Positions 1 to 64,000 of a DNA stretch of 64,000 nt are shown in pieces. The notes under the pieces were generated by a model that saw only the letters and a list, made by a program, of their open reading frames with translations, was not told the origin of the DNA and did not search any database. This DNA is from Elioraea tepida (GTDB lineage Bacteria > Pseudomonadota > Alphaproteobacteria > Acetobacterales > Acetobacteraceae). The position numbers were made by a program, and so were the translations under genes. The DNA lies in the NCBI RefSeq assembly GCF_019203965.1, contig NZ_CP076448.1, positions 124,001 to 188,000 on the forward strand, given 5' to 3'. Each line of letters starts with the position of its first letter. The first letter of the stretch is position 1.

Positions 1-286
1 AGCAGCACCATCTACGTGCTCCGCCAAGGCCTCTGGTGGCGCGATGCGCCGGCCGCCTATGGCCCGCACAAGACGCTCTACAACCGCTTCGTCCGCTGGA
101 GTGTTCGACCGCATCTTCGCTGCCCTGGCGGCCGAGGCCGGCCCGCCGTCACGGCTGATGATCGATGCCACGCATCTGAAGGCGCATCGCACCGCCGCCA
201 GCCTGCTCAAAAAGGGGCTTTGCCCCGCTGCATTGGCCGCACTAAGGGCGGGCTGAACTCGAAGCTCCACGCCGTCTGCGACGGTC
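1..286 (+). mobile_element. IS5-family element, left part (broken transposase; 5' end outside window)
   Basis: The translation reads as the N-terminal half of an IS5-family transposase: LRQGLWWRDAPAAYG and KTLYNRFVRW, then MIDATHLKAHRTA (first catalytic Asp), then GGLNSKLHAVCDG. These pieces lie in different frames. A small deletion after FVRWS (near position 101) and a one-base loss in the G run near position 214 break the gene. The reading is cut at 286 by an IS256-family element and resumes at 3157, so this is the outermost layer of a nested insertion. Both frameshifts and the interruption make it a dead transposase. The family call rests on motif recognition and is strong; the exact IS name is not determined. 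Confidence 0.85.
272..286. repeat. direct repeat flanking the IS256-family element, left copy
   Basis: The 15-mer CCGTCTGCGACGGTC ends here exactly where the IS256-type inverted repeat begins. It recurs at 3157-3171 immediately after the other end. It contains the perfect palindrome CCGTC-TGC-GACGG. It is most simply the target-site duplication. IS256-family elements usually duplicate 8-9 bp, so this copy is longer than expected; part of it (TC) may belong to the element ends. Confidence 0.7.
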
Positions 287-763
287 GCGTCCCTGTTGGT
301 GGTGTAGGTGCTGGGGGTGGTCATCGGCGGACGCCGGTAGGGTTGGGTTGCGAGAGCCACCCCTGACCTGAGGATCCCCGATGACCGACGCGATTATGAG
401 CCTTCGTGCCCAGGTGGAGAAGGCCCCGGACGCCGACCTCCTGCGCGAGATGATCGGCTTTGCTGCCGAGCGGCTGATGGAGTTGGAGATTGGCGGCCTG
501 ACCGGCGCCGGCTACGGCGAGAAGAGCGCCGAGCGGCTGGTGCAGCGCAACGGCTACCGCGAGCGTGACTGGCAGACGCGCGCGGGCACGGTGGAACTGC
601 GCATTCCTCGCTTGCGCCGAGGGTCCTACTTCCCCGGCTTCCTCGAGCCGCGCCGGATGGCGGAGAAGGCGCTGACCGCGGTGATCCAGGAGGCGTACAT
701 CCAAGGCGCCGCGACGCGCTCGGTCGACGATCTGGTGAAGGCGCTCGGCATGAGCGGCATCTT

Positions 764-799
764 CGGGCTCCCATCGCGGCTTACCGCGATGGGGTCCCG
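764..799 (-). repeat. 36-bp palindromic repeat, copy A
   Basis: Arms CGGG-CT-CCCATCGCGG and CCGCGATGGG-GT-CCCG flank a four-base loop. Reading the minus strand, the element is CGGG-AC-CCCATCGCGG-TAAG-CCGCGATGGG-AG-CCCG, nearly the same as copy B at 8546-8581. It lies between the codons for GI and KSQVS of an IS256-family transposase, where the family has one codon; 40 bases are present instead of 3, so the frame shifts. The hairpin is perfect over the inner 10 bp. This looks like a small interspersed palindromic repeat, not a terminator. Confidence 0.75.
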
Positions 800-1163
800 T
801 CAAGAGCCAGGTGAGCCGGCTCTGCGAAGAGATCGACGAGCGGGTGAAGGCGTTCCTGGATCGTCCGATCGAAGGCGACTGGCCCTATCTCTGGATCGAC
901 GCGACCTACGTGAAAGTGCGCCAGCAGGGGCGCATCGTCTCGGTGGCGGTGATCGTCGCGGTCGGCGTCAACGGCGACGGCCGGCGCGAGGTTCTGGGCA
1001 TGGATATCGGCCCGTCCGAGGCGGAGACGTTCTGGACCGCGTTCCTGCGCAAGCTCGCCCGACGCGGCCTGCGCGGCGTCAAGCTGGTCATCTCCGACGC
1101 GCATAAAGGCCTGAAGGCGGCAATCGCCAAGGTGTTGAGTGCGACCTGGCAACGATGCCGCGT

Positions 1164-2633
1164 GGGGCTGTTGAAAAACCTCCCGGCCTCTGATTCGATC
1201 TCGCAGCGATGCGATGAGGTGGGAGCATGCTGGGGCGACGCGGACCGGAGCAGTACGAGTTCTTCGCTGGCTCTCTGCGTGAGCTGATTCCTGACGAGCA
1301 TGTGCTCGCCCGCGTTGATCGCGTGCTCGATCTGAGCTGGATGCGTGACGAGGTGGCTGGGCTGTACAGCGCCGAGGCCGGTCGTCCCAGCACCGATCCG
1401 GAAGCGGCGGTCAGGCTGATGCTGGCCGGCTTCCTGCTCGGCCTCGTTCATGACCGCCGTCTGATGCGCGAGGCGGCGGTGAACCTGGCGATCCGCTGGT
1501 TCGCGCGCTTCGGCCTGACCGAGCCCCTGCCGGACCATTCCTCGCTCACGCGCATCCGCCAGCGCTGGGGCGCGGCGCGCTTTCGCCGCATCTTCGAGCG
1601 CACGGTGACGGCGTGCGTGGCGGCCGGGATCGCGAAAGGCGAGGTGGTGCATCTCGACGCCACGCTGATCCGCGCCGATGTCAGCTGGGAGGCGCTCGCG
1701 CAACGTTGGGTCGCAACGCTGGAAGCCGAGAACGAGCCGGTCGATCAGGCCGCGCGCGAAGGCAAGCAGACGGGCAGGTACAAGAAGGTCTGCACCACCG
1801 ATCCTGACGCGACGATGGCGACCACCGGCCGCCGCCAGCGGCTCGAGCCGGCATACAAGCAGCACACCGCCGTGTGCGACCAGGCCGGCGTGATCGTCGA
1901 CGGGGAGGCGACGACGGGTGAGCTCAACGAGGGCGGCGAGCTCGTGCCCGCGATCGAGCGCGTCGAGGCGGTGACCAGCACGGCCGTCGCGGTCGCCAGC
2001 GCCGATGCCGGCTACGCCTATGCCAAGGTCTACGGCGCGCTCAAACGGCGCGGCATCACGGCGGTCATCCCGCCGAAGGCTGAGCCGATCCGATCGCCGG
2101 TGCCGATGCGGCGCTTCCGCTACGATGCCCGCCACGACCGCCTCACCTGCCCACGCGGCAAGACGCTGAAGGCCGATCGGCGCGTGAAGCATCGCCGCTT
2201 CTTCACTGCGCGGGCGAAGGATTGCCGGCGCTGCGACCTGGCCCGCCTCTGCCGCTCGGGCGGGCGCGTCAACAAGGCGGTGGTGGTCGGTGACGACTAT
2301 CCCGCGCTGCTGCGCGCTCGGCGTCGGCGCGAGAGGTGGAGCGATCACGACAAGGCCGTCTATGCCCGCCACCGCTGGCGCGTCGAGGGCGTGCATGGCG
2401 AAGCGAAGACCCGCCACGGCCTGGCGCGCGCGGTGCGCCGCGGCCTGGCCAATATCAGGATCCAGGTCTACCTGACGGCCGCCGCCATCAACCTCAAGCG
2501 TCTGGCGGCCGCCATCGCGGCCATGCTCTATGCGCTCGCCGTGGCTCTCATCGCGGAGGTCGAGATCGCGCCGCGGGCGAGACGCGCCAACACGGGATTC
2601 GCATCGGCCTGACTTGAGTTCTTCAACAGCCCC
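1164..2633 (+). mobile_element. IS1182-like insertion sequence, apparently complete
   Basis: The element is 1,470 bp. The left end GGGGCTGTTGAAAAAC and the reverse complement of the right end GGGGCTGTTGAAGAAC are near-perfect inverted repeats. A 5-bp direct repeat, CGCGT, flanks it at 1159-1163 and 2634-2638. It contains one long uninterrupted transposase gene. Cutting it out with one CGCGT copy rejoins the IS256 transposase codons exactly at QRCR-VHFMR. It is the youngest layer of the nest and the only element in this pile with an intact gene. Confidence 0.88.
1227..2612 (+). CDS. IS1182-like transposase (IS4/IS5 superfamily DDE)
   Basis: A 461-residue transposase. The N-terminus (YEFFAGSLRELIPDEH, then DRVLDL) is the DUF772-type domain of IS1182-like elements, followed by a helix-rich segment ending LPDHSSLTRIRQRWG. 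The first catalytic Asp is probably in VHLDATLIRADV (about residue 140), the second in SADAGYAYAKVYGAL, and the Glu in HRWRVEGVHGEAKTRHG. A small zinc-knuckle-like motif, CRRCDLARLC, lies between the last two. No stop or frameshift interrupts it and it sits well inside complete inverted repeats, so it could be active. The start at 1227 is the first ATG inside the element. Confidence 0.85.
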   Translation: MLGRRGPEQYEFFAGSLRELIPDEHVLARVDRVLDLSWMRDEVAGLYSAEAGRPSTDPEAAVRLMLAGFLLGLVHDRRLMREAAVNLAIRWFARFGLTEPLPDHSSLTRIRQRWGAARFRRIFERTVTACVAAGIAKGEVVHLDATLIRADVSWEALAQRWVATLEAENEPVDQAAREGKQTGRYKKVCTTDPDATMATTGRRQRLEPAYKQHTAVCDQAGVIVDGEATTGELNEGGELVPAIERVEAVTSTAVAVASADAGYAYAKVYGALKRRGITAVIPPKAEPIRSPVPMRRFRYDARHDRLTCPRGKTLKADRRVKHRRFFTARAKDCRRCDLARLCRSGGRVNKAVVVGDDYPALLRARRRRERWSDHDKAVYARHRWRVEGVHGEAKTRHGLARAVRRGLANIRIQVYLTAAAINLKRLAAAIAAMLYALAVALIAEVEIAPRARRANTGFASA

Positions 2634-3156
2634 CGCGTGCACTTCATGCGCAACGCTTTGGCCCATGCCGGCAGGAGTGGCAGACGCGTCGTCTCCGCCT
2701 TCATCGCCACCGCGTTTGCCCAGAACGACGCGGCAGCCGCCACGATGCAGTGGCGCCGCGTCGCCGACCAGTTGCGACCCAAGCTGCCGAAGCTCGCCGC
2801 GCTGATGGACGAGGCCGAGAGCGATGTGCTCGCCTACATGAGCTTCCCGCCGCAGCACCGCGCCAAGCTGCACAGCACCAATCCGCTCGAACGCCTGAAC
2901 GGTGAGATCAAGCGACGCACCGAGGTGGTCGGCATCTTCCCCAACGAAGCGGCCATCACACGCCTCATCGGCGCCATCCTGCTCGAACCGAACGACGAAT
3001 GGGCCGTCCAGCGCGCACGCTACATCACCCTGGAAAGCATCAGCCCCGTCGGCGATGATGCACCCGTCAGCCTCCCCGCAATGGCAGGCTGACCAGCCCG
3101 GCCACGCCGGCAACCGCGGCAGCTCACCGCCAGCTACACCACGACACGGGACACGA

Positions 3157-3171
3157 CCGTCTGCGACGGTC
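3157..3171. repeat. direct repeat flanking the IS256-family element, right copy
   Basis: This is the second copy of CCGTCTGCGACGGTC, identical to 272-286. From here the IS5 transposase reading (CDGQGRPVVLLL) continues from the point where it was cut at 286, which supports reading the repeat as the insertion duplication. Confidence 0.7.
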
Positions 3172-3543
3172 AGGGGCGCCCCGTGGTCCTGCTGCTCACC
3201 GAGGGCCAGGCGAGTGACCACCGCGGCGCTGCGCTGATGCTCCCGAGGCTCCCGCCCGCGCGTGAGCTGATCGCAGACCGGGGGTACGACAGCGCCCGCT
3301 TCAGGGCCGAACGCGCAGCGCGTGGCATCGCCGCCTGCATCCCCTCGACGCGCTCGCGCAAGCAGCCCATCCCGCACGACCCAACGCTCTACCGACAACG
3401 CCACCGCATCGAGAACATGTTCGGCCGCCTCAAGGACTGGCGGCGCATCGCCATGCGCTAAGACCGATGCGCTCACACCTTCCTCGCAGCCATCACCCTC
3501 GCCGCAACCGTCACCTTCTGGCTCAATCAGTGAGTCCTGAGCC
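3157..3543 (+). mobile_element. IS5-family element, right part (transposase C-terminus with in-frame stop)
   Basis: The frame continuing from the left part reads CDGQGRPVVLLL, then ELIADRGYDSARF (second catalytic Asp), then RIENMFGRLKDWRRIAMR (catalytic Glu region). A TAA at about 3460 replaces the usual tyrosine after RIA-R. Beyond it the family sequence continues in frame to about 3535 (DRCAHTF, then AATVTFWLNQ). The right terminus GAGTCCTGAGCC resembles the right terminus of the second IS5-like element (GAGTCCGGAGCC at 8982-8993), so the boundary is put at 3543. With the frameshifts in the left part, this transposase has at least three disabling changes apart from the IS256 insertion. Confidence 0.85.
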
Positions 3544-4343
3544 TCGGCCTTGCGCAGCCCGGCCTCGAGCGCTGCCCGGGCCGGTGGCGCGAGCTGATCC
3601 CAAAAGCGCGGGTTGACATAGACCTTGGGCGAACACGCCGAAGAAGGGCCTGACGGTGCCGAAGCGCTTCACCTCGTGGAAGCGGCGCGAGACGAAGGCC
3701 GAGACATCGGTCAGCCCAGCATCGAGCCCGCCGGACTGCGGCGCGCCCACGACCTCCGGCGCCGGTGTGGCGACAGGAGCGGCGGCGACGGCGCGGAGCC
3801 CCGTTTCGATCAGCGGGTTGAGGCCCCGGATCCTGAGCCCCTGGAAATCGGCGAGGGTGAGGATCGAGCGGCGGCCCGAGGTAAAGATCGACAGCCGCGT
3901 GGTGAAGAGCCGAGCGACCGAGCGCACGCCGCGCCGCGCCGTGCCGCGTCGAGGAAACGCGCCGCCTCGGAGCCCGGGAATTCCTCGATCCGGCCGAGCT
4001 CAGTGAAGAGGAACGGGATGGTCGGCGCCCTCGTCTTCGGGATGGTGTTGCCCCAGGTGAAGTTGGTCGCCACCGCCGCCTCGAAGGCGCCGCGCGCGAC
4101 GCCGGGGACGTTCTCGGCCACGCGCGCGAGCCGTTCGGCGGGGAACACCTCGACCTCGATCCCGGCGCGGCGTGCGGTGGCGTCCTCGGCGAAGGCGGCG
4201 AGCATGCGGGCGATGTGATGGTCAAGGGGATACTGGTGCGAGAGCCGCATCCTCGCCGGCTGCGCGCGCAGTGCGGGAGGGGCAGCAAGCATGGCGGCAG
4301 CTGCGGCGGGGGACGTCATGTCCGTGCGGCGTGCGAGTCGCAT
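3544..4343 (-). pseudogene. dctP: TRAP transporter solute-binding protein, DctP family (frameshifted, 3' end lost to IS)
   Basis: Read on the minus strand, the product begins with a signal-peptide-like stretch (MTSPAAAAAMLAAPPALRAQ). It continues with DctP-family features: LSHQYPLDHHIARM, a mid-region FTWGNTIPKTRAP, FLFTELGRIEEFPGSEAARFLD, and in a second frame LADFQGLRIRGLNPLIETGLRA and GALDAGLTDVSA-like text (here SGGLDAGLTDVSA). Two frameshifts are visible, near 3925 and near 3627. After the second, the C-terminal text VYVNPRFWDQL and AALEAGLRKAEA is in yet another frame. It then meets the right end of the IS5 element, so the last part is missing or lies left of the window. Family members deliver organic acids to a TRAP permease; no permease genes are seen here. 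Confidence 0.8.
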
Positions 4344-4428
4344 CCTTCCCTCCCTGACCGTTGCTCGGGCTTACGGCAGGCATGCGCATGGGTCAACGCT
4401 CGCGGGCGCTCCGTTCGCGCGATTGCGG

Positions 4429-4457
4429 TTGACAGGCCAATGCCAAGCGCATAGGTG
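4429..4457 (+). promoter_or_regulatory. candidate sigma-70-type promoter upstream of mgtE
   Basis: A perfect -35 hexamer, TTGACA, is followed after 17 bases by TAGGTG, a weak -10 match. It faces mgtE, about 450 bases upstream. The -35 stands out in this GC-rich sequence; the -10 is poor, so the call is tentative. Confidence 0.3.
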
Positions 4458-4770
4458 ATCCATCGCGGGCAATTTCCATTGCTCCGCAGCAAGGATCGTG
4501 ACACGCGCAATGGGCGACGGAAGCAGAGGTCGATCGACGGCTCCCACCCCGGCGCGGCACTGGATGGTCTGAGCCGGGTCTCTGACCCGCCGCTCCTCCG
4601 TCAGTGCAGCCTCGGGCAGGGCCGGCAGACCGAGGAGATGGCGGGATGACTGCAGCGACACGAATCGTTGCGTTCGACGGTGGCGCGCCCGAAGCGCCTG
4701 CTGCCGCGCACCCGCACTCGCCCCGCGCCAGCGAGGGAGGTGGCCATGGACGACGGCAGTAGTAGTCGCA

Positions 4771-4800
4771 GGGGCCGCCCGCGCTGCCAGGGGCGGCCCC
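4771..4800 (+). promoter_or_regulatory. strong stem-loop in the mgtE leader
   Basis: GGGGCCGCCC and GGGCGGCCCC form a perfect 10-bp GC-only stem around a 10-base loop, about 105 bases before the mgtE start. No U-run follows, so it is not a classical terminator. In a gene for magnesium uptake such a structure could be part of an attenuation switch; that role is inference. Confidence 0.4.
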
Positions 4801-4904
4801 GCCACCTACACGACAGACAGAGACACCGCAGCCGCCCGGGGCGCAGCGCCTGACACGCGCGTCTCCGCCGGCGGCTGCCGCCAGACCGGACCGGAGACGA
4901 CACG

Positions 4905-6281
4905 ATGGACCTCAGGCTGCAGAGCGCTGCTCTTGCCTCGCTTCTGACCCGCGGCGACGAGATCTCTGCGCGCACCGCCCTCGCCGCCCACCACCCAGCT
5001 AATCTTGCCGCGATCCTGCCGACCCTGCCGCTCGATCTGCGGCTTCGGGCGCTGGCTTCGCTTCCGGTCGAACGCCAGGCGCAGGTGTTCGGCTATCTCG
5101 CGCCGGCCGACCAGCTCGCGCTTGCGCGGGCGCTGAGCCGCAAAGACCTCGGCGCGATGTTCGCCGCCATGGCGCACGACGAGCGTGCCGACCTCTTCAA
5201 GCGCCTGAGCGAGGAGGAGCGCGAGGCGCTGCTGCCCGGGCTTGCCCAGGCAGAGCGGGAGGACATACGCAAGCTCGCCTCCTACCCGGAGGACCGTGTC
5301 GGCGCGGTCATGACCTCGGACTATGCGACGCTCTCGCCGGAGCTCTCCGCGCGCGAGGCGATCGAGCAGCTCCGCCGCGAGGCGCCTAACCGCGAGACCA
5401 TCTACGAGAGCTACGTTATCGACGAGTCGCGCACGCTCTTGGGTGTGGTCTCGCTGCGCGACCTGATCACCGCGGCTCCGGAAGCGAAGGTCAGCGAGAT
5501 CATGCGGCGCGAGGTGGTGAAGGTCTCGGCGGAGGCGCCGCGCGCCGAGGCGGTGCGGCTCATCCGCGAATACGACCTGATCGCACTGCCGGTGGTCAAT
5601 GGCGGGGAGAAGCTCGTCGGCATCGTCACCGCCGACGACGCGATGGATGTGGCCGACCTCGAGGAGAGCCGCCGCATCCAGATCTTCGGCGGCACCTCCG
5701 CGCTCGGGGGGCCGGACATCGACCTGATGAACTCGCCGCTCAGCCGGATTTTCACCGCGCGCTTCTTCTGGCTCGCGCTTCTCACCGTGTTCGGGCTCGC
5801 AACGAGCCATCTCGTCGCCGCGCAGTCGGAGATGCTCGAAAAGGTGCTCATCCTCTCCGCCTTCATCGCACCGATCATCGACATGGGCGGCAACACGGGA
5901 AGCCAGACGGCGACGATGGTGATCCGTGCGATGGCGCTCGGCCAGATCAGCCTCCGCTTCGCCGATTTCTGGCGTGTGTTCAGGCGCGACCTGCCGGTCG
6001 CGCTCGCGCTCGGCCTCGGCATCGCCGCGCTCGAGGCGGTGCTCGCCTTCACCACCAAAAGCATCGGCTGGGAGGTTGTCGCCGTCGTCGGTCTGTCGAT
6101 GCTCTCCTGCACGGTGGCGGGAAGCCTGTTCGGCCTCGTGCTTCCCTTCGCTGCGCGCGCGATCAGGCAGGACCCGGCGACGCTGAGCGCGCCCGTCATC
6201 ACCTCAATCATGGATATGCTGGGCGTGCTGATCTATTTCGGAATCGCCTGGATCTTCCTCGGCCATCTCTTCGTCGAGTGA
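4905..6281 (+). CDS. mgtE: magnesium transporter MgtE
   Basis: This 458-residue protein has the full MgtE layout. An N-terminal helical MgtE_N domain (about residues 30-125) is followed by two CBS domains: about 135-192 (VGAVMTSDYATLSPELSARE) and 197-255 (VSEIMRREVVKVSAEAP). A connecting helix and five predicted membrane segments (from about residue 285) follow. The conserved GGNTGSQ is at 328-334, and the C-terminal membrane motif reads DPATLSAPVITSIMDM. MgtE is a Mg2+-gated Mg2+ channel of the inner membrane; the N and CBS domains sense cytosolic Mg2+. The start follows ACCGGAGACGACA, a block repeated before the next gene. An MgtC-family gene lies 1.1 kb downstream, in line with a magnesium-related cluster. 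Confidence 0.95.
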   Translation: MDLRLQSAALASLLTRGDEISARTALAAHHPANLAAILPTLPLDLRLRALASLPVERQAQVFGYLAPADQLALARALSRKDLGAMFAAMAHDERADLFKRLSEEEREALLPGLAQAEREDIRKLASYPEDRVGAVMTSDYATLSPELSAREAIEQLRREAPNRETIYESYVIDESRTLLGVVSLRDLITAAPEAKVSEIMRREVVKVSAEAPRAEAVRLIREYDLIALPVVNGGEKLVGIVTADDAMDVADLEESRRIQIFGGTSALGGPDIDLMNSPLSRIFTARFFWLALLTVFGLATSHLVAAQSEMLEKVLILSAFIAPIIDMGGNTGSQTATMVIRAMALGQISLRFADFWRVFRRDLPVALALGLGIAALEAVLAFTTKSIGWEVVAVVGLSMLSCTVAGSLFGLVLPFAARAIRQDPATLSAPVITSIMDMLGVLIYFGIAWIFLGHLFVE

Positions 6282-6287
6282 GACGAC

Positions 6288-6315
6288 GCGGCGCCGGGTC
6301 TCGGCCCGGCGCCGC
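6288..6315 (+). terminator. strong inverted repeat just after mgtE
   Basis: GCGGCGCCGGG and CCCGGCGCCGC form a perfect 11-bp stem with a 6-base loop, starting six bases after the mgtE stop. There is no T-run. It could reduce read-through into the next gene or protect the mgtE mRNA; which of these is not shown by the sequence. Confidence 0.45.
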
Positions 6316-6349
6316 CTCCCGTCACGCTCCAGAACCGGAGACGACAATC

Positions 6350-7105
6350 ATGCGACTTCTGGCACCGCTTGCGCTCGCAGCCGCCCTCGCACCCGCCTTC
6401 ACCCCGGGGGCGCTCGCCCAGGGCGGCCCCTACCGCGTCGATGACGCCGCCATCGCCGCGCCCGGGACCTTCAAGCTGGAATCATACGGCGCGTTCTCAG
6501 TGAACCGCTCGCGCGAGCGCGCCTACACCGTCACCCCCGGAGCCACCTTCGCCGGACTGCCCTTCGTCGAGTTCAGCCTCGGCCTCGAGCGGGCCGGGGA
6601 GGCGCGCGGCGACGACTCGGACAAGCTCCGCTTCTGGTCGAGCGTCATCTCGCCGCAGGCGAAGGTCGCCCTTCTGCCGATCGAGCGCCATGGCATCGGG
6701 CTCGCGCTCAAGACGGGCTTCTCCTACCGCACCGCGCTGCAGCGCCCCGAACCCGACCCCGACGCTCCGGCCCGCCTCCGCCGCCTCGACCTGCCCTTCG
6801 CGACCGCGATCGTCTCGGTCGCGCCGATCGAGAGCGTGACGGTGAGCGCCAATCTCGGCGTCGAATACGACCGCACGGAGACCCGCGCGGCGCCGACCTG
6901 GGGTCTCGGCGCCGCCTGGGAGGCGATCGAGTCGCTGTCGTTGATCGGCGCCGTCTCGGGCTCCGACCGCGGCCGGGCCGCGCTGCAGGCCGGGCTTCGC
7001 AAGACCGTGCTCGACGGCAGGCTCGACCTCGACGTCGCGCTCGGCCGCAACCTCTCCGACGAGCGCGCCACCTGGATCATTGCCGGCTTCGCCGCGCGGT
7101 TCTGA
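6350..7105 (+). CDS. putative outer-membrane beta-barrel protein, unknown function
   Basis: This 251-residue product starts with a clear Sec signal peptide (MRLLAPLALAAALAPAFTPGALAQ, cleavage after residue 24). After it come alternating hydrophobic and polar stretches typical of beta strands (TFKLESYGAFSVNR, YTVTPGATFAGLPFVEFSLGL, VTVSANLGVEYDRT, WIIAGFAARF), ending in phenylalanine as many outer-membrane barrels do. I do not recognise the family. The chosen ATG is preceded by ACCGGAGACGACA, the same 13 bases as before mgtE, whereas an earlier possible start overlaps the mgtE stop and has no such site. It lies between mgtE and an MgtC-family gene, so a role in cation passage across the outer membrane is a guess. 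Confidence 0.75.
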   Translation: MRLLAPLALAAALAPAFTPGALAQGGPYRVDDAAIAAPGTFKLESYGAFSVNRSRERAYTVTPGATFAGLPFVEFSLGLERAGEARGDDSDKLRFWSSVISPQAKVALLPIERHGIGLALKTGFSYRTALQRPEPDPDAPARLRRLDLPFATAIVSVAPIESVTVSANLGVEYDRTETRAAPTWGLGAAWEAIESLSLIGAVSGSDRGRAALQAGLRKTVLDGRLDLDVALGRNLSDERATWIIAGFAARF

Positions 7106-7138
7106 ACCGGGGGACGGATCGATGGGGTGTTCGGAACG

Positions 7139-7354
7139 ATGTCCGCCGCCCTGCGCGCGCGCTGCGTCCGGGTCGTCAGCGCGTTTCGCCTCGCCCTTGC
7201 GCTCGCGCTGATCGATCTCCTCGCGGCGCTCCTGCAGCGCCGTCTCGTCGGTGCGGGCGGCGCCTGGCCCTGGGTTCGCCTCGCGACGAGGCTTGCCGGC
7301 CTGCCGCTTCGGCGAGGCCCGTCGCATTGCGCGCACCGGCGCGGCGGGCGATGA
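7139..7354 (+). CDS. possible small membrane protein, hypothetical
   Basis: A 71-codon reading with one hydrophobic helix (FRLALALALIDLLAALL) framed by arginine-rich ends fills most of the 281-bp gap between the putative outer-membrane protein and the MgtC-family gene. Coding potential is uncertain: such readings arise easily in this base composition and no clear ribosome-binding site precedes the ATG. It is listed because small single-helix proteins are known near MgtC/MgtE systems and because its direction matches its neighbours. Confidence 0.3.
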   Translation: MSAALRARCVRVVSAFRLALALALIDLLAALLQRRLVGAGGAWPWVRLATRLAGLPLRRGPSHCAHRRGGR

Positions 7355-7386
7355 ACGCGGCTTTCGCCTCTTGAGGGAGACCGGGC

Positions 7387-8097
7387 ATGATCGAGATCCA
7401 CGAGGCGGCGCTCAGGCTCGCTGTGGCGGTGACCGCGGGCGCGCTGATCGGTGCCGAGCGGCAATGGCGGCAGAGGATGGCGGGCTTGCGCACCAACGCT
7501 CTGGTCGCGCTCGGCGCCTGCTGCTTCACCCTGTTCGGGCTGGTCACGCCCGGCGATGCGAGCCCGACCCGCGTGGCCGCACAGGTCGTCTCCGGCATCG
7601 GCTTCCTCGGCGCCGGCGTGATCCTGCGCGAGGGGTTCAACATCCGCGGCCTCAACACCGCCGCCACGCTCTGGTGCTCGGCCGCGATCGGCGTCTTCGC
7701 CGGAGCAGGCGCGCCCGCTCTCGCCGCCGTCGCGACACTGATCATCATCGGGGTCAATCTCGGCCTGCGCCCGCTCGTGCGCCTGATCGACCGCCAGCCG
7801 ACCGCCGGCGCCGAGGTCGACCGGCACTACCGCGTCACGCTCACCTGCAAGGCGAGCAAGGAGGCGCATATCCGCGCGCTGCTCTTGCAGGCCGTGGCGT
7901 CGGCGGACGTGAAGCTGCAGCGCCTCGAGAGCGGCGACGAGCCGGCATCGGGCGACGCTCCTGCCGAGCGGGTGACGGTGACGGCGGACCTCGTCGCCTC
8001 AGGCCCGAGCGAGACATGGCTTGAGGCCACCGTGGGAAGGCTCTGCCTCGAACCGTCCGTGACCCGCGCCGGATGGTCAGAAGTGAAGACGGGCTAG
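7387..8097 (+). CDS. MgtC/SapB-family membrane protein
   Basis: A 236-residue protein. The N-terminal half has the family's membrane segments and conserved text: LAVAVTAGALIGAERQWRQRMAGLRTNALVALGA, then VVSGIGFLGAGVILREG and IRGLNTAATLWCSAAIG. The C-terminal half (about 140-236) is a soluble ACT-like domain, as in longer MgtC proteins. Family members modulate Mg2+ homeostasis or the F-type ATPase; some were first described as virulence factors. The start follows GGGAGA. The TAG stop uses the TA of the target site plus the first G of an IS5-like element. In the reconstructed sequence without the two elements the codon is still TAG, so the protein end is original. Confidence 0.9.
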   Translation: MIEIHEAALRLAVAVTAGALIGAERQWRQRMAGLRTNALVALGACCFTLFGLVTPGDASPTRVAAQVVSGIGFLGAGVILREGFNIRGLNTAATLWCSAAIGVFAGAGAPALAAVATLIIIGVNLGLRPLVRLIDRQPTAGAEVDRHYRVTLTCKASKEAHIRALLLQAVASADVKLQRLESGDEPASGDAPAERVTVTADLVASGPSETWLEATVGRLCLEPSVTRAGWSEVKTG

Positions 8098-8192
8098 GCT
8101 CCGGACCCATAATGTGTTCATAAAGTTCTTTGAGCGACGCGGGCTGGTGTGATTCGGGGTGGTTCCCTTGGCGGTGATGGAGGGGAACCGGG

Positions 8193-8983
8193 ATGAGCGA
8201 TCTGTTTTGGCTGAGCGAGGCGCAGATGCGGCGGCTTGCGCCGCTCTTGCCTTCGGAGAGACGCGGCAAGCCTCGGGTGGATGACCGGCGTGTGATCAGC
8301 GGCATCGTCCATGTGCTGCGCTCTGGTGGTCGGTGGGTCGATGCGCCGGCTGTCTACGGCCCGCGCAAGACGCTGTACAACCGTTTCGTGCGCTGGAGAG
8401 CCAAGGGCGTGTGGCAGCGCGTGTTCCGCGCGCTCGCCAGGGCTGGCGGCCCGCCGGCCGAGCTTTTGCTCGACAGCAGCCATGTGAAGGCCCATCGCAG
8501 CGCCGGGGGTGGAAAAGGGGGAGCGCGCGCAAGCCATCGGGCGGTCGGGAAACCCATCGCGGCAAGCCGCGATGGGGCCCGCCGCGGGGCGGGCGGACCA
8601 CCAAGATCCACGCGCTGACCGATCATCTTGGCCGCCCGATCGGTTTCGAACTGACCGCCGGCCAGCACGGCGATGCGCCAGTGGCACTGGCGCTGCTTGC
8701 TCCCTGGCCGTCAGCCAAGCTCTGCATCGCCGACGCTGCCTATGACAGCAACGGCATCCGCAGCTTCCTCCTCGCCCGCGGCATCCTGCCGGTGATCCCG
8801 AACAACCCCACCCGCAACCAGCACCACCCCTTCGACCGGAGCGCCTGGCGCAAGCGAAACCTGATCGAGCGCGTCTTCTGCCGCCTCAAGGATTTCCGAC
8901 GCATCGCCACGCGATACGACCGACGCGCAGACGTCTTCCTCAGCGCCGTCTACCTCGCCGCAACCGTCACTTGGTGGTTATGA
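8193..8983 (+). pseudogene. IS5-family transposase, frameshifted and carrying a palindromic insert
   Basis: From the ATG at 8193 the product reads MSDLFWLSEAQMRRLAPLLP (DUF4096-type start), GGRWVDAPAVYGPRKTLYNRFVRW, then LLLDSSHVKAHRSAGGGKGG with the first catalytic Asp. At an A4G5 run near 8515-8523 the family text moves to the next frame (ERAQAIGRS). The frame then meets a 37-base insert (8548-8584), and RGGRTTKIHALTDHLGRP continues in the third frame with CIADAAYDSNG and RNLIERVFCRLKDFRRIATRY to the stop at 8981-8983. Some IS427-group elements use programmed frameshifting, so the A4G5 shift may be natural; the insert is not. Confidence 0.85.
8546..8581 (+). repeat. 36-bp palindromic repeat, copy B
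   Basis: Sequence: CGGG-AAA-CCCATCGCGG-CAAG-CCGCGATGGG-GCCCG. The inner stem is a perfect 10 bp with a CAAG loop. It matches copy A at 764-799 read on the other strand. Removing 8548-8584 (37 bases) rejoins the transposase codons as AIGRS-RGGRTTK, the expected family text, so this is a clean insertion in a once-continuous gene. No repeat-associated transposase is visible nearby. Confidence 0.85.
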
Positions 8984-8995
8984 GTCCGGAGCCTA

Positions 8996-10155
8996 CTGGT
9001 TTGATCGAGTTGATGATTCCCTTGTTGGCCCAGACGTGGGAGTCGGGGCGGATGAGGGAAGGCGTTGAGGTCCGGTTCCGGCCGGGCGACCGGGAGCGGC
9101 TTGAAGGCGTGGTCTCTGACCGCAAGAGCCCGCGGCACCACGTCTGGCGGGCTCGGATCGTGCTGATGACCGCGGACGGCGCGGGCACGATGGCGATCCG
9201 CGCGGCGACCGGCAAAGGCAAACCCACGATCTGGCGCTGGCAGGCGCGCTCCATGCACGACGGTGCCGAGGGCTTGTTCCGCGACGCCCCGCGAGGCCGC
9301 GCCTTCGCTTCCACCTCGCCTGAGCAGATCGCCGCGGTGGTCGAACGCACGCTGCACGGCGACCCGCCAGCGGCGACGCACTGGACGTTGCGCTCGATGG
9401 GGAAGGCGAGCGGCCTGGCGCCGTCCACCATCCACCGCATCTGGCGCGAGCACGGCCTGAAGCCGCACCGGGTGGAGACCTTCAAGCTCTCCAACGACCC
9501 GAAGTTCGTCGAGAAGGTCCGCGGGCCGCAGGCAACGCCCGAAGGGCGGTACATCGTCGGCCTCTACGTCAACCCGCCCGAGCACGCCCTGGTGCTGTCG
9601 GTGGACGAGAAGAGCCAGATCCAGGCGCTCGACCGCACCCAGCCGGGACTGCCGATGAAGCGTGGCCGGGGTGCCACCATGACGCACGACTACAAGCGGC
9701 ACGGCACGACAACGCTGTTCGCCGCGCTCGACGTGAAGGCGGGCACGGTGATCAGCCAGTGCATGCTCCGCCACCGCGCGGCCGAGTTCATCCGCTTCCT
9801 GCGGCTGATCGACAAGCAGACCCCTGCCGAACTCGACCTGCACCTGATCCTCGACAACTACGCCGCCCACAAGACCGAGGCCGTGAAGCGCTGGTTGGCC
9901 CGGCATCCCCGCTTCCACCTCCACTTCACGCCGACCTCGGCCTCCTGGATCAACGCCGTCGAGGGCTTGTTCGCCACGCTGACAAAGCGTCGCCTGAACC
10001 GCGGCATCTTCCGCTCCGTCATCGAGCTGAACCAGGCCATCCGCGCCTATCTCAATGCCCACAACGCCGACCCGAAGCCCTTCCGCCGGACCGCGCCCGC
10101 CAACACCATCATCGGCACGCACCAGCGCGGGAAACCTTCGCTGGAATCACTCCAC
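8996..10155 (+). mobile_element. IS630-family insertion sequence
   Basis: The element is bounded by TA dinucleotides at 8994-8995 and 10156-10157, the target duplication typical of IS630/Tc1-mariner. The ends CTGGTTTGAT (left) and GTGGAGTGAT (right, reversed) form a short imperfect inverted repeat. It encodes one intact transposase. It abuts the IS5-like element directly: the left TA is also the right TA of that element, so one element used the duplication of the other as its target. Confidence 0.85.
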
Positions 10156-10158
10156 TAG
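9052..10158 (+). CDS. IS630-family transposase
   Basis: A 368-residue transposase. Residues 1 to about 140 form the helix-turn-helix part (WRARIVLMTADG, then GKPTIWRWQARSMHDG and PSTIHRIWREHGLKPHR). The DDE domain follows: LSVDEKSQIQALDRTQP (first Asp), LHLILDNYAAHKT (second Asp), and WINAVEGLFATLTKR (Glu). The start at 9052 (MREGVEVRF) suits the family; the ATG at 9013 is possible, while the reading frame further upstream runs into the neighbouring IS5 end and cannot be native. The stop TAG is made of the flanking TA plus the next host base, so the stop depends on the insertion site. The gene is intact and possibly active. Confidence 0.9.
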   Translation: MREGVEVRFRPGDRERLEGVVSDRKSPRHHVWRARIVLMTADGAGTMAIRAATGKGKPTIWRWQARSMHDGAEGLFRDAPRGRAFASTSPEQIAAVVERTLHGDPPAATHWTLRSMGKASGLAPSTIHRIWREHGLKPHRVETFKLSNDPKFVEKVRGPQATPEGRYIVGLYVNPPEHALVLSVDEKSQIQALDRTQPGLPMKRGRGATMTHDYKRHGTTTLFAALDVKAGTVISQCMLRHRAAEFIRFLRLIDKQTPAELDLHLILDNYAAHKTEAVKRWLARHPRFHLHFTPTSASWINAVEGLFATLTKRRLNRGIFRSVIELNQAIRAYLNAHNADPKPFRRTAPANTIIGTHQRGKPSLESLH

Positions 10159-10454
10159 TTGCCTCCGCCAACTGGACCTGGGGCGAGGGCAATCCCGGCT
10201 ATCGCTCCATCACGCTTTGCGGTGCGGAGATCCATCTCTCCTCCTTCGCCGGCGACGGCGCCTTCGGCACCGCGGTCTATCTCCGCGTGCCGGATGTGGA
10301 GTCGATCGCCGCCCGGCTCCGCGCCCTCTCGCCCGACTGCATCGAGCACGGCCCGGAGGATCAGGCCTGGGGCCAGCGTGAGCTCTACCTGCGCGACCCC
10401 GACAACAACCAGCTGCGCCTCGGCCAACCGGTCCCCGGCGGCGCCATCGGCTGA
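10159..10454 (+). pseudogene. VOC-family (glyoxalase/bleomycin-resistance-like) protein, 5'-truncated
   Basis: The frame entering from the IS630 end reads VASANWTWGEGNPGYRSITLCG, EIHLSSF, TAVYLRVPDVESIAARLRAL, ending QAWGQRELYLRDPDNNQLRLGQP. This is the second part of a VOC-fold protein; RELYLRDPDNNQLRLG is the usual C-terminal metal-site strand with its Glu. About 25 N-terminal residues of the first beta-alpha unit are missing. Joining the flanks of the two IS elements does not restore them, because the MgtC-family gene ends right there. Sequence was therefore lost as well as interrupted. Confidence 0.8.
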
Positions 10455-10649
10455 TCCCGCCATGCCCTGCACGCACCGAGATCCACTCACGCGACCCAGC
10501 GCGGTCGCTCCCGGTGCGCTCTCTTGCCAAATCCTGCTAGCGTATAGTGAATCCGCAGCCTCCGCCGCGCTCTGCGCGCAAGGAGCCACCTGAAGACGTG
10601 TTCCGACGAGCGCCGGGCGCCCAAGTGCGCCCCCACGCCCGGAGCCCTC

Positions 10650-11447
10650 TCAGTCACGTCCCTCATCGGGGATGTTGAGCAGCGCGCCGCACGCCTTGCA
10701 GTGCACGGCGTCTGGGTCATGGCGCATGAGGCCGCAGCTCGGGCAGGGGAAGCGCACCTTGCGCGGCCGGAACAAGGCCTGCGCGAGTCTCAGGAACAGC
10801 GTCACCCCGGCGATCATGATCACCACCGAGATCAGCCGCCCCGTGGTGCCGGGGAGTGTGATGTCGCCGAAGCCCGTGGTGGTGAGCGCCGTGACCGTGA
10901 AGTAGAGCGCGTCGGCGTAGTTGGCGATCTGGTCGTTGCGACCGCTCTGCGTCTCATACACCACGGCCGTCATGACGAACACGAACACGCAGAGATGGAC
11001 GGCGGCGAGGAACGCCTCCTCGTTGCGGCAGAAGAACGCAAAGTCCTGACGCAGCATCTCGGTCATTCGATAGGAGTGGAGGAGGCGCAAGGTTCGGATG
11101 ATCCGCAGGAACCCGAGCCCCTCTCCGGCAAGCGGTGCGAGGAACGAGGCGATCGCGACGATGTCGATCACGGAGGCCGGTGTCGCTGCCGCGCGCAGCG
11201 CCCTCTTGCTCGCGCCGAGGCGAGCGAGGAACTCGGCGAGCAGAACGAGGCCGATCACGATGTCGGCCACCTCGATCGCGGGCATCCGCGGCATGAAGGA
11301 CGTCGCGATCACGAACAGGATGGTGGCGATGTCGAATCCGAGGATCCCGTAACGGAACCGTCGGCACTCCGGCGCGGTGCCGAAATAGAGATGGTGCAAG
11401 CGCGCGCGCAGACGCGGCATGAGCGCCGGCAGATTCTTGGCCGTCAT
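10650..11447 (-). CDS. potassium channel family protein with C-terminal zinc ribbon
   Basis: This 265-residue protein has an ion-channel architecture: about six membrane segments between residues 35 and 225, an arginine-spaced S4-like helix (FLRIIRTLRLLHSYR, 113-127), a pore loop with selectivity filter TTTGFGD (189-195), and a last helix. The cytosolic tail carries CPSCG and CKACG (Cys 235, 238, 250, 253), a zinc-ribbon pattern. It would form a tetrameric K+ channel in the inner membrane; the zinc ribbon is an unusual add-on and might serve in assembly or sensing. The start at 11447 (MTAKNLPAL) was chosen; upstream in-frame sequence lacks membrane or domain features. Confidence 0.85.
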   Translation of the reverse strand: MTAKNLPALMPRLRARLHHLYFGTAPECRRFRYGILGFDIATILFVIATSFMPRMPAIEVADIVIGLVLLAEFLARLGASKRALRAAATPASVIDIVAIASFLAPLAGEGLGFLRIIRTLRLLHSYRMTEMLRQDFAFFCRNEEAFLAAVHLCVFVFVMTAVVYETQSGRNDQIANYADALYFTVTALTTTGFGDITLPGTTGRLISVVIMIAGVTLFLRLAQALFRPRKVRFPCPSCGLMRHDPDAVHCKACGALLNIPDEGRD

Positions 11448-11627
11448 CCCCTGAGGTCCATCGATCGTGCGGGCGGAGGGTAGCGACAGGCTCGAAAGGC
11501 CGGCAACGGTGGCGGAGCGGGGTGTGACCGGGTCGCCCTGGCGATGGACGAGGGAAGGCGCAGCTTCCCGCGAAGGCGCCGCTGTCCTCGCCGCCGATGC
11601 CGATCGCAAGGAGCCGCCGCCCGGGCC

Positions 11628-12788
11628 CTATCCCCAGGCCTCGCGGTAGAGGGCGATGATCTCCTCCTTGGTCGGCACGCGCGGGTTGTTGGCCGGGCTG
11701 CCGCTCGCGAGGGCCTGATCCGCCATCAGCGGCAAAAGATCGTTCCAGCGGCGTTCGTCGAGCCCGTAGCTGCGCGGGCTTGGAACCGCGAGGTCGCGGT
11801 TGAGCGCATCGAGCTCCACGATTAGCCGCGCACCGGCGGCCGCGTCGTCATCCTCGGCGCGGGCCACGCCCATCGCCCGTGCGGCCTCGGCGTAGCGCGG
11901 CAGCGCCGCGTTGAGCGAGAAGCGGGTGACGGTGGGCAGGAGCATGGCGTTGGAGAGCCCATGCGCGACGTGGAAATGCGCTCCGATCGGCCGGCTAATG
12001 CCGTGGACAAGCGCGACGGAACTGTTCGAGAAGGCAAGCCCCGCGAGCGTCGCCCCGAGCATCATCGCCTCTCGTGCCGCCTCGTTCCTCGGATCGGCGT
12101 AGGCCGTGCGTAGGTTCCGCGCGATCAGCGCCATCGCGCGCAGAGCCATGGCATCGGAATAGGGGTTGGCGCGCTTCGACACATAGGCCTCGAGCGCGTG
12201 GGTGAGGCTGTCGATTCCGGTGTCGGCCGTGGTACGCGGCGGCACGGAATGGGTGAGCGTGTGGTCGACGATCGCCGCCGCGGGCAACGCCGCGAGCCCC
12301 GCGATCAGCATCTTCTCGTTCCGTTCCGTGTCAGTGACGACCGTGAAGCGCGTCGCCTCCGAGCCCGTGCCGGCTGTGGTCGGGATTGCAATGATGGGCA
12401 GGGCGGCCATGTCGGCGGCGGCTGGAACCTTCCAGTCCCGCATCTTGCCCCCGCCGGCGGCGAGGATCGCCATCGCCTTGGCCGTGTCCATCGGGCTGCC
12501 GCCGCCGAAGCCGATCAGGCAGTCGGCGTCGCTTCCGGCGAGCCGCTTCACCCCCGCCTCGACGACCGTGTCGGTCGGGTCAGGCACCGTGTCGCTGAAG
12601 ACGGGTGGATCGATTCCACGCGCGCGCAGGGGGCCGAGAACACGCTCGACCGTGCCGGACGAGGCGAGGAACGGATCGGTCACAACGAATGGACGGGAGA
12701 GGCCGAGCTTGGCGAGAACCTCACCCACCTGCGTCACCGCAGTGCCGCCAACGAGCAGAAGCCGCGGCGAGACGATGGTCGCGATCAT
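11628..12788 (-). CDS. iron-containing alcohol dehydrogenase
   Basis: A 386-residue group III alcohol dehydrogenase. The N-terminal Rossmann-like half carries GFGGGSPMDTAKA and PTTAGTGSEATRF for NAD(P) binding. The C-terminal helical half carries the iron ligands in GIDSLTHALEAYVS and HGISRPIGAHFHVAHGLSNAM. It would oxidise an alcohol or reduce an aldehyde in the cytosol; the substrate cannot be read from the sequence. It lies 47 bp after the end of the peptide-transport operon on the same strand and may be co-transcribed with it. Confidence 0.9.
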   Translation of the reverse strand: MIATIVSPRLLLVGGTAVTQVGEVLAKLGLSRPFVVTDPFLASSGTVERVLGPLRARGIDPPVFSDTVPDPTDTVVEAGVKRLAGSDADCLIGFGGGSPMDTAKAMAILAAGGGKMRDWKVPAAADMAALPIIAIPTTAGTGSEATRFTVVTDTERNEKMLIAGLAALPAAAIVDHTLTHSVPPRTTADTGIDSLTHALEAYVSKRANPYSDAMALRAMALIARNLRTAYADPRNEAAREAMMLGATLAGLAFSNSSVALVHGISRPIGAHFHVAHGLSNAMLLPTVTRFSLNAALPRYAEAARAMGVARAEDDDAAAGARLIVELDALNRDLAVPSPRSYGLDERRWNDLLPLMADQALASGSPANNPRVPTKEEIIALYREAWG

Positions 12789-12835
12789 CGTGTTCCTCCT
12801 GAGCCGTCGAGGCGCACGCTAGGGCAGGTGCGTGC

Positions 12836-13906
12836 TCACGGCGAGGGGCGCCGCGCGGCGGCGAGTGCGAGCCGGCGGGCGACCGAGGGGCTCGGCGGGT
12901 GCGGCGCGAGGCTCGGGATGTCCGGAACGGCGAGCTCGTCGGCGCGATGGCAGGCGACGAGATGGCCCTCGCCGATCGGGCGAAGCGTAGGGCGCTCCTC
13001 GCGGCAGCGCGGCATGGCGTGGGCGCATCGCGTCGCGAAGCGGCAGCCGGGCGGCGGATTGATCGGGCTCGGCACGTCGCCGCCGAGTGCAGCCTCTCTC
13101 CGGCGACGCCTCGGGTCAGGCACAGGGATCGCCGCAAGCAGGGCCCGCGTGTAGGGGTGGCGCGGCCTTGCATAAAGTGCCGTCTTGGCCGCCGTCTCGA
13201 CGATCTCGCCGAGATACATCACGGCGATCCGATCTGACACGTGGCGCACCACGGCAAGGTCGTGCGCGATGAAGAGATATGAGAGGCCGAGCCTCTGCTG
13301 CAGGTCTTTGAGAAGGTTTACCACCTGCGCCTGGATCGACACATCGAGAGCTGAGACCGGTTCGTCGCACACCACGAGGCGCGGGTTCACCGCAAGCGCC
13401 CGCGCGATGCCGATCCGCTGCCGCTGCCCGCCCGAGAACTCGTGCGGGAAACGCTCGGCGTGATACGGCGCGAGGCCGACAAGGCGGAGCAGTTCCTCGA
13501 CGCGTGCACGGCGCTCGGCAGCATCGCCAAGCCCGTGCACCTCCATCGGCTCGGCAATGATTCGGCCAACCGTCATGCGCGGGTTGAGCGAGGCATACGG
13601 GTCCTGGAAAACGGGCTGCATCGCCCGTCGCACCGGGGCGAGAGCGGCCCCACGCAACCTGGTGATGTCCTCGCCCGCGAAACGGATCGTTCCGGCCGTC
13701 GGTTCAAGAAGCCGCAGGACGAGGCGGGCGGTGGTGCTCTTGCCGCAGCCCGATTCGCCGACAAGCGAGAGCGTCTCTCCCTCGGCGAGGTCGAACGACA
13801 CCCCGTCCACCGCGCGAACGGATCCGATCACCCGGGAGAACACGATCCCGCGCTCGACCGGGAAGTGTTTGGCAAGGTCGCGCACGGAAAGCAGCGGCGC
13901 GCTCAC
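12836..13906 (-). CDS. peptide-type ABC transporter ATP-binding protein (DppF/OppF-like)
   Basis: This 356-residue ATPase has Walker [10 protein letters not shown], the Q loop in [13 protein letters not shown], the signature [14 protein letters not shown], Walker B LVVCDEP and the H-loop [11 protein letters not shown]. The C-terminal oligopeptide/dipeptide domain follows, with the cysteine-bearing motif [15 protein letters not shown]. It pairs with the next gene upstream to energise uptake by the two permeases of the operon. The ATG overlaps the stop of that gene by four bases. A proline- and arginine-rich tail of about 35 residues follows the usual end. Confidence 0.93.
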
Positions 13907-14895
13907 GCGAGGGCGGCCTCGACCGGTGCCTGCCAGCAGGCGACGACATGACCGGGCCCGAGGGAGCGCAACTCGGGCATCTCCACCCGGCAGCGTTCAG
14001 TCGCGAAGCCGCAGCGCGGGTGGAAGCGGCAGCCGCGCGGCAAGGCGAAGGGGGGCGGCACCGTTCCCTCGATGGCAAGCAGCGTCTGGCTCTCCCCGTC
14101 GAGCCGCGGCACCGAGCCGAACAGGCCGAGCGTATAGGGGTGCTGCGCGTCGCCAAACACGGCTTGCACCGGCCCTGTCTCAACAACTCGGCCACCGTAC
14201 ATCACCGCGACCTCGTCTGCCATCTCCGCCACCACGCCGAGATCATGGGTGATGAGGATGATCGCCATCCCCGTCTCCTCCTGCAGGGCGCGGAGGAGAT
14301 CGAGGATCTGCGCCTGGATGGTGACGTCGAGAGCTGTGGTCGGCTCGTCGGCGATCAGCAGCCGCGGCGCACAGGCGAGCGCCATCGCGATCATCACGCG
14401 CTGGCGCATCCCGCCCGAGAGCTGGTGCGGATATTCTTCGAAGCGACGCTCGGGCGCGGGGATGCGCACGCGGCGCAGGCTTTCGATCGCAAGCTCCTTG
14501 GCCGCTTTCGGAGAGAGGTCGCGATGCGCGCGCACCGCCTCCACGATCTGCCGTCCTACGGTATGCACCGGGTTGAGGCTCGTCATCGGCTCCTGGAAGA
14601 TCATGCCGATCGAGCCGCCACGGAGAGCGCGCATCTCCGCTTCCGGTAGCGCGAGGAGATCGCGCCCATCGAAGCGTATCGCCCCGCCCGCGATCCGGCC
14701 CGGGCGCGGAACGAGCCGCATCACCGAAAGCGACAGCACGCTCTTGCCGCAGCCGGATTCGCCGACGATGCCGAGCGTCCTGCCGGGCCGGACGGAGAGC
14801 GACACCCCGTCCACCGCCGGTAGGTCGCCGGCGGAGGAGCGGAACACGGTGCGGAGGTTCTCGATCTCGAGGAGGGGGGCGGCCTGCTCGGCCAT
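13903..14895 (-). CDS. peptide-type ABC transporter ATP-binding protein (DppD/OppD-like)
   Basis: A 330-residue ATPase starting [18 protein letters not shown]. It shows Walker [12 protein letters not shown], the Q-loop region [15 protein letters not shown], the signature [15 protein letters not shown], Walker [13 protein letters not shown] and H-loop [11 protein letters not shown]. The family's C-terminal extension has [15 protein letters not shown]. The start at 14895 lies five bases after the stop of the amidohydrolase upstream. Together with the following gene it forms the two-ATPase engine of a Dpp/Opp-type importer at the inner membrane. Confidence 0.93.
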
Positions 14896-14900
14896 CCTGG

Positions 14901-16358
14901 TCAGATCGTGAGAAAGGTTGGCGGGCTGATCGCCTCGAGCGGGCGGTGCGCCCAGTCGCGCTCCGGCACGCCTGCGATCATCTGCTTCTGCGCCTCCTCG
15001 AGCTCGGCGGCGGCGGCGGCGTAGTCGATCGTGAGGCACTTCCCGTCGCGCACGACCTCGTGGCCGTCGACGAACACGGAGCGTATCGCACGGTCGGCCG
15101 CGGCGTAGATCAGGCTGCGCACAGGGTCGCGGGCGGGGCGCATGCCGGGGTGCGTGATGTCGACCAGAACGAGGTCGGCGCGGCAGCCTGGGGCGAGGCG
15201 GCCGATGTCGTCGCGCCCGAGCGCCTTGGCGCCATTCACCGTCGCCGCCTCGAACAGGTCGGCCGAGGTCAGCGCGCGGGGAGTTTCAGCCATCATCCGC
15301 GCGGCATAAGCCGCGAGCCGCATCTCGTCGAGCATGTTGTGCGGGAAGGTGTCGGTGCCGAGGCCGATATTGACGCCGCGGCGGCGATAGCGGCCGAAGT
15401 CGCGCAGCATGATGCCGCGCCTGGCAAACACGGTCGGGCAATGCGCGACGGTCGTTCCGCTGTCAGCGAGAAGGCCGAGATCGATGTCGGTCGACCAGCG
15501 CGTGCGCGGGTGGTCGTCGAGGAAGATCCCGTGGCCGATGATCGTGTTGGGCCCGAGCGTGCCGAGCTTGTCGAGCCACTGAATCGGCGTCAGCCCATGC
15601 CGGCGCGTGATCTCGTGGAACTCGACCACGCTCTGAGCGGCATGGATCTGCCAGGAGAGGCCACGGCGCTTCGCCTCGGCATGGCTGTCCTTCAGCAGCT
15701 CGGGCGTGCAGGTGTCGATCTGCGCCGGCACGACCATGCCGGAAAGGCGGCCCGAAGGGTGCTGCTCCGCCCGCTCGATCAGCGCGAAGGCCTCCTCCAT
15801 CGCCTTCACGCCTGCTTTCTCGTCCCACTCGTAGTCAACCACGTGGCCGTTGCGCGTGAACCAGCGCGCCGAGCGGAACATCGGCGCGATCACGACACGC
15901 AGGCCGCTCTCGCCGAGCAGGTCAAGCCAACCGGGGTGGGCCATCGAGAGATCGGCCACCGTGGTGACACCCGAAAGCAGGAGTTCGGCGAGCGCCACGC
16001 GCACACAGGCCTTCACGCCTGATGGATCGCCCCGGAAGATCGGCAGGTATTCGTAGAGGGAGGAGTTGTAGAGACCGGGGGAGCCGACCTCGTCGGTCAG
16101 CCCCTTGTTCATCGGCTCCGAGGAGGGGTGGCAGTGGATGTTGACGAGCCCGGGCATCACCATCAGCCCCGAGCCGTCGATCACCCGATCCGCAGGGCCA
16201 TCGTAGCCACGCCCGACGAAGGTGATGGCGCCGCCGCGCCAGGCGACATCGGCTCCCGGCATGTAGGCATGCCTCTCTGCCGACGCATCCCAGGCCACTG
16301 CGAAGGCGGCGTTGCGGACGAGCGTGGTCGGCTCAGGTGCGAGCGGCGCTTCGGTCAT
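14901..16358 (-). CDS. amidohydrolase, SsnA/TrzA-like cyclic deaminase group
   Basis: This 485-residue enzyme has the composite-domain amidohydrolase fold. Metal ligands are visible: HCH in [13 protein letters not shown], His in WQIHAAQSV, His in [12 protein letters not shown], and Asp in [11 protein letters not shown]. Flanking beta-sandwich segments ([10 protein letters not shown] at the front, [14 protein letters not shown] at the back) match the SsnA/atrazine-chlorohydrolase/guanine-deaminase group, which hydrolyses C-N or C-Cl bonds on heterocycles. Its place inside an ABC import operon, between the binding protein and an ATPase gene, suggests it acts on the imported compound. The exact substrate is unknown. 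Confidence 0.88.
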
Positions 16359-16368
16359 TGCTGCCTCC

Positions 16369-17976
16369 TCACTGCGTCAGCCGGATGTCGAGGCCCTTGT
16401 AGAGGGCAGCGGAATACACGCCGTGCGGGCGTGCGCCCTGGACCCGCCTGCCCGAGGCGAGCCAGAGCTGCGAGTGCGCGATCGGGAACCACACATTCGC
16501 CTCGGTGAGCTGGCGCTGAACCTTGGCGATCGCCTCCTGCCGCACCCGCTCGTCAAGTGCTGCGCGGGCGGTCGCGATCCACGCGTCAGTCTGTTCGTTC
16601 TTCCAGTTCATCCGGTTCGGCGTCGGCACCGCCGCGGAGCGGAAATAGAGGCTCATCGCATCCGTTGCCGAGGTGTAGGGGTAGGACATCGTGAAGGCGT
16701 CGAACTCCTGGGTCGCGAGCCGGCCCCAAGCGACGGTTGCGTCGAAGAGCTGGATTCGCATCTCGATGCCGACGCGCCGGAGATCAGCCTGCATCGCCTC
16801 CGTCATCTGCCGGTTCGCCTGCGTGGTGATGCCGTAGACGAGGAAGGACGCGCGCTGCCCGTCCTTAACGCGAATCCCGTCAGGCCCCGGCCGCCACCCA
16901 GCCTCGTCGAGGATACGCCGTGCCTCGGCTGGGTCGTAACCGACCTGCATCGCCTTCGCTTCAGGGTCGAAGCCGGGGGCGGCGGGGTGGATGATGGAGC
17001 GCATCGGGTCGGCCGCGCCGAAGAAGGTCGCCCGCACCATCGCATCTCGGTCGATCGCAAGGTTGACGGCGCGGCGGATCACGGGATCGCTGACCACCGG
17101 CTTGTCGACCTTGAAGCCCATGAAGACGTCGACGAAATAGTTCTCCTGGCGCGTCATCGTGATACCGGGCGTGCGCTTCAGCGTCTCCACCGCAAAGAAG
17201 GGGATGTACTGGGTGATGTCACCCTGGCCCGTCTGCAGTGCCGCGATCCGCGTGTTCGGGTCGGGAATCACGCGCCAGATCACGCGATCGACTTGCGGGC
17301 GCGGGTTCTGGTAGATCGGCGGGCCCCAGGCGTAGGTCGGGTGCTTCTGCAGCACGAGCTCCTGCCTCGGCGTCCAGCTCACCCAGCAGAAGGGGCCGGT
17401 TCCGTTGAAGCCCTGGGTGCCGAAATTGTCGCCGAGCCGCTCGACAGTGTTTCGGTCGATCACGCCGGCAAAGTAGAGCGTGAGCTGGAGCAGGAGCTCG
17501 CCGAACGGCTCCTCGAGCTCGTACTCGACAGTTGTGGCATCGACGGCGCGGATATCCTTCACGTTCCCGGCTCGGCCGCGCACGGGGCTGCGCGTGGCGG
17601 GGTCGATCCAGCGCTTGAGGGAGTAGACGACGTCCTCGGCCGTCATCTTCCGCCCATCGCAGAAGGTCACGTCGTCACGCAGCTTGAAGGTGTAGAGCTT
17701 GCCGTCCTCGCTCACGGTCCAGGATGTCGCAAGGCCTGGGCGAATGGTCTTCTGGTCCCAATCAAGCGAGACCAGCGTGTCCGTCATCATGTAGATGACC
17801 TCGCCGGCGGCGAAGGCCGTCACCTTGTGCGGGTCGTAGCGGTCGGCGTCGATCTCGCGCAAGACGACGAGGGTGTTCCGGGGCGCGGCCTGCGCCCAGG
17901 CAGCTTCGGCCGAAAACATGCTGAAAGCGCCGGCCGCGCCCATCAGCAATGCCTTGATCGTCCGTCGAAGCGGCAT
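16369..17976 (-). CDS. ABC transporter substrate-binding protein (SBP family 5)
   Basis: A 535-residue periplasmic binding protein of the peptide/nickel type. A Sec signal peptide is evident (MPLRRTIKALLMGAAGAFSM, cleavage near AWAQ-AAP). Family text includes GLATSWTVSEDGKLYTFKLRDDVTFCDG, then MTAEDVVYSLKRW, and GFNGTGPFCWVSW. It would capture a ligand for the permeases encoded next to it. The ATG at 17976 is preceded by a GGGAGA ribosome-binding site. Family 5 proteins bind peptides but also opines, glycosides and heme, so the ligand is open; the amidohydrolase neighbours argue for an N-containing small molecule. Confidence 0.92.
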   Translation of the reverse strand: MPLRRTIKALLMGAAGAFSMFSAEAAWAQAAPRNTLVVLREIDADRYDPHKVTAFAAGEVIYMMTDTLVSLDWDQKTIRPGLATSWTVSEDGKLYTFKLRDDVTFCDGRKMTAEDVVYSLKRWIDPATRSPVRGRAGNVKDIRAVDATTVEYELEEPFGELLLQLTLYFAGVIDRNTVERLGDNFGTQGFNGTGPFCWVSWTPRQELVLQKHPTYAWGPPIYQNPRPQVDRVIWRVIPDPNTRIAALQTGQGDITQYIPFFAVETLKRTPGITMTRQENYFVDVFMGFKVDKPVVSDPVIRRAVNLAIDRDAMVRATFFGAADPMRSIIHPAAPGFDPEAKAMQVGYDPAEARRILDEAGWRPGPDGIRVKDGQRASFLVYGITTQANRQMTEAMQADLRRVGIEMRIQLFDATVAWGRLATQEFDAFTMSYPYTSATDAMSLYFRSAAVPTPNRMNWKNEQTDAWIATARAALDERVRQEAIAKVQRQLTEANVWFPIAHSQLWLASGRRVQGARPHGVYSAALYKGLDIRLTQ

Positions 17977-18002
17977 TGTTCGTCTCCCGTCTCGTTGAGG
18001 CG

Positions 18003-18875
18003 TCACACACGAAGCTTGGGGTCGAGCACGTCGCGCAGGGCATCACCGAGCACGTTGAACGCGAGCACGACCAGGAAGATCAGTACCGAGGGTACGACCG
18101 CGATATGCGGCGCGAAGAAGAGGAAGTTGCGCCCCTCTGCCGCCATCGCGCCGAGCTCGGCCGTCGGCGGCTGCGCGCCCAGGCCAAGGAAGGAGAGGGC
18201 GGAGCCGAGCAGCACCACCTGGCCGAAACGGAGCGTGGCAAACACGAAGATCGGCGAGAGACAGTTCGGCGCGAGATGGCGCCAGATCAGACGGGCGTCG
18301 CTCATTCCCACCGCGCGCGCCGCCTCGATATAATCGAGCTTCATCACGACGAGGGCGGCGCCGCGGACGATCCGTGCCATCAAGGGAACGGTCGCGATGG
18401 AGAGGGCGATCACCACCGCGATGAGGCCGGGGCCGAAGATCGCCGCGATCGCAAGCCCGAACAGGATCGCCGGGAAGGAGAGGAGCATGTCCATCAGCCG
18501 CATCAGGATGCCGTCGAGCCGGCGGTAGAACGCGGCGAGGAAGCCCACGAGAATGCCGATGGCACCGCCGATCGCGAGCGAGACGAGGCCGATCAAGAGC
18601 GTGGCCCGCAGCCCGAACAGGCAGCGCACCACGAGGTCGCGCCCCTGCGCATCGGTTCCGAGGAGATACTCGCCTCCGGGCGGCTGCAGCGTGGCCCTCA
18701 GATTGTTCTCGTAAGGATCGACGCTGGTGAGCCACGGCGCGAACAGGGCGGCGAACAGGGTTGCGAGGACGAAGCCGAGCGCGATCGCCGCGGCCGGATC
18801 GGACACCAATCGCCGCAGCACGCCCGGGCGCGCGGGCGCCTGTGGCACGTCCGTGGTCGCCGCCACCGCTGTCAT
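18003..18875 (-). CDS. ABC transporter permease (DppC-like)
   Basis: A 290-residue inner-membrane permease. An N-terminal helix (AAIALGFVLATLFAALFAPWL) is followed by the conserved LLGTDAQGRDLVVRCLFGLR and about five further helices. The EAA loop that docks the ATPases reads EAARAVGMSDARLIWRHLAPN, and the end has LSFLGLGAQPPTAELG. The ATG overlaps the stop of the upstream permease gene by four bases (ATGA), the classical sign of translational coupling. It works with the DppB-like partner as the membrane channel of the importer. Confidence 0.93.
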   Translation of the reverse strand: MTAVAATTDVPQAPARPGVLRRLVSDPAAAIALGFVLATLFAALFAPWLTSVDPYENNLRATLQPPGGEYLLGTDAQGRDLVVRCLFGLRATLLIGLVSLAIGGAIGILVGFLAAFYRRLDGILMRLMDMLLSFPAILFGLAIAAIFGPGLIAVVIALSIATVPLMARIVRGAALVVMKLDYIEAARAVGMSDARLIWRHLAPNCLSPIFVFATLRFGQVVLLGSALSFLGLGAQPPTAELGAMAAEGRNFLFFAPHIAVVPSVLIFLVVLAFNVLGDALRDVLDPKLRV

Positions 18876-19813
18876 GCGGCCCTCACCCGCGGGTCGAGGA
18901 CTGCGTAGAGCACGTCCACGAGCAGATTGATCAGGATGAAGCCGAGCGAGAGCACGATGATCGTTCCCTGCGCGACCGGCATGTCGGAGGAGAGGATCGC
19001 CCCGACCGCAAGCCGCCCCACACCGGGCCAGGAGAAGATCGTTTCGGTGACGACTGCCCCGCCGAGCAGGAAACCGACCTGAAGGCCGATCAACGTCACC
19101 ACCGGGATGAGCGCGTTGCGCAGGGCGTGGTGAAGCACGACCATCCGCTCCACGAGCCCCTTGGCGCGGGCGGTGCGGACGTGATCCGCCCCGAGCACGT
19201 CGAGCACGGCCGTTCGCGTCATCCGCGCCACCGGGCCGACGAACACGCCGCCGAGGGTGAGGGCCGGAAGCGCGAGCGCCTTGATCCCCTCGAGGGTCCA
19301 GATCGGCCCTCCCCGGCCGGTGAAGGGCAGAAGCTGCCACTTGAAACCGACGAGCCAGATCAGCATCAGCCCGACGAAGAACACCGGCACCGACACGCCC
19401 GCCACCGCGAAGGCCATCACGGCGCGGTCAAGCAGCGAGCCGCGCCAATATGCGGCGACGGTTCCCAGCAGGATCCCAAGCGGGATCGACCAGAACAGCG
19501 CACCGGCCATCAGCTCGAGCGTCGGCCCGATCGTGGCGCCGAGCTCCTGGGCGACGGGCACGTTGTTGATGATCGAGACGCCGAGATCGCCCTGGGCGAG
19601 CCGACCAAGATAGAGCAGGAACTGCATCCAGAGCGGCTGGTCGAGACCGAGGTCGCGCCGGATCGCCTCGATCACGTCCGGCGTGGCGAGCGGGCCGGCG
19701 CGCACCACCGCCGGATCGGTCGGCACGACTTGGAGCAGGATGAAGCCGATCAGAAGCACCCCGAACATCACGGGGATCGCGGTGAGAAGCCGGCGAGCGA
19801 TATGGGCGAGCAT
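18872..19813 (-). CDS. ABC transporter permease (DppB-like)
   Basis: This 313-residue permease opens with the typical DppB start (MLAHIARRLLTAIPVMFGVLL) and has about six membrane helices. The EAA motif reads TARAKGLVERMVVLHHALRNALIPV, and the C-terminal part has ETIFSWPGVGRLAVGAI and DVLYAVLDPRV. It forms a heterodimeric channel with the DppC-like product. It starts six bases after the amidohydrolase gene upstream, so the operon begins with that enzyme. Confidence 0.93.
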   Translation of the reverse strand: MLAHIARRLLTAIPVMFGVLLIGFILLQVVPTDPAVVRAGPLATPDVIEAIRRDLGLDQPLWMQFLLYLGRLAQGDLGVSIINNVPVAQELGATIGPTLELMAGALFWSIPLGILLGTVAAYWRGSLLDRAVMAFAVAGVSVPVFFVGLMLIWLVGFKWQLLPFTGRGGPIWTLEGIKALALPALTLGGVFVGPVARMTRTAVLDVLGADHVRTARAKGLVERMVVLHHALRNALIPVVTLIGLQVGFLLGGAVVTETIFSWPGVGRLAVGAILSSDMPVAQGTIIVLSLGFILINLLVDVLYAVLDPRVRAA

Positions 19814-19819
19814 CGGCCG

Positions 19820-21529
19820 TCAGTGACGTGCGGCGAGCGCGCCGTGGCGATCGTGCGTCACGACACCGCCGCATAGCGTCAGGTCGCAGGAGATGCCGCG
19901 CACACGCTCGATGAGCGCCTCCGGTTCGAGTGCGAAGAGGTCCTCCGAGAGCACGGCGATATCCGCATCGAGCCCAGGGCTCAACCTGCCGCGACGGGTC
20001 TCGGCGAACTGCGAGAAGGCGCCGCACCACGTGTAGCAGTGCAACGCCTCGGCAAGCGTCAGCGTCTCATCCGCGCCGAGCACGGTGCCCCGGTTCGTGC
20101 GCCGCGTCAGCATCGCGTAGAGATTGACGAAGGGATCGACGGTCGAGACAGGACAATCGGACGAGGCGGAGGGGTTGTGCCCCTCGGCAAGCCAGGTGCG
20201 CATCGGATAGGCGGCCTCCGCGCGCGGCAGGCCGAGATTGCGCACATAGAGGTCGCCGAACTCGTACATGAACACGGGCTGGGGCACGGGCAGGATGCCG
20301 CGCGCGAGCATCCGGCGACGCTGGTCTTTCGTCACGAAGCCGCAATGCTCGATCCGATGCCGACGGCCGGCGAGCTGGTGCTCGGGCGTGTCCGCCGTCT
20401 CCATCGCGGTGAGCACCTGCTCGATCGCGGCGTCGCCGATCGCGTGGATGTCGAGCTGCCACCCCTGGCGATGATACCGGCCGAGCAGGAGATGCATCGT
20501 CTCGTCCGGAAAGCAGAACACACCCCGGCCGCCGCCGGCCTGCTCGAGGTAGGGATCGAAGAACGCCGCCGTCAGCCCACCCGCCGAGCCGTCGGCGAAC
20601 ACCTTCACCGCTCCCCAGCGCAGCCTCTCGTCGCCCGCGTTCGGCCTGAGCCCGGCGGCCCAGGCGGTCTCGGCGATCCCCTCCGGATTGCCGGCGAGCA
20701 CCTGCCACATGCGCTGTGAGAGGCGCCCCTCGGCCTTTGCCCGCTCGTAGGCGGCGATCTCGGCCATGCCCGCCGTCATGCCGACATTCATGTCGGTTGC
20801 CGAGGCGAAGCCGAGCGCGGCGAGCTCACGCCCGGCCGCTTCGATCGCCTCGACCATCCGCGCCTCCGAGGGCGGTGGCACGACATCAAGGACGAGCCGC
20901 ATCGCGCGTTCCTGGAACAGACCGGTGAGGCGGCCCTCCCGGCGCTCGATCACGCCCCCTTCCGGATCGGGCGTGTTGTGGCCGACGCCCGCGCGCGCCA
21001 TCGCCGCGCTGTTGGCCACTCCCATGTGGCCGCAGGTTCGGCGGATGAACACGGGATTGTCCGGCGCGACGCGGTCGAGCTCCTCGGCCGTCGGGTGCCG
21101 CCCGACGTCCAGGGCACCGTGATCATAGCCTCGGCCGATCACCCACGCCCCCTTCGGTGCCGTCTCGGCCGCGGCGCGAATGCGTCGGAGCAGTTCGTCG
21201 AGCGTCGTCACCTCCTCGGCGCGCAGGTTCACCTCCGCAAGGCCGAGCCCGTAGGGAAGCAGGTGCATGTGGGCTTCGTTCAACGCGGGAATCGCGAGGC
21301 GCCCGGCGAGGTCCACCCGGCGCGTGTGCGGGCCGGCGAGGGGGAGAACCTCGTCGTCGGTGCCGACGGCGACGATCGATCCCCCGCCCACGGCAAGCGC
21401 GGTCGCTTTCGGGAGGCCCAGGCCACGCCAGATCGTGCCTCCCCAGAGGATGATGTCCGCGCCCGGTGCGGAGTCCGTCACGAGGAAGCGTTCCAGCGTG
21501 GCGGCGATCGCCGCAGGACGGCGCGCCAC
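19820..21529 (-). CDS. metal-dependent amidohydrolase, YtcJ/amidohydrolase-3 type
   Basis: A 569-residue amidohydrolase of the long (family 3) type. It shows the HxH motif in NEAHMHLLPYG, CGHMGVANSAA, then QLDIHAIGDAAIEQV, RRHRIEHCGFV and SSDCPVSTVDPFVNLY, in the order and spacing of YtcJ-like enzymes. These hydrolyse amide or formyl groups of varied substrates. The frame opens at a GTG (21529) without a clear ribosome-binding site; a second GTG at 21481 starts VTDSAPGADIILWGG and is about as likely. It is the first gene of the minus-strand import operon and the second amidohydrolase in it. Confidence 0.87.
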   Translation of the reverse strand: MARRPAAIAATLERFLVTDSAPGADIILWGGTIWRGLGLPKATALAVGGGSIVAVGTDDEVLPLAGPHTRRVDLAGRLAIPALNEAHMHLLPYGLGLAEVNLRAEEVTTLDELLRRIRAAAETAPKGAWVIGRGYDHGALDVGRHPTAEELDRVAPDNPVFIRRTCGHMGVANSAAMARAGVGHNTPDPEGGVIERREGRLTGLFQERAMRLVLDVVPPPSEARMVEAIEAAGRELAALGFASATDMNVGMTAGMAEIAAYERAKAEGRLSQRMWQVLAGNPEGIAETAWAAGLRPNAGDERLRWGAVKVFADGSAGGLTAAFFDPYLEQAGGGRGVFCFPDETMHLLLGRYHRQGWQLDIHAIGDAAIEQVLTAMETADTPEHQLAGRRHRIEHCGFVTKDQRRRMLARGILPVPQPVFMYEFGDLYVRNLGLPRAEAAYPMRTWLAEGHNPSASSDCPVSTVDPFVNLYAMLTRRTNRGTVLGADETLTLAEALHCYTWCGAFSQFAETRRGRLSPGLDADIAVLSEDLFALEPEALIERVRGISCDLTLCGGVVTHDRHGALAARH

Positions 21530-21835
21530 GAGGGGGGCGTTGCGAAAAGACGGCTCACGTGCAGAGCTCCCGGCGATGCTGTGCTCGCGAGGGGATGTTC
21601 GAGCGCATCCGCGGGTGCGTCAAGCGCCTCGGCCCCGGCGTGTTCGCGCCGAGCTTTCCCGCAGCCTGGATCGCCGCAGCTGCGGTTCTGTTCCGTGCGC
21701 GTGGGCGGCCGGCGGACGCGGATCGTCACCGGAGGTTGTCGAGGGAGGCAGGAGCATCATCCTGGTCCATCTTGCCGCGTCGGATCGCGGTTGATACCGT
21801 GCCGGTCACTTAACGGATGTCGAGATGTGACCGCG
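21530..21835. other. divergent intergenic region between two transport units
   Basis: This stretch of about 306 bp separates the minus-strand importer operon from a plus-strand binding-protein gene, so promoters in both directions are expected here. TTGATA at about 21791-21796 could be part of a plus-strand promoter, but no convincing -10 follows. No gene, RNA or strong palindrome was recognised. Confidence 0.5.
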
Positions 21836-23425
21836 ATGGCACGACGCTCTCTTGCCGTGTGTACGGCTCTGTCGATCTCGGTCGCAGCTTTCGCCGCGCC
21901 GGCCCTCTCCCAGGCGCCCGCGCAGAGCACGCTCAGGATCGTTTTGATCAACGACCTCGCCAGTCTCGACCCGGTGCAGTCGACGGCCGCCTTCGTGCGC
22001 AACCATGGCTTCATGGTCTACGATCAGCTGTTCGGCCTTGACAGCCGTGGGGTCCCACGCCCGCAGATGGTCGAGACGCATGTCGCCTCGCGGGACGGGA
22101 TGGAGCACCGTTTCACCCTGCGCGAGGGGCTCGCCTTCCATGACGGTGCGCCCGTGCGCGCGGCGGATGCCGTCGCCTCGATCCGACGCTGGGCGCAACG
22201 GGACGTCGTCGGGCGGGCCCTCGCGTCTGCGACCGCGGCGATGGAGGTCGTCGACGACAGGACATTCGTCATCCGGCTCTCGCGTCCGTTCGCTCTCGTC
22301 ACCGAGGCACTCGCCCGGCCGACGGCGAGCGCCCTCTTCGTGATGCCGGAGCGCATCGCCGCCACCCCGCCGACCACGGCGATCACAGACGCGACCGGTT
22401 CCGGGCCCTTCATCTTCCGCGCATCGGAGTGGCAGGCGGGCAACCGGGCGGTCTACGTGCGCAACCCCAACTATCGCCCGCGCGCGGAGGAGCCGGATGG
22501 GCTTGCGGGCGGGAAGGTCGCGAAGGTCGATCGGATCGAGTGGGTCTCGATGCCGGACGGGGCGACCGCGGCGGCAGCGCTGCAGACCGGCGAGATCGAC
22601 TTCATCGAGCAGCCCTCGCCCGACCTCGTCCCGGTTCTGGAACGTAACCGCAACATACGCCTGATCGCTCTCAATCCGGTCGGCTTCATGGTCTGGCTCA
22701 GGATCAATCACCTCCATCCGCCGTTCAATGACCCGCGCGCGCGCGAGGCGCTGCTCTACCTCGTCAATCAGCAGGAGGTGCTGCAGGCGATCGGTGTTCG
22801 CCCCTCGGAACAGGTGCCCTACTGCCCGGCCTATTTCATGTGCGGCACGCCGCTCGAGAGCAGTGCCGGGGCGAAGGGGCTGCGCGAGGCGGATATCCCC
22901 CGCGCGCGAGCGCTGCTGCAGGCAGCGGGCTATGACGGCAGGCGGATCGTGTTCATGAACGCGACCGACAGCCCCATCAACAATGCCGCAACCCTCACCA
23001 TGGCCCAGGCCTTCGCCAAGGCAGGGCTGAACATGGACGTTCCGTCGATGGACTGGGCGACGGTGACGCAGCGTCGCAACCGACGCGAGCCTCCTGAGCA
23101 GGGGGGGTGGAACATGTTCGTGACGGTGGCGAACGTGCTCGACGGCCAGAACCCGCTCACCAATCTCTACCTTGCCTCTCCCTGCGACGGCGGGATCACC
23201 GGCTGGCCATGCGACGAGGAGCTCGAGCGGCTTCGGCGGGCCTGGTGGGAGGAATCTGATCCCGCGAGGCGTCAGGAGCTCCTGCACCGCGTGCACGCCC
23301 GCGCCTACGAGGTGATTCCCTACATCAACGCCGGGCAGTTCCGGACGCTCGCCGCCTACCGCGCCAACATCCACGGCATCCGCCAGACGACGATCCCCGT
23401 CTTCTGGGGTGTCGAGAAGCGCTGA
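21836..23425 (+). CDS. ABC transporter substrate-binding protein (SBP family 5), divergent
   Basis: This 529-residue protein starts MARRSLAVCTALSISVAAFA with a Sec signal peptide cleaved near ALSQ-APA. The family-5 binding-protein features are TLREGLAFHDGAPVRAADAVASIRRW, ATGSGPFIFRASEWQAGNRAVYVRNPNY, and a C-terminal VIPYINAGQFRTLAAYR. It is transcribed away from the importer operon that already has its own binding protein (16369-17976), and it has no permease of its own nearby. A second receptor for the same channel with a different ligand range is a reasonable reading. Two cysteines (CPAYFMC and CDGGITGWPC regions) are probably structural. Confidence 0.9.
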   Translation: MARRSLAVCTALSISVAAFAAPALSQAPAQSTLRIVLINDLASLDPVQSTAAFVRNHGFMVYDQLFGLDSRGVPRPQMVETHVASRDGMEHRFTLREGLAFHDGAPVRAADAVASIRRWAQRDVVGRALASATAAMEVVDDRTFVIRLSRPFALVTEALARPTASALFVMPERIAATPPTTAITDATGSGPFIFRASEWQAGNRAVYVRNPNYRPRAEEPDGLAGGKVAKVDRIEWVSMPDGATAAAALQTGEIDFIEQPSPDLVPVLERNRNIRLIALNPVGFMVWLRINHLHPPFNDPRAREALLYLVNQQEVLQAIGVRPSEQVPYCPAYFMCGTPLESSAGAKGLREADIPRARALLQAAGYDGRRIVFMNATDSPINNAATLTMAQAFAKAGLNMDVPSMDWATVTQRRNRREPPEQGGWNMFVTVANVLDGQNPLTNLYLASPCDGGITGWPCDEELERLRRAWWEESDPARRQELLHRVHARAYEVIPYINAGQFRTLAAYRANIHGIRQTTIPVFWGVEKR

Positions 23426-23519
23426 ATGTGATGGGGCCAGATCGGCGTGCGCGGAGGAGGCGAAGCGCAAGGCGCATGACCCGCAAGTCTGAGGGCCGGG
23501 GGCGCTGCGCCACCCGCGC

Positions 23520-24452
23520 TCAGTAGCCGCGGCGCGGATCGAAGGCGTTCAGCACCGTCCCGTCCACCTCGAAGGCACGGATCGCCTCCGCAACGAAGCG
23601 AGCCCGCGCAGCCCTGTCCGGGAAGCTCGCGACATGCGGGGTGACGAAGATCATCGGATGCGTCCAGACGGGGCTGTCCTCTGGCAGCGGCTCGACGTCG
23701 AACACATCGAGCGTCGCTGCTTCGAGCTGACCTGACTCGAGCGCGGCGAGAAGATCGGGGATCACCACATGGCATCCCCGCGCGGCGTTGATCACGCACG
23801 CCCCGCGCGGCAGCATCGCGAAGGTGCGGGCGTTGAGGATTCCCGTTGTCTCGGGCGTCGCCGCGAGCAGGCAGAGCAGGATTTCGGTGCTGGAAAGGAA
23901 GGCCGGAAGGGCGGAGGCGCCGGCGAAGGTCTCGATTCCCTCGAGCGCGCGCTCCGTTCGCGCCCAGGCGCGGACGCGGAAGCCGGCCTCCCGCAGGGCG
24001 CAGGCGGCGGGAAGCCCGAGTGTTCCGAGACCCATGATGCCGACGGTGCGGTTCGCGGCCTCCGTCGTCTCCGCCTCCTCCCAACGACGCACGCGCTGGT
24101 TGGCGATGAAGCGGTGGAACTTCCGATGATGGAACAGAACCGTCGCGAGCGCATACTCGCGCATCCGCGCCACCGCCTCGGGCGCGCCCATCTTGGCGAT
24201 CGGCACCGCGGGAAGGCGGTCATCCGCCAGCAGATGGTCCACACCCGCGCCGGAAGAGATGACCAGCCGGAGGTTCGGGAAGCTCGCGAGGCGCCCCGGC
24301 TCCGGCGCCCAAACGAAGGCGTAGGCGACGTCCTCGGGCCGCACCGTCGGGTCGTCCCACCAGCGCACCTCAAGGCCCGGCAAAAGCTCGGCGAACAGCG
24401 CCTGCCACTCGGGCAGCGACGCCGCGCCGCCCGTCTTGACGAGCAGGATCAT
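23520..24452 (-). CDS. ghrA: glyoxylate/hydroxypyruvate reductase A-type dehydrogenase
   Basis: A 310-residue member of the D-isomer 2-hydroxyacid dehydrogenases. It has the short N-terminal domain of GhrA and the nucleotide motif VGIMGLGTLGLPAACAL. Catalytic residues are visible as Arg in INAARGCHVV, Glu in DVFDVEPLPEDSPVW and His in VTPHVASFPD. GhrA reduces glyoxylate or hydroxypyruvate with NADPH in the cytosol. The ATG overlaps the stop of the DUF1194 gene by four bases, so the SDR, DUF1194 and this gene form one transcript. The symbol is by family resemblance. Confidence 0.85.
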   Translation of the reverse strand: MILLVKTGGAASLPEWQALFAELLPGLEVRWWDDPTVRPEDVAYAFVWAPEPGRLASFPNLRLVISSGAGVDHLLADDRLPAVPIAKMGAPEAVARMREYALATVLFHHRKFHRFIANQRVRRWEEAETTEAANRTVGIMGLGTLGLPAACALREAGFRVRAWARTERALEGIETFAGASALPAFLSSTEILLCLLAATPETTGILNARTFAMLPRGACVINAARGCHVVIPDLLAALESGQLEAATLDVFDVEPLPEDSPVWTHPMIFVTPHVASFPDRAARARFVAEAIRAFEVDGTVLNAFDPRRGY

Positions 24453-25122
24453 GCGATCTCGCGGACAAGCTTGCGCCGCAGGGCGGCCATGAACTCCGCC
24501 CTGGTCGGTGCGGATTCGACGAAGGCGCCCGGGCCGCCGATCACGTCGCGCTCGTACTGCGCCACAAGCCCGGCGCGTCCCTCGACGATGGCGAGCGCAT
24601 TGATCACCACGCCCTTCGCCACCGCCGCATCGCGCGCGAGCGGGGCGGGGCGGAGGCTGCGCATGTCGCCCGCGTCGCCAGAGATGTCGATCACCTTGCG
24701 GGTCGCCTCGAAGGGGGAGGCCTCGAGCAGCGCGACGGCGTGGTCGATCGCGTCCCCGATCGCGTTCCAGGACTGAACCGACCGTGGCGCCGCGAGCAGC
24801 GCACGCGCGAAGGAGGACGCCCCCTCCGCGCCGGCGATGATGGTCCGAGCACCACGGTCACCGCGCCGCCGGGCGCTCCCCACTCCACATAAGCGACGGC
24901 GATCCGCCCGATGGGCCCCGAGCGTATGGCGGCGAGCACGCGGGCATCCCCGACCGCCTCGGCGATGCCTTCCTTCTGCAGGCGGAACTCGGTCGCGTCG
25001 ATCGAGCCGGAGGCATCCGCCGCGAGCACGAGCACGACGTCCACAGGATCGGCCGCGCGGGCCGCAGGAGCAAGCGCCGCGGTTGCCGCGGCGGCGAGGA
25101 GGGTGCGCCGTCGTGCGGTCAT
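24449..25122 (-). pseudogene. DUF1194-like (von Willebrand A-type) secreted protein, frameshifted
   Basis: From the start at 25122 the product has a twin-arginine-like leader ([21 protein letters not shown]), then VDVVLVLAADASGSIDATEF, a DxSxS MIDAS metal site, and RIAVAYVEWGAPGGAVTVV. At about 24835 the family text jumps frame and continues ARTIIAGAEGASSFARALLA, NAIGDAIDHAVALLEA, KVIDISGDAGD and on to the stop at 24449. Only one base is out of place. Four-base overlaps with both neighbours show the gene was part of a coupled operon. A recent mutation or a sequencing error are both possible. Confidence 0.78.
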
Positions 25123-25865
25123 CCGCGGCCGAGGAAGGGCATCTTGGTTGCCATGATCGTCAGAAACTGGACGTTGGCATCGAGCGGCAGGCTCGCCATG
25201 AAGGCGATGGCGCGGCCGACATAGGCGACGTCCATCCTCGGCTCGACGGCGAGCCGGCCATCCGCCTGCCTCACCCCAGCTGTCATCCGCTCGGTCATCT
25301 CGGTGGCGGCGTTGCCGATGTCGATCTGGCAGACGGCGATGTCGTACTTGCGACCGTCGAGCGAGGCGGTCTTGGTCAGCCCGAGCACGGCGTGCTTGGT
25401 GGCCGTGTAGGGGGCGCTGTCCGGTCGCGGCGCATGGGCGCTGATCGAGCCGTTGTTGATGATCCGCCCGCCGCGTGGCGTCTGGCTCTTCATCACCCGG
25501 AACGCCGCCTGGGTGCAGAGGAACACGCCGGTGAGGTTCACGTCGACCACGGCCTGCCAGGTCTCGAACGGCAGGTCCTCGAGCGGCACGCCGGGTGCGT
25601 TCAGCCCCGCATTGTTGAATACGCAGTCGACGCGGCCGAAGGCCTGCACCGCCTGCGCGAACAGGGCGTCGACCTCCTCTCTCTTCGCGACATCGGTCGG
25701 CACCACCAGCGTCTTCGCGGGGCCGGCGGCGGCTGCGGTCGCCTCGAGCGCCTCGCGACGGCGGCCGGCGAGAACGACGGCCCAACCGTCGGCGGCAAGA
25801 GCAAGCGCAGCAGCGCGCCCGATGCCGCTCCCCGCCCCGGTCACGATCGCAACGCGTTCGCTCAC
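25119..25865 (-). CDS. short-chain dehydrogenase/reductase (SDR)
   Basis: A classical SDR of 248 residues. It has the TGAGSGIG nucleotide loop near the N-terminus, DCVFNNAG, and the catalytic NNGSISA plus [10 protein letters not shown] (Ser-Tyr-Lys). It would oxidise or reduce a hydroxyl/keto group with NAD(P)H. The substrate cannot be told from the sequence. It is the first gene of a three-gene overlapping set with the DUF1194 gene and the ghrA-like gene. Confidence 0.88.
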
Positions 25866-26033
25866 CCCCTCGCCCCCTCCTTGTCCGGCCAGCCCGTCCC
25901 GCGCCCCTTCGCGGCCACGCCATTTGGCCCGGGCGAGACGCTCCTGGCAACGCCATGGCGTTGCCTCATGCGATCGCGTTCACCGGGCGTTAACGCCGAG
26001 GCTGATAAAGAGCCGCAAGGCGGCGAGGGAGCC

Positions 26034-26846
26034 ATGAGCGGTCGGACGGAAGGCTCTGGGCAGGAGGAGCGGCAGGCGTCGGAGCGAGCGGCCGACGGCG
26101 CGGTCGAGCCAGGCCTTGTCTGGACCGGCGCGATCGACGCGATCGCCGCGCGGGCCAGCCTCTACCTCTCGGTCGGGTACGGCCTGCACCTCAGGGGGCC
26201 GGCCGGCACGGGCAAGGCAACGCTTGCGCGTGCACTTGCCGCGCGGCGCGGCGGGGAGATCGTCATCGCTTCCCTCGGTGCGCCGGTCGAGCCGCTCGCG
26301 GCCTTGACGGTCGCCTCGGCTGCAGGCGCGACGCTCATCGTCGATGCCGAGGCGGAAGGGTTTGCCGCGTCCGTGCCGCGGCTTGCCGCCACGCTCTCTG
26401 GAGGGGCACCGGCGCATTCCGGCTTCCGGGTGATCGTCCTGTCGCGCCCGGGCGCGGCAGTGCCGGAGCTTCTGCTCGACCGTCTGGTCACGATCGACTG
26501 CGACGGGTATGACCGGGAGACCGAGCTTGCGATCGTCTGCGCCCGAAGCGGGCTCGGCCCCGACGAAGCCGGGCGGATCATCGACATGGTGCGCGACCTC
26601 AGGCGCTCGCGCGAATACGCGCACCGGCCGAGCCTGCGCTGCGCGATCACGCTCGCGGCCCTTGCGAAGGCTTCGGGAGCCGCCATCCGCGCCGACGATC
26701 CGCTGTTCGTCGCGCTTGTTCTCGATGTGCTTGGCGCACGGCTGAAGGTTGGGCCGGATGGGCTCGTCGATCCGCGGTATCGCCAGATGCTCCAGAAGCT
26801 CGTCGGCCATTTCTGCGGCGACCGGCCGGGCCCTCTGTCGCCATGA
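26034..26846 (+). CDS. GvpN-like AAA protein with altered Walker A and short core
   Basis: A 270-residue protein whose C-terminal half is clearly GvpN-type: LLDRLVTIDCDGYDRETEL, VCARSGLG, YAHRPSLRCAITLA, then DDPLFVALVLDVLG (residues 147-234). The N-terminal half keeps LSVGYGLHLRGPAGTGKATLARALA. At the Walker A (55-62) the Thr/Ser that binds Mg2+ is Ala62. The Walker B is reduced to TLIVDAEAE (Asp104), and only about 40 residues separate the two motifs, clearly fewer than in the gas-vesicle GvpN proteins I know. GvpN is a MoxR-type ATPase helping gas-vesicle assembly. ATP hydrolysis by this version is doubtful. It heads a three-gene coupled operon without a shell protein. Confidence 0.8.
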   Translation: MSGRTEGSGQEERQASERAADGAVEPGLVWTGAIDAIAARASLYLSVGYGLHLRGPAGTGKATLARALAARRGGEIVIASLGAPVEPLAALTVASAAGATLIVDAEAEGFAASVPRLAATLSGGAPAHSGFRVIVLSRPGAAVPELLLDRLVTIDCDGYDRETELAIVCARSGLGPDEAGRIIDMVRDLRRSREYAHRPSLRCAITLAALAKASGAAIRADDPLFVALVLDVLGARLKVGPDGLVDPRYRQMLQKLVGHFCGDRPGPLSP

Positions 26847-27739
26847 CCGCACGGGTGGTGCTCACGGTCCTCGGTGTTGCGCCGGCAGAAGGGGCGGCAA
26901 GGGTTGCGGCGGCGCTCGGCTCAGGGCCGATCCCGGTGATCGTATGCCGCGCAGGCAGGATCGCCGGCTTTGCCGTGCGCGGCCGCGCCTGGATGGACCA
27001 TCGTGACGAGCTTCGGTCGGCACTGGGCCGCGCAGCGGCTGTCTCGAGCTTCCTTCCCGCTGATCCGGGCCGGGCGGTCTGCGACGCGTCCGCCTGGCCG
27101 AACGTGATCGCCGCCGCCTCCGGCCCGCTCGCCGATGCGCTCGCCCGCGACGGGGAGGCGCAGCAATGGGACGTCACGATCATGCAGTCGGAACGGCGGC
27201 CGTGCGCCGCCGACCGGGCCGGCCTCGTCCGGTCCGCACTCCTGTCGAAGGCCCTCAGCGTCAGGCTGCGCGGCACGCGTGCAGGTCTCGTGGCGAGCCT
27301 GTTGATGCCGCGGGCGTCAACGGCGAGCATGCTCGCTTTTCTGGCCGAGGTCCCCGTGCGGCTCGACGGCACCGTCACGATCGAGGGGCCGCTCCCCCCG
27401 CTCGCCTTCTCGGCCTTCCGGCTCGAGCGCGCCGAAAGCGCGGCGCTCGAGCGCGCCTGGGCGATGCTCGCGCTTCGCGACCGGACCGATCCGACCGAGC
27501 TCGCGCGGCGCTGGCGCGGGCTTGCCTTCGCGCTCGACCCACGGCGCGACGGTGGCCGCCGCTGCGAGCGGCGGTACCGCGAGGCGGGCCGTGCCTACGG
27601 GTTGTTGCGCGGTCTCGCCGAAGGTCTTGGCGCGCGGGCGTTCCGGCGTGACGAGCTCTTCGCCCTATGCGGCAGAACCGTCGCGGTCCCCACAGTCGGG
27701 ATGTCGTGGGCGGAGAGTCGCGCGATGGTGCCGGCATGA
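26843..27739 (+). CDS. GvpF/GvpL-like protein with C-terminal J-domain-like tail
   Basis: A 298-residue protein overlapping the preceding stop by four bases. Residues 1 to about 195 resemble GvpF/GvpL: a FLPADPG stretch, QQWDVTIMQ, and the characteristic EGPLPPLAFSAFRL (181-194), close to the GP-PPYSF motif that ends GvpF/L proteins. Residues 202-258 (ERAWAMLALRDRTDPTELARR, then YREAGRAYGLLRGLAE) look like a J domain in which the HPD loop reads LDPRRDGG, so DnaK stimulation would not be expected. GvpF/L proteins are minor assembly factors of gas vesicles. The fusion is inferred from pattern only; a profile search would settle it. Confidence 0.65.
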   Translation: MTARVVLTVLGVAPAEGAARVAAALGSGPIPVIVCRAGRIAGFAVRGRAWMDHRDELRSALGRAAAVSSFLPADPGRAVCDASAWPNVIAAASGPLADALARDGEAQQWDVTIMQSERRPCAADRAGLVRSALLSKALSVRLRGTRAGLVASLLMPRASTASMLAFLAEVPVRLDGTVTIEGPLPPLAFSAFRLERAESAALERAWAMLALRDRTDPTELARRWRGLAFALDPRRDGGRRCERRYREAGRAYGLLRGLAEGLGARAFRRDELFALCGRTVAVPTVGMSWAESRAMVPA

Positions 27740-29100
27740 TCAGGACGCTCGGCGCGACCTGGATCGCCGCTGCGGCGATCGCCGCCGTCGCCGCCGGCCT
27801 TGCGATATTCCATCTCGCTTCGGCAACGGCAGAGCCGATCGCGATCGCGGCGATTGCTGCGTCGATCGTCGCTGCCGTGCTGGCGCTGGTCGCCGCGCCG
27901 CTCGCGCTCGCACCGGGAGAGGCGCTGCGCGCCTCGCTGGAGCAAGGCGCGTCCGGGTGGGGAACGGCGCGGCGCGATCTCTGGGGCAGGCTCGCGCGCG
28001 AGATCGCGCGCCTCGCCGAGCCTGCCTCGCCGCCGCCTGATCCGTTCCTCGAGATGCGCCGGCTTGCGGCCAACCTCGAACTGACCCTTCGCGAGACCGG
28101 CGAGGAGATGGGTGTTGCCCGCCGCGCGGTCGCCGAGGCCGCTCAGTCGATCATCGAGGCGGCACGCGCGAGCGGCCGGCTCGCGGCCGCAGCGGAGAGC
28201 ACGGAGCAGCGGCTCGCCAGCGCCGCTGCGGCCGCCGCAGCGGCGAGCGGCGCGCTCGCGCACCTGCCCGGATACGCGAGTGTGATCGAGGCGGCATCGC
28301 ACCGGACAGGTGCGGCAGCGAGCGCGGTGACGGAAGCCCTGGCCGAGCTGATGGCGCGGCGGGAGCCATCGCCCGCCGAGGCGGCGTTGCGCGAGGCGCT
28401 CGCGCGTGGCGCCGACCAGGCACGCCGCCTCGAGGCGGTGATGCCGCTTCTGCTCGAGGCCATCAGTCGCCTGCCGTCCGCTGCGGCGAGTGGGGAGCGC
28501 CTCGCCGCCCTTGCCGAGTCGCTCGGGGCGAGCGCGGCGCTGCTGGCCGACGGGCTTGCACGGCTCGATGCCGCCTCAGCCCGGGTCGAAAGCGCCGCAT
28601 CGTCGCTCGTGGTTCCAGATTTCGCCGCTCTGCTCGAGGCCGAGGCAGCCCGCCACGCAGCGTTGCGCGAGGAGGTCGTCGCTGCCGCCGGGCTCGCGGT
28701 CGAGACCGCCGTGACCCGGCTTGCCGACGTCTCCGAGGTGATCGCGATCGACGCCGTATGGCGCGCGGGCGATGCCGCGGCCGCGGCGGTCGCCCGGGTC
28801 GAGGCCTGCGCCCGTTCGCTCGCCGAGGCAGCGGCAACCGAGCACAGCGAGCAGGAGGCTCGACTCTCTTCCCTCGCAGGCGGGCTTGCTGCCACCAGCG
28901 AGACCCTCGAACGGTGTGTGGCCGAGGCGGAGGGGCTGATTGCGCGGCTCGAGGCGGCGACGGCGACGCGTTCGCTGCCGCGCGAGGCGATCGAGGTCGC
29001 CGGGGAGGAGCCGCTTTCCTCCGTCGCGGCCCGCCTGCTCGCGGAGCTTTCTGAAACGCACGAAGAGGGGGCGGCGGTCCTGTCCGACGGCGCCGATTAG
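27736..29100 (+). CDS. membrane-anchored alanine-rich coiled-coil protein, unknown
   Basis: A 454-residue protein whose ATG overlaps the preceding stop (ATGA). Two hydrophobic segments at the N-terminus (about 8-30 and 34-58) form a hairpin anchor. The rest, about 390 residues, is rich in Ala, Glu, Arg and Leu with long heptad-like stretches and no globular motif. The layout resembles chemoreceptor-like or apolipoprotein-like helical rods, but no HAMP or signalling hairpin motif was recognised. I do not know the family. Its tight coupling to the GvpN-like and GvpF/L-like genes suggests a joint role at the inner membrane. Confidence 0.75.
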   Translation: MIRTLGATWIAAAAIAAVAAGLAIFHLASATAEPIAIAAIAASIVAAVLALVAAPLALAPGEALRASLEQGASGWGTARRDLWGRLAREIARLAEPASPPPDPFLEMRRLAANLELTLRETGEEMGVARRAVAEAAQSIIEAARASGRLAAAAESTEQRLASAAAAAAAASGALAHLPGYASVIEAASHRTGAAASAVTEALAELMARREPSPAEAALREALARGADQARRLEAVMPLLLEAISRLPSAAASGERLAALAESLGASAALLADGLARLDAASARVESAASSLVVPDFAALLEAEAARHAALREEVVAAAGLAVETAVTRLADVSEVIAIDAVWRAGDAAAAAVARVEACARSLAEAAATEHSEQEARLSSLAGGLAATSETLERCVAEAEGLIARLEAATATRSLPREAIEVAGEEPLSSVAARLLAELSETHEEGAAVLSDGAD

Positions 29101-29105
29101 TCGGA

Positions 29106-29125
29106 CGATCGTCTGCGAACGATCG
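29106..29125. terminator. small inverted repeat between convergent operons
   Basis: CGATCGT and ACGATCG form a 7-bp stem with a 6-base loop, in the 66-bp gap between the coiled-coil gene and trpE, which converge. It could stop transcription from both sides, but it lacks T-runs. Confidence 0.3.
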
Positions 29126-29166
29126 CCGGCGCGATCGCGGCCCGCGCCCTGGCCTGACCCCACCTC

Positions 29167-30675
29167 TCAGCGCCCGCCGCGCTGGAAGCGCACGGCTTCC
29201 TCGGCGGCGCGGATCAGCGCGCGCGCCTTCTGGCGCGTCTCCTCGTACTCCGCTTTCGGGTCGCTGTCGGCCACCACGCCGGCGCCGGCCTGAACATAGA
29301 GCATGCCGTCCTTCACCACGGCGGTGCGCAGACCGATGCAGGTGTCCATGTTGCCGCGCGCGTCGAAATAGCCGATGCACCCGGCGTAGATCCCGCGCCG
29401 CTCCGGCTCGAGCTCCTCGATGATCTCCATGGCGCGGACTTTCGGCGCGCCGGAGAGGGTGCCGGCCGGGAACCCGGCGCAAAGCGCGTCGATCGCATCG
29501 AGCCCCTCGCGCAGCCTTCCCTCCACGGTGGAGGAGATGTGCATGACATGGCTGTAGCGCTCGACCACGAACTGCTCGGTGACGCGCACGCTGCCGATGG
29601 CGGCCACACGGCCCACATCGTTCCGCCCGAGGTCGAGCAGCATCAGGTGTTCGGCGCGCTCCTTCGGGTCGGCGAGCAGTTCCTGCTCGAGGCGCTGGTC
29701 CTCCTCATGGGTGGCGCCGCGTGGGCGTGTTCCCGCGAGCGGCCGGATCGTCACCACCCCGTCACGCAGGCGAACCATGATCTCGGGCGAGGAGCCGACC
29801 ACGGCGAACCCTCCGAAGTCGAGGAAGAACAGGAAGGGCGAGGGGTTGAGCCGGCGCAGGGAACGGTAGAGGGCGAAGGGCGGCAGGGAGAAGGGAACGC
29901 GGAAGCGCTGCGAGGGGACGATCTGGAACGCATCGCCTGCGGCGATGTACGCCTTGGCGCGTTCGACCGCGGCGATGAACTCGGCCTCCGTCATGTTACT
30001 CTCGACGGGCCCGAGGGAGGCGCTCGTGCGCGGTGCGGCTGGCGGCGGAGGAAGGGGGCGGGCGAGCGCGGCCGCGGCTGCGGCGAGGCGGGCTTCCGCG
30101 GCGGCAATCGCCGCCTCAGCGTCGAGCCCCGGTTCGGGCCGGAGCGTCGTGGCGAAGGTGAGTGTGTCTGCCACCGTATCGAACACGGCGACGATGGTCG
30201 GCCGCATCAGGATTCCGTCGGGCAGGCCGAGCGGATCGGGGTTCGTTTCGGGGATCCGTTCGATCCGGCGGACGAAATCGTAGGCGAGGTAGCCCACGAG
30301 GCCTGCGGCCATAGGCGGCAGGTGCGAAGGCACCTCCACCCGAGCCGAGGCGACCAGCGCCCGCAGCGAGGCGAGCGCTCCCTCCGGCTCCGGGCGCCAG
30401 GCCTCCGGGTCGGTGAGCGCGAACCGGTTGATCTCCGCCCGGTCGCCGCGGCAGCGCCAGATCAGGTCGGGGTCGAGCGCGATGATGGAGTAGCGGCCGC
30501 GCGTGGCGCCGCCCTCGACGCTCTCGAGCAGAACCGCGTTCGGCCGCCCGGCAGCCAGCTTGAGGAAAGCGGAGACCGGCGTCTCGAGATCGCTCACCGT
30601 TGTGGTCCACAGGAGCTGCGGCCTGCCCTCGGCATAGGCCGCGCGGATGGCCTGCGGGTCGTGCGCCTCAGTCAT
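29167..30675 (-). CDS. trpE: anthranilate synthase component I
   Basis: This 502-residue protein has the N-terminal regulatory domain with LLESVEGG (tryptophan-binding region) and the chorismate-binding domain with TIRPLAGTRPRG, LADPKERAEHLMLLDLGRNDVG, GTLSGAPKVRAMEIIEELEP and the final GCIGYFDARGNMDTCIGLRT. It makes anthranilate from chorismate together with TrpG, encoded 16 kb away. The ATG overlaps the ppiD stop by four bases, an arrangement familiar from other alphaproteobacteria. There trpE is often followed by trpGDC; here those genes are separate and on the other strand. Confidence 0.95.
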   Translation of the reverse strand: MTEAHDPQAIRAAYAEGRPQLLWTTTVSDLETPVSAFLKLAAGRPNAVLLESVEGGATRGRYSIIALDPDLIWRCRGDRAEINRFALTDPEAWRPEPEGALASLRALVASARVEVPSHLPPMAAGLVGYLAYDFVRRIERIPETNPDPLGLPDGILMRPTIVAVFDTVADTLTFATTLRPEPGLDAEAAIAAAEARLAAAAAALARPLPPPPAAPRTSASLGPVESNMTEAEFIAAVERAKAYIAAGDAFQIVPSQRFRVPFSLPPFALYRSLRRLNPSPFLFFLDFGGFAVVGSSPEIMVRLRDGVVTIRPLAGTRPRGATHEEDQRLEQELLADPKERAEHLMLLDLGRNDVGRVAAIGSVRVTEQFVVERYSHVMHISSTVEGRLREGLDAIDALCAGFPAGTLSGAPKVRAMEIIEELEPERRGIYAGCIGYFDARGNMDTCIGLRTAVVKDGMLYVQAGAGVVADSDPKAEYEETRQKARALIRAAEEAVRFQRGGR

Positions 30676-32564
30676 GGATCGGTGCCGACCATGATCCGGA
30701 TCGCCCGCGGGTCGATCCTCGCCCCGGCGCGCGTCTGGATGGCTTGGGCGAATTGCGCCTCGAGGTCATCGGCAAGCGCACTGGACAGGGCGGCACGCAC
30801 CGGCTCGAGCCGCTCGGGCGTTGGGTCGGGCCTGATCACGCGCGCGAGCGAAACCACGATAAACGCCTCATTCGCCTCGACCATGGTCACTCCGCCGGGC
30901 GCGAGGCCGAAAATCGCCTGCAACACCGCCGGCGGCGGCGCCCCGGCGCCGCGTGCCGCCCGGTTGAAGGGGCCGATCCGGCGCGCCGTCCAGCCCTGCG
31001 CCGCCGCCGCCGCCTCGAACGGCGTCCCGCCCTGGACGGCCGCGAGAAGCTGCGCGGCCTGCGTCTCCATCGCCCGGCGGCGCTCCGCCTCCTCCCAGGC
31101 CCTCCGTACCTCGGCGGCGATGGTCTCGAACGGCCGCAGCGCGGGCGGCGTCACCGCCTCGACCTGGACGGCGAAGAAGTTGGCCCCGTCCGCCTCCACG
31201 AGCCGTGTGGGCGGACCAGGCTCGGTGGCAAAGACGGTGTCGATCGCCCGCGTGCCCCATGGCGCGAGGTCGATCCGCGTCCCGTCCGGAGCGCGCCCGT
31301 TACGATCCATCGCCGGGATGTCGCGAAGCCTGAGCGCGTGGCGACGCGCAACCTCGGCGAGCGGGATTCCCTCGGCGATGCTGTCCTCGACCCGGTTGGC
31401 GATGCTGTAGATCCGCTCCGCGGCGAGCTCCCCCGCCACGTCGCGCGCAAGCTCCTCCCGCACCTCCTCGAAACTCCGAGTGGTGGCGGGTGCGATGGCA
31501 ACCACCCGCATCACATGCCAGCCGAAGGGTGTGCGCAGCGGCTCGAGCACCGCGCCTGCGCCGGCGCCGAAGGCCGCCTCGGCCAGCGTCGCATCGGGGA
31601 GTTCGGCAGCGGTGACAGCACCGAGCGCGACGGCCGTGCCACCGGCCTCGGCGGCGCGCGCCTCGACGGACGCGAAGTCGAGCCCCTCGCGCCAGGCTTG
31701 GGCGAGGGCGCGTGCGGCGGCCTCGTCTGCAAGAACCGCCTGCTCGATCGTCCGACGCTCCGCCTTTTGGAACTCCGCGGCGCGGGCGTCGTAGGCGGCG
31801 CGGAGCTGCGCCTCTGTCGGCGTGATCTCGCGCGCCACGTCCTCGACGGTGAGCGCGACCAAGGCGAAGCGCCGGTACTCGGGCGCGGTGAAGCGCTCGG
31901 CGTTGTTCTCCCAGAAACGTCGGAGCTGATCCTCGGCGGGCTCCGGCGGGGCGGCGGCGGCGATAAACGGCATCTCCACGGCGAGCACCTCTCGCTCCTC
32001 CGCCCGGAAGGCGAGCACCGGTGCGGCAAGCGCCACCGGCGCCACCGCGCCCGCGCGCACGGCGGCAAGCAGCTGCTGCCGCTTGACGTCGCCGCGCAAC
32101 AGCTCGAGGAAGCGAGCCTCGGTCAGCCCGGCGTTGCGCAGGAAGGCGTCGAAGGCGACGCGGCTGAAGCGGCCGTCGAGGCCCTGGAAGGCCTGGGCCG
32201 AGAATACGGCCTCGCGGAGCGCGTCGTCCGTCACCACGATGCCCCGCGCCTCGGCTTCCGCCGCGATCGCGGTCAGCGTGACGAGGCGGTTGACAGCATC
32301 CTCTGCGATCCTCTGGCGCAGCGGCGCGAGCGGCTGGAACTGCGGGCCGAACGTCCTCTGCAACTCGGCGAGCTGGCGTCGATAGGCGTCCGTCGCGTCG
32401 GCGAGCGGCACCTCGCGGTCGCCGACCGTCGCGACCGCGGTCGGCGCTCTGCCCCGGCCGGTGACAAAGTCGCCGATGCCCCAGACCGCAAAGGAGAGGA
32501 TCAAAAGGACGAACAGCGCCTTGGCGACCCAGGAGCTGAGCCAGCCGCGCATGGCGGTGAGCAT
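30672..32564 (-). CDS. ppiD: peptidyl-prolyl isomerase PpiD (SurA N-domain, parvulin type)
   Basis: A 630-residue periplasmic folding factor anchored by one N-terminal helix (WVAKALFVLLILSFAVWGIG). A SurA_N-like chaperone region follows (DAYRRQLAELQRTFGPQF, then ALREAVFSAQAFQGLDGRFS). In the middle is a parvulin domain ending in LRTPFGWHVMRVV, and a second, degenerate copy follows toward the C-terminus. It helps newly exported proteins leave the Sec translocon. Two in-frame starts are four codons apart (32564 and 32552); the first is taken. It is divergent from tpiA. Confidence 0.92.
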   Translation of the reverse strand: MLTAMRGWLSSWVAKALFVLLILSFAVWGIGDFVTGRGRAPTAVATVGDREVPLADATDAYRRQLAELQRTFGPQFQPLAPLRQRIAEDAVNRLVTLTAIAAEAEARGIVVTDDALREAVFSAQAFQGLDGRFSRVAFDAFLRNAGLTEARFLELLRGDVKRQQLLAAVRAGAVAPVALAAPVLAFRAEEREVLAVEMPFIAAAAPPEPAEDQLRRFWENNAERFTAPEYRRFALVALTVEDVAREITPTEAQLRAAYDARAAEFQKAERRTIEQAVLADEAAARALAQAWREGLDFASVEARAAEAGGTAVALGAVTAAELPDATLAEAAFGAGAGAVLEPLRTPFGWHVMRVVAIAPATTRSFEEVREELARDVAGELAAERIYSIANRVEDSIAEGIPLAEVARRHALRLRDIPAMDRNGRAPDGTRIDLAPWGTRAIDTVFATEPGPPTRLVEADGANFFAVQVEAVTPPALRPFETIAAEVRRAWEEAERRRAMETQAAQLLAAVQGGTPFEAAAAAQGWTARRIGPFNRAARGAGAPPPAVLQAIFGLAPGGVTMVEANEAFIVVSLARVIRPDPTPERLEPVRAALSSALADDLEAQFAQAIQTRAGARIDPRAIRIMVGTDP

Positions 32565-32697
32565 CGGACGCGAACCCTCAGACGGTGCCCAATCGAGGGC
32601 GCGGACCATAGGCGAGCGGCCAGGGCACGGCAACAAACCCCGGTTCCCAATCCCTCGACCAGCCTGTAGGAAGCGCCCCCGGTGGGCGGGGACGCGG

Positions 32698-33438
32698 ATG
32701 GCAGGCGCGCTGATCGTCGGCAACTGGAAGATGAACGGGCTCTCCGAGACGGCACGCGCGCTCGCCCGAGCTGTGCGTGACGGGGCCGGCACGGTCGCCG
32801 ATCGGGCCTGCCTCGTCCTCTGCCCTCCCGCTACGGTCCTGGCTCTGGTCGCGGCCGAGCTGAACGGTTCTTCGGTCCGTGCCGGCGGGCAGGACTGCCA
32901 CCACAAGGCCGAAGGGCCGCACACGGGCGATATTTCCGCCGCGATGCTGAAGGACGCCGGGGCGTCCTTCGTGATCCTCGGCCATTCGGAGCGGCGGGCC
33001 GACCATGGCGAGACGGACGCGATCGTCGCCGCCAAGGCCAGGATGGCGCTTCGCTTCCAGCTCCGGCCGATCGTCTGCGTCGGCGAGACCCTGGCCGAGC
33101 GCGACCGTGGCGCCGCCGAGGCGGTGGTGGAGACGCAGCTCCTCGGCTCGCTTCCCGAGGGCTTCGCCGAAGCCCAGGGGATTGTCGCCTACGAGCCGGT
33201 CTGGGCGATCGGCACCGGGAGGACGCCCACGCGCGACGAGATCGGGGCGATGCACCGGCACATCCGGAGGCTGCTTGCGGAGCGCGAGATGGCAGCGGTG
33301 CCGATCCTCTATGGCGGCAGCGTCAAGCCGGCGAACGCGGCCGAGATCCTGGCCGTGCCAGATGTCGGCGGCGTGCTGGTGGGAGGGGCGAGCCTGATCG
33401 CGCGGGATTTCCTCGCGATCGCCGCGGCGGCCCCGTGA
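32698..33438 (+). CDS. tpiA: triosephosphate isomerase
   Basis: A 246-residue TIM barrel. Catalytic residues are visible: Lys11 in NWKMN, His in VILGHSERR, Glu in YEPVWAIGTG, and the phosphate loop in YGGSVKP. It interconverts glyceraldehyde 3-phosphate and dihydroxyacetone phosphate. The gene leads a plus-strand run of core genes: secG follows after 91 bp, then pyrG. No clear Shine-Dalgarno precedes the ATG beyond GGCGGGGAC. Confidence 0.96.
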   Translation: MAGALIVGNWKMNGLSETARALARAVRDGAGTVADRACLVLCPPATVLALVAAELNGSSVRAGGQDCHHKAEGPHTGDISAAMLKDAGASFVILGHSERRADHGETDAIVAAKARMALRFQLRPIVCVGETLAERDRGAAEAVVETQLLGSLPEGFAEAQGIVAYEPVWAIGTGRTPTRDEIGAMHRHIRRLLAEREMAAVPILYGGSVKPANAAEILAVPDVGGVLVGGASLIARDFLAIAAAAP

Positions 33439-33529
33439 CCAGACCGTCCGTGGCACGGGTGCGGGGGTGGCGCAGGCCCTGCGAAGCCGCTATAGGCCCT
33501 CGGCACGCTGGAACGGACACAGAAGGCCA

Positions 33530-35609
<2,080 letters not shown>

Positions 35610-35700
35610 GGTCAGCCATGCGTCACCCGATAGGCTCTCACGCTGGCCGGCCGCGGGGGAACGCAGCGCTCCGTTGGGCGGCGGAACCAGTTCGCGCCTG

Positions 35701-37967
<2,267 letters not shown>

Positions 37968-38007
37968 GGCTTGCCCCGACGCGGCAGGGCATGATTCTCT
38001 CCCCGGC

Positions 38008-38337
38008 ATGGGGATGTCCCTCGAGACGAGGCGGCGCATCAGCGCGGCGTTTGGAACGGTGTTCGCCGTCGCCGTCATCGGTTTCTTCGTCTGGCACACG
38101 CTCCAGGGCAGCCGCGGGCTGATCGCTCTCGGCGCCATCCGCGAGCAGATCGCTCTTGCCGAAGCCGAGCTTGCCCGCCTCGAGGCGGAACGCGCGCGGC
38201 TCGAGGCGCGCGTCGCCGGGCTTCGCGGTGACCGGCTCGACGCCGACGCGCTCGACGAGCGGGCGCGGCTGATGCTCAACCTCGCGGGCAAGGACGAGCT
38301 CGTGATCCTGTACGGTCCCGGCGGTCGGCTTTGGTGA
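38008..38337 (+). CDS. ftsB: septum formation initiator (FtsB/DivIC family)
   Basis: A 109-residue bitopic protein: a single helix (ISAAFGTVFAVAVIGFFVWH) followed by a leucine-zipper-like coiled coil (about 40-75; IREQIALAEAELARLEAERA) and a short C-terminal domain with ERARLMLNLAGKDELVI. FtsB pairs with FtsL and FtsQ at the division site. The place between eno and pdhA is the usual one in alphaproteobacteria. Two ATGs lie six bases apart; the first is taken. Confidence 0.88.
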   Translation: MGMSLETRRRISAAFGTVFAVAVIGFFVWHTLQGSRGLIALGAIREQIALAEAELARLEAERARLEARVAGLRGDRLDADALDERARLMLNLAGKDELVILYGPGGRLW

Positions 38338-38460
38338 CCGCGGCGGCCGGCAACGGCCCATCGTCCTGGTTCTGGTTCCGGCAACTTCCTTTCGCGGGCG
38401 GAGGGGGCGCCGCAACGCCGCGGCGTGGCGGCGTGCCCTGAATCAGCGCTTTCAGCCGGC

Positions 38461-38489
38461 TTGACCGCTTTCCGGTTAACGTCGCCTAT
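38461..38489 (+). promoter_or_regulatory. candidate promoter for the pdh operon
   Basis: TTGACC and, after 17 bases, GCCTAT lie about 100 bp before pdhA, followed by an AT-richer stretch (GCATAAAGGTTTTTC) that stands out in this DNA. The -35 is good and the -10 poor. Likely but unproven start of the pdhA-pdhB-pdhC-lpd-lipA transcript. Confidence 0.27.
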
Positions 38490-38590
38490 TGCATTGCGGC
38501 ATAAAGGTTTTTCGCCGCGTTCGTGCTTGCGTTCGGGGTGTCGCTTCGCTACGGGTGCCGGCGGTGACAAGATACGCCCGGGGGTCGAGG

Positions 38591-39619
38591 ATGGCAGGCA
38601 CGGCTGAGGCAGGTGCGGCACGGCGCAAGGGCAAGGCCGAGAAGGCGCCGTCGATGAGCCGAGACGAACTCCTCAAGGCCTATCGGGACATGCTCCTGAT
38701 CCGACGATTCGAGGAGAAGGCGGGCCAGCTCTACGGCATGGGGCTGATCGGCGGCTTCTGTCACCTCTACATCGGCCAGGAAGCGGTCGTCGTCGGCATG
38801 CAGGGCGCGATCAGCCCGGGCGACCAGGTGATCACCTCCTACCGCGACCATGGCCACATGCTCGCGATCGGGATGGACCCGCGCGGCGTGATGGCCGAGC
38901 TCACGGGGCGGATCGGCGGCTATTCGAAAGGCAAGGGCGGCTCGATGCATATGTTCAGCATCGAGAAGGGGTTCTATGGCGGCCACGGCATCGTCGGCGC
39001 CCAGGTGAGCCTCGGTGCCGGCCTCGCCTTCGCCAACTGGTACCGCGGCAATGACCGTGTGTGCCTGACCTACTTCGGCGAGGGCGCCTCGAACCAGGGC
39101 CAGGTGTTCGAGACTTTCAACATGGCCGCGCTCTGGAAGCTTCCCGTGGTGTTCGTGATCGAGAACAACCGCTACGCGATGGGCACGGCGCAGGAGCGCA
39201 ACACCGTCACCGCCGATCTCTCCAAGCGCGGTGCGCCCTGGGGCATTCCGGGCATGCAGGTGAACGGGATGGACGTGATGGCGGTGCGGGAGGCGGCCGA
39301 GATCGCCGTTGGCCACTGCCGCGCCGGCAAGGGGCCGTATCTGCTCGAGATGAAGACCTACCGCTACCGCGGCCACTCGATGTCCGACCCGGCGAAATAC
39401 CGCACCCGCGAGGAGGTGCAGGAGATGCGCCAGAGCCACGACCCGATCGAGGGCGCGCGGGCGGCGCTCGCCGAACTCTACGGGGTGGACGAGGCGCAGC
39501 TCCGCCCGATCGAGGAGGAGGTGAAGGCAATCGTGCAAGACGCGGCCGACTTCGCCCGGGCCTCGCCCGAGCCCGACCCCTCCGAGCTCTGGACCGATGT
39601 GCTGGTCGAGACCGAGTGA
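38591..39619 (+). CDS. pdhA: pyruvate dehydrogenase E1 component, alpha subunit
   Basis: A 342-residue thiamine-diphosphate enzyme subunit. It has [44 protein letters not shown], the cofactor motif [16 protein letters not shown] through [11 protein letters not shown], and the loop [15 protein letters not shown]. With the beta subunit it decarboxylates pyruvate and passes the acetyl group to E2. The N-terminus has an alanine/lysine-rich extension of about 25 residues. The gene opens the pdhABC-lpd-lipA set. Confidence 0.96.
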
Positions 39620-39647
39620 GCGCCTATCTGCCCGGGGACAGACCACG

Positions 39648-41018
<1,371 letters not shown>

Positions 41019-41044
41019 GCAGCGCAGGCGAGGGGAGGGAGACG

Positions 41045-42412
41045 ATGGCCACCAACATCCTGATGCCGGCTCTGAGCCCGACGATGACGGAGGGCAAGCT
41101 TGCGAAGTGGCTGAAGAAGGAGGGGGAGCGGATTAAGGCGGGCGAGGTGATCGCCGAGATCGAGACCGACAAAGCGACGATGGAGGTGGAGGCGGTCGAC
41201 GAGGGGATTCTGGCGCGGATCGTGGTTCCCGAGGGAACGGAGGGGGTGGCGGTGAACTCCGTGATCGCTGTGCTCGAGGAGGAGGGAGCGGCTGCCGCGC
41301 CAGCACCGACCCCCGCGTCCAAGCCTCTGGCGCCGGTCGCGCCGCCCGCGCCGAAGCCTGCGATGGCGTCGCTGGCGCCGGCCCCGGTCGCCGGGCCTGC
41401 CCCGGCGCCCGCTCCGGCCAGCGCCACGAGCAACGGCCATGGCGGTGACGGCCGCGTGTTCGCCTCGCCGCTCGCGCGTCGTATGGCCGCACAGGCCGGC
41501 ATCGACCTCTCCGCCCTCAAGGGCTCGGGCCCGGGCGGGCGGATCGTCAAGGCGGATATCGACGCGGCGCTTGCTGCGCGCGCGCATCCCGCCGCCGCCG
41601 CCGCTCCTGCCGCGCCGCCCGCGCCGGTGGTCGCCCCGTCGCCCGTCGTTGCGCCTGCCCCCGCTCCTGCGCCGGCGGCGAAGGCGGCCCCGACGCCGTC
41701 CGTCACCGTCACGGCGCCGCATCGACTCGTTCCGCATTCGACGATGCGCAAGGTGATCGCCAGACGCCTCGGCGAGAGCAAGGCGACCATCCCGCACTTC
41801 TACGCCTCGCGTGACGTGGAGCTGGATGCGCTGCTCAAGCTCCGCGCTGAGCTCAACGCGAAGTCGCCCAAGGAGGGCCCCGGCGCCTTCAAACTCTCGG
41901 TGAACGACCTCGTCATCAAGGCGGCCGCGCTCGCGCTCAGGCGCCTGCCCTCGGTCAACGCCTCCTGGACCGACGAGGGCATGGTTCTCTACGACGATGT
42001 CGACATCTCGGTCGCCGTTGCCGTCCCGGACGGCCTGATCACGCCGATCATCCGCAAGGCCGACCTCAAGGGCCTCGCCGCGATCTCGAACGAGATGAAG
42101 GACCTCGCGGCGCGCGCCAGAGCGGGCAAGCTCATGCCCGAGGAGTTCCAGGGCGGATCGTTCTCGATCAGCAACATGGGCATGATGGGGGTGAAGGACT
42201 TCGCCGCCATCATCAACCCGCCGCAGGCGGCGATCCTCGCCGTCAGCGCGGCCGAGCAGCGCCCGGTTGTGAAGGACGGGGCGCTTGCGATCGCGACCGT
42301 GATGACCGTCACGCTCAGCGTCGATCACCGCGTGATCGATGGTGCTCTCGCCGCGGAGTGGCTCGGCGTGTTCAAGGGCATCGTGGAGGACCCGCTGCAG
42401 ATGATGCTGTGA
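41045..42412 (+). CDS. pdhC: dihydrolipoamide acetyltransferase (pyruvate dehydrogenase E2)
   Basis: A 455-residue E2. A lipoyl domain (residues 1-80, lysine in [11 protein letters not shown]) and a Pro/Ala linker lead to the peripheral subunit-binding domain (about 137-172; [20 protein letters not shown], then [13 protein letters not shown]). A second long Ala/Pro linker follows, then the catalytic domain from [19 protein letters not shown] to the end, with active-site [13 protein letters not shown]. It forms the core of the pyruvate dehydrogenase complex and transfers acetyl to CoA. Confidence 0.96.
41057..41383 (+). repeat. 327-bp direct repeat, copy 2 (lipoyl domain and linker of pdhC)
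   Basis: Second copy of the repeat at 39657-39983. Only the first four codons of the two genes differ before the identical block begins, and identity ends abruptly in the linker, after GCTGGCGCCGGCC. Confidence 0.93.
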
Positions 42413-42443
42413 GTGGCGGCAGGAGCGGAGAAGGGGGGCGGCC

Positions 42444-43844
42444 ATGCCCGACGCGTATGACCTGATCGTGGTGGGCGGCGGCCCTGGCGGCTATGTTGCG
42501 GCCATCCGCGCGGCCCAACTCGGCATGCGCGTCGCGCTGGTCGAGCGCGAGCATCTGGGGGGCATCTGCCTCAACTGGGGCTGCATCCCAACCAAGGCCT
42601 TGCTGCGGGCCTCAGAGATCAACCACCTCCTCCACACGCTCGACGCCTATGGCTTTGCCGCCGACAACCCGCGCTTCGACCTCCAGAAGGTGATCGGGCG
42701 CTCGCGCCAGGTCGCGGCCCAGCTCTCGGGAGGCGTCAAGCATCTCCTCAAGAAGAACAGGGTCACGGTCGTCGATGGCCACGGCGCGCTCGCTGGGCCG
42801 AACACCGTTCGCGTGACCAAGGACGGCAAGGATGCCGCCACCCTCACCGCGCCTCACATCATCCTCGCCACCGGCGCGCGCGCCCGCGTGCTGCCGGGGA
42901 TCGAGCCGGACGGGAAGGTGATCTGGACCTATCGCGAGGCGATGGTCCCAGCGGCGATGCCGAAATCACTGCTTGTCATCGGCTCCGGTGCGATCGGCAT
43001 CGAATTCGCCTCCTTCTACGCGAACATGGGCGCGAAGGTGACGGTGGTGGAGGTGATGGACCGGATCCTTCCGGTCGAGGACGCCGAGATCTCCGCCTTC
43101 GCGCACAAGGCCTTCGTCAAGCAGGGGATGACGATCCTCACGAATGCGACCGTCAAGGCGGTCGCGACGTCAGGCGCTGGCGCTGTCGTCACCGTCGAGG
43201 AGAAGGGCGGCAGGACGCATGAGATCGCGGTCGAGGTGGTGATCAGCGCCGTCGGCATTGTCGGCAATGTAGAGGGCATCGGCCTCGAGGGCACCGGCGT
43301 GCGGGTCGAGAAGACACATGTCGTCACCGACGGGTTCGGCTGCACCGGCGAGCCCGGCGTGTACGCGATCGGCGATCTCACCGGCCCGCCCTGGCTTGCG
43401 CACAAGGCGAGCCATGAGGGTGTCGTCTGCGTCGAGGCGATCGCGGGCCTAAGCCATGTGAGCCCGCTCGACGTCACGACCATCCCCGGCTGCACCTATT
43501 GCCGCCCGCAGATCGCAAGCGTGGGGCTGACGGAGGCGGCGGCGAAGGCGAAAGGCCACGAGGTTCGGGTTGGCCGCTTCCCCTTCATCGGCAACGGCAA
43601 AGCGATCGCGATGGGCGAGCCCGAGGGGCTGATCAAGACCGTGTTCGACGCCAAGACCGGCGAGCTCCTCGGCGCCCACATGGTCGGGCCCGAGGTGACC
43701 GAGATGATCCAGGGCTATGTCGTGGCCCGCACGGCAGAGCTCACCGAGGCGGAGCTGATGCACACCGTCTTCCCGCACCCGACCATCTCCGAGGCGATGC
43801 ACGAGAGCGTGCTCGACGCCTACGGCCGGGTGATCCATATCTGA
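42444..43844 (+). CDS. lpdA: dihydrolipoyl dehydrogenase (E3)
   Basis: A 466-residue flavoprotein: FAD motif VVGGGPGGYVAAIRAAQ, the redox pair in GGICLNWGCIPTKALLR, NAD motif VIGSGAIGIEFASFYANMG, YAIGDLTGPPWLAHKA, and the C-terminal catalytic His-Glu stretch VFPHPTISEAMHESVLDAYG. It reoxidises the lipoyl groups of pdhB and pdhC. It follows pdhC by 31 bp. The CLNWGC and FPHPT variants are common in pdh-linked E3 enzymes. Confidence 0.96.
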   Translation: MPDAYDLIVVGGGPGGYVAAIRAAQLGMRVALVEREHLGGICLNWGCIPTKALLRASEINHLLHTLDAYGFAADNPRFDLQKVIGRSRQVAAQLSGGVKHLLKKNRVTVVDGHGALAGPNTVRVTKDGKDAATLTAPHIILATGARARVLPGIEPDGKVIWTYREAMVPAAMPKSLLVIGSGAIGIEFASFYANMGAKVTVVEVMDRILPVEDAEISAFAHKAFVKQGMTILTNATVKAVATSGAGAVVTVEEKGGRTHEIAVEVVISAVGIVGNVEGIGLEGTGVRVEKTHVVTDGFGCTGEPGVYAIGDLTGPPWLAHKASHEGVVCVEAIAGLSHVSPLDVTTIPGCTYCRPQIASVGLTEAAAKAKGHEVRVGRFPFIGNGKAIAMGEPEGLIKTVFDAKTGELLGAHMVGPEVTEMIQGYVVARTAELTEAELMHTVFPHPTISEAMHESVLDAYGRVIHI

Positions 43845-43847
43845 GCC

Positions 43848-44831
43848 ATGACCGTCCGGATCGAGATCGACCACCGCAAGACAGGCGCCGCGCGCCACCC
43901 GGAGAAGGCGCATCGGCCCGACAACCCTATCCAGCGCAAGCCGGCCTGGATCAGGGTGAAGGCGCCGACGCACCCGGTCTATGTCGAAACGAAGGCGCTG
44001 ATCCGCGAGAAGGGGCTCGTCACCGTCTGCGAGGAGGCGGCCTGCCCGAACATCGGCGAGTGCTGGTCGAAGCGCCACGCGACGATGATGATCATGGGCG
44101 ATGTCTGCACGCGCGCGTGCAGCTTCTGCAATGTTGCCACCGGCATCCCCAAGCCTCTTGATGCCACCGAGCCGCAGCGCGTGGCCGAAGCGGTGGCGGC
44201 GATGGGCCTTCGCCACGTCGTCATCACCTCGGTCGATCGTGACGACCTCGCGGATGGCGGTGCCGCGCATTTCGCCGCCACGATCCGCGCTATCCGTGCT
44301 GCCGCCCCCGGTACCACCATCGAGGTGCTCACGCCCGACTTCCTGCGCAAAGGGGATGGCGCGATCGAGACCGTGGTCGCGGCGCGACCGGACGTGTTCA
44401 ACCACAACCTCGAGACCGTGCCGCGCCTCTACCCGACGATCCGCCCGGGCGCGCGCTACTTTGTCTCGCTGCGCCTGCTCGCGCGGGTGAAGGAGCTCGA
44501 CCCGTCGATCTTCACCAAGTCGGGGCTGATGGTCGGGCTCGGCGAGGAGCGGATCGAGCTGATCCAGGTGATGGATGATCTCCGCGCGGCTGAGGTCGAT
44601 TTCCTCACCCTCGGCCAGTATCTGCAGCCGACGGTCAAGCACGCGGCCGTCGCACGCTTCGTCACGCCAGAGGAGTTCGCCGACTATGCCGCGCTCGCTC
44701 GCGGCAAGGGGTTCCTGATGGTTGCGGCGAGCCCCCTGACGCGCAGCTCCTACCACGCCGACAGCGACTTCGAGGCCCTTCGCGCGGCGCGCGACCACCA
44801 GCTCGCTGTGAGGGCCGATCGCGCCCGCTGA
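43848..44831 (+). CDS. lipA: lipoyl synthase
   Basis: A 327-residue radical-SAM enzyme with both iron-sulfur cluster motifs: the auxiliary cluster in [13 protein letters not shown] and the radical-SAM cluster in [13 protein letters not shown], plus the closing RSSYHAD serine ligand region. It inserts sulfur into octanoyl-protein to make the lipoyl groups used by the proteins encoded just upstream. It starts three bases after lpdA, so it belongs to the same transcript. Confidence 0.97.
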
Positions 44832-44883
44832 CACACCGTTTTCGTCTTTTCTTCACAGGGCTTGCCCCCAGATACTGGGCACG

Positions 44884-45360
44884 ATGCCAACGCACGCGCA
44901 GAAGACCTTCATGCCCTACCGGCCAGACCAGCTCTTCGACCTGGTCGCCGATGTGGGCCGGTACCCCGAGTTCCTTCCCTGGTGCATCGGCGCGCGCGTT
45001 CGCGAACGGTCGGACGTCCACCTGGTCGCCGACCTCGTGATCGGCTTCAAGGTGTTCCGCGAGCGGTTCACGAGCCATGTCACGCTCGATCGGCCCGGCC
45101 ACATCCACGTGCGCTATGGCGAGGGGCCCTTCCGCTACCTCAACAACCATTGGAAGTTCACCCCCGAGGGCTCTGGAACTCTTGTTGATTTCTATGTCGA
45201 CTTCGAGTTCCGCTCGCGCATCCTGCAGGCGGCGATCGGGGTTGTCTTCAACGAGGCGGTGCGGGTGATGGTCGCCGCCTTCGAGCGCCGCGCACGGCGC
45301 ATCTACGGTGCGCCTGAGGCTCTTCCGGCCGCGCCGCCCGCGGCGAGTCCGACCGGCTGA
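44884..45360 (+). CDS. COQ10/RatA-like SRPBCC-family protein
   Basis: A 158-residue START/SRPBCC-type protein: MPTHAQKTFMPYRPDQLFDLVADVGRYPEFLPWC, YLNNHWKFTPEG, and VDFYVDFEFRSRILQAAIG. It matches the family that includes mitochondrial Coq10 (ubiquinone binding) and the E. coli protein named RatA. In alphaproteobacteria the gene regularly follows lipA. A role in quinone handling is more likely than a toxin role. The tail (PPAASPTG) is disordered. Confidence 0.88.
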   Translation: MPTHAQKTFMPYRPDQLFDLVADVGRYPEFLPWCIGARVRERSDVHLVADLVIGFKVFRERFTSHVTLDRPGHIHVRYGEGPFRYLNNHWKFTPEGSGTLVDFYVDFEFRSRILQAAIGVVFNEAVRVMVAAFERRARRIYGAPEALPAAPPAASPTG

Positions 45361-45546
45361 TCGGGGCAGCCGCGGCCCGCAGCGCTCGGGCAGACCGGCG
45401 GCACGCAGCACAAGCTTCTGAGCGGAGCTCAGCCCCGTCCCGGACGTGCCGACGCCGCCGCTCGCGATCCGGCCTTGGACGTTGCCGTAACTCCGGGGCC
45501 CGGGCGCGACGGTCGTGCCGTCCCGGTCGCGCTCTGCGCCGCGGCC

Positions 45547-46737
45547 TCAGGGCAGGCCGAGCACCTCGGCGGCACGCTCGGCCAGAGCAAGCAGAGCGCG
45601 ATCGGTTCCCGGGGCGGAGAGGAGCGAGAGGCCTACGGGAGCGCCATCGACGCGTGCGGCCGGAAGGGTCACCTCAGGCGCGCCGGAAAAGCCCGAGATC
45701 GAGGTCACGCCGATCGTCCGCTCGCGCACATGCTGCACCTCCTCCGGCCCGACGTCGCGCTTCGGCGCGATCAGAGGCGAGGTCGGAAACACGAGCACCG
45801 CCCCACCGCCAAGCAGGGAGCGGATCCTCGCCCCCGCGGTCGCCCGAAGGTGACGTGCCCAGGCGGTCTTCGCCGCCGGCTGGTGCGGCGCCTGGTCAAA
45901 CCGTGCCTGCACCGCCGGCGACAGCTTCGGCTTCACCGAGGCCACCCAGGCCCCGAGCGCGGCGAGGTTCTCCTCGTTGTTGCAGGCACGGAACGCATCG
46001 AAGAAGGCCGAGAGCCCCTCGATCGCGACTTCGACCTGAAGCGCCCGTCCGAAGGCTGCCTCGAGGCGCTCGAGCGGCGGGATCAGCGCCGCGGCCACCG
46101 CGGGGTCGGCGTTCATCCAGGCTTCCTCGACCTTAAGCAGGGGGCCGAGGGAACGCGGCGGGTCTGGCGGCAACAGCACGTCGCCCACGCGGCGCAGCAG
46201 CGAGGCCTCGCGCGCGAACCAGCCCACCGTGTCGAAGGAGGGGCCGAGCGGCAGGACGCCGCAGCTGTTCACCGCCCCCCAGGTCGGGCGTATGCCGTAG
46301 AGGCCGCAGTAGCTCGCGGGGATGCGCACGCTTCCTGCCGTGTCGGAGCCGAGCGCGAAGTCGAACAGACCTGCCGCGAGGCCGGCGGCCGAACCGCTCG
46401 AGGAGCCTCCCGGAACGCGGTCGGGCGCGGCAGGGTTGATCGGCATGCCGTACCAGAGGTTCTCGCCGGTGAGCCCGGCGGCGAGTTCGACCGTCACGGT
46501 CTTCCCCACCATGGTCGCGCCGGCTTCCGTCAGCATCCTCACGCAGGGCGCGGTGATCGCTGCCGGCGGGTGGGTGCGGGCCCAGTCCGGGTTCCCGAAG
46601 GTCGAGACGTGGCCGGCGACGTCGAACAGGTCCTTCAGCCCGAAGCTCAGCCCGGCGAGCGGGCCCGAACCAGCGCCGGGAAGGGTGATTCGAGGCCCGG
46701 GCATGAAGGCGCCGACGGGGTCGAGGGGGTCTGCCAT
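45547..46737 (-). CDS. amidase (amidase signature family)
   Basis: A 396-residue amidase-signature enzyme. The Ser-cisSer-Lys triad can be placed at Lys in SFGLKDLFDVAG, and the serines in PGGSSSGSAAGLAAG and GSDTAGSVRIPASYCG. These enzymes hydrolyse amides to acids and ammonia. At under 400 residues it is shorter than most members; the C-terminal part (VTLPAARVDGAPVGLSLL) is conserved. It stands alone on the minus strand between core operons, facing the ratA-like gene tail to tail. Substrate unknown. Confidence 0.88.
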   Translation of the reverse strand: MADPLDPVGAFMPGPRITLPGAGSGPLAGLSFGLKDLFDVAGHVSTFGNPDWARTHPPAAITAPCVRMLTEAGATMVGKTVTVELAAGLTGENLWYGMPINPAAPDRVPGGSSSGSAAGLAAGLFDFALGSDTAGSVRIPASYCGLYGIRPTWGAVNSCGVLPLGPSFDTVGWFAREASLLRRVGDVLLPPDPPRSLGPLLKVEEAWMNADPAVAAALIPPLERLEAAFGRALQVEVAIEGLSAFFDAFRACNNEENLAALGAWVASVKPKLSPAVQARFDQAPHQPAAKTAWARHLRATAGARIRSLLGGGAVLVFPTSPLIAPKRDVGPEEVQHVRERTIGVTSISGFSGAPEVTLPAARVDGAPVGLSLLSAPGTDRALLALAERAAEVLGLP

Positions 46738-46828
46738 GGCTTCTGCCCTGCGTGTCAGTGGTGCAGCGTGATCCCCGCACTCTAGACCCGCCACGCGGCC
46801 GCACCAGCCCGCTTCGCTCGACCCTCGG

Positions 46829-47014
46829 TCACTGCAGGGCAGCGAGCAGGGCATCGGCGAGAAAGGCGCCCGGGTAGGCGAGCGCGGCCCCGAGGAGGAG
46901 CAGCAGGATGGCCCGACGCAGGCGACGGCCGAGCCCGCGCCGGGCGCGCCTCGGCCGGCCCGTCCGACCGCCGCGCTGACGCGCCGGTCGCCGCCGCTTG
47001 CGAACATCTGTCAT
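46829..47014 (-). CDS. small basic membrane protein, hypothetical
   Basis: A 61-residue reading: an N-terminal half with many arginines (MTDVRKRRRPARQRGGRTG) followed by one hydrophobic segment (AILLLLLGAALAYPGAFLADAL). It is divergent from trpG and lies 91 bp upstream of the amidase start on the same strand. The composition is plausible for a small inner-membrane protein, but in such GC-rich DNA Arg-rich readings are common. I do not recognise a family. Confidence 0.4.
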   Translation of the reverse strand: MTDVRKRRRPARQRGGRTGRPRRARRGLGRRLRRAILLLLLGAALAYPGAFLADALLAALQ

Positions 47015-47131
47015 GGAGATGGTGTTGCCGCGACGACTCGCCCCCCGCCCAGGCCCGATCGCCGATCCGAACCCATCGGAAGCGGCGACCGGCGCGTTGA
47101 CCGTCTCTGCCCCTGCGCGCAATCTGGCGCC

Positions 47132-47728
47132 ATGATCCTGCTCGTCGACAACTACGACAGTTTCACCTTCAACCTTTTCCACTTCCTCGGCGAGCTCGGT
47201 GAGGAGGTGGAGGTGGTGCGCAACGATGCCCTCTCCGCCGACGAGGCGCTTGCGCTCCGCCCGGAAGCCGTCGTGCTCAGCCCAGGGCCTTGCGACCCCG
47301 ACCGGGCGGGGATCTGCCTCGACCTCATCCGCCAGGGTGCAGGGCGCGTGCCGATGCTCGGCGTGTGCCTCGGCCACCAGGCGATCGGCCAGGCTTTCGG
47401 TGGACGTGTGGTTCGTGCGCCGAAGCCCTGGCACGGCAAGGTCGATCGGATCGAGCATTCCGGCACCGACATCTTCGACGGCGTGCCTCAGGGTTTCCGC
47501 GCCACGCGCTACCACTCTCTCGTGGTCGAGCGCGACACGCTGCCCGCCGTTCTGGAGGCGACAGCGTTCAACGCCGAAGGTCTTATCATGGCGCTCCGAC
47601 ACCGCTCGCTGCCGATCTTCGGCGTCCAGTTCCATCCCGAAAGCATCGCCTCCGAGCACGGGCACAGGCTCCTCGCCAACTTCATGGCGCTCGCCCGCCG
47701 CGAGAGGCGGGCGCCGGTGCCGGCATGA
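47132..47728 (+). CDS. trpG: anthranilate synthase component II (glutamine amidotransferase)
   Basis: A 198-residue class I glutamine amidotransferase: [33 protein letters not shown], the nucleophile cysteine in [16 protein letters not shown], and [15 protein letters not shown] with the catalytic His and Glu. It supplies ammonia to TrpE. First gene of trpG-trpD-trpC-moaC-moeA; the next gene overlaps it by four bases. Confidence 0.96.
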
Positions 47729-48774
47729 GCGTCACCGTGGTCGGGGCGGCCCCGCGCACGCTCAAGCCCGTTCTCGCGCGTCTCGCCGAGGGCGAGCCGC
47801 TGAGCGAGGCGGACGCGGAGGCGGCGTTCGACCTCCTGATGTCGGGCGAGGCGACGCCGGCGCAGATCGCGGGGCTGTTGATGGCTCTGCGCGTGCGCGG
47901 CGAAACGGTCGCCGAGATCACCGGGGCGGCGCGGGCGATGCGGGCGAAGATGAGCCGTGTGGCTGCACCCGAGGGAGCGATCGACGTCTGCGGAACGGGT
48001 GGCGATGCCGCCGGCACGCTCAACATCTCGACCGCCGTCGCCTTCGTAGTCGCCGGCGCGGGCGTGCCTGTCGCCAAGCACGGCAACCGGGCCGTGTCCT
48101 CAAGGTCGGGTGCGGCGGATGTGCTCGCCGCCCTTGGCGTGAATCTCGAGGCGCCCTTTCCCGTCATCGAGGCGGCGATGCGGCAGGCACGCGTGGCCTT
48201 CCTGCTCGCACCGCGCCACCACGCGGCGATGCGCCACGTCGCCGGCCCGCGCGTCGAGCTCGGCATCCGCACGATCTTCAACCTGCTGGGCCCGCTCTCG
48301 AATCCCGCCGGCGTGAGGCGCCAGCTCATGGGCGTGTTCTCGCGCACCTGGCTCCGCCCGCTCGCCGAGACGCTCGGCCGGTTGGGGTGCGACCGCGCCT
48401 GGGTGGTGCATGGCTCGGACGGGCTCGATGAGCTGACGGTGACCGGCCCGAGCCACGTCGCCGCGTGGGAGGAGGGGAGGGTGCGGGAGTTCACCCTCTC
48501 GCCCGAGGAGGCCGGGCTGCCGCTTGGCAGCCCTGCGGCGCTGAAGGGGGGCGATGCGGCCGAGAATGCCGAGGCGCTTCGTGCCCTGCTCGATGGCATG
48601 GGCGGGCCGTACCGAAACGCTGTGCTGCTCAATGCCGCGGCGGCGCTCGTGATCGCCGGCCGCGCCGATGGGCTGCGCGCGGGGGTAGAGATGGCCGCCC
48701 GCTCGATCGACGAAGGGTCTGCGAAGGCGGCGCTCGAAGCGCTCGTCTCGATCACGAAAGGGGGGCGGCCATGA
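47725..48774 (+). CDS. trpD: anthranilate phosphoribosyltransferase
   Basis: A 349-residue enzyme with [17 protein letters not shown] (phosphoribosyl pyrophosphate site), [35 protein letters not shown] and a conserved [13 protein letters not shown]. It joins anthranilate to phosphoribosyl pyrophosphate, the second step of tryptophan synthesis. The start overlaps trpG by four bases and the stop overlaps the trpC start, so the three genes are translationally coupled. Confidence 0.96.
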
Positions 48775-49577
48775 GTGCGGTCGCGGAACGGATGCCGGAT
48801 GCGCTCGCGCGCATCTGCGCCCGCACGCGCGCCGATCTCGCAGTGCTCAAGGCGGCACGGCCCGCCGCCGTGCTCGAGCGCGAGGCGCTCGCCGCCCCCC
48901 CGACGCGCGGCTTCGCCCGGGCGCTTGCGGAGGCCGCGGCACGTCGCTACGGCCTGATCGCCGAGATCAAGAAGGCCTCGCCCTCGGCCGGGCTGATCCG
49001 CCCCGACTTCGACCCTACCGCGCTCGCCCGCGCCTATGCCGAGGGTGGGGCGACCTGCCTCTCCGTGCTGACCGATCGGCCCTTCTTCCAAGGTGCTCCG
49101 GAACATCTCGTCGCCGCTCGCGGCGCCGTGCACCTGCCCGTGCTGCGCAAGGACTTCATGCTCGACCTCTGGCAGGTTCTCGAGGCACGCGCGATGGGGG
49201 CGGATTGCATCCTCCTCATCATGGCCTGCCTCGAGGACTCGGAGGCGGCCTCGCTCGAACGTCTCGCGACTGACCTCGGCATGGATGTTCTCGTCGAGGT
49301 GCATGACGAGCGCGAGCTCGACCGTGCGCTCGCTCTCGCCTCACCGTTGATCGGCATCAACAACCGCGACCTCCGTACGCTCACGACCGACCTTGCCACC
49401 ACCGAGCGCCTCGCGCCGCGCGTTCCGCCCGGTCGGCTCGTCGTCGCCGAAAGCGGGCTCGGCACGCCGGCCGATCTCGCGCGGATGGCCCGGGCCGGGG
49501 CGCGCGCCTTCCTCATCGGCGAGAGCCTGATGCGGCAGGGCGATGTCGCTGCCGCTACCCGCTCCCTTCTTGCCTGA
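48771..49577 (+). CDS. trpC: indole-3-glycerol phosphate synthase
   Basis: A 268-residue TIM-barrel enzyme: [70 protein letters not shown] and [16 protein letters not shown]. Catalytic Lys and Glu regions are intact. It makes indole-3-glycerol phosphate. It is monofunctional; no trpF domain is fused. trpF, trpB and trpA are not in the window. Confidence 0.96.
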
Positions 49578-49583
49578 ACGACG

Positions 49584-50057
49584 ATGAGCGGGCTGACCCA
49601 TTTCGACGAGGCAGGCAACGCGGTGATGGTCGACGTCTCGGAGAAGGACGTCACCGCCCGCGTCGCCGTCGCAGAGGGGCGGGTGGTGATGGCGCCGGCC
49701 ACGCTCGCCGCGATCCGCGACCGGGGCATCGCCAAGGGAGACGTGCTCGCGGTCGCGCGGCTTGCCGGCATCATGGCGGCGAAGCGCACGGCGGAGCTGA
49801 TCCCGCTCTGCCATCCGCTGCCGCTCTCCTCGGTCACGCTCGCGCTCGAGACAGAGGGGGACGAGACGGTGCGGATCACCGCGACGGTGAAGGTGACGGG
49901 CCGCACCGGCGTCGAGATGGAGGCGCTGACCGCTGTCTCGGTTGCGGCGCTCACGGTCTATGACATGTGCAAGGCGATCGACCGGGCGATGCGAATCGAG
50001 GGGATCCGGCTCGTCCACAAGTCCGGCGGGCGAAGCGGCGTCTACGACGCGCCATGA
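49584..50057 (+). CDS. moaC: cyclic pyranopterin monophosphate synthase MoaC
   Basis: A 157-residue protein of normal length: [54 protein letters not shown] and a final KSGGRSG. It carries out the second step of molybdenum-cofactor synthesis. It begins six bases after trpC; the trpC-moaC-moeA arrangement is common in alphaproteobacteria. Confidence 0.96.
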
Positions 50058-51277
50058 TCTCGGTCGCCGAGGCGCGGCAGCGTATTCTCGCCGCTCTCTC
50101 CCCGGTCGGCCCCGAAGTGGTCGCGCTTTCGGCCGCCTGGGGGAGGGTGCTCGCCGCTCCCGTGGCGGCGCGGCTCGACAAGCCGGGGGCGGATGTCTCG
50201 GCGATGGACGGGTTTGCGGTGCGCGCGGAGGATTGCGCCCGCCCGCCGGCGCGGCTTCGTGTCGTCGGCTCCGCGCCTGCCGGTCATCCCTTCCGGGGAA
50301 CCGTGGGGCCGGGCGAGGCGGTTCGCCTGTTCACGGGAAGCGTCATCCCCGCGGGCGCCGATTCGGTCGTGGTCCAGGAGGACACCGACTTCGCCGAGCG
50401 GGGCGAGGGGGCAGGCGAGGTCGAGATTCGCGTTGTGCCGAAGCCCGGAGCGCATGTGCGCCCGCGCGCGGGGGATTTCGCTCACGGAACAATGCTGCTC
50501 TCGCCGCCACGCCGGCTCACCGCGCGGGACGTCGGCCTCGCGGCTTCGGCCGGCCACGCCTGGCTCACGGTGCGCCGCCGGCCGCGGGTGGCGATCCTTG
50601 CGACCGGCGACGAGGTCACCCTGCCCGGCGACCCTGTGCCCGAGGGCGGGGTGGTATCCTCGAACGGTTTCGTGCTCGAGTCGGTGGTGCGCGCTGCAGG
50701 CGGAGAGCCGATCCTGTTGCCGATCGCGCCGGACGATCCCGAGGCGATCGCGGCCGCCGTCGCCGCCGCGCGGGGGGCCGATCTCGTGGTCACCTCGGGG
50801 GGCGCCTCAGTCGGCCAGCATGATCTCGTCCGCCCCGCACTCGCCCCGCTCGGGCTTGCGCTCGATTTCTGGAAGATCGCGATGCGACCGGGAAAGCCCT
50901 TCATGTTCGGCAGGGTGGGCGATGCGGCGCTGATCGGCCTTCCCGGCAACCCGGTCTCGGCCACCGTGTGCGCAATCCTGTTCCTCGTGCCTGCGATCGA
51001 GCGCCTGCTCGGCCTTCCCGGTGCGGCGCCTGCGACCGTGCGGGCGCGCGCTGGCGCGAGGCTTGCCGCGAATGACCACAGGGCAGACCATCTTCGTGCC
51101 ACGCTGGCGCGCGATGCTGACGGCGTTTTGGTGGCGACGCCCGCGGCACGGCAGGATTCGTCGCAGATGGCCGTCCTCGCTGCGGCGGATGCGCTGATCC
51201 TGCGGCCGCCCGATGCGCCAGAGGTTGCAGCAGGGGAATGGGTTGACGTGATCCCGCTTGGCGGGAGAGACATCTGA
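50054..51277 (+). CDS. moeA: molybdopterin molybdenumtransferase MoeA
   Basis: A 407-residue enzyme with [72 protein letters not shown] and [14 protein letters not shown]. It inserts molybdenum into molybdopterin. The ATG overlaps the moaC stop by four bases. In many relatives lexA follows moeA; here a chpT-like gene does. Confidence 0.96.
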
Positions 51278-51319
51278 GCCGCCACAGCGGCGCGTGCGGG
51301 CGGAGAGGGGCAGGAAGCC

Positions 51320-51964
51320 ATGGGTGGCGGGGAGACGCCTCGAGCGGCGCAGCGCTTCGCGGAAGTGGTGGCTGCACGCCTCTGTCACGACATCAGCGGC
51401 CCGCTCTCGATCATCGCCAATGCCGTCGAGCTGGCGCGTCAGGAGGGCGGGCGCGAGGGAGGCGAAGCGATCGGGCTGATGGCCGAGGGCGCCTGCGAGG
51501 TCGCCGCGCGCGTCAAGCTGCTCCGCTCCCTGTTCGGTCCTCCTTCCGGCCCTCTCTCTGCCGAGGAGGTCGGGGCGCTCGTGCGCGGCACGATCGGAAG
51601 CGGCCGTGTCGAGGTCGATCTCTCCCCGCTCGCTCCCGGAACGGTGTTCCGGCCCGAGACCGGGCGCGTCGTGCTCGCGTCCCTGGTCGTGGCGGCGGAA
51701 GCACTGCCGCGAGGCGGAACGGTCCGGCTCCATGGCGGGGCCGAGGATTTCGCCGTGGTGATCGAGGGCCAGAACGCGGCCTGGCCCGCGCATCTGACCG
51801 CGGTTCTGGGCGGGGCTGCGCCGCTCGACGCTGCCGTTGCCGGCGGCCCGCGCGGCCTGATGGGGCCCTATCTCGCGCTGCTTGCGCGCGAGGCGGGCCT
51901 CGTGCCCTCGCTTCTGATGGGAGCGGGCACGCCGCTCCTGCGCCTTGCCGGCGCCGCGGGCTGA
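51320..51964 (+). CDS. chpT: histidine phosphotransferase ChpT
   Basis: A 214-residue protein with the ChpT layout: a dimerisation helix carrying the phospho-accepting histidine (His23 in ARLCHDISGPLSIIANAVEL) and a degenerate ATPase-like C-terminal domain (AGGPRGLMGPYLALLAREAG). ChpT relays phosphate from CckA to CtrA and CpdR in alphaproteobacterial cell-cycle control. Similarity to histidine-kinase dimerisation domains is expected for the family. The Ser after HDI is as in other ChpT proteins. Confidence 0.88.
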   Translation: MGGGETPRAAQRFAEVVAARLCHDISGPLSIIANAVELARQEGGREGGEAIGLMAEGACEVAARVKLLRSLFGPPSGPLSAEEVGALVRGTIGSGRVEVDLSPLAPGTVFRPETGRVVLASLVVAAEALPRGGTVRLHGGAEDFAVVIEGQNAAWPAHLTAVLGGAAPLDAAVAGGPRGLMGPYLALLAREAGLVPSLLMGAGTPLLRLAGAAG

Positions 51965-52002
51965 GCGCACGCCCGCGCCCTCTCGTCACGGAGAAGCAAC
52001 AG

Positions 52003-53079
52003 ATGAGCTACGCGCCCAAACCCGAGGCCATCCCGCCTGGCCTGATCAACCTCTACTCCGACACGCAGACGAAGCCCACGCCCGGCATGCGCGAGGCGAT
52101 CGCCCGCGCCGAGGTGGGCGACGAGCAGCGCGGCGAGGACCCGACGATCAACACGCTCTGCGCTCGCGTGGCGGACCTCCTCGGCAAGGAGGCGGCGATG
52201 TTCCTCCCCTCAGGCACGATGTGCAACGAGATCGCGCTCCTCGTCCATTGCCGGCCCGGCGACGAGGTGATCGGCGCATCCGACTGCCATATCCTGGTCG
52301 CCGAGGGTGGCGCGCCGGCGGCGCTCGCCTCCGTCCTTGTCACCCCGCTTCGCTCCGTTCGCGGTCTTTTCACGCCGGCCGATGTCGAGGCGGCCATCCG
52401 CCCCCCGAGCCGCTATGCGCCGCGCACACGGCTGTTGGCGGCCGAGCAGACGGCGAACATGGGCGGCGGAACGGTCTGGCCCGTCGCGCAGCTGAACGAG
52501 GTTGCGGACACGGCGAAGCGCCACGGGCTCGCCACCCATCTCGATGGCGCGCGGCTGATGAACGCCGTCGTTGCCTCCGGCGTTCCCGCAGCGGAGCACG
52601 CGAAGGGCTTCGATACGGCCTGGATCGATTTCACAAAGGGGCTCGGCGCTCCGGTCGGCGCCGTGCTCGCGGGCTCGCTGGCGCTGATCGGCGAGGCCTG
52701 GCGGTGGAAGCAGCGGCTCGGCGGCGCGTTCCGCCAGGGCGGCATCTGCGCCGCCGGCTGCCTCTACGCGCTCGACCATCATGTCGAGCGTCTGGCCGAG
52801 GACCATGCGCATGCGCGCCTGCTCGTCGCTGGGCTCGCCCAGCTTCCCGGCATCGCCGTCGAGACTCCCGAGACCAACCTCGTCTTCTTCGACGTCTCCG
52901 GAACCGGAATGACCGCGGAGGCGTTCTGCGTTGCGCTCGAGGCGGAAGGCGTGCGGATGGGCGCGATGGGGCGGACGCGCGTGCGCGCCTGCACCCACCT
53001 CGACGTGACCGAGCGGGACATGCGAACCGCGCTCGGTGCGGTTGAGCGCGTTCTTGCGGCCGTGCGCCGCGCGGCCTGA
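52003..53079 (+). CDS. threonine aldolase/beta-eliminating lyase family protein
   Basis: A 358-residue fold-type I PLP enzyme. Low-specificity L-threonine aldolase features are LYSDTQTKPTPGMREAIARA, AAMFLPSGTMCNEIAL, HLDGARLMNAVV and IDFTKGLGAPVGAVLAGS, whose lysine should bind PLP. It would split threonine or other beta-hydroxy amino acids into glycine and an aldehyde. Its end abuts the deacetylase-like gene on the other strand, one base apart. Threonine-type substrate is inferred from family only. Confidence 0.88.
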   Translation: MSYAPKPEAIPPGLINLYSDTQTKPTPGMREAIARAEVGDEQRGEDPTINTLCARVADLLGKEAAMFLPSGTMCNEIALLVHCRPGDEVIGASDCHILVAEGGAPAALASVLVTPLRSVRGLFTPADVEAAIRPPSRYAPRTRLLAAEQTANMGGGTVWPVAQLNEVADTAKRHGLATHLDGARLMNAVVASGVPAAEHAKGFDTAWIDFTKGLGAPVGAVLAGSLALIGEAWRWKQRLGGAFRQGGICAAGCLYALDHHVERLAEDHAHARLLVAGLAQLPGIAVETPETNLVFFDVSGTGMTAEAFCVALEAEGVRMGAMGRTRVRACTHLDVTERDMRTALGAVERVLAAVRRAA

Positions 53080-54114
53080 TCAGCCGCCGAACCCGGCCAT
53101 GAAGCGGTCGAGCAGAACCGGCAGGGCCTCGACCGCGTATCCGCCCTCCTGCACAATCACGGTCGGCAGGCCGAGCGCCGCGATGCGCGCTCCGGCGCGG
53201 GCGAAGGCATCATCCGAGACCTCGAGGAAGCCGAGCGGCTCGTGCGCCGAGGCATCGAAACCGAGCGCGAGCACGAGCGCGTCCGCCCCGAACCCGGCGA
53301 TCGCATCGCAGCCGGCGTCGATCGCCTCGAGCCAGGGCCCGTCTCCCGCACGTCGCGGCAGCGGATGGTTGAGGTTTGCGCCTTCTCCGCCAGGGCCGCC
53401 GCGCTCGCTCGCGTGACCGACATACCAGGGATAGTAGAAGTTCGGATCGCCGTGGACGCTGACCGTTAGCACATCGGGCCGATACCAGAAGATCCCCTGC
53501 GTGCCGTTGCCGTGATGGCTGTCGATGTCGAGCACTGCGACGCGCGCAGCCCCCGAGGCCCGCAGCGTCTCGGCCGCGAGCGCGCTGTTGTTGAGGTAGC
53601 AGTGCCCGCCGGCGCGCGCGGCATAGGCGTGATGGCCGGGCGGCCGGCAGAGCGCATAGGCCGCCCGTGCACCGGCGGCGACCTCCGCGGCGGCGGCGGC
53701 TGCGCACGCGGCGGCGGCCACAGCCGACGCCCAGGTCGCGGGACCGATCGCACAGGCCGTGTCGGCCATGTACCAACCGGCTTGCGAAACGATCCCGCTG
53801 CCCATCCGCCCGCCTTGGGCGAGCATCTCCGGTGTCGGGTGCATGTTGGGAACGATCTCCGGCCCCGCCTCGTGCTGCGCCGACCACGCGGTCCAGCCCT
53901 CGCGCAGGAAGTGGAGATAGCCCTCGTCATGCACCGAGGCGAGCAGCGGCGGCGGCGCGGCGGGAGGGGTGACCACCGTCAAGCCGAGCGCTTCCGCCCC
54001 GGCGAGCAGAGCGGCAGCCCTCGCGGGCACCTCGAAGCAGGGCACGACCTTGCCGCGCATCAGGAAGAAGCGTGGGGCATGCAGCATCTGGTCTGGGTGA
54101 TGGAAGACGCGCAT
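53080..54114 (-). CDS. histone deacetylase-family amidohydrolase (acetylpolyamine type)
   Basis: A 344-residue zinc amidohydrolase of the HDAC/acetylpolyamine amidohydrolase family: SVHDEGYLHFLREG, LCRPPGHHAYAARAGGHCYLNN (catalytic histidines), LDIDSHHGNGTQGIFW (zinc ligands), VSVHGDPNFYYPWY and ALVLALGFDASAHEPLG. Bacterial members deacetylate polyamines or other amides. The ABC and peptidase operon begins 122 bp upstream in the opposite direction, so the two may share a control region. Substrate is not readable from the sequence. Confidence 0.9.
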   Translation of the reverse strand: MRVFHHPDQMLHAPRFFLMRGKVVPCFEVPARAAALLAGAEALGLTVVTPPAAPPPLLASVHDEGYLHFLREGWTAWSAQHEAGPEIVPNMHPTPEMLAQGGRMGSGIVSQAGWYMADTACAIGPATWASAVAAAACAAAAAAEVAAGARAAYALCRPPGHHAYAARAGGHCYLNNSALAAETLRASGAARVAVLDIDSHHGNGTQGIFWYRPDVLTVSVHGDPNFYYPWYVGHASERGGPGGEGANLNHPLPRRAGDGPWLEAIDAGCDAIAGFGADALVLALGFDASAHEPLGFLEVSDDAFARAGARIAALGLPTVIVQEGGYAVEALPVLLDRFMAGFGG

Positions 54115-54236
54115 CGCTCCCTCCTTGGCACGGCCCGACGCTAGGTCGGGCGCGCGCTGCAGGCAACCTGCCTTGCCGCCATCGCTCTGCCCGCGATAGC
54201 CTAAGCGAGGGAAGCTTGTGAGAGGGGGACAACCAG

Positions 54237-55838
54237 ATGATCACCGAAGCGACGCTCGACCGCCGCACCCTGCTTGCCGGTGCCGCCGCTGCGCCAGTGT
54301 TGATGACGGCCGCCGAGGCGCTGGCGCAAGGGCGCGAGCCGCGCCGCGGCGGCATCCTGAACAGCATCATCACGCCCGAGCCGCCTCTGCTCGTGCTCGG
54401 CGTGAACAACCAGGGGCCGACGCTGATCGTCGCCTCGAAGATTTATCAGGGCCTCCTCACCGTCTCGCCCAAGCTCGAGCCGGAGCCCGTGCTCGCAAGG
54501 TCCTGGGCCCGCAGCGAGGACGGCCTGACCTACACCTTCTCGCTCGAGCGGGGCGTGAAGTGGCATGACGGGCGCGACTTCACCGCCGAGGACGTGATCT
54601 TCTCGATCATGAAGTTTCACATGGAGGTGAACCCGCGTGCGCGGGCGATCCTGCAGCGGATCGACAAGGCGGAAGCGCCGGACGCGCACACCGTGCGCTT
54701 CACGCTCAAGGCACCGTTTGAGCCGTTCCTCCTGATCTTCGACGTCACCGGCTGCGCGATCGTGCCCAAGCACATCTACGACGGCACCGACTACCGAAAC
54801 AACCCAGCGAACGCGACTCCGATCGGAACCGGACCGTTCCGCCTGGCGGAATGGCAGCGCGGCAACTTCATCCGCCTCGTCCGGAACGACGCCTACTGGA
54901 AGCCCGGCCAGCCCTATCTCGACGGCATCACGTGGCGGATCGTCCCGGACAGCCAGAGCCGCGCGCTCGCCCTGCAGACGGGCCAGGTGCAGATGACCAC
55001 CTCGAACGACATCGAGCCGTTCGACGTTCCGCGCTTCCAGGCACAGCCGAACCTCGAAGTGCGGCAGGACGGTTGGGAACTGTTCGCCCCGCTCTCCTGG
55101 ATCGAGATCAACAATCGGCTCGACAACCTGAAGGACCCGCGCTTCCGCCGCGCGATCGCGCATGCGGTGGACCGGAACTTCATCGCCCAGAGGCTGTGGT
55201 TCGGCGTCGGCAAGCCAGCGACCAGCCCGATCGCCTCGGCCACACGCTTCCACGATCCCTCCGTGCAGATGCCGGCCTTCAACCCGCGCGAGGCGATCGC
55301 GATCCTCGACGGCATGGGCTTGCGGCCGAACGCGCAAGGCATCCGTGCCTCGTTCAAGATGATGCAGCTTCCCTATGGCGAGGTGTGGAACCGACTGTCG
55401 GAGTATCTCCGCCAGGCATTGCGGCAGGTCGGGCTCGAGGTCACGCTCGAGAGCACCGATGTCGCGGGCTGGGTTCGCCGTCTCGCGAACTGGGAGTTCG
55501 AGACCACGATCAACTTCGTCTATCAGTGGGGCGACCCGACCCTCGGTGTCGAGCGAACCTACGTGACCTCGAACATCCAGAAGGTCGCCTTTACCAACAC
55601 CGCCGGATACTCGAACCCCGAGGTCGACCGGCTGTTCGAGGCGGCGCGCAACGCCGCGCAGGCGGAGGAACGTCGGCGTCTTTTCTCCGAGGTGCAAAAG
55701 AAGCTGGTCGAGGACATGCCGCTTGTGTGGCTCATGGAGCTCTCCTTCCCGACGATCCATGACCGTCGCCTGCGCAACGTGATCACCACGGGCACCGGCG
55801 TGCACAAGAGCTTCGACGACGTCTTCTTCGCCGCCTGA
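54237..55838 (+). CDS. ABC transporter substrate-binding protein (SBP family 5, Tat-type leader)
   Basis: A 533-residue binding protein. The leader has a twin-arginine pattern (LDRRTLLAGAAAAPVLMTAA, cleavage near ALAQ-GRE). Family-5 motifs are visible: VLARSWARSEDGLTYTFSLE, GVKWHDGRDFTAEDVIFSI, and ATPIGTGPFRLAEWQRGNFI. It is the first gene of a seven-gene plus-strand operon and feeds the two permeases that follow. Ligand unknown; the hydrolases downstream point to peptide-like or N-acylated amino acids. Confidence 0.93.
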   Translation: MITEATLDRRTLLAGAAAAPVLMTAAEALAQGREPRRGGILNSIITPEPPLLVLGVNNQGPTLIVASKIYQGLLTVSPKLEPEPVLARSWARSEDGLTYTFSLERGVKWHDGRDFTAEDVIFSIMKFHMEVNPRARAILQRIDKAEAPDAHTVRFTLKAPFEPFLLIFDVTGCAIVPKHIYDGTDYRNNPANATPIGTGPFRLAEWQRGNFIRLVRNDAYWKPGQPYLDGITWRIVPDSQSRALALQTGQVQMTTSNDIEPFDVPRFQAQPNLEVRQDGWELFAPLSWIEINNRLDNLKDPRFRRAIAHAVDRNFIAQRLWFGVGKPATSPIASATRFHDPSVQMPAFNPREAIAILDGMGLRPNAQGIRASFKMMQLPYGEVWNRLSEYLRQALRQVGLEVTLESTDVAGWVRRLANWEFETTINFVYQWGDPTLGVERTYVTSNIQKVAFTNTAGYSNPEVDRLFEAARNAAQAEERRRLFSEVQKKLVEDMPLVWLMELSFPTIHDRRLRNVITTGTGVHKSFDDVFFAA

Positions 55839-55859
55839 GGGCGCAGCCGACCGCGGTCG

Positions 55860-56843
55860 ATGGGTGCGACGAAGCTTCTGAGGTTCCTTGCCGGCAGGAG
55901 CGTGAAGGCGGTGGTCGTGATCATCGCGATCATCGTCTTTCAGTTCCTGCTGATCCGGCTTGCGCCCGGCGATCCGGCAAGCGTGATCGCCGGGCAGTCC
56001 GGTGCCGCCGATCCGCTCTTCATGCAGCAGCTCCGCGAGCAGTTCGGTCTTGACCGGCCGCTGCACGAGCAGCTCTTGATCTATCTCCGCGACATGCTGA
56101 GCCTCGATCTCGGGTTCAGCCACAGGCAGCAGCAGCCGGTGGCGCAGCTGATCTTTGAGCGCCTCCCGGCCACGCTCCTGCTCACCGGCACGGCCTTCCT
56201 GTTCGCCGTCTCTGTCGGTGTGGCGCTCGGCGTGATGGCGGCACGTCGCGTCGGGCGAGCAGCGGACAGCGTCATCACCGTGCTCGCGCTGACGTTCTAC
56301 GCGACGCCGATCTTCTGGGTCGGGCTTCTGCTCGTGCTCGTGTTCTCCGTCTGGCTCGAGTGGCTGCCGAGCTTCGGCATGCACACGGTCGGCGCCGAGC
56401 TCGGCGGCCTTGCCCGAGCGCTCGACGTGGCGAAGCACCTGGTCCTGCCCGCCCTGACCCTCGGCCTCTTCTTTCTTGCGATCTACGCCCGGCTTGCGCG
56501 CGCCTCCATGCTCGAGGTGGCCGACCAGGACTTCGTGCGCACCGCCCGCGCCAAGGGCGTTCCGGAGGGGCGGATCGTGCGCGCGCACATCCTGCGCAAC
56601 GCGCTCCTGCCCGTGATCACCTTCGCCGGAATCCAGGCAGGCCAGCTCGTGGGCGGATCGATCCTGGTTGAGACCGTGTTCGCCTGGCCCGGTATTGGCC
56701 GCCTTGCCTTCGATGCTCTGCTCGCGCGCGACTATGCGACGCTGCTCGGGGTGTTCTTCTGCACGGCGGTGATGGTCGTCCTCTTCAACCTCGTGACCGA
56801 CCTCCTCTACGCGGTGGTCGATCCCCGGGTGGAGGTGGCATGA
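55860..56843 (+). CDS. ABC transporter permease (DppB-like)
   Basis: A 327-residue inner-membrane permease with an N-terminal anchor (VVIIAIIVFQFLLIRLAPGD), about six helices and the EAA loop TARAKGVPEGRIVRAHILRN, then ETVFAWPGIGRLAFDALLA. The C-terminal motif is DLLYAVVDPRV. It partners with the DppC-like product. It starts 21 bases after the binding-protein stop. A Gly-Asp-Pro segment after the first helix (RLAPGDPAS) is typical. Confidence 0.93.
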   Translation: MGATKLLRFLAGRSVKAVVVIIAIIVFQFLLIRLAPGDPASVIAGQSGAADPLFMQQLREQFGLDRPLHEQLLIYLRDMLSLDLGFSHRQQQPVAQLIFERLPATLLLTGTAFLFAVSVGVALGVMAARRVGRAADSVITVLALTFYATPIFWVGLLLVLVFSVWLEWLPSFGMHTVGAELGGLARALDVAKHLVLPALTLGLFFLAIYARLARASMLEVADQDFVRTARAKGVPEGRIVRAHILRNALLPVITFAGIQAGQLVGGSILVETVFAWPGIGRLAFDALLARDYATLLGVFFCTAVMVVLFNLVTDLLYAVVDPRVEVA

Positions 56844-56853
56844 GGGCCGCCCG

Positions 56854-57696
56854 GTGAGCTTCTGGCGTCGCTTCGCCCGCAATCTCGGGGCGATGGCCGG
56901 GCTCGTGATCCTTCTCCTCGTCGCCCTGATGGCGGCGCTCGCCCCCGTGATCTACCCATTCAGCCCGTGGGAGATGCGCGGCATCCCCTTCATGCCGCCG
57001 GGCGAGGGCGGCTTCCTGCTCGGCTCGGACAGCCTCGGCCGCGACGTCGCCGCCGGGATCGCGCATGGCGCTCTCGTCTCGTTCCTTGTCGGCGGCGTCT
57101 CGACCGTGGTGGCGCTCGCGCTCGGCGTCACGCTCGGCTCGGTGGCGGGCTATTTCGGCGGCTGGGTCGATGACGCGATCATGCGCTTCACGGAGTTCTT
57201 CCAGACAATCCCGAGCTTCGTGCTCGCGGTGGTTCTGGTCGCGATCTTCACACCTTCCATCACCTCGATCGTCGTCGCAATCGCTCTGGTGTCCTGGCCG
57301 CCGGTGACGCGCGTGGTGCGGGCCGAGTTCCTGTCCTTGCGCTCGCGCGAGTTCGTTCAGGCGGCGGAGGTGCTCGGCCGCGGCCCCATCGCCATCATGG
57401 CCACCGAGATCCTGCCGAACGCGCTCTCGCCCATCATCGTTCTCGCCTCGCTGATGGTCGCGACCGCGATCCTGCTCGAGAGCTCGCTCTCCTTCCTTGG
57501 CTTGGGCGATCCGAACCTGATGTCCTGGGGGTTCATGATCGGCTCCGGCCGAAGCGTGATCCGAATCGCCTGGTGGATGAGCGTCTTTCCAGGGATCGCC
57601 ATCTTCCTCACCGTGCTCGCCTTGAACCTTGTCGGCGAGGGGCTGAACGATGCGCTGAACCCGCGGCTTGCCCGCCGCGGCGCGCTGCCGGCGTGA
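56854..57696 (+). CDS. ABC transporter permease (DppC-like)
   Basis: A 280-residue permease opening at GTG (56854), 10 bases after the DppB-like stop. It has the first helix (MAGLVILLLVALMAALAPV), LLGSDSLGRDVAAGIAHG, and the EAA loop QAAEVLGRGPIAIMATEILPN. Near the C-terminus is LESSLSFLGLGDPNLMSWG. The stop is overlapped by the GTG of the ATPase gene (GTGA). It completes the channel of the importer. Confidence 0.93.
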   Translation: MSFWRRFARNLGAMAGLVILLLVALMAALAPVIYPFSPWEMRGIPFMPPGEGGFLLGSDSLGRDVAAGIAHGALVSFLVGGVSTVVALALGVTLGSVAGYFGGWVDDAIMRFTEFFQTIPSFVLAVVLVAIFTPSITSIVVAIALVSWPPVTRVVRAEFLSLRSREFVQAAEVLGRGPIAIMATEILPNALSPIIVLASLMVATAILLESSLSFLGLGDPNLMSWGFMIGSGRSVIRIAWWMSVFPGIAIFLTVLALNLVGEGLNDALNPRLARRGALPA

Positions 57697-59306
57697 CCGC
57701 TCCGGTGCTTGCCATCGAGGGGCTGACGATCGGCCTCCCCGCCGGCGGCGACCGCGCCAACGCCGTCGAGGACGTGTCGCTCTTGGTACGGCCCGGAGAG
57801 ATCGTCTGCGTCGTCGGCGAAAGCGGGTCGGGCAAGTCGATCACCGCTTCGGCGGTGATGGGGCTTCTGCCCAAGGGCCTGCCGATTCGGTCCGGCCGGA
57901 TCATCTTCGAGGGGAAGGATCTCCTGAGGCTCCCGCCGGAGGCGCTGCGCGCGCTCCGCGGTGCCCGGCTCGGGATGGTGTTCCAGGAGCCGATGACCGC
58001 GCTCAACCCGCTGATGCGGATCGGCGAGCAGATCGCCGAAGCGTTCTGCGTGCACGGGGTGCGCGGCGACCTGCGCGCGCGCGTGCTCGCGCTGCTCGAG
58101 GATGTGCGTCTGCCCGACCCGCCCGCGATCATCGACGCCTATCCGTTCCGCCTCTCCGGTGGGCAGAGGCAGCGGGTGATGATCGCGATGGCGCTGGCAC
58201 TCGGCCCCTCGCTTCTCATCGCCGATGAGCCGACCACTGCCCTCGATGTTACGACCCAGATGCAGATCCTGCGGCTGATCCGGAACCTGCAGGAGCATCG
58301 CGGCACCGGGGTTCTCTTCATCACCCACGATTTCGGCGTCGTCGCCGAGATCGCCGACCACGTGGTGGTGATGCAGCATGGGCGCATCGTCGAGCAGGGG
58401 GACGCGGGTCGCGTCCTCAACGCGCCATCGCATCCCTACACGCGGGCGCTGATCGCGGCCGTGCCGCACGGCAGGGCCCGGCCAGCCGCTGCGTCGGCGT
58501 CGGAACCCGTGCTCGAGGTGGAGCGGCTCGACAAGTCGTTCCGGCGCGGGGCTGGGCTGTTCCGCCGCGGCGTGCCGGTGCCGGCGGTCGCGGATGCCAC
58601 CTTCACTCTCAGCAAGGGCGAGACCCTGGGCGTCGTTGGCGAGAGCGGGTCGGGCAAGAGCACGCTCGCGCGCTGTGTGGTTCGGCTGATCGAGCCTGAC
58701 CGTGGCAGGATAGCCTTCCGCGGCACCGATCTCCTCGCGCTGCGCCGCGCCGCGATGAAGCCGTTTCGTTCGCGCATCCAGATGGTATTCCAGGACCCGT
58801 ACGCCTCGCTCAACCCGCGCCGCCGCGTGGGCGACATCATCGCCGAAGGGCCGGTCAGCCACGGCATGCCGCGCGCCGAGGCGCTGGCACGGGCGCGCGA
58901 GCTCCTCTCCCTCGTGCAGCTTGACCCGGGCGCGATGGACCGTTTCCCCCACGAGTTCTCGGGTGGGCAGCGACAGAGGATCGGAATCGCGCGGGCGCTC
59001 GCTCTCGAGCCCGAGCTGCTTGTCGCCGACGAGCCGGTGAGCGCACTCGATGTCTCGGTGCAGGCGCAGATCCTCGAGCTGCTCGACGGGCTGCGTCGGC
59101 GGCTCAGCCTCACCATGCTGTTCATCACCCATGACCTCCGCGTGGCGGCACAGGTGTGCGACCGGATCGCCGTGATGCAGAAGGGCAGGATCGTGGAGCT
59201 CGGGGAGACGGCCAGGGTGTTCGGTGCGCCGCAACACCCCTACACGCGCGAGCTTCTCGAGTCCATTCCGGGACGGACATGGACGCCGCCGCTCGAGGCG
59301 GCGTGA
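57693..59306 (+). CDS. double ATP-binding protein of peptide-type ABC transporter (DppD-DppF fusion)
   Basis: A 537-residue protein with two full ATPase modules in one chain. The first (about 1-260) has [41 protein letters not shown] and [12 protein letters not shown]. The second (about 275-530) has [42 protein letters not shown] and [12 protein letters not shown]. The cysteine-rich oligopeptide tail found in separate DppD/DppF proteins is reduced. Such fusions are known in GsiA-like systems. Translation starts at GTG coupled to the permease. This operon needs only one ATPase gene where the 12.8-21.5 kb importer uses two. Confidence 0.93.
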   Translation: MTAPVLAIEGLTIGLPAGGDRANAVEDVSLLVRPGEIVCVVGESGSGKSITASAVMGLLPKGLPIRSGRIIFEGKDLLRLPPEALRALRGARLGMVFQEPMTALNPLMRIGEQIAEAFCVHGVRGDLRARVLALLEDVRLPDPPAIIDAYPFRLSGGQRQRVMIAMALALGPSLLIADEPTTALDVTTQMQILRLIRNLQEHRGTGVLFITHDFGVVAEIADHVVVMQHGRIVEQGDAGRVLNAPSHPYTRALIAAVPHGRARPAAASASEPVLEVERLDKSFRRGAGLFRRGVPVPAVADATFTLSKGETLGVVGESGSGKSTLARCVVRLIEPDRGRIAFRGTDLLALRRAAMKPFRSRIQMVFQDPYASLNPRRRVGDIIAEGPVSHGMPRAEALARARELLSLVQLDPGAMDRFPHEFSGGQRQRIGIARALALEPELLVADEPVSALDVSVQAQILELLDGLRRRLSLTMLFITHDLRVAAQVCDRIAVMQKGRIVELGETARVFGAPQHPYTRELLESIPGRTWTPPLEAA

Positions 59307-59319
59307 GGGGAAGGCGGAG

Positions 59320-60603
59320 ATGATCGATCCCGGCGCGAGGCGCGCGATCCTCGAGGCGGCGGCAGAGCTCGAGGGCGAGGCCGAGGCGATGCTCGCCGAC
59401 CTCGTCCGCTTCCGCTCGACTCTCGGCGACGAGGGTCCGTGTCTCGATCATGTCGCTCGTCTGTTCGCCTCGCTCGGGCTCGAGGTGCGGCGGATTCCCA
59501 CTGATCCTGCCGCGCTTGCGGGCCACGCGGGCCTCTCGCCGCCGCTCGTTTCCTATGCGGGTCGAGACAATGTCGCCGCTTTGCACACGCCGCGCGCGGG
59601 CGGCGGGCGCAGCCTCTGCCTTCAGGCGCATCTCGACGTGGTGCCCGAAGGCGCGGCCGAGCTCTGGACGACACCGCCCTTCGAGCCGGCGATCCGCAAC
59701 GGGCGGATGTACGGCCGCGGCGCGGGCGACATGAAGGCAGGGCTTGTCGCCAACATTGTCGCGCTGAAGGCGCTTGCGGCCGCGGGCCTCGCTCCCGCGG
59801 GTGCGGTGCAGCTCCACGCCGTCATCGAAGAGGAGTGCACGGGCAATGGCGCGCTCGCCACCATGCTCGCGATGCCGAAGCCCGATGCGGTGATCATTCC
59901 CGAGCCCGGGCCTGGCTTCCCGGCGATCTACAGCGCCGAGGTCGGCGTGGTCTGGGCATGGGTGACGGTGACGGGGAAACCTGCACACGTGCGCGAGATG
60001 CAGGCAGGGGTGAATGCGATCGAGGCGGCGATCGCGGTCGCCGCCCGGTTCAAGGACTACGAGAGCGAGATGAACCAGGCCGAGCGGATCCACCCTGCCT
60101 TCCGTGGCATCAACCACCCTGTGAACGTCAATCTCGGCACGATCGAAGGAGGGGAGTGGAACAGCTCCGTGCCGACGCGCGCGCGAATCGGCCTGCGTGT
60201 TGGGGTGATGGCGGGCCGCACGGCGGCCGAGACGAAGCGTGACATCGAGCGGATCGTCGCCGAGGCGGGGGGCGACCCGAAGCTCAGGGGAGCGACGCTT
60301 GCCCTCTCCTGGGGCGGCTTCATGGCCGACCCGTGCGTGTTCGACATGGAGGCGCCGATTGTTCGCCTCGCGCGCGAGGCCTATGCCGAGGTGACGGGCG
60401 GGTCTTTGCGCGACTACCCGGCCACGGGGCTCACCGACGGGCGACTCTTCGCCCTCTATCAGGGCACGCCGGTCGCGGTGTTCGGGCCCGAAGCGGACGC
60501 AATTCACGGCATCGACGAGAGCGTGAGTCTCGCGTCGATGCATGCGATCACGCGCACGATCGCGCTCACCATCGCCGCCTGGTGCGGCACGGAGCCTGCG
60601 TGA
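59320..60603 (+). CDS. M20-family metallopeptidase (ArgE/DapE type)
   Basis: A 427-residue enzyme. Metal ligands are visible as His/Asp in SLCLQAHLDVVPEG, Asp in MYGRGAGDMKAGLVAN and Glu-Glu in HAVIEEECTGNGAL, with the dimerisation domain between about 205 and 320 and the last ligand in EADAIHGIDESV. Family members remove acyl groups from amino acids or split dipeptides. It follows the transporter genes by 13 bp, and the next gene overlaps its stop (TGATG). It probably acts on the imported compound in the cytosol. Confidence 0.9.
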   Translation: MIDPGARRAILEAAAELEGEAEAMLADLVRFRSTLGDEGPCLDHVARLFASLGLEVRRIPTDPAALAGHAGLSPPLVSYAGRDNVAALHTPRAGGGRSLCLQAHLDVVPEGAAELWTTPPFEPAIRNGRMYGRGAGDMKAGLVANIVALKALAAAGLAPAGAVQLHAVIEEECTGNGALATMLAMPKPDAVIIPEPGPGFPAIYSAEVGVVWAWVTVTGKPAHVREMQAGVNAIEAAIAVAARFKDYESEMNQAERIHPAFRGINHPVNVNLGTIEGGEWNSSVPTRARIGLRVGVMAGRTAAETKRDIERIVAEAGGDPKLRGATLALSWGGFMADPCVFDMEAPIVRLAREAYAEVTGGSLRDYPATGLTDGRLFALYQGTPVAVFGPEADAIHGIDESVSLASMHAITRTIALTIAAWCGTEPA

Positions 60604-61835
60604 TGCTGGCCAACCTTCCCGTCTCGGGCGAGCGGCTGTGGGCCAGCATCATGGAGATGGCGCGGATCGGCCCAGGTCGCGCCGGCGGCTCGAACCGCCA
60701 GGCGCTGACCGACGCCGACGGTGAGGCGAGGCATCTGCTTCGCCGCTGGTGCGAGGCGCTCGGCCTTGAGATGACGGTCGATCGCGTCGGCAACATGGCG
60801 TTCCTCCGCCCTGGTGCTGATCCGTCCCTCCCGCCAGTCGCCTTCGGCAGCCATCTCGACACGCAGCCGACGGGGGGCAGGTTCGACGGTGTTCTCGGGG
60901 TGCTAGCCGGCCTCGAAGTGATGCGTGCGCTCGACGACTCCGGAACGGTCACGCGCGCGCCGCTTATGCTTGTGAACTGGACGAACGAGGAGGGGGCGCG
61001 CTTCTCGCCGCCGATGATGGGCTCGGGCGTTGCCATGGGCCTGTTCGACGAGGCGGAGGTGCTCGCACGCACAGACGCCTCGGGCGCCGTGTTCGGTGAA
61101 GAGCTCGCGCGGATCGGTTGGCGCGGCGAGGCCGATCCCGCGATGTTCCAGAGGCTCGGAGCCTATTTCGAGCTCCACATCGAGCAGGGGCCCTTCCTCG
61201 AGGCCGAGGGCGCCGAGATTGGCGTGGTCACCGGCGCCTCGGCGCAGGCATGGTTCGAGGTGACGGTGACGGGCGCGGAGGCGCATGCCGGCAACGGCAT
61301 GGCGCTGCGGCGCGACGCGCTGGTCGCCGCGGCCCAGATGATCGTCGCGATCGAGGGGATCGCGCACGAGACAGGCGGAAACGGCACGGTCGGCCGCATC
61401 GTCGTTTCTCCCGACAGCCGCAATGTCGTTCCGGGAAGCGTATGGTTCACGGTCGATCTGCGCCACGCGAGCGCGGCGACGCTTGCGCGCATGGAGGCGA
61501 TGCTGCGCGACCGCCTCCGCGCGCTCGCTGCGGCGCGCCGTGTCTTGCCGGCGATCACGCCGTTCTGGTCGTTCCCCGAAACGCCGTTCGACCCGGTGCT
61601 CGTCGCCCGGGTCCGCGAGGCGGCGATCGCCCGCGGCCTCACATGGCGCGAGATGCCGACGGGAATCGGCCATGACGCGGTCTATCTTGCCCGTCGCGTT
61701 CCGACGGCGATGATCTTCTGCCCCTGCCACGGCGGCTTGAGCCACAACGAGGCGGAGAGCATCACCCAGGCCTGGGCGGAGGCGGGCTGCCGCGTGCTCG
61801 CCGATGCCGTGCTGGCCACGGCGGGGCTAGCGTGA
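60603..61835 (+). CDS. Zn-dependent hydrolase, N-carbamoyl-amino-acid/allantoate amidohydrolase type
   Basis: A 410-residue member of the hydantoinase/carbamoylase group of the M20 superfamily: FGSHLDTQPTGGRFDGVLGV (metal ligand and bridging Asp), LVNWTNEEGARFSPPMMGSG, ELHIEQGPFLEAEG, and CPCHGGLSHNEAE near the end. Members release carbamoyl groups from N-carbamoyl amino acids or open allantoate and ureido compounds. It is coupled to the M20 gene. Having both suggests a two-step breakdown or two related substrates. Confidence 0.9.
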   Translation: MLANLPVSGERLWASIMEMARIGPGRAGGSNRQALTDADGEARHLLRRWCEALGLEMTVDRVGNMAFLRPGADPSLPPVAFGSHLDTQPTGGRFDGVLGVLAGLEVMRALDDSGTVTRAPLMLVNWTNEEGARFSPPMMGSGVAMGLFDEAEVLARTDASGAVFGEELARIGWRGEADPAMFQRLGAYFELHIEQGPFLEAEGAEIGVVTGASAQAWFEVTVTGAEAHAGNGMALRRDALVAAAQMIVAIEGIAHETGGNGTVGRIVVSPDSRNVVPGSVWFTVDLRHASAATLARMEAMLRDRLRALAAARRVLPAITPFWSFPETPFDPVLVARVREAAIARGLTWREMPTGIGHDAVYLARRVPTAMIFCPCHGGLSHNEAESITQAWAEAGCRVLADAVLATAGLA

Positions 61836-61839
61836 AGGG

Positions 61840-63318
61840 ATGAAACGGATGCGAATCGGTGTCGCGGGATTTCAGCACGAGAGCCATTCCTTCGCCCTGT
61901 TTCCGGCCGACCTGTCGGCCTTCGAGAAGCCGGGCGGCTTCCCGCCGCTGTCGCGCGGCGAGGCGGTTCGCGCCGCGCTTGCGGGAACACGCGTTCCCGC
62001 CGCAGGGGCGATTGAGGCCGCCGAGGCGGAAGGACACGAGGTGCTCCCGCTCGCGTGGGGCATGGCGATGCCGTCTGCACCGGTCACGCGCGAAGCGTTC
62101 GAAACGATCGCCGCTTGGATCGTCGAGGCAGCGGCGGCGGCGATGCCGCTCGATGGTCTGTATCTCGACCTGCACGGGGCGATGATGGCCGAGCACGCGC
62201 CGGACGGGGAGGGCGAGCTTCTCAGGCGGCTGCGCGACCGGCTCGGGCCGGACCTGCCGATCGCAGCGAGCCTCGACCTGCACGCCAATGTCACGCGCGA
62301 CATGGTTGAGCTTGCCGATGTGCTCACCGCCTATCGCACCTATCCGCACATCGACATGAAGGAGACCGGGGCGCGGGCGATGGCGCTCCTGCTCCGCCGC
62401 ATCGCTCATGCGCGGCCCTGGGCGCGCGCCTTCAGGACGATCGACTTCCTCATTCCGGTGCCGGCGCAGTGCACGATGATGCCGCCGATGCAGCAGGTCT
62501 ACGCCGTTCTGCCGGAGCTCGAGGCGGCCACCGGCACGGCCGATCTCTCGCTGTCGCTCGGCTTCCCCTATTGCGATTTCGAGGGCTGCGGCCCTGCCGT
62601 CACGGCTTACGCCGAAACCGCGGCATCGGCCGAGGCGGCGGCAGAACGGCTTCACCGGATGGTGCTCGACCAGCGTGGCAACCTGGCCGTCCGGCTCTGG
62701 CCGGCCGAGGAGGCGGTGGCGCATGCGCGCGCCCGGGCAAGCCTCGGCGGCCCGCCGATCGTGCTTGCCGATACGCAGGACAATCCCGGCGGCGGCGGCC
62801 ATGGCGACACGACCGGCCTGCTCGCCGCGCTCGTCAACGGAGGCGCGCACGGCGCGGTGATCGGCGTGTTCAACGATGCCGCCTCTGCCACCGCCGCCCA
62901 TGCTGCCGGGATCGGCGCGACGGTCGAGCTTGCGCTCGGCGGGGTGAGCGACGGTGTTCCGTTCCGTGGCCGGTTCAAGGTGCTCGCCCTCGGCGACGGA
63001 CGCTTCACCTGCACCGGCCCGATGACGCGCGGCAACATGGCCGATCTCGGCCCGACAGCCCTGCTCGAGACCGGTGGCGTTCACGTCGTCGTCGCGAGCC
63101 GGAAGATGCAGGCCTATGACCAGGCGATGTTCCGTCACGTGGGCATCGAGCCTGCCTCCGTGCCGATCATCGCGCTCAAATCGAGCGTGCACTTCCGCGC
63201 CGACTTCCAGCCGATCGCGAAGGAGATCCTGGTGGTGCTCGCCCCCGGCCCGGTCGTTGCCGATCCGGCGACCTTGCCCTTCACCCGGCTTCGGCCGGGG
63301 CTCGCGCTCCGGCCCTGA
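61840..63318 (+). CDS. M81-family metallopeptidase, MlrC-like
   Basis: A 492-residue protein: RIGVAGFQHESHSFALFPAD at the start, LDGLYLDLHGAMMAEH, SLDLHANVTRDMVELAD, AYRTYPHIDMKETG, and DTQDNPGGGGHGDTTGLL in the C-terminal MlrC domain. MlrC is the metallopeptidase that cleaves linear microcystin peptides, but most relatives have unknown substrates and sit near peptide transporters, as here. It starts four bases after the carbamoylase-type gene and ends the operon. Confidence 0.9.
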   Translation: MKRMRIGVAGFQHESHSFALFPADLSAFEKPGGFPPLSRGEAVRAALAGTRVPAAGAIEAAEAEGHEVLPLAWGMAMPSAPVTREAFETIAAWIVEAAAAAMPLDGLYLDLHGAMMAEHAPDGEGELLRRLRDRLGPDLPIAASLDLHANVTRDMVELADVLTAYRTYPHIDMKETGARAMALLLRRIAHARPWARAFRTIDFLIPVPAQCTMMPPMQQVYAVLPELEAATGTADLSLSLGFPYCDFEGCGPAVTAYAETAASAEAAAERLHRMVLDQRGNLAVRLWPAEEAVAHARARASLGGPPIVLADTQDNPGGGGHGDTTGLLAALVNGGAHGAVIGVFNDAASATAAHAAGIGATVELALGGVSDGVPFRGRFKVLALGDGRFTCTGPMTRGNMADLGPTALLETGGVHVVVASRKMQAYDQAMFRHVGIEPASVPIIALKSSVHFRADFQPIAKEILVVLAPGPVVADPATLPFTRLRPGLALRP

Positions 63319-64000
63319 TCAGGAGCGGAGGAGGGCTCGCACCTCGGCCTCGCGCGGGATCGGCGCGACCGCGCCATAGCCGGTGGTGGAGAGAGCAGCC
63401 GCGGCGTTGGCATAGCGGAGCGCCGCCTCCGGCGGGTCGCCCAGCACGATGCGGGCGAGGAAGGCGCCCGAGAAGGTGTCGCCCGCACCCGTCGCGTCCA
63501 CCGCCTCGACCCGGTGCGCTGGGGCGCGCGCGCGCAGGCCCCCGGCGGTCGCAAGCAGCGCTCCCTCCGCCCCGCATTTCACCGCCACCAGAGGGCAGCC
63601 GAGGCGGAGATAATGGTCGGCGATCGCGTCCGGGTCGGAGAGGCCGGTCATGGCTTGCGCATCCTCGCGCGAGGGAAAGGCCATGTCGGACTGGGCGATC
63701 GCCGCCTCGATGATTGCGCGCGCACGCGCCACCGGCCACAGGCGGAGCCGCAGATTGGTGTCGTAGGCCACCTTCACCCCGTGCTGTCGCGCAACCGCGA
63801 TGGCATGGAACACCGCATCCGCGGCCGAGGTGCTGATCGCCTGGCTGATGCCGGAGGCGTAGAGGATCCGCGCCCGGGCGATCGCCGCTTCCGGAACGTC
63901 GCGCGGCGTGATGCGCGAGGCGGCGGAGCCGGTTCGATAGAAGGTGAAATGATGCCCTTTCGCATCATGCGTGACGAAATAGACGCCGGTCGGTGCCTCC
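63319..64000 (-). CDS. PfkB-family sugar kinase, probably 2-dehydro-3-deoxygluconokinase (partial)
   Basis: Partial gene; the 5' part is beyond the right edge. The visible 226 codons read PTGVYFVTHDAKGHHFTFYR, RILYASGISQAIS, YDTNLRLRLWP, and the PfkB signature VDATGAGDTFSGAF with the catalytic Asp. The YDTNLRLRLW and ASGI text resembles 2-keto-3-deoxygluconate kinases, which phosphorylate KDG in the Entner-Doudoroff or uronate pathways. It abuts the MlrC-like gene tail to tail with no gap. Confidence 0.85.
   Translation of the reverse strand, partial: EAPTGVYFVTHDAKGHHFTFYRTGSAASRITPRDVPEAAIARARILYASGISQAISTSAADAVFHAIAVARQHGVKVAYDTNLRLRLWPVARARAIIEAAIAQSDMAFPSREDAQAMTGLSDPDAIADHYLRLGCPLVAVKCGAEGALLATAGGLRARAPAHRVEAVDATGAGDTFSGAFLARIVLGDPPEAALRYANAAAALSTTGYGAVAPIPREAEVRALLRS

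Follow-up and report, generated by a model that had tools for sequence, protein, structure and literature searches.

A three-gene locus with gas-vesicle features

Can accessory gas-vesicle proteins keep a role in a genome that has no gene for the vesicle shell? Work on accessory Gvp proteins has mostly treated them as serving the GvpA shell. A short operon in Elioraea tepida raises the question of what they do without it. E. tepida is a hot-spring bacterium, and the genome of strain MS-P2 is closed and plasmid-free. We analysed a window of 64,000 nucleotides, the whole stretch of DNA presented here, in which positions 26034-29100 hold three genes.

The original prediction described a three-gene set linked by ATGA overlaps and bounded on both sides by genes on the other strand. 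The frames 26034-26846, 26843-27739 and 27736-29100 are present as claimed, with each neighbouring pair joined by an ATGA overlap. Both flanking genes lie on the minus strand. From their sequences we take them to be an SDR gene (high end 25865) and trpE (29167-30675). The motif names Walker A and Walker B are likewise our own assignment. The features are as follows.

25866-26033, no strand: 168 bp separating the trio from the divergent SDR gene, putative promoter place (gene coordinates)
26034-26846, plus strand: gene 1, P0001, GvpN-like AAA+ protein, 270 aa, predicted catalytically inactive (TIGR02640 102.5 bits, below cut-off; BLASTP 169 bits; motif losses; AAA+ core in the model)
26196-26219, plus strand: presumed Walker A of P0001, GPAGTGKA, with Lys present in E. 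tepida and Arg in E. rosea (alignment A1)
26331-26357, plus strand: presumed degenerate Walker B of P0001, TLIVDAEAE versus canonical TLVYDEFNR (alignment A1)
26843-27739, plus strand: gene 2, P0002, 298 aa, GvpF/L followed by a C-terminal domain resembling a worn DnaJ (E 1.4e-34 by hhalign against six gas-vesicle proteins of the GvpF/L-J type)
27386-27409, plus strand: P0002 motif GPLPPLAF, end of the GvpF/L part (conserved columns in alignments A2 and A6)
27452-27616, plus strand: J-like domain of P0002, ALDP instead of HPD (one of the best-conserved parts within Elioraea)
27736-29100, plus strand: gene 3, P0003, 454 aa, membrane-anchored, with a long stretch resembling a coiled coil (two hydrophobic segments; homologue in a second Elioraea genome, G001)
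29098-29157, plus strand: in-frame TAG followed by 18 codons and a TGA; the codons resemble the C terminus of the other Elioraea copies

P0001 is a GvpN relative without its motor motifs

GvpN is a MoxR-like AAA+ protein. The best NCBIfam match of P0001 is GvpN (TIGR02640, 2.7e-29), at a score below the cut-off of 266.8 bits; the next-best family reaches 0.003. P0001 is 40% identical to the GvpN of a complete cluster by BLASTP.

The Walker B Glu and the sensor-1 Asn are replaced in all three Elioraea species and present in all four canonical GvpN rows, and the Elioraea copies are shorter by 33-37 residues. The Walker A Lys survives in two of the three, E. tepida included. Judged by these residues, P0001 is predicted to be catalytically inactive. 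The damage is uneven. The middle region is 34-43% identical within Elioraea versus 81-85% among three canonical GvpN proteins, while the C-terminal lid keeps 43-47 of 68 identities within Elioraea versus 41-49 of 68 among the canonical three (the counts exclude a fourth canonical row, L049, whose 3' end is incomplete in alignment A1).

P0002 joins a GvpF/L protein to a worn J domain

Neither Pfam nor NCBIfam matches P0002 directly, and PF06386 at its gathering score matches neither P0002 nor the other two Elioraea copies. Comparison with gas-vesicle proteins that do match PF06386 nevertheless reveals its origin. The alignment of Elioraea GvpF/L-J proteins aligns with theirs over almost the full length (279 columns, hhalign probability 99.9), and P0002 matches those of complete clusters by BLASTP at 1e-17 over 138 positions. 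The predicted GvpN and GvpF/L ancestry of the first two proteins thus stands, without a TIGR02640 score above the cut-off or a direct PF06386 match.

The GvpF/L-J proteins of gas-vesicle clusters match both PF06386 and PF00226, and the family profile finds DnaJ structures as well as many short J-domain-like matches in other genomes. J-domain proteins require the HPD motif for stimulation of DnaK. HPD is present in nine of nine aligned gvpA-positive copies and in none of the three from Elioraea, all of which have ALDP (the alignment left out gvpA-positive G246, G248, G251, G357 and G365, and also G437-G439). The AlphaFold model of P0002 is poor (mean pLDDT 41).

These losses bear on the idea that the operon encodes an active assembly or remodelling machine. 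Both energy-coupling sites, in GvpN and in the J-like tail (a part that the original prediction did not mention), look dead, so such a machine is unsupported.

P0003 is a possible counterpart of the last protein of gas-vesicle clusters

The hydrophobic segments of P0003 span residues 10-28 and 35-53. Its coiled coil was read by eye from the sequence, with no prediction program. The G001 homologue is 47% identical, and in G002 two contig ends each hold a part of the third gene. The E. tepida gene stops at a TAG ahead of a C-terminal stretch found in the other Elioraea species. In architecture and place P0003 resembles the protein encoded after gvpK in complete clusters. BLASTP against these coiled-coil proteins gives a weak match (3e-4) with biased composition. 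A profile of their C-terminal part matched the E. rosea copy at 4e-4, away from its C-terminal end, and missed the copies of G001 and G000. Gene 3 probably corresponds to the gene that closes complete clusters.

The shell gene is absent

PF00741 (gvpA) has no match in the whole E. tepida genome, and a related genome searched as a control gives a positive match. All three Elioraea genomes examined lack gvpA by this search. Within the window, 21 queries were run against 788 frames of at least 40 aa; the region of one complete related cluster supplied 14 of the queries, and the gvpA query also represented gvpJ. No gvp gene was found there beyond the trio: no gvpK, gvpG, gvpO, gvpV, additional gvpF/L or gvpA-like gene. 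The best stray matches, at E 0.0048 and 0.0065, overlap the three genes. The claim that gvpA, gvpK, gvpG and gvpJ are missing from the window is thus confirmed. Genome-wide searches of E. tepida covered gvpA, GvpN, GvpF/L-J and P0003; those for gvpK, G, O, V and J were confined to the window. Over that coverage, the idea that the trio merely duplicates genes of a complete cluster elsewhere in the genome is not borne out.

The trio is probably a reduced gas-vesicle cluster

Complete Acetobacteraceae clusters have the order g-N-V-O-A-F-G-(FLJ)-L-J-K-CC. The order of the trio, GvpN, GvpF/L-J and membrane coiled coil, is the same, and by place its genes correspond to the opening gene, an internal gene and the closing gene of the clusters in related Acetobacteraceae. 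Because of this correspondence we regard the trio as a reduced cluster, and the suggestion that it stands apart from known clusters falls. GvpF/L-J genes are found in 19 Acetobacteraceae genomes, 14 of which also have gvpA. A long GvpF/L-J match is missing from four of the family's 17 GvpN-positive genomes, so the fusion is not in every cluster.

The gene set recurs in all three Elioraea genomes examined, more than chance would give, with the SDR gene adjoining it in each and trpE on the opposite side in G000 and G001. Of two contig scans, the one with the GvpF/L-J alignment picked up two Elioraea contigs and the one with P0001 nothing. Recurrence in gvpA-less genomes holds for the full trio within Elioraea, and elsewhere takes a smaller form. 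Seven other genomes have GvpF/L-J without gvpA: G420 and G270, from another Acetobacteraceae genus (g135), and all five examined genomes of an alphaproteobacterial family, f161. A membrane coiled-coil gene is clustered with GvpF/L-J in six of the seven, as a pair in G420 and in four of the five f161 genomes, and with GvpL in between in G270. G035 has a cluster remnant in which gvpN and gvpL pieces are fused, and G617 gave a weak match carrying two stops.

Six of the eight g135 genomes with GvpF/L-J are gvpA-positive. We consider the Elioraea and g135 reductions independent because of their different chromosomal sites, their different gene content and the gvpA-positive sister species. This view does not come from the tree, which excludes f161 rows and in which a single clade of gvpA-less Acetobacteraceae copies is neither supported nor rejected (p-AU 0.36). 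From the occurrence in Elioraea, g135 and f161 it follows that accessory genes outlive the shell repeatedly. HPD is intact in all five gvpA-less f161 copies, which rules out its loss as a general consequence of shell loss.

These relatives raise the leading alternative, that GvpF/L-J and the membrane coiled-coil protein form a co-chaperone module in its own right, vesicle-free in several lineages, which also serves vesicle assembly in those that have a shell. The gvpA-less sets in both families speak for it, as do the intact f161 motifs and the PF06386 score of 83 bits in G704 of f161. However, the G704 copy is only 15-21% identical to other GvpF/L-J copies and no tree shows a single orthologous set, the coiled-coil partners cannot be demonstrated as one family by sequence, and most Acetobacteraceae genomes with GvpF/L-J also carry gvpA. 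We rate this alternative as rather doubtful.

The trio is under purifying selection

Amino-acid identity within Elioraea is 0.47-0.55, two to three times the neutral expectation (simulated mean 0.17-0.25). The observed value exceeded the highest single simulated one (0.361; 300 simulations per pair) in seven of seven Elioraea pairs. The trio is still under purifying selection, and therefore probably performs some function without vesicles. The constraint is weak, since the NG86 dN/dS of 0.46-0.53 is about 1.6-5 times that of the flanking genes (0.10-0.29). Every copy available at full length has an open frame (three species for gvpN and GvpF/L-J, two for the coiled coil), which is weak evidence alone because neutral simulation left 2 to 74 of 300 pairs stop-free. 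The predicted set of GvpN, GvpF/L and membrane coiled coil, with altered motifs and no shell gene, is thus borne out, with constraint after the loss of the shell.

A second alternative is that the trio is a useless relic, a gas-vesicle cluster in slow decay with no present function. Its fast evolution relative to the flanking genes would fit, as would the lost catalytic motifs and the early TAG in the E. tepida coiled-coil gene. In the gvpA-less pair G420/G270 the GvpF/L-J gene has a near-neutral dN/dS of 0.84, and the G035 remnant may exemplify such decay. Yet identity is well over the neutral simulation in every Elioraea pair and also in both G420/G270 pairs, frames are open, and the lid and J-like region are conserved while the motor core diverges. 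We consider a useless relic improbable.

It is highly unlikely that the trio comes from outside gas-vesicle clusters, as a MoxR/CbbQ/NorQ-type AAA+ protein with unrelated partners: the predicted P0001 structure has CbbQ and NorQ as its best Foldseek PDB matches and P0002 lacks a direct Pfam match, but the fold does not discriminate because GvpN is itself MoxR-like, GvpN is by far the best family, and operon order and P0002 homology point to gas-vesicle clusters. Equally far-fetched is a vesicle-like shell still made in Elioraea from a protein invisible to PF00741; the genome-wide shell search relied on that one family model, but the matches listed for 17 gvpA-positive GvpF/L-J genomes all reach at least 49 bits, gvpK, G, O and V are absent within the window, and the GvpN motor motifs are gone.

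A proposed membrane-tethered scaffold without vesicles

The reading that we prefer, with a probability of roughly 0.6, is that the trio is a selected remnant of an Acetobacteraceae gas-vesicle operon, acting without vesicles as a membrane-tethered scaffold. The shell genes and other accessory genes would have been lost before the three Elioraea species split, with gene order kept. The coiled-coil protein may tether a complex to the inner membrane, in which the GvpF/L domain would bind a helix, amphipathic or hydrophobic, in the way that GvpF binds GvpA; GvpF has been proposed as a shell-protein chaperone in the available text of PMC11445434. The conserved C-terminal lid could let the GvpN remnant act as a platform that binds without hydrolysis. 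Neither ATP hydrolysis nor DnaK would supply energy any longer.

These results suggest that part of the vesicle-building kit has a second job. Retention without gvpA offers natural material for asking which partners GvpF/L and GvpN bind in the absence of a shell, and the J domain on GvpF/L raises possible DnaK involvement in Acetobacteraceae vesicle assembly. More tentatively, GvpF/L-J and its membrane coiled-coil partner may form an autonomous co-chaperone or scaffold module, vesicle-free in at least three alphaproteobacterial lineages (Elioraea, g135 and f161), in which Elioraea kept an inactivated GvpN and dropped the DnaK-coupling motif. If so, gas vesicles would be one client of a broader membrane-linked assembly system. 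At the level of titles and abstracts, we found no report of selected accessory gvp genes without gvpA, or of a J domain in GvpF/L.

Comparison with known systems

P0001 shares with GvpN (TIGR02640) its gene position, best family match, Walker A, LxDR Arg and C-terminal lid. It differs in the lost Walker B Glu, sensor-1 Asn and 33-37 residues, in its sub-cut-off score and in having no shell gene. P0002 is like GvpF/GvpL (PF06386) in its near full-length homology to positive cluster proteins and its GPLPP motif, and unlike them in its J-like C-terminal domain, its failure to match PF06386 directly and its gvpA-less genome. The GvpF/L-J family resembles DnaJ and other J-domain proteins (PF00226), whose structures its profile retrieves, but the Elioraea copies have ALDP where HPD stands.

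Two whole clusters are also comparable, as far as the available text of each source goes. Streptomyces coelicolor likewise has gvp genes, in a soil organism and with a function called unidentified, but its cluster has GvpA and is without gvpN, the reverse of Elioraea (PMC4982088). The Anabaena PCC 7120 cluster is termed intact yet "partially degenerated", which recalls the trio; unlike the trio, it gives irregular vesicles in E. coli, and its GvpN is an active ATPase (PMC7204071).

Gene set and surroundings

The original prediction was of a three-gene gas-vesicle-like operon lacking a shell gene, and its genes lie where it placed them, linked by two ATGA overlaps as it claimed:

26034-26846, +, gene 1, GvpN-like protein
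26843-27739, +, gene 2, predicted GvpF/L protein with a J-like tail
27736-29100, +, gene 3, membrane protein with a putative coiled coil

The opposite-strand genes that were said to bound the set are likewise in place; judging from their sequences, they are an SDR gene and trpE. The SDR gene adjoins the set in all three Elioraea genomes (E. tepida, E. rosea and Elioraea sp. bin.267), and trpE lies on the other side in E. tepida and bin.267. The window is part of one 3,367,643-base contig; the published genome of E. tepida MS-P2 consists of a single circular contig, with no plasmids (PMC8781829). In E. rosea the third gene is divided between two contig ends, so tests on that gene use E. tepida and bin.267 only.

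Identity of the three genes

The top NCBIfam match of gene 1 is GvpN, at 102.5 bits against a cut-off of 266.8, and BLASTP aligns it with the GvpN of a complete cluster at 40% identity (169 bits). Compared with the copy of G046, a genome of the same family, Elioraea GvpN lacks 33-37 residues in the segment that links Walker A to Walker B. TLVYDEFNR is replaced by TLIVDAEAE, TLVIDGPAP or TLLADGAGA; in TSNP, Arg, Ser or Ala takes the place of Asn. The arginine of LxDR is kept. Two copies retain the Walker A Lys, for which E. rosea has Arg. Identity in the middle region is 34-43% among Elioraea versus 81-85% among three canonical copies; in the lid (residues 148-215), 43-47 of 68 residues are identical among Elioraea, compared with 41-49 among the canonical copies. 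The predicted model contains an alpha/beta core (residues 41-160, block pLDDT 70-91), and a Foldseek search with the model ranks CbbQ and NorQ first.

Gene 2 alone has no direct match in Pfam or NCBIfam. The Elioraea alignment matches six gas-vesicle proteins at E 1.4e-34 over 279 columns (hhalign), and three of these six, scanned singly, exceed the gathering score of PF06386 (GvpL_GvpF) at 36-44 bits. In a 12-member alignment of GvpF/L fused to a J domain (GvpF/L-J), nine members have a PF06386 match with an E-value of 1 or less, including G270 below the gathering score, and none of the three Elioraea copies does; six of the 12 match DnaJ (best E 2.8e-9). Searched against the PDB, the profile of this alignment reaches DnaJ chains at 2.2e-5, and 4qsg, a gas-vesicle protein structure, only at E 0.6. 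Because of these matches, gene 2 is, as judged through its relatives, a GvpF/L protein whose tail is DnaJ-like. Elioraea gene 2 has ALDP in place of HPD. HPD is missing from all five gvpA-less Acetobacteraceae copies and present in all nine gvpA-positive copies aligned, among 17 known (14 plus G437-G439).

Gene 3 has hydrophobic segments at residues 10-28 and 35-53, followed by a long alanine-rich region, a putative coiled coil. The E. tepida gene ends at TAG 29098; this stop, the next 18 in-frame codons and a TGA occupy 29098-29157. The codons past the TAG are similar to the C terminus of the protein in E. rosea and bin.267, so the E. tepida gene looks like a recent truncation. Sequence comparison gives no proof of orthology among the coiled-coil proteins.

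Relation to complete gas-vesicle clusters

The G046 cluster, with gvpA called by PF00741, runs g (unnamed), gvpN, V, O, A, F, G, GvpF/L-J, L, A-like (J), K and a 713-aa membrane coiled coil. The letters V, O, G and K are our assignments from sequence. This order is repeated in G165, G255, G432, G217, G313, G395 and others, and a 713-937 aa protein follows gvpK in G046, G432, G313, G395 and G437-G439. Among the proteins scanned, those of G046, G395 and G313 have two strong hydrophobic segments and that of G432 has one. With g left out of account, the Elioraea trio corresponds to the first, a middle and the last member of this cluster type, and the gene order agrees.

Among 397 genomes of this family, GvpN exceeds its cut-off in 17 and GvpF/L-J matches at 113 bits or more in 19 (the G248 copy is cut by a contig end); most remaining matches span the J domain only. 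Thirteen of the 17 also show a GvpF/L-J match at this score, the exceptions being G345, G387, G117 and G434. gvpA is present in 14 of the 19 and absent from five (three Elioraea, G420 and G270).

Several side observations concern these loci. At a contig start in G035 (C20; L059 3-1578), a gvpN piece runs into a gvpL piece in one frame, followed by an A-like gene and gvpK; this broken cluster reflects either an internal deletion or an assembly error. Gaps of ~2 kb with further genes separate gvpG from GvpF/L-J at L049 (about 7204-9262), L052 (about 12339-14415) and L055 (about 7306-9393). A presumably photoactive-yellow-protein-like gene occurs close to gas-vesicle clusters, next to genes for small paralogous proteins (L006 10104-10601; L046 6244-6714; L047 6257-6727; L048 4419-4826; L060 3943-4317), and its frame is interrupted by a stop in G046. 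In at least seven family genomes, a short J-domain match lies within ~1 kb of a MoxR/GvpN-like AAA+ match (G404:C1:4839401-4840558, G199:C6:11705-12767; also G275, G143, G361, G017 and G340), an arrangement reminiscent of GvpN paired with GvpF/L-J.

Constraint and recurrence without a shell gene

For gvpN, GvpF/L-J and the coiled-coil gene, NG86 dN/dS is 0.47-0.51, 0.46-0.53 and 0.51, respectively, compared with 0.10-0.29 in the flanking genes. A neutral simulation calibrated on observed fourfold-site divergence yields mean amino-acid identities of 0.17-0.25 (highest single run 0.361), and all seven observed pairs reach 0.47-0.55, values somewhat favoured since the simulation is without indels and real sequences are aligned. 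Open frames alone are weak evidence, because the simulation leaves some pairs free of stop codons, from 2/300 (coiled coil) to 74/300 (gvpN). Constraint on the trio is real, yet weaker than in the flanks.

Within the Acetobacteraceae genus g135, eight of 15 genomes carry GvpF/L-J, six with gvpA and two (G420 and G270) without. The G420 set comprises GvpF/L-J and a coiled coil, and G270 adds GvpL. They share flanking genes, unlike those at the Elioraea site. Their dN/dS is 0.84 for GvpF/L-J and 0.53 for the coiled coil, with identities above neutral (0.51 versus 0.31 and 0.57 versus 0.28, respectively).

A class survey at 1e-12 matched four of 385 genomes: the window genome, G644 (gvpA in the cluster), G704 (no gvpA) and G617 (a weak match with two internal stops and no gvpA). 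In the order of G704, the gene occurs in five of 33 genomes, all five examined members of family f161, and gvpA in none of these five. HPD is intact in all five copies. The G704 copy shares only 15-21% identity with the other GvpF/L-J proteins compared. In four of the five, an adjoining gene encodes a protein of 885-1023 aa whose N-terminal part has two hydrophobic stretches, as judged by eye; in the 20 kb covered at G784, tblastn found no such gene. The position of f161 in a tree is unsure, and a separate tree without f161 rows does not show independence of the Acetobacteraceae reductions. Directly upstream of GvpF/L-J in three f161 loci is a 735-771-aa gene (L084 10450-12657, L093 9725-11935, L095 9979-12294), which in L084 reads by eye as a putative sensor kinase.

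Proposed function

Since gvpA is absent and Walker B and HPD are lost, our best reading is that the Elioraea set would form a membrane-tethered binding complex that may no longer spend ATP through GvpN or DnaK; this reading, the client and the complex itself are our inference. Our literature search, covering sources in part, found no report of a gvpA-less subset kept by selection, nor of the GvpF/L-J fusion. The parts of the trio are known families. Anabaena GvpN hydrolyses ATP (PMC7204071). GvpF is proposed to bind the shell protein and keep it shielded, and vesicles formed without GvpN are small or bicones only (PMC11445434, PMC9372576, PMC4982088).
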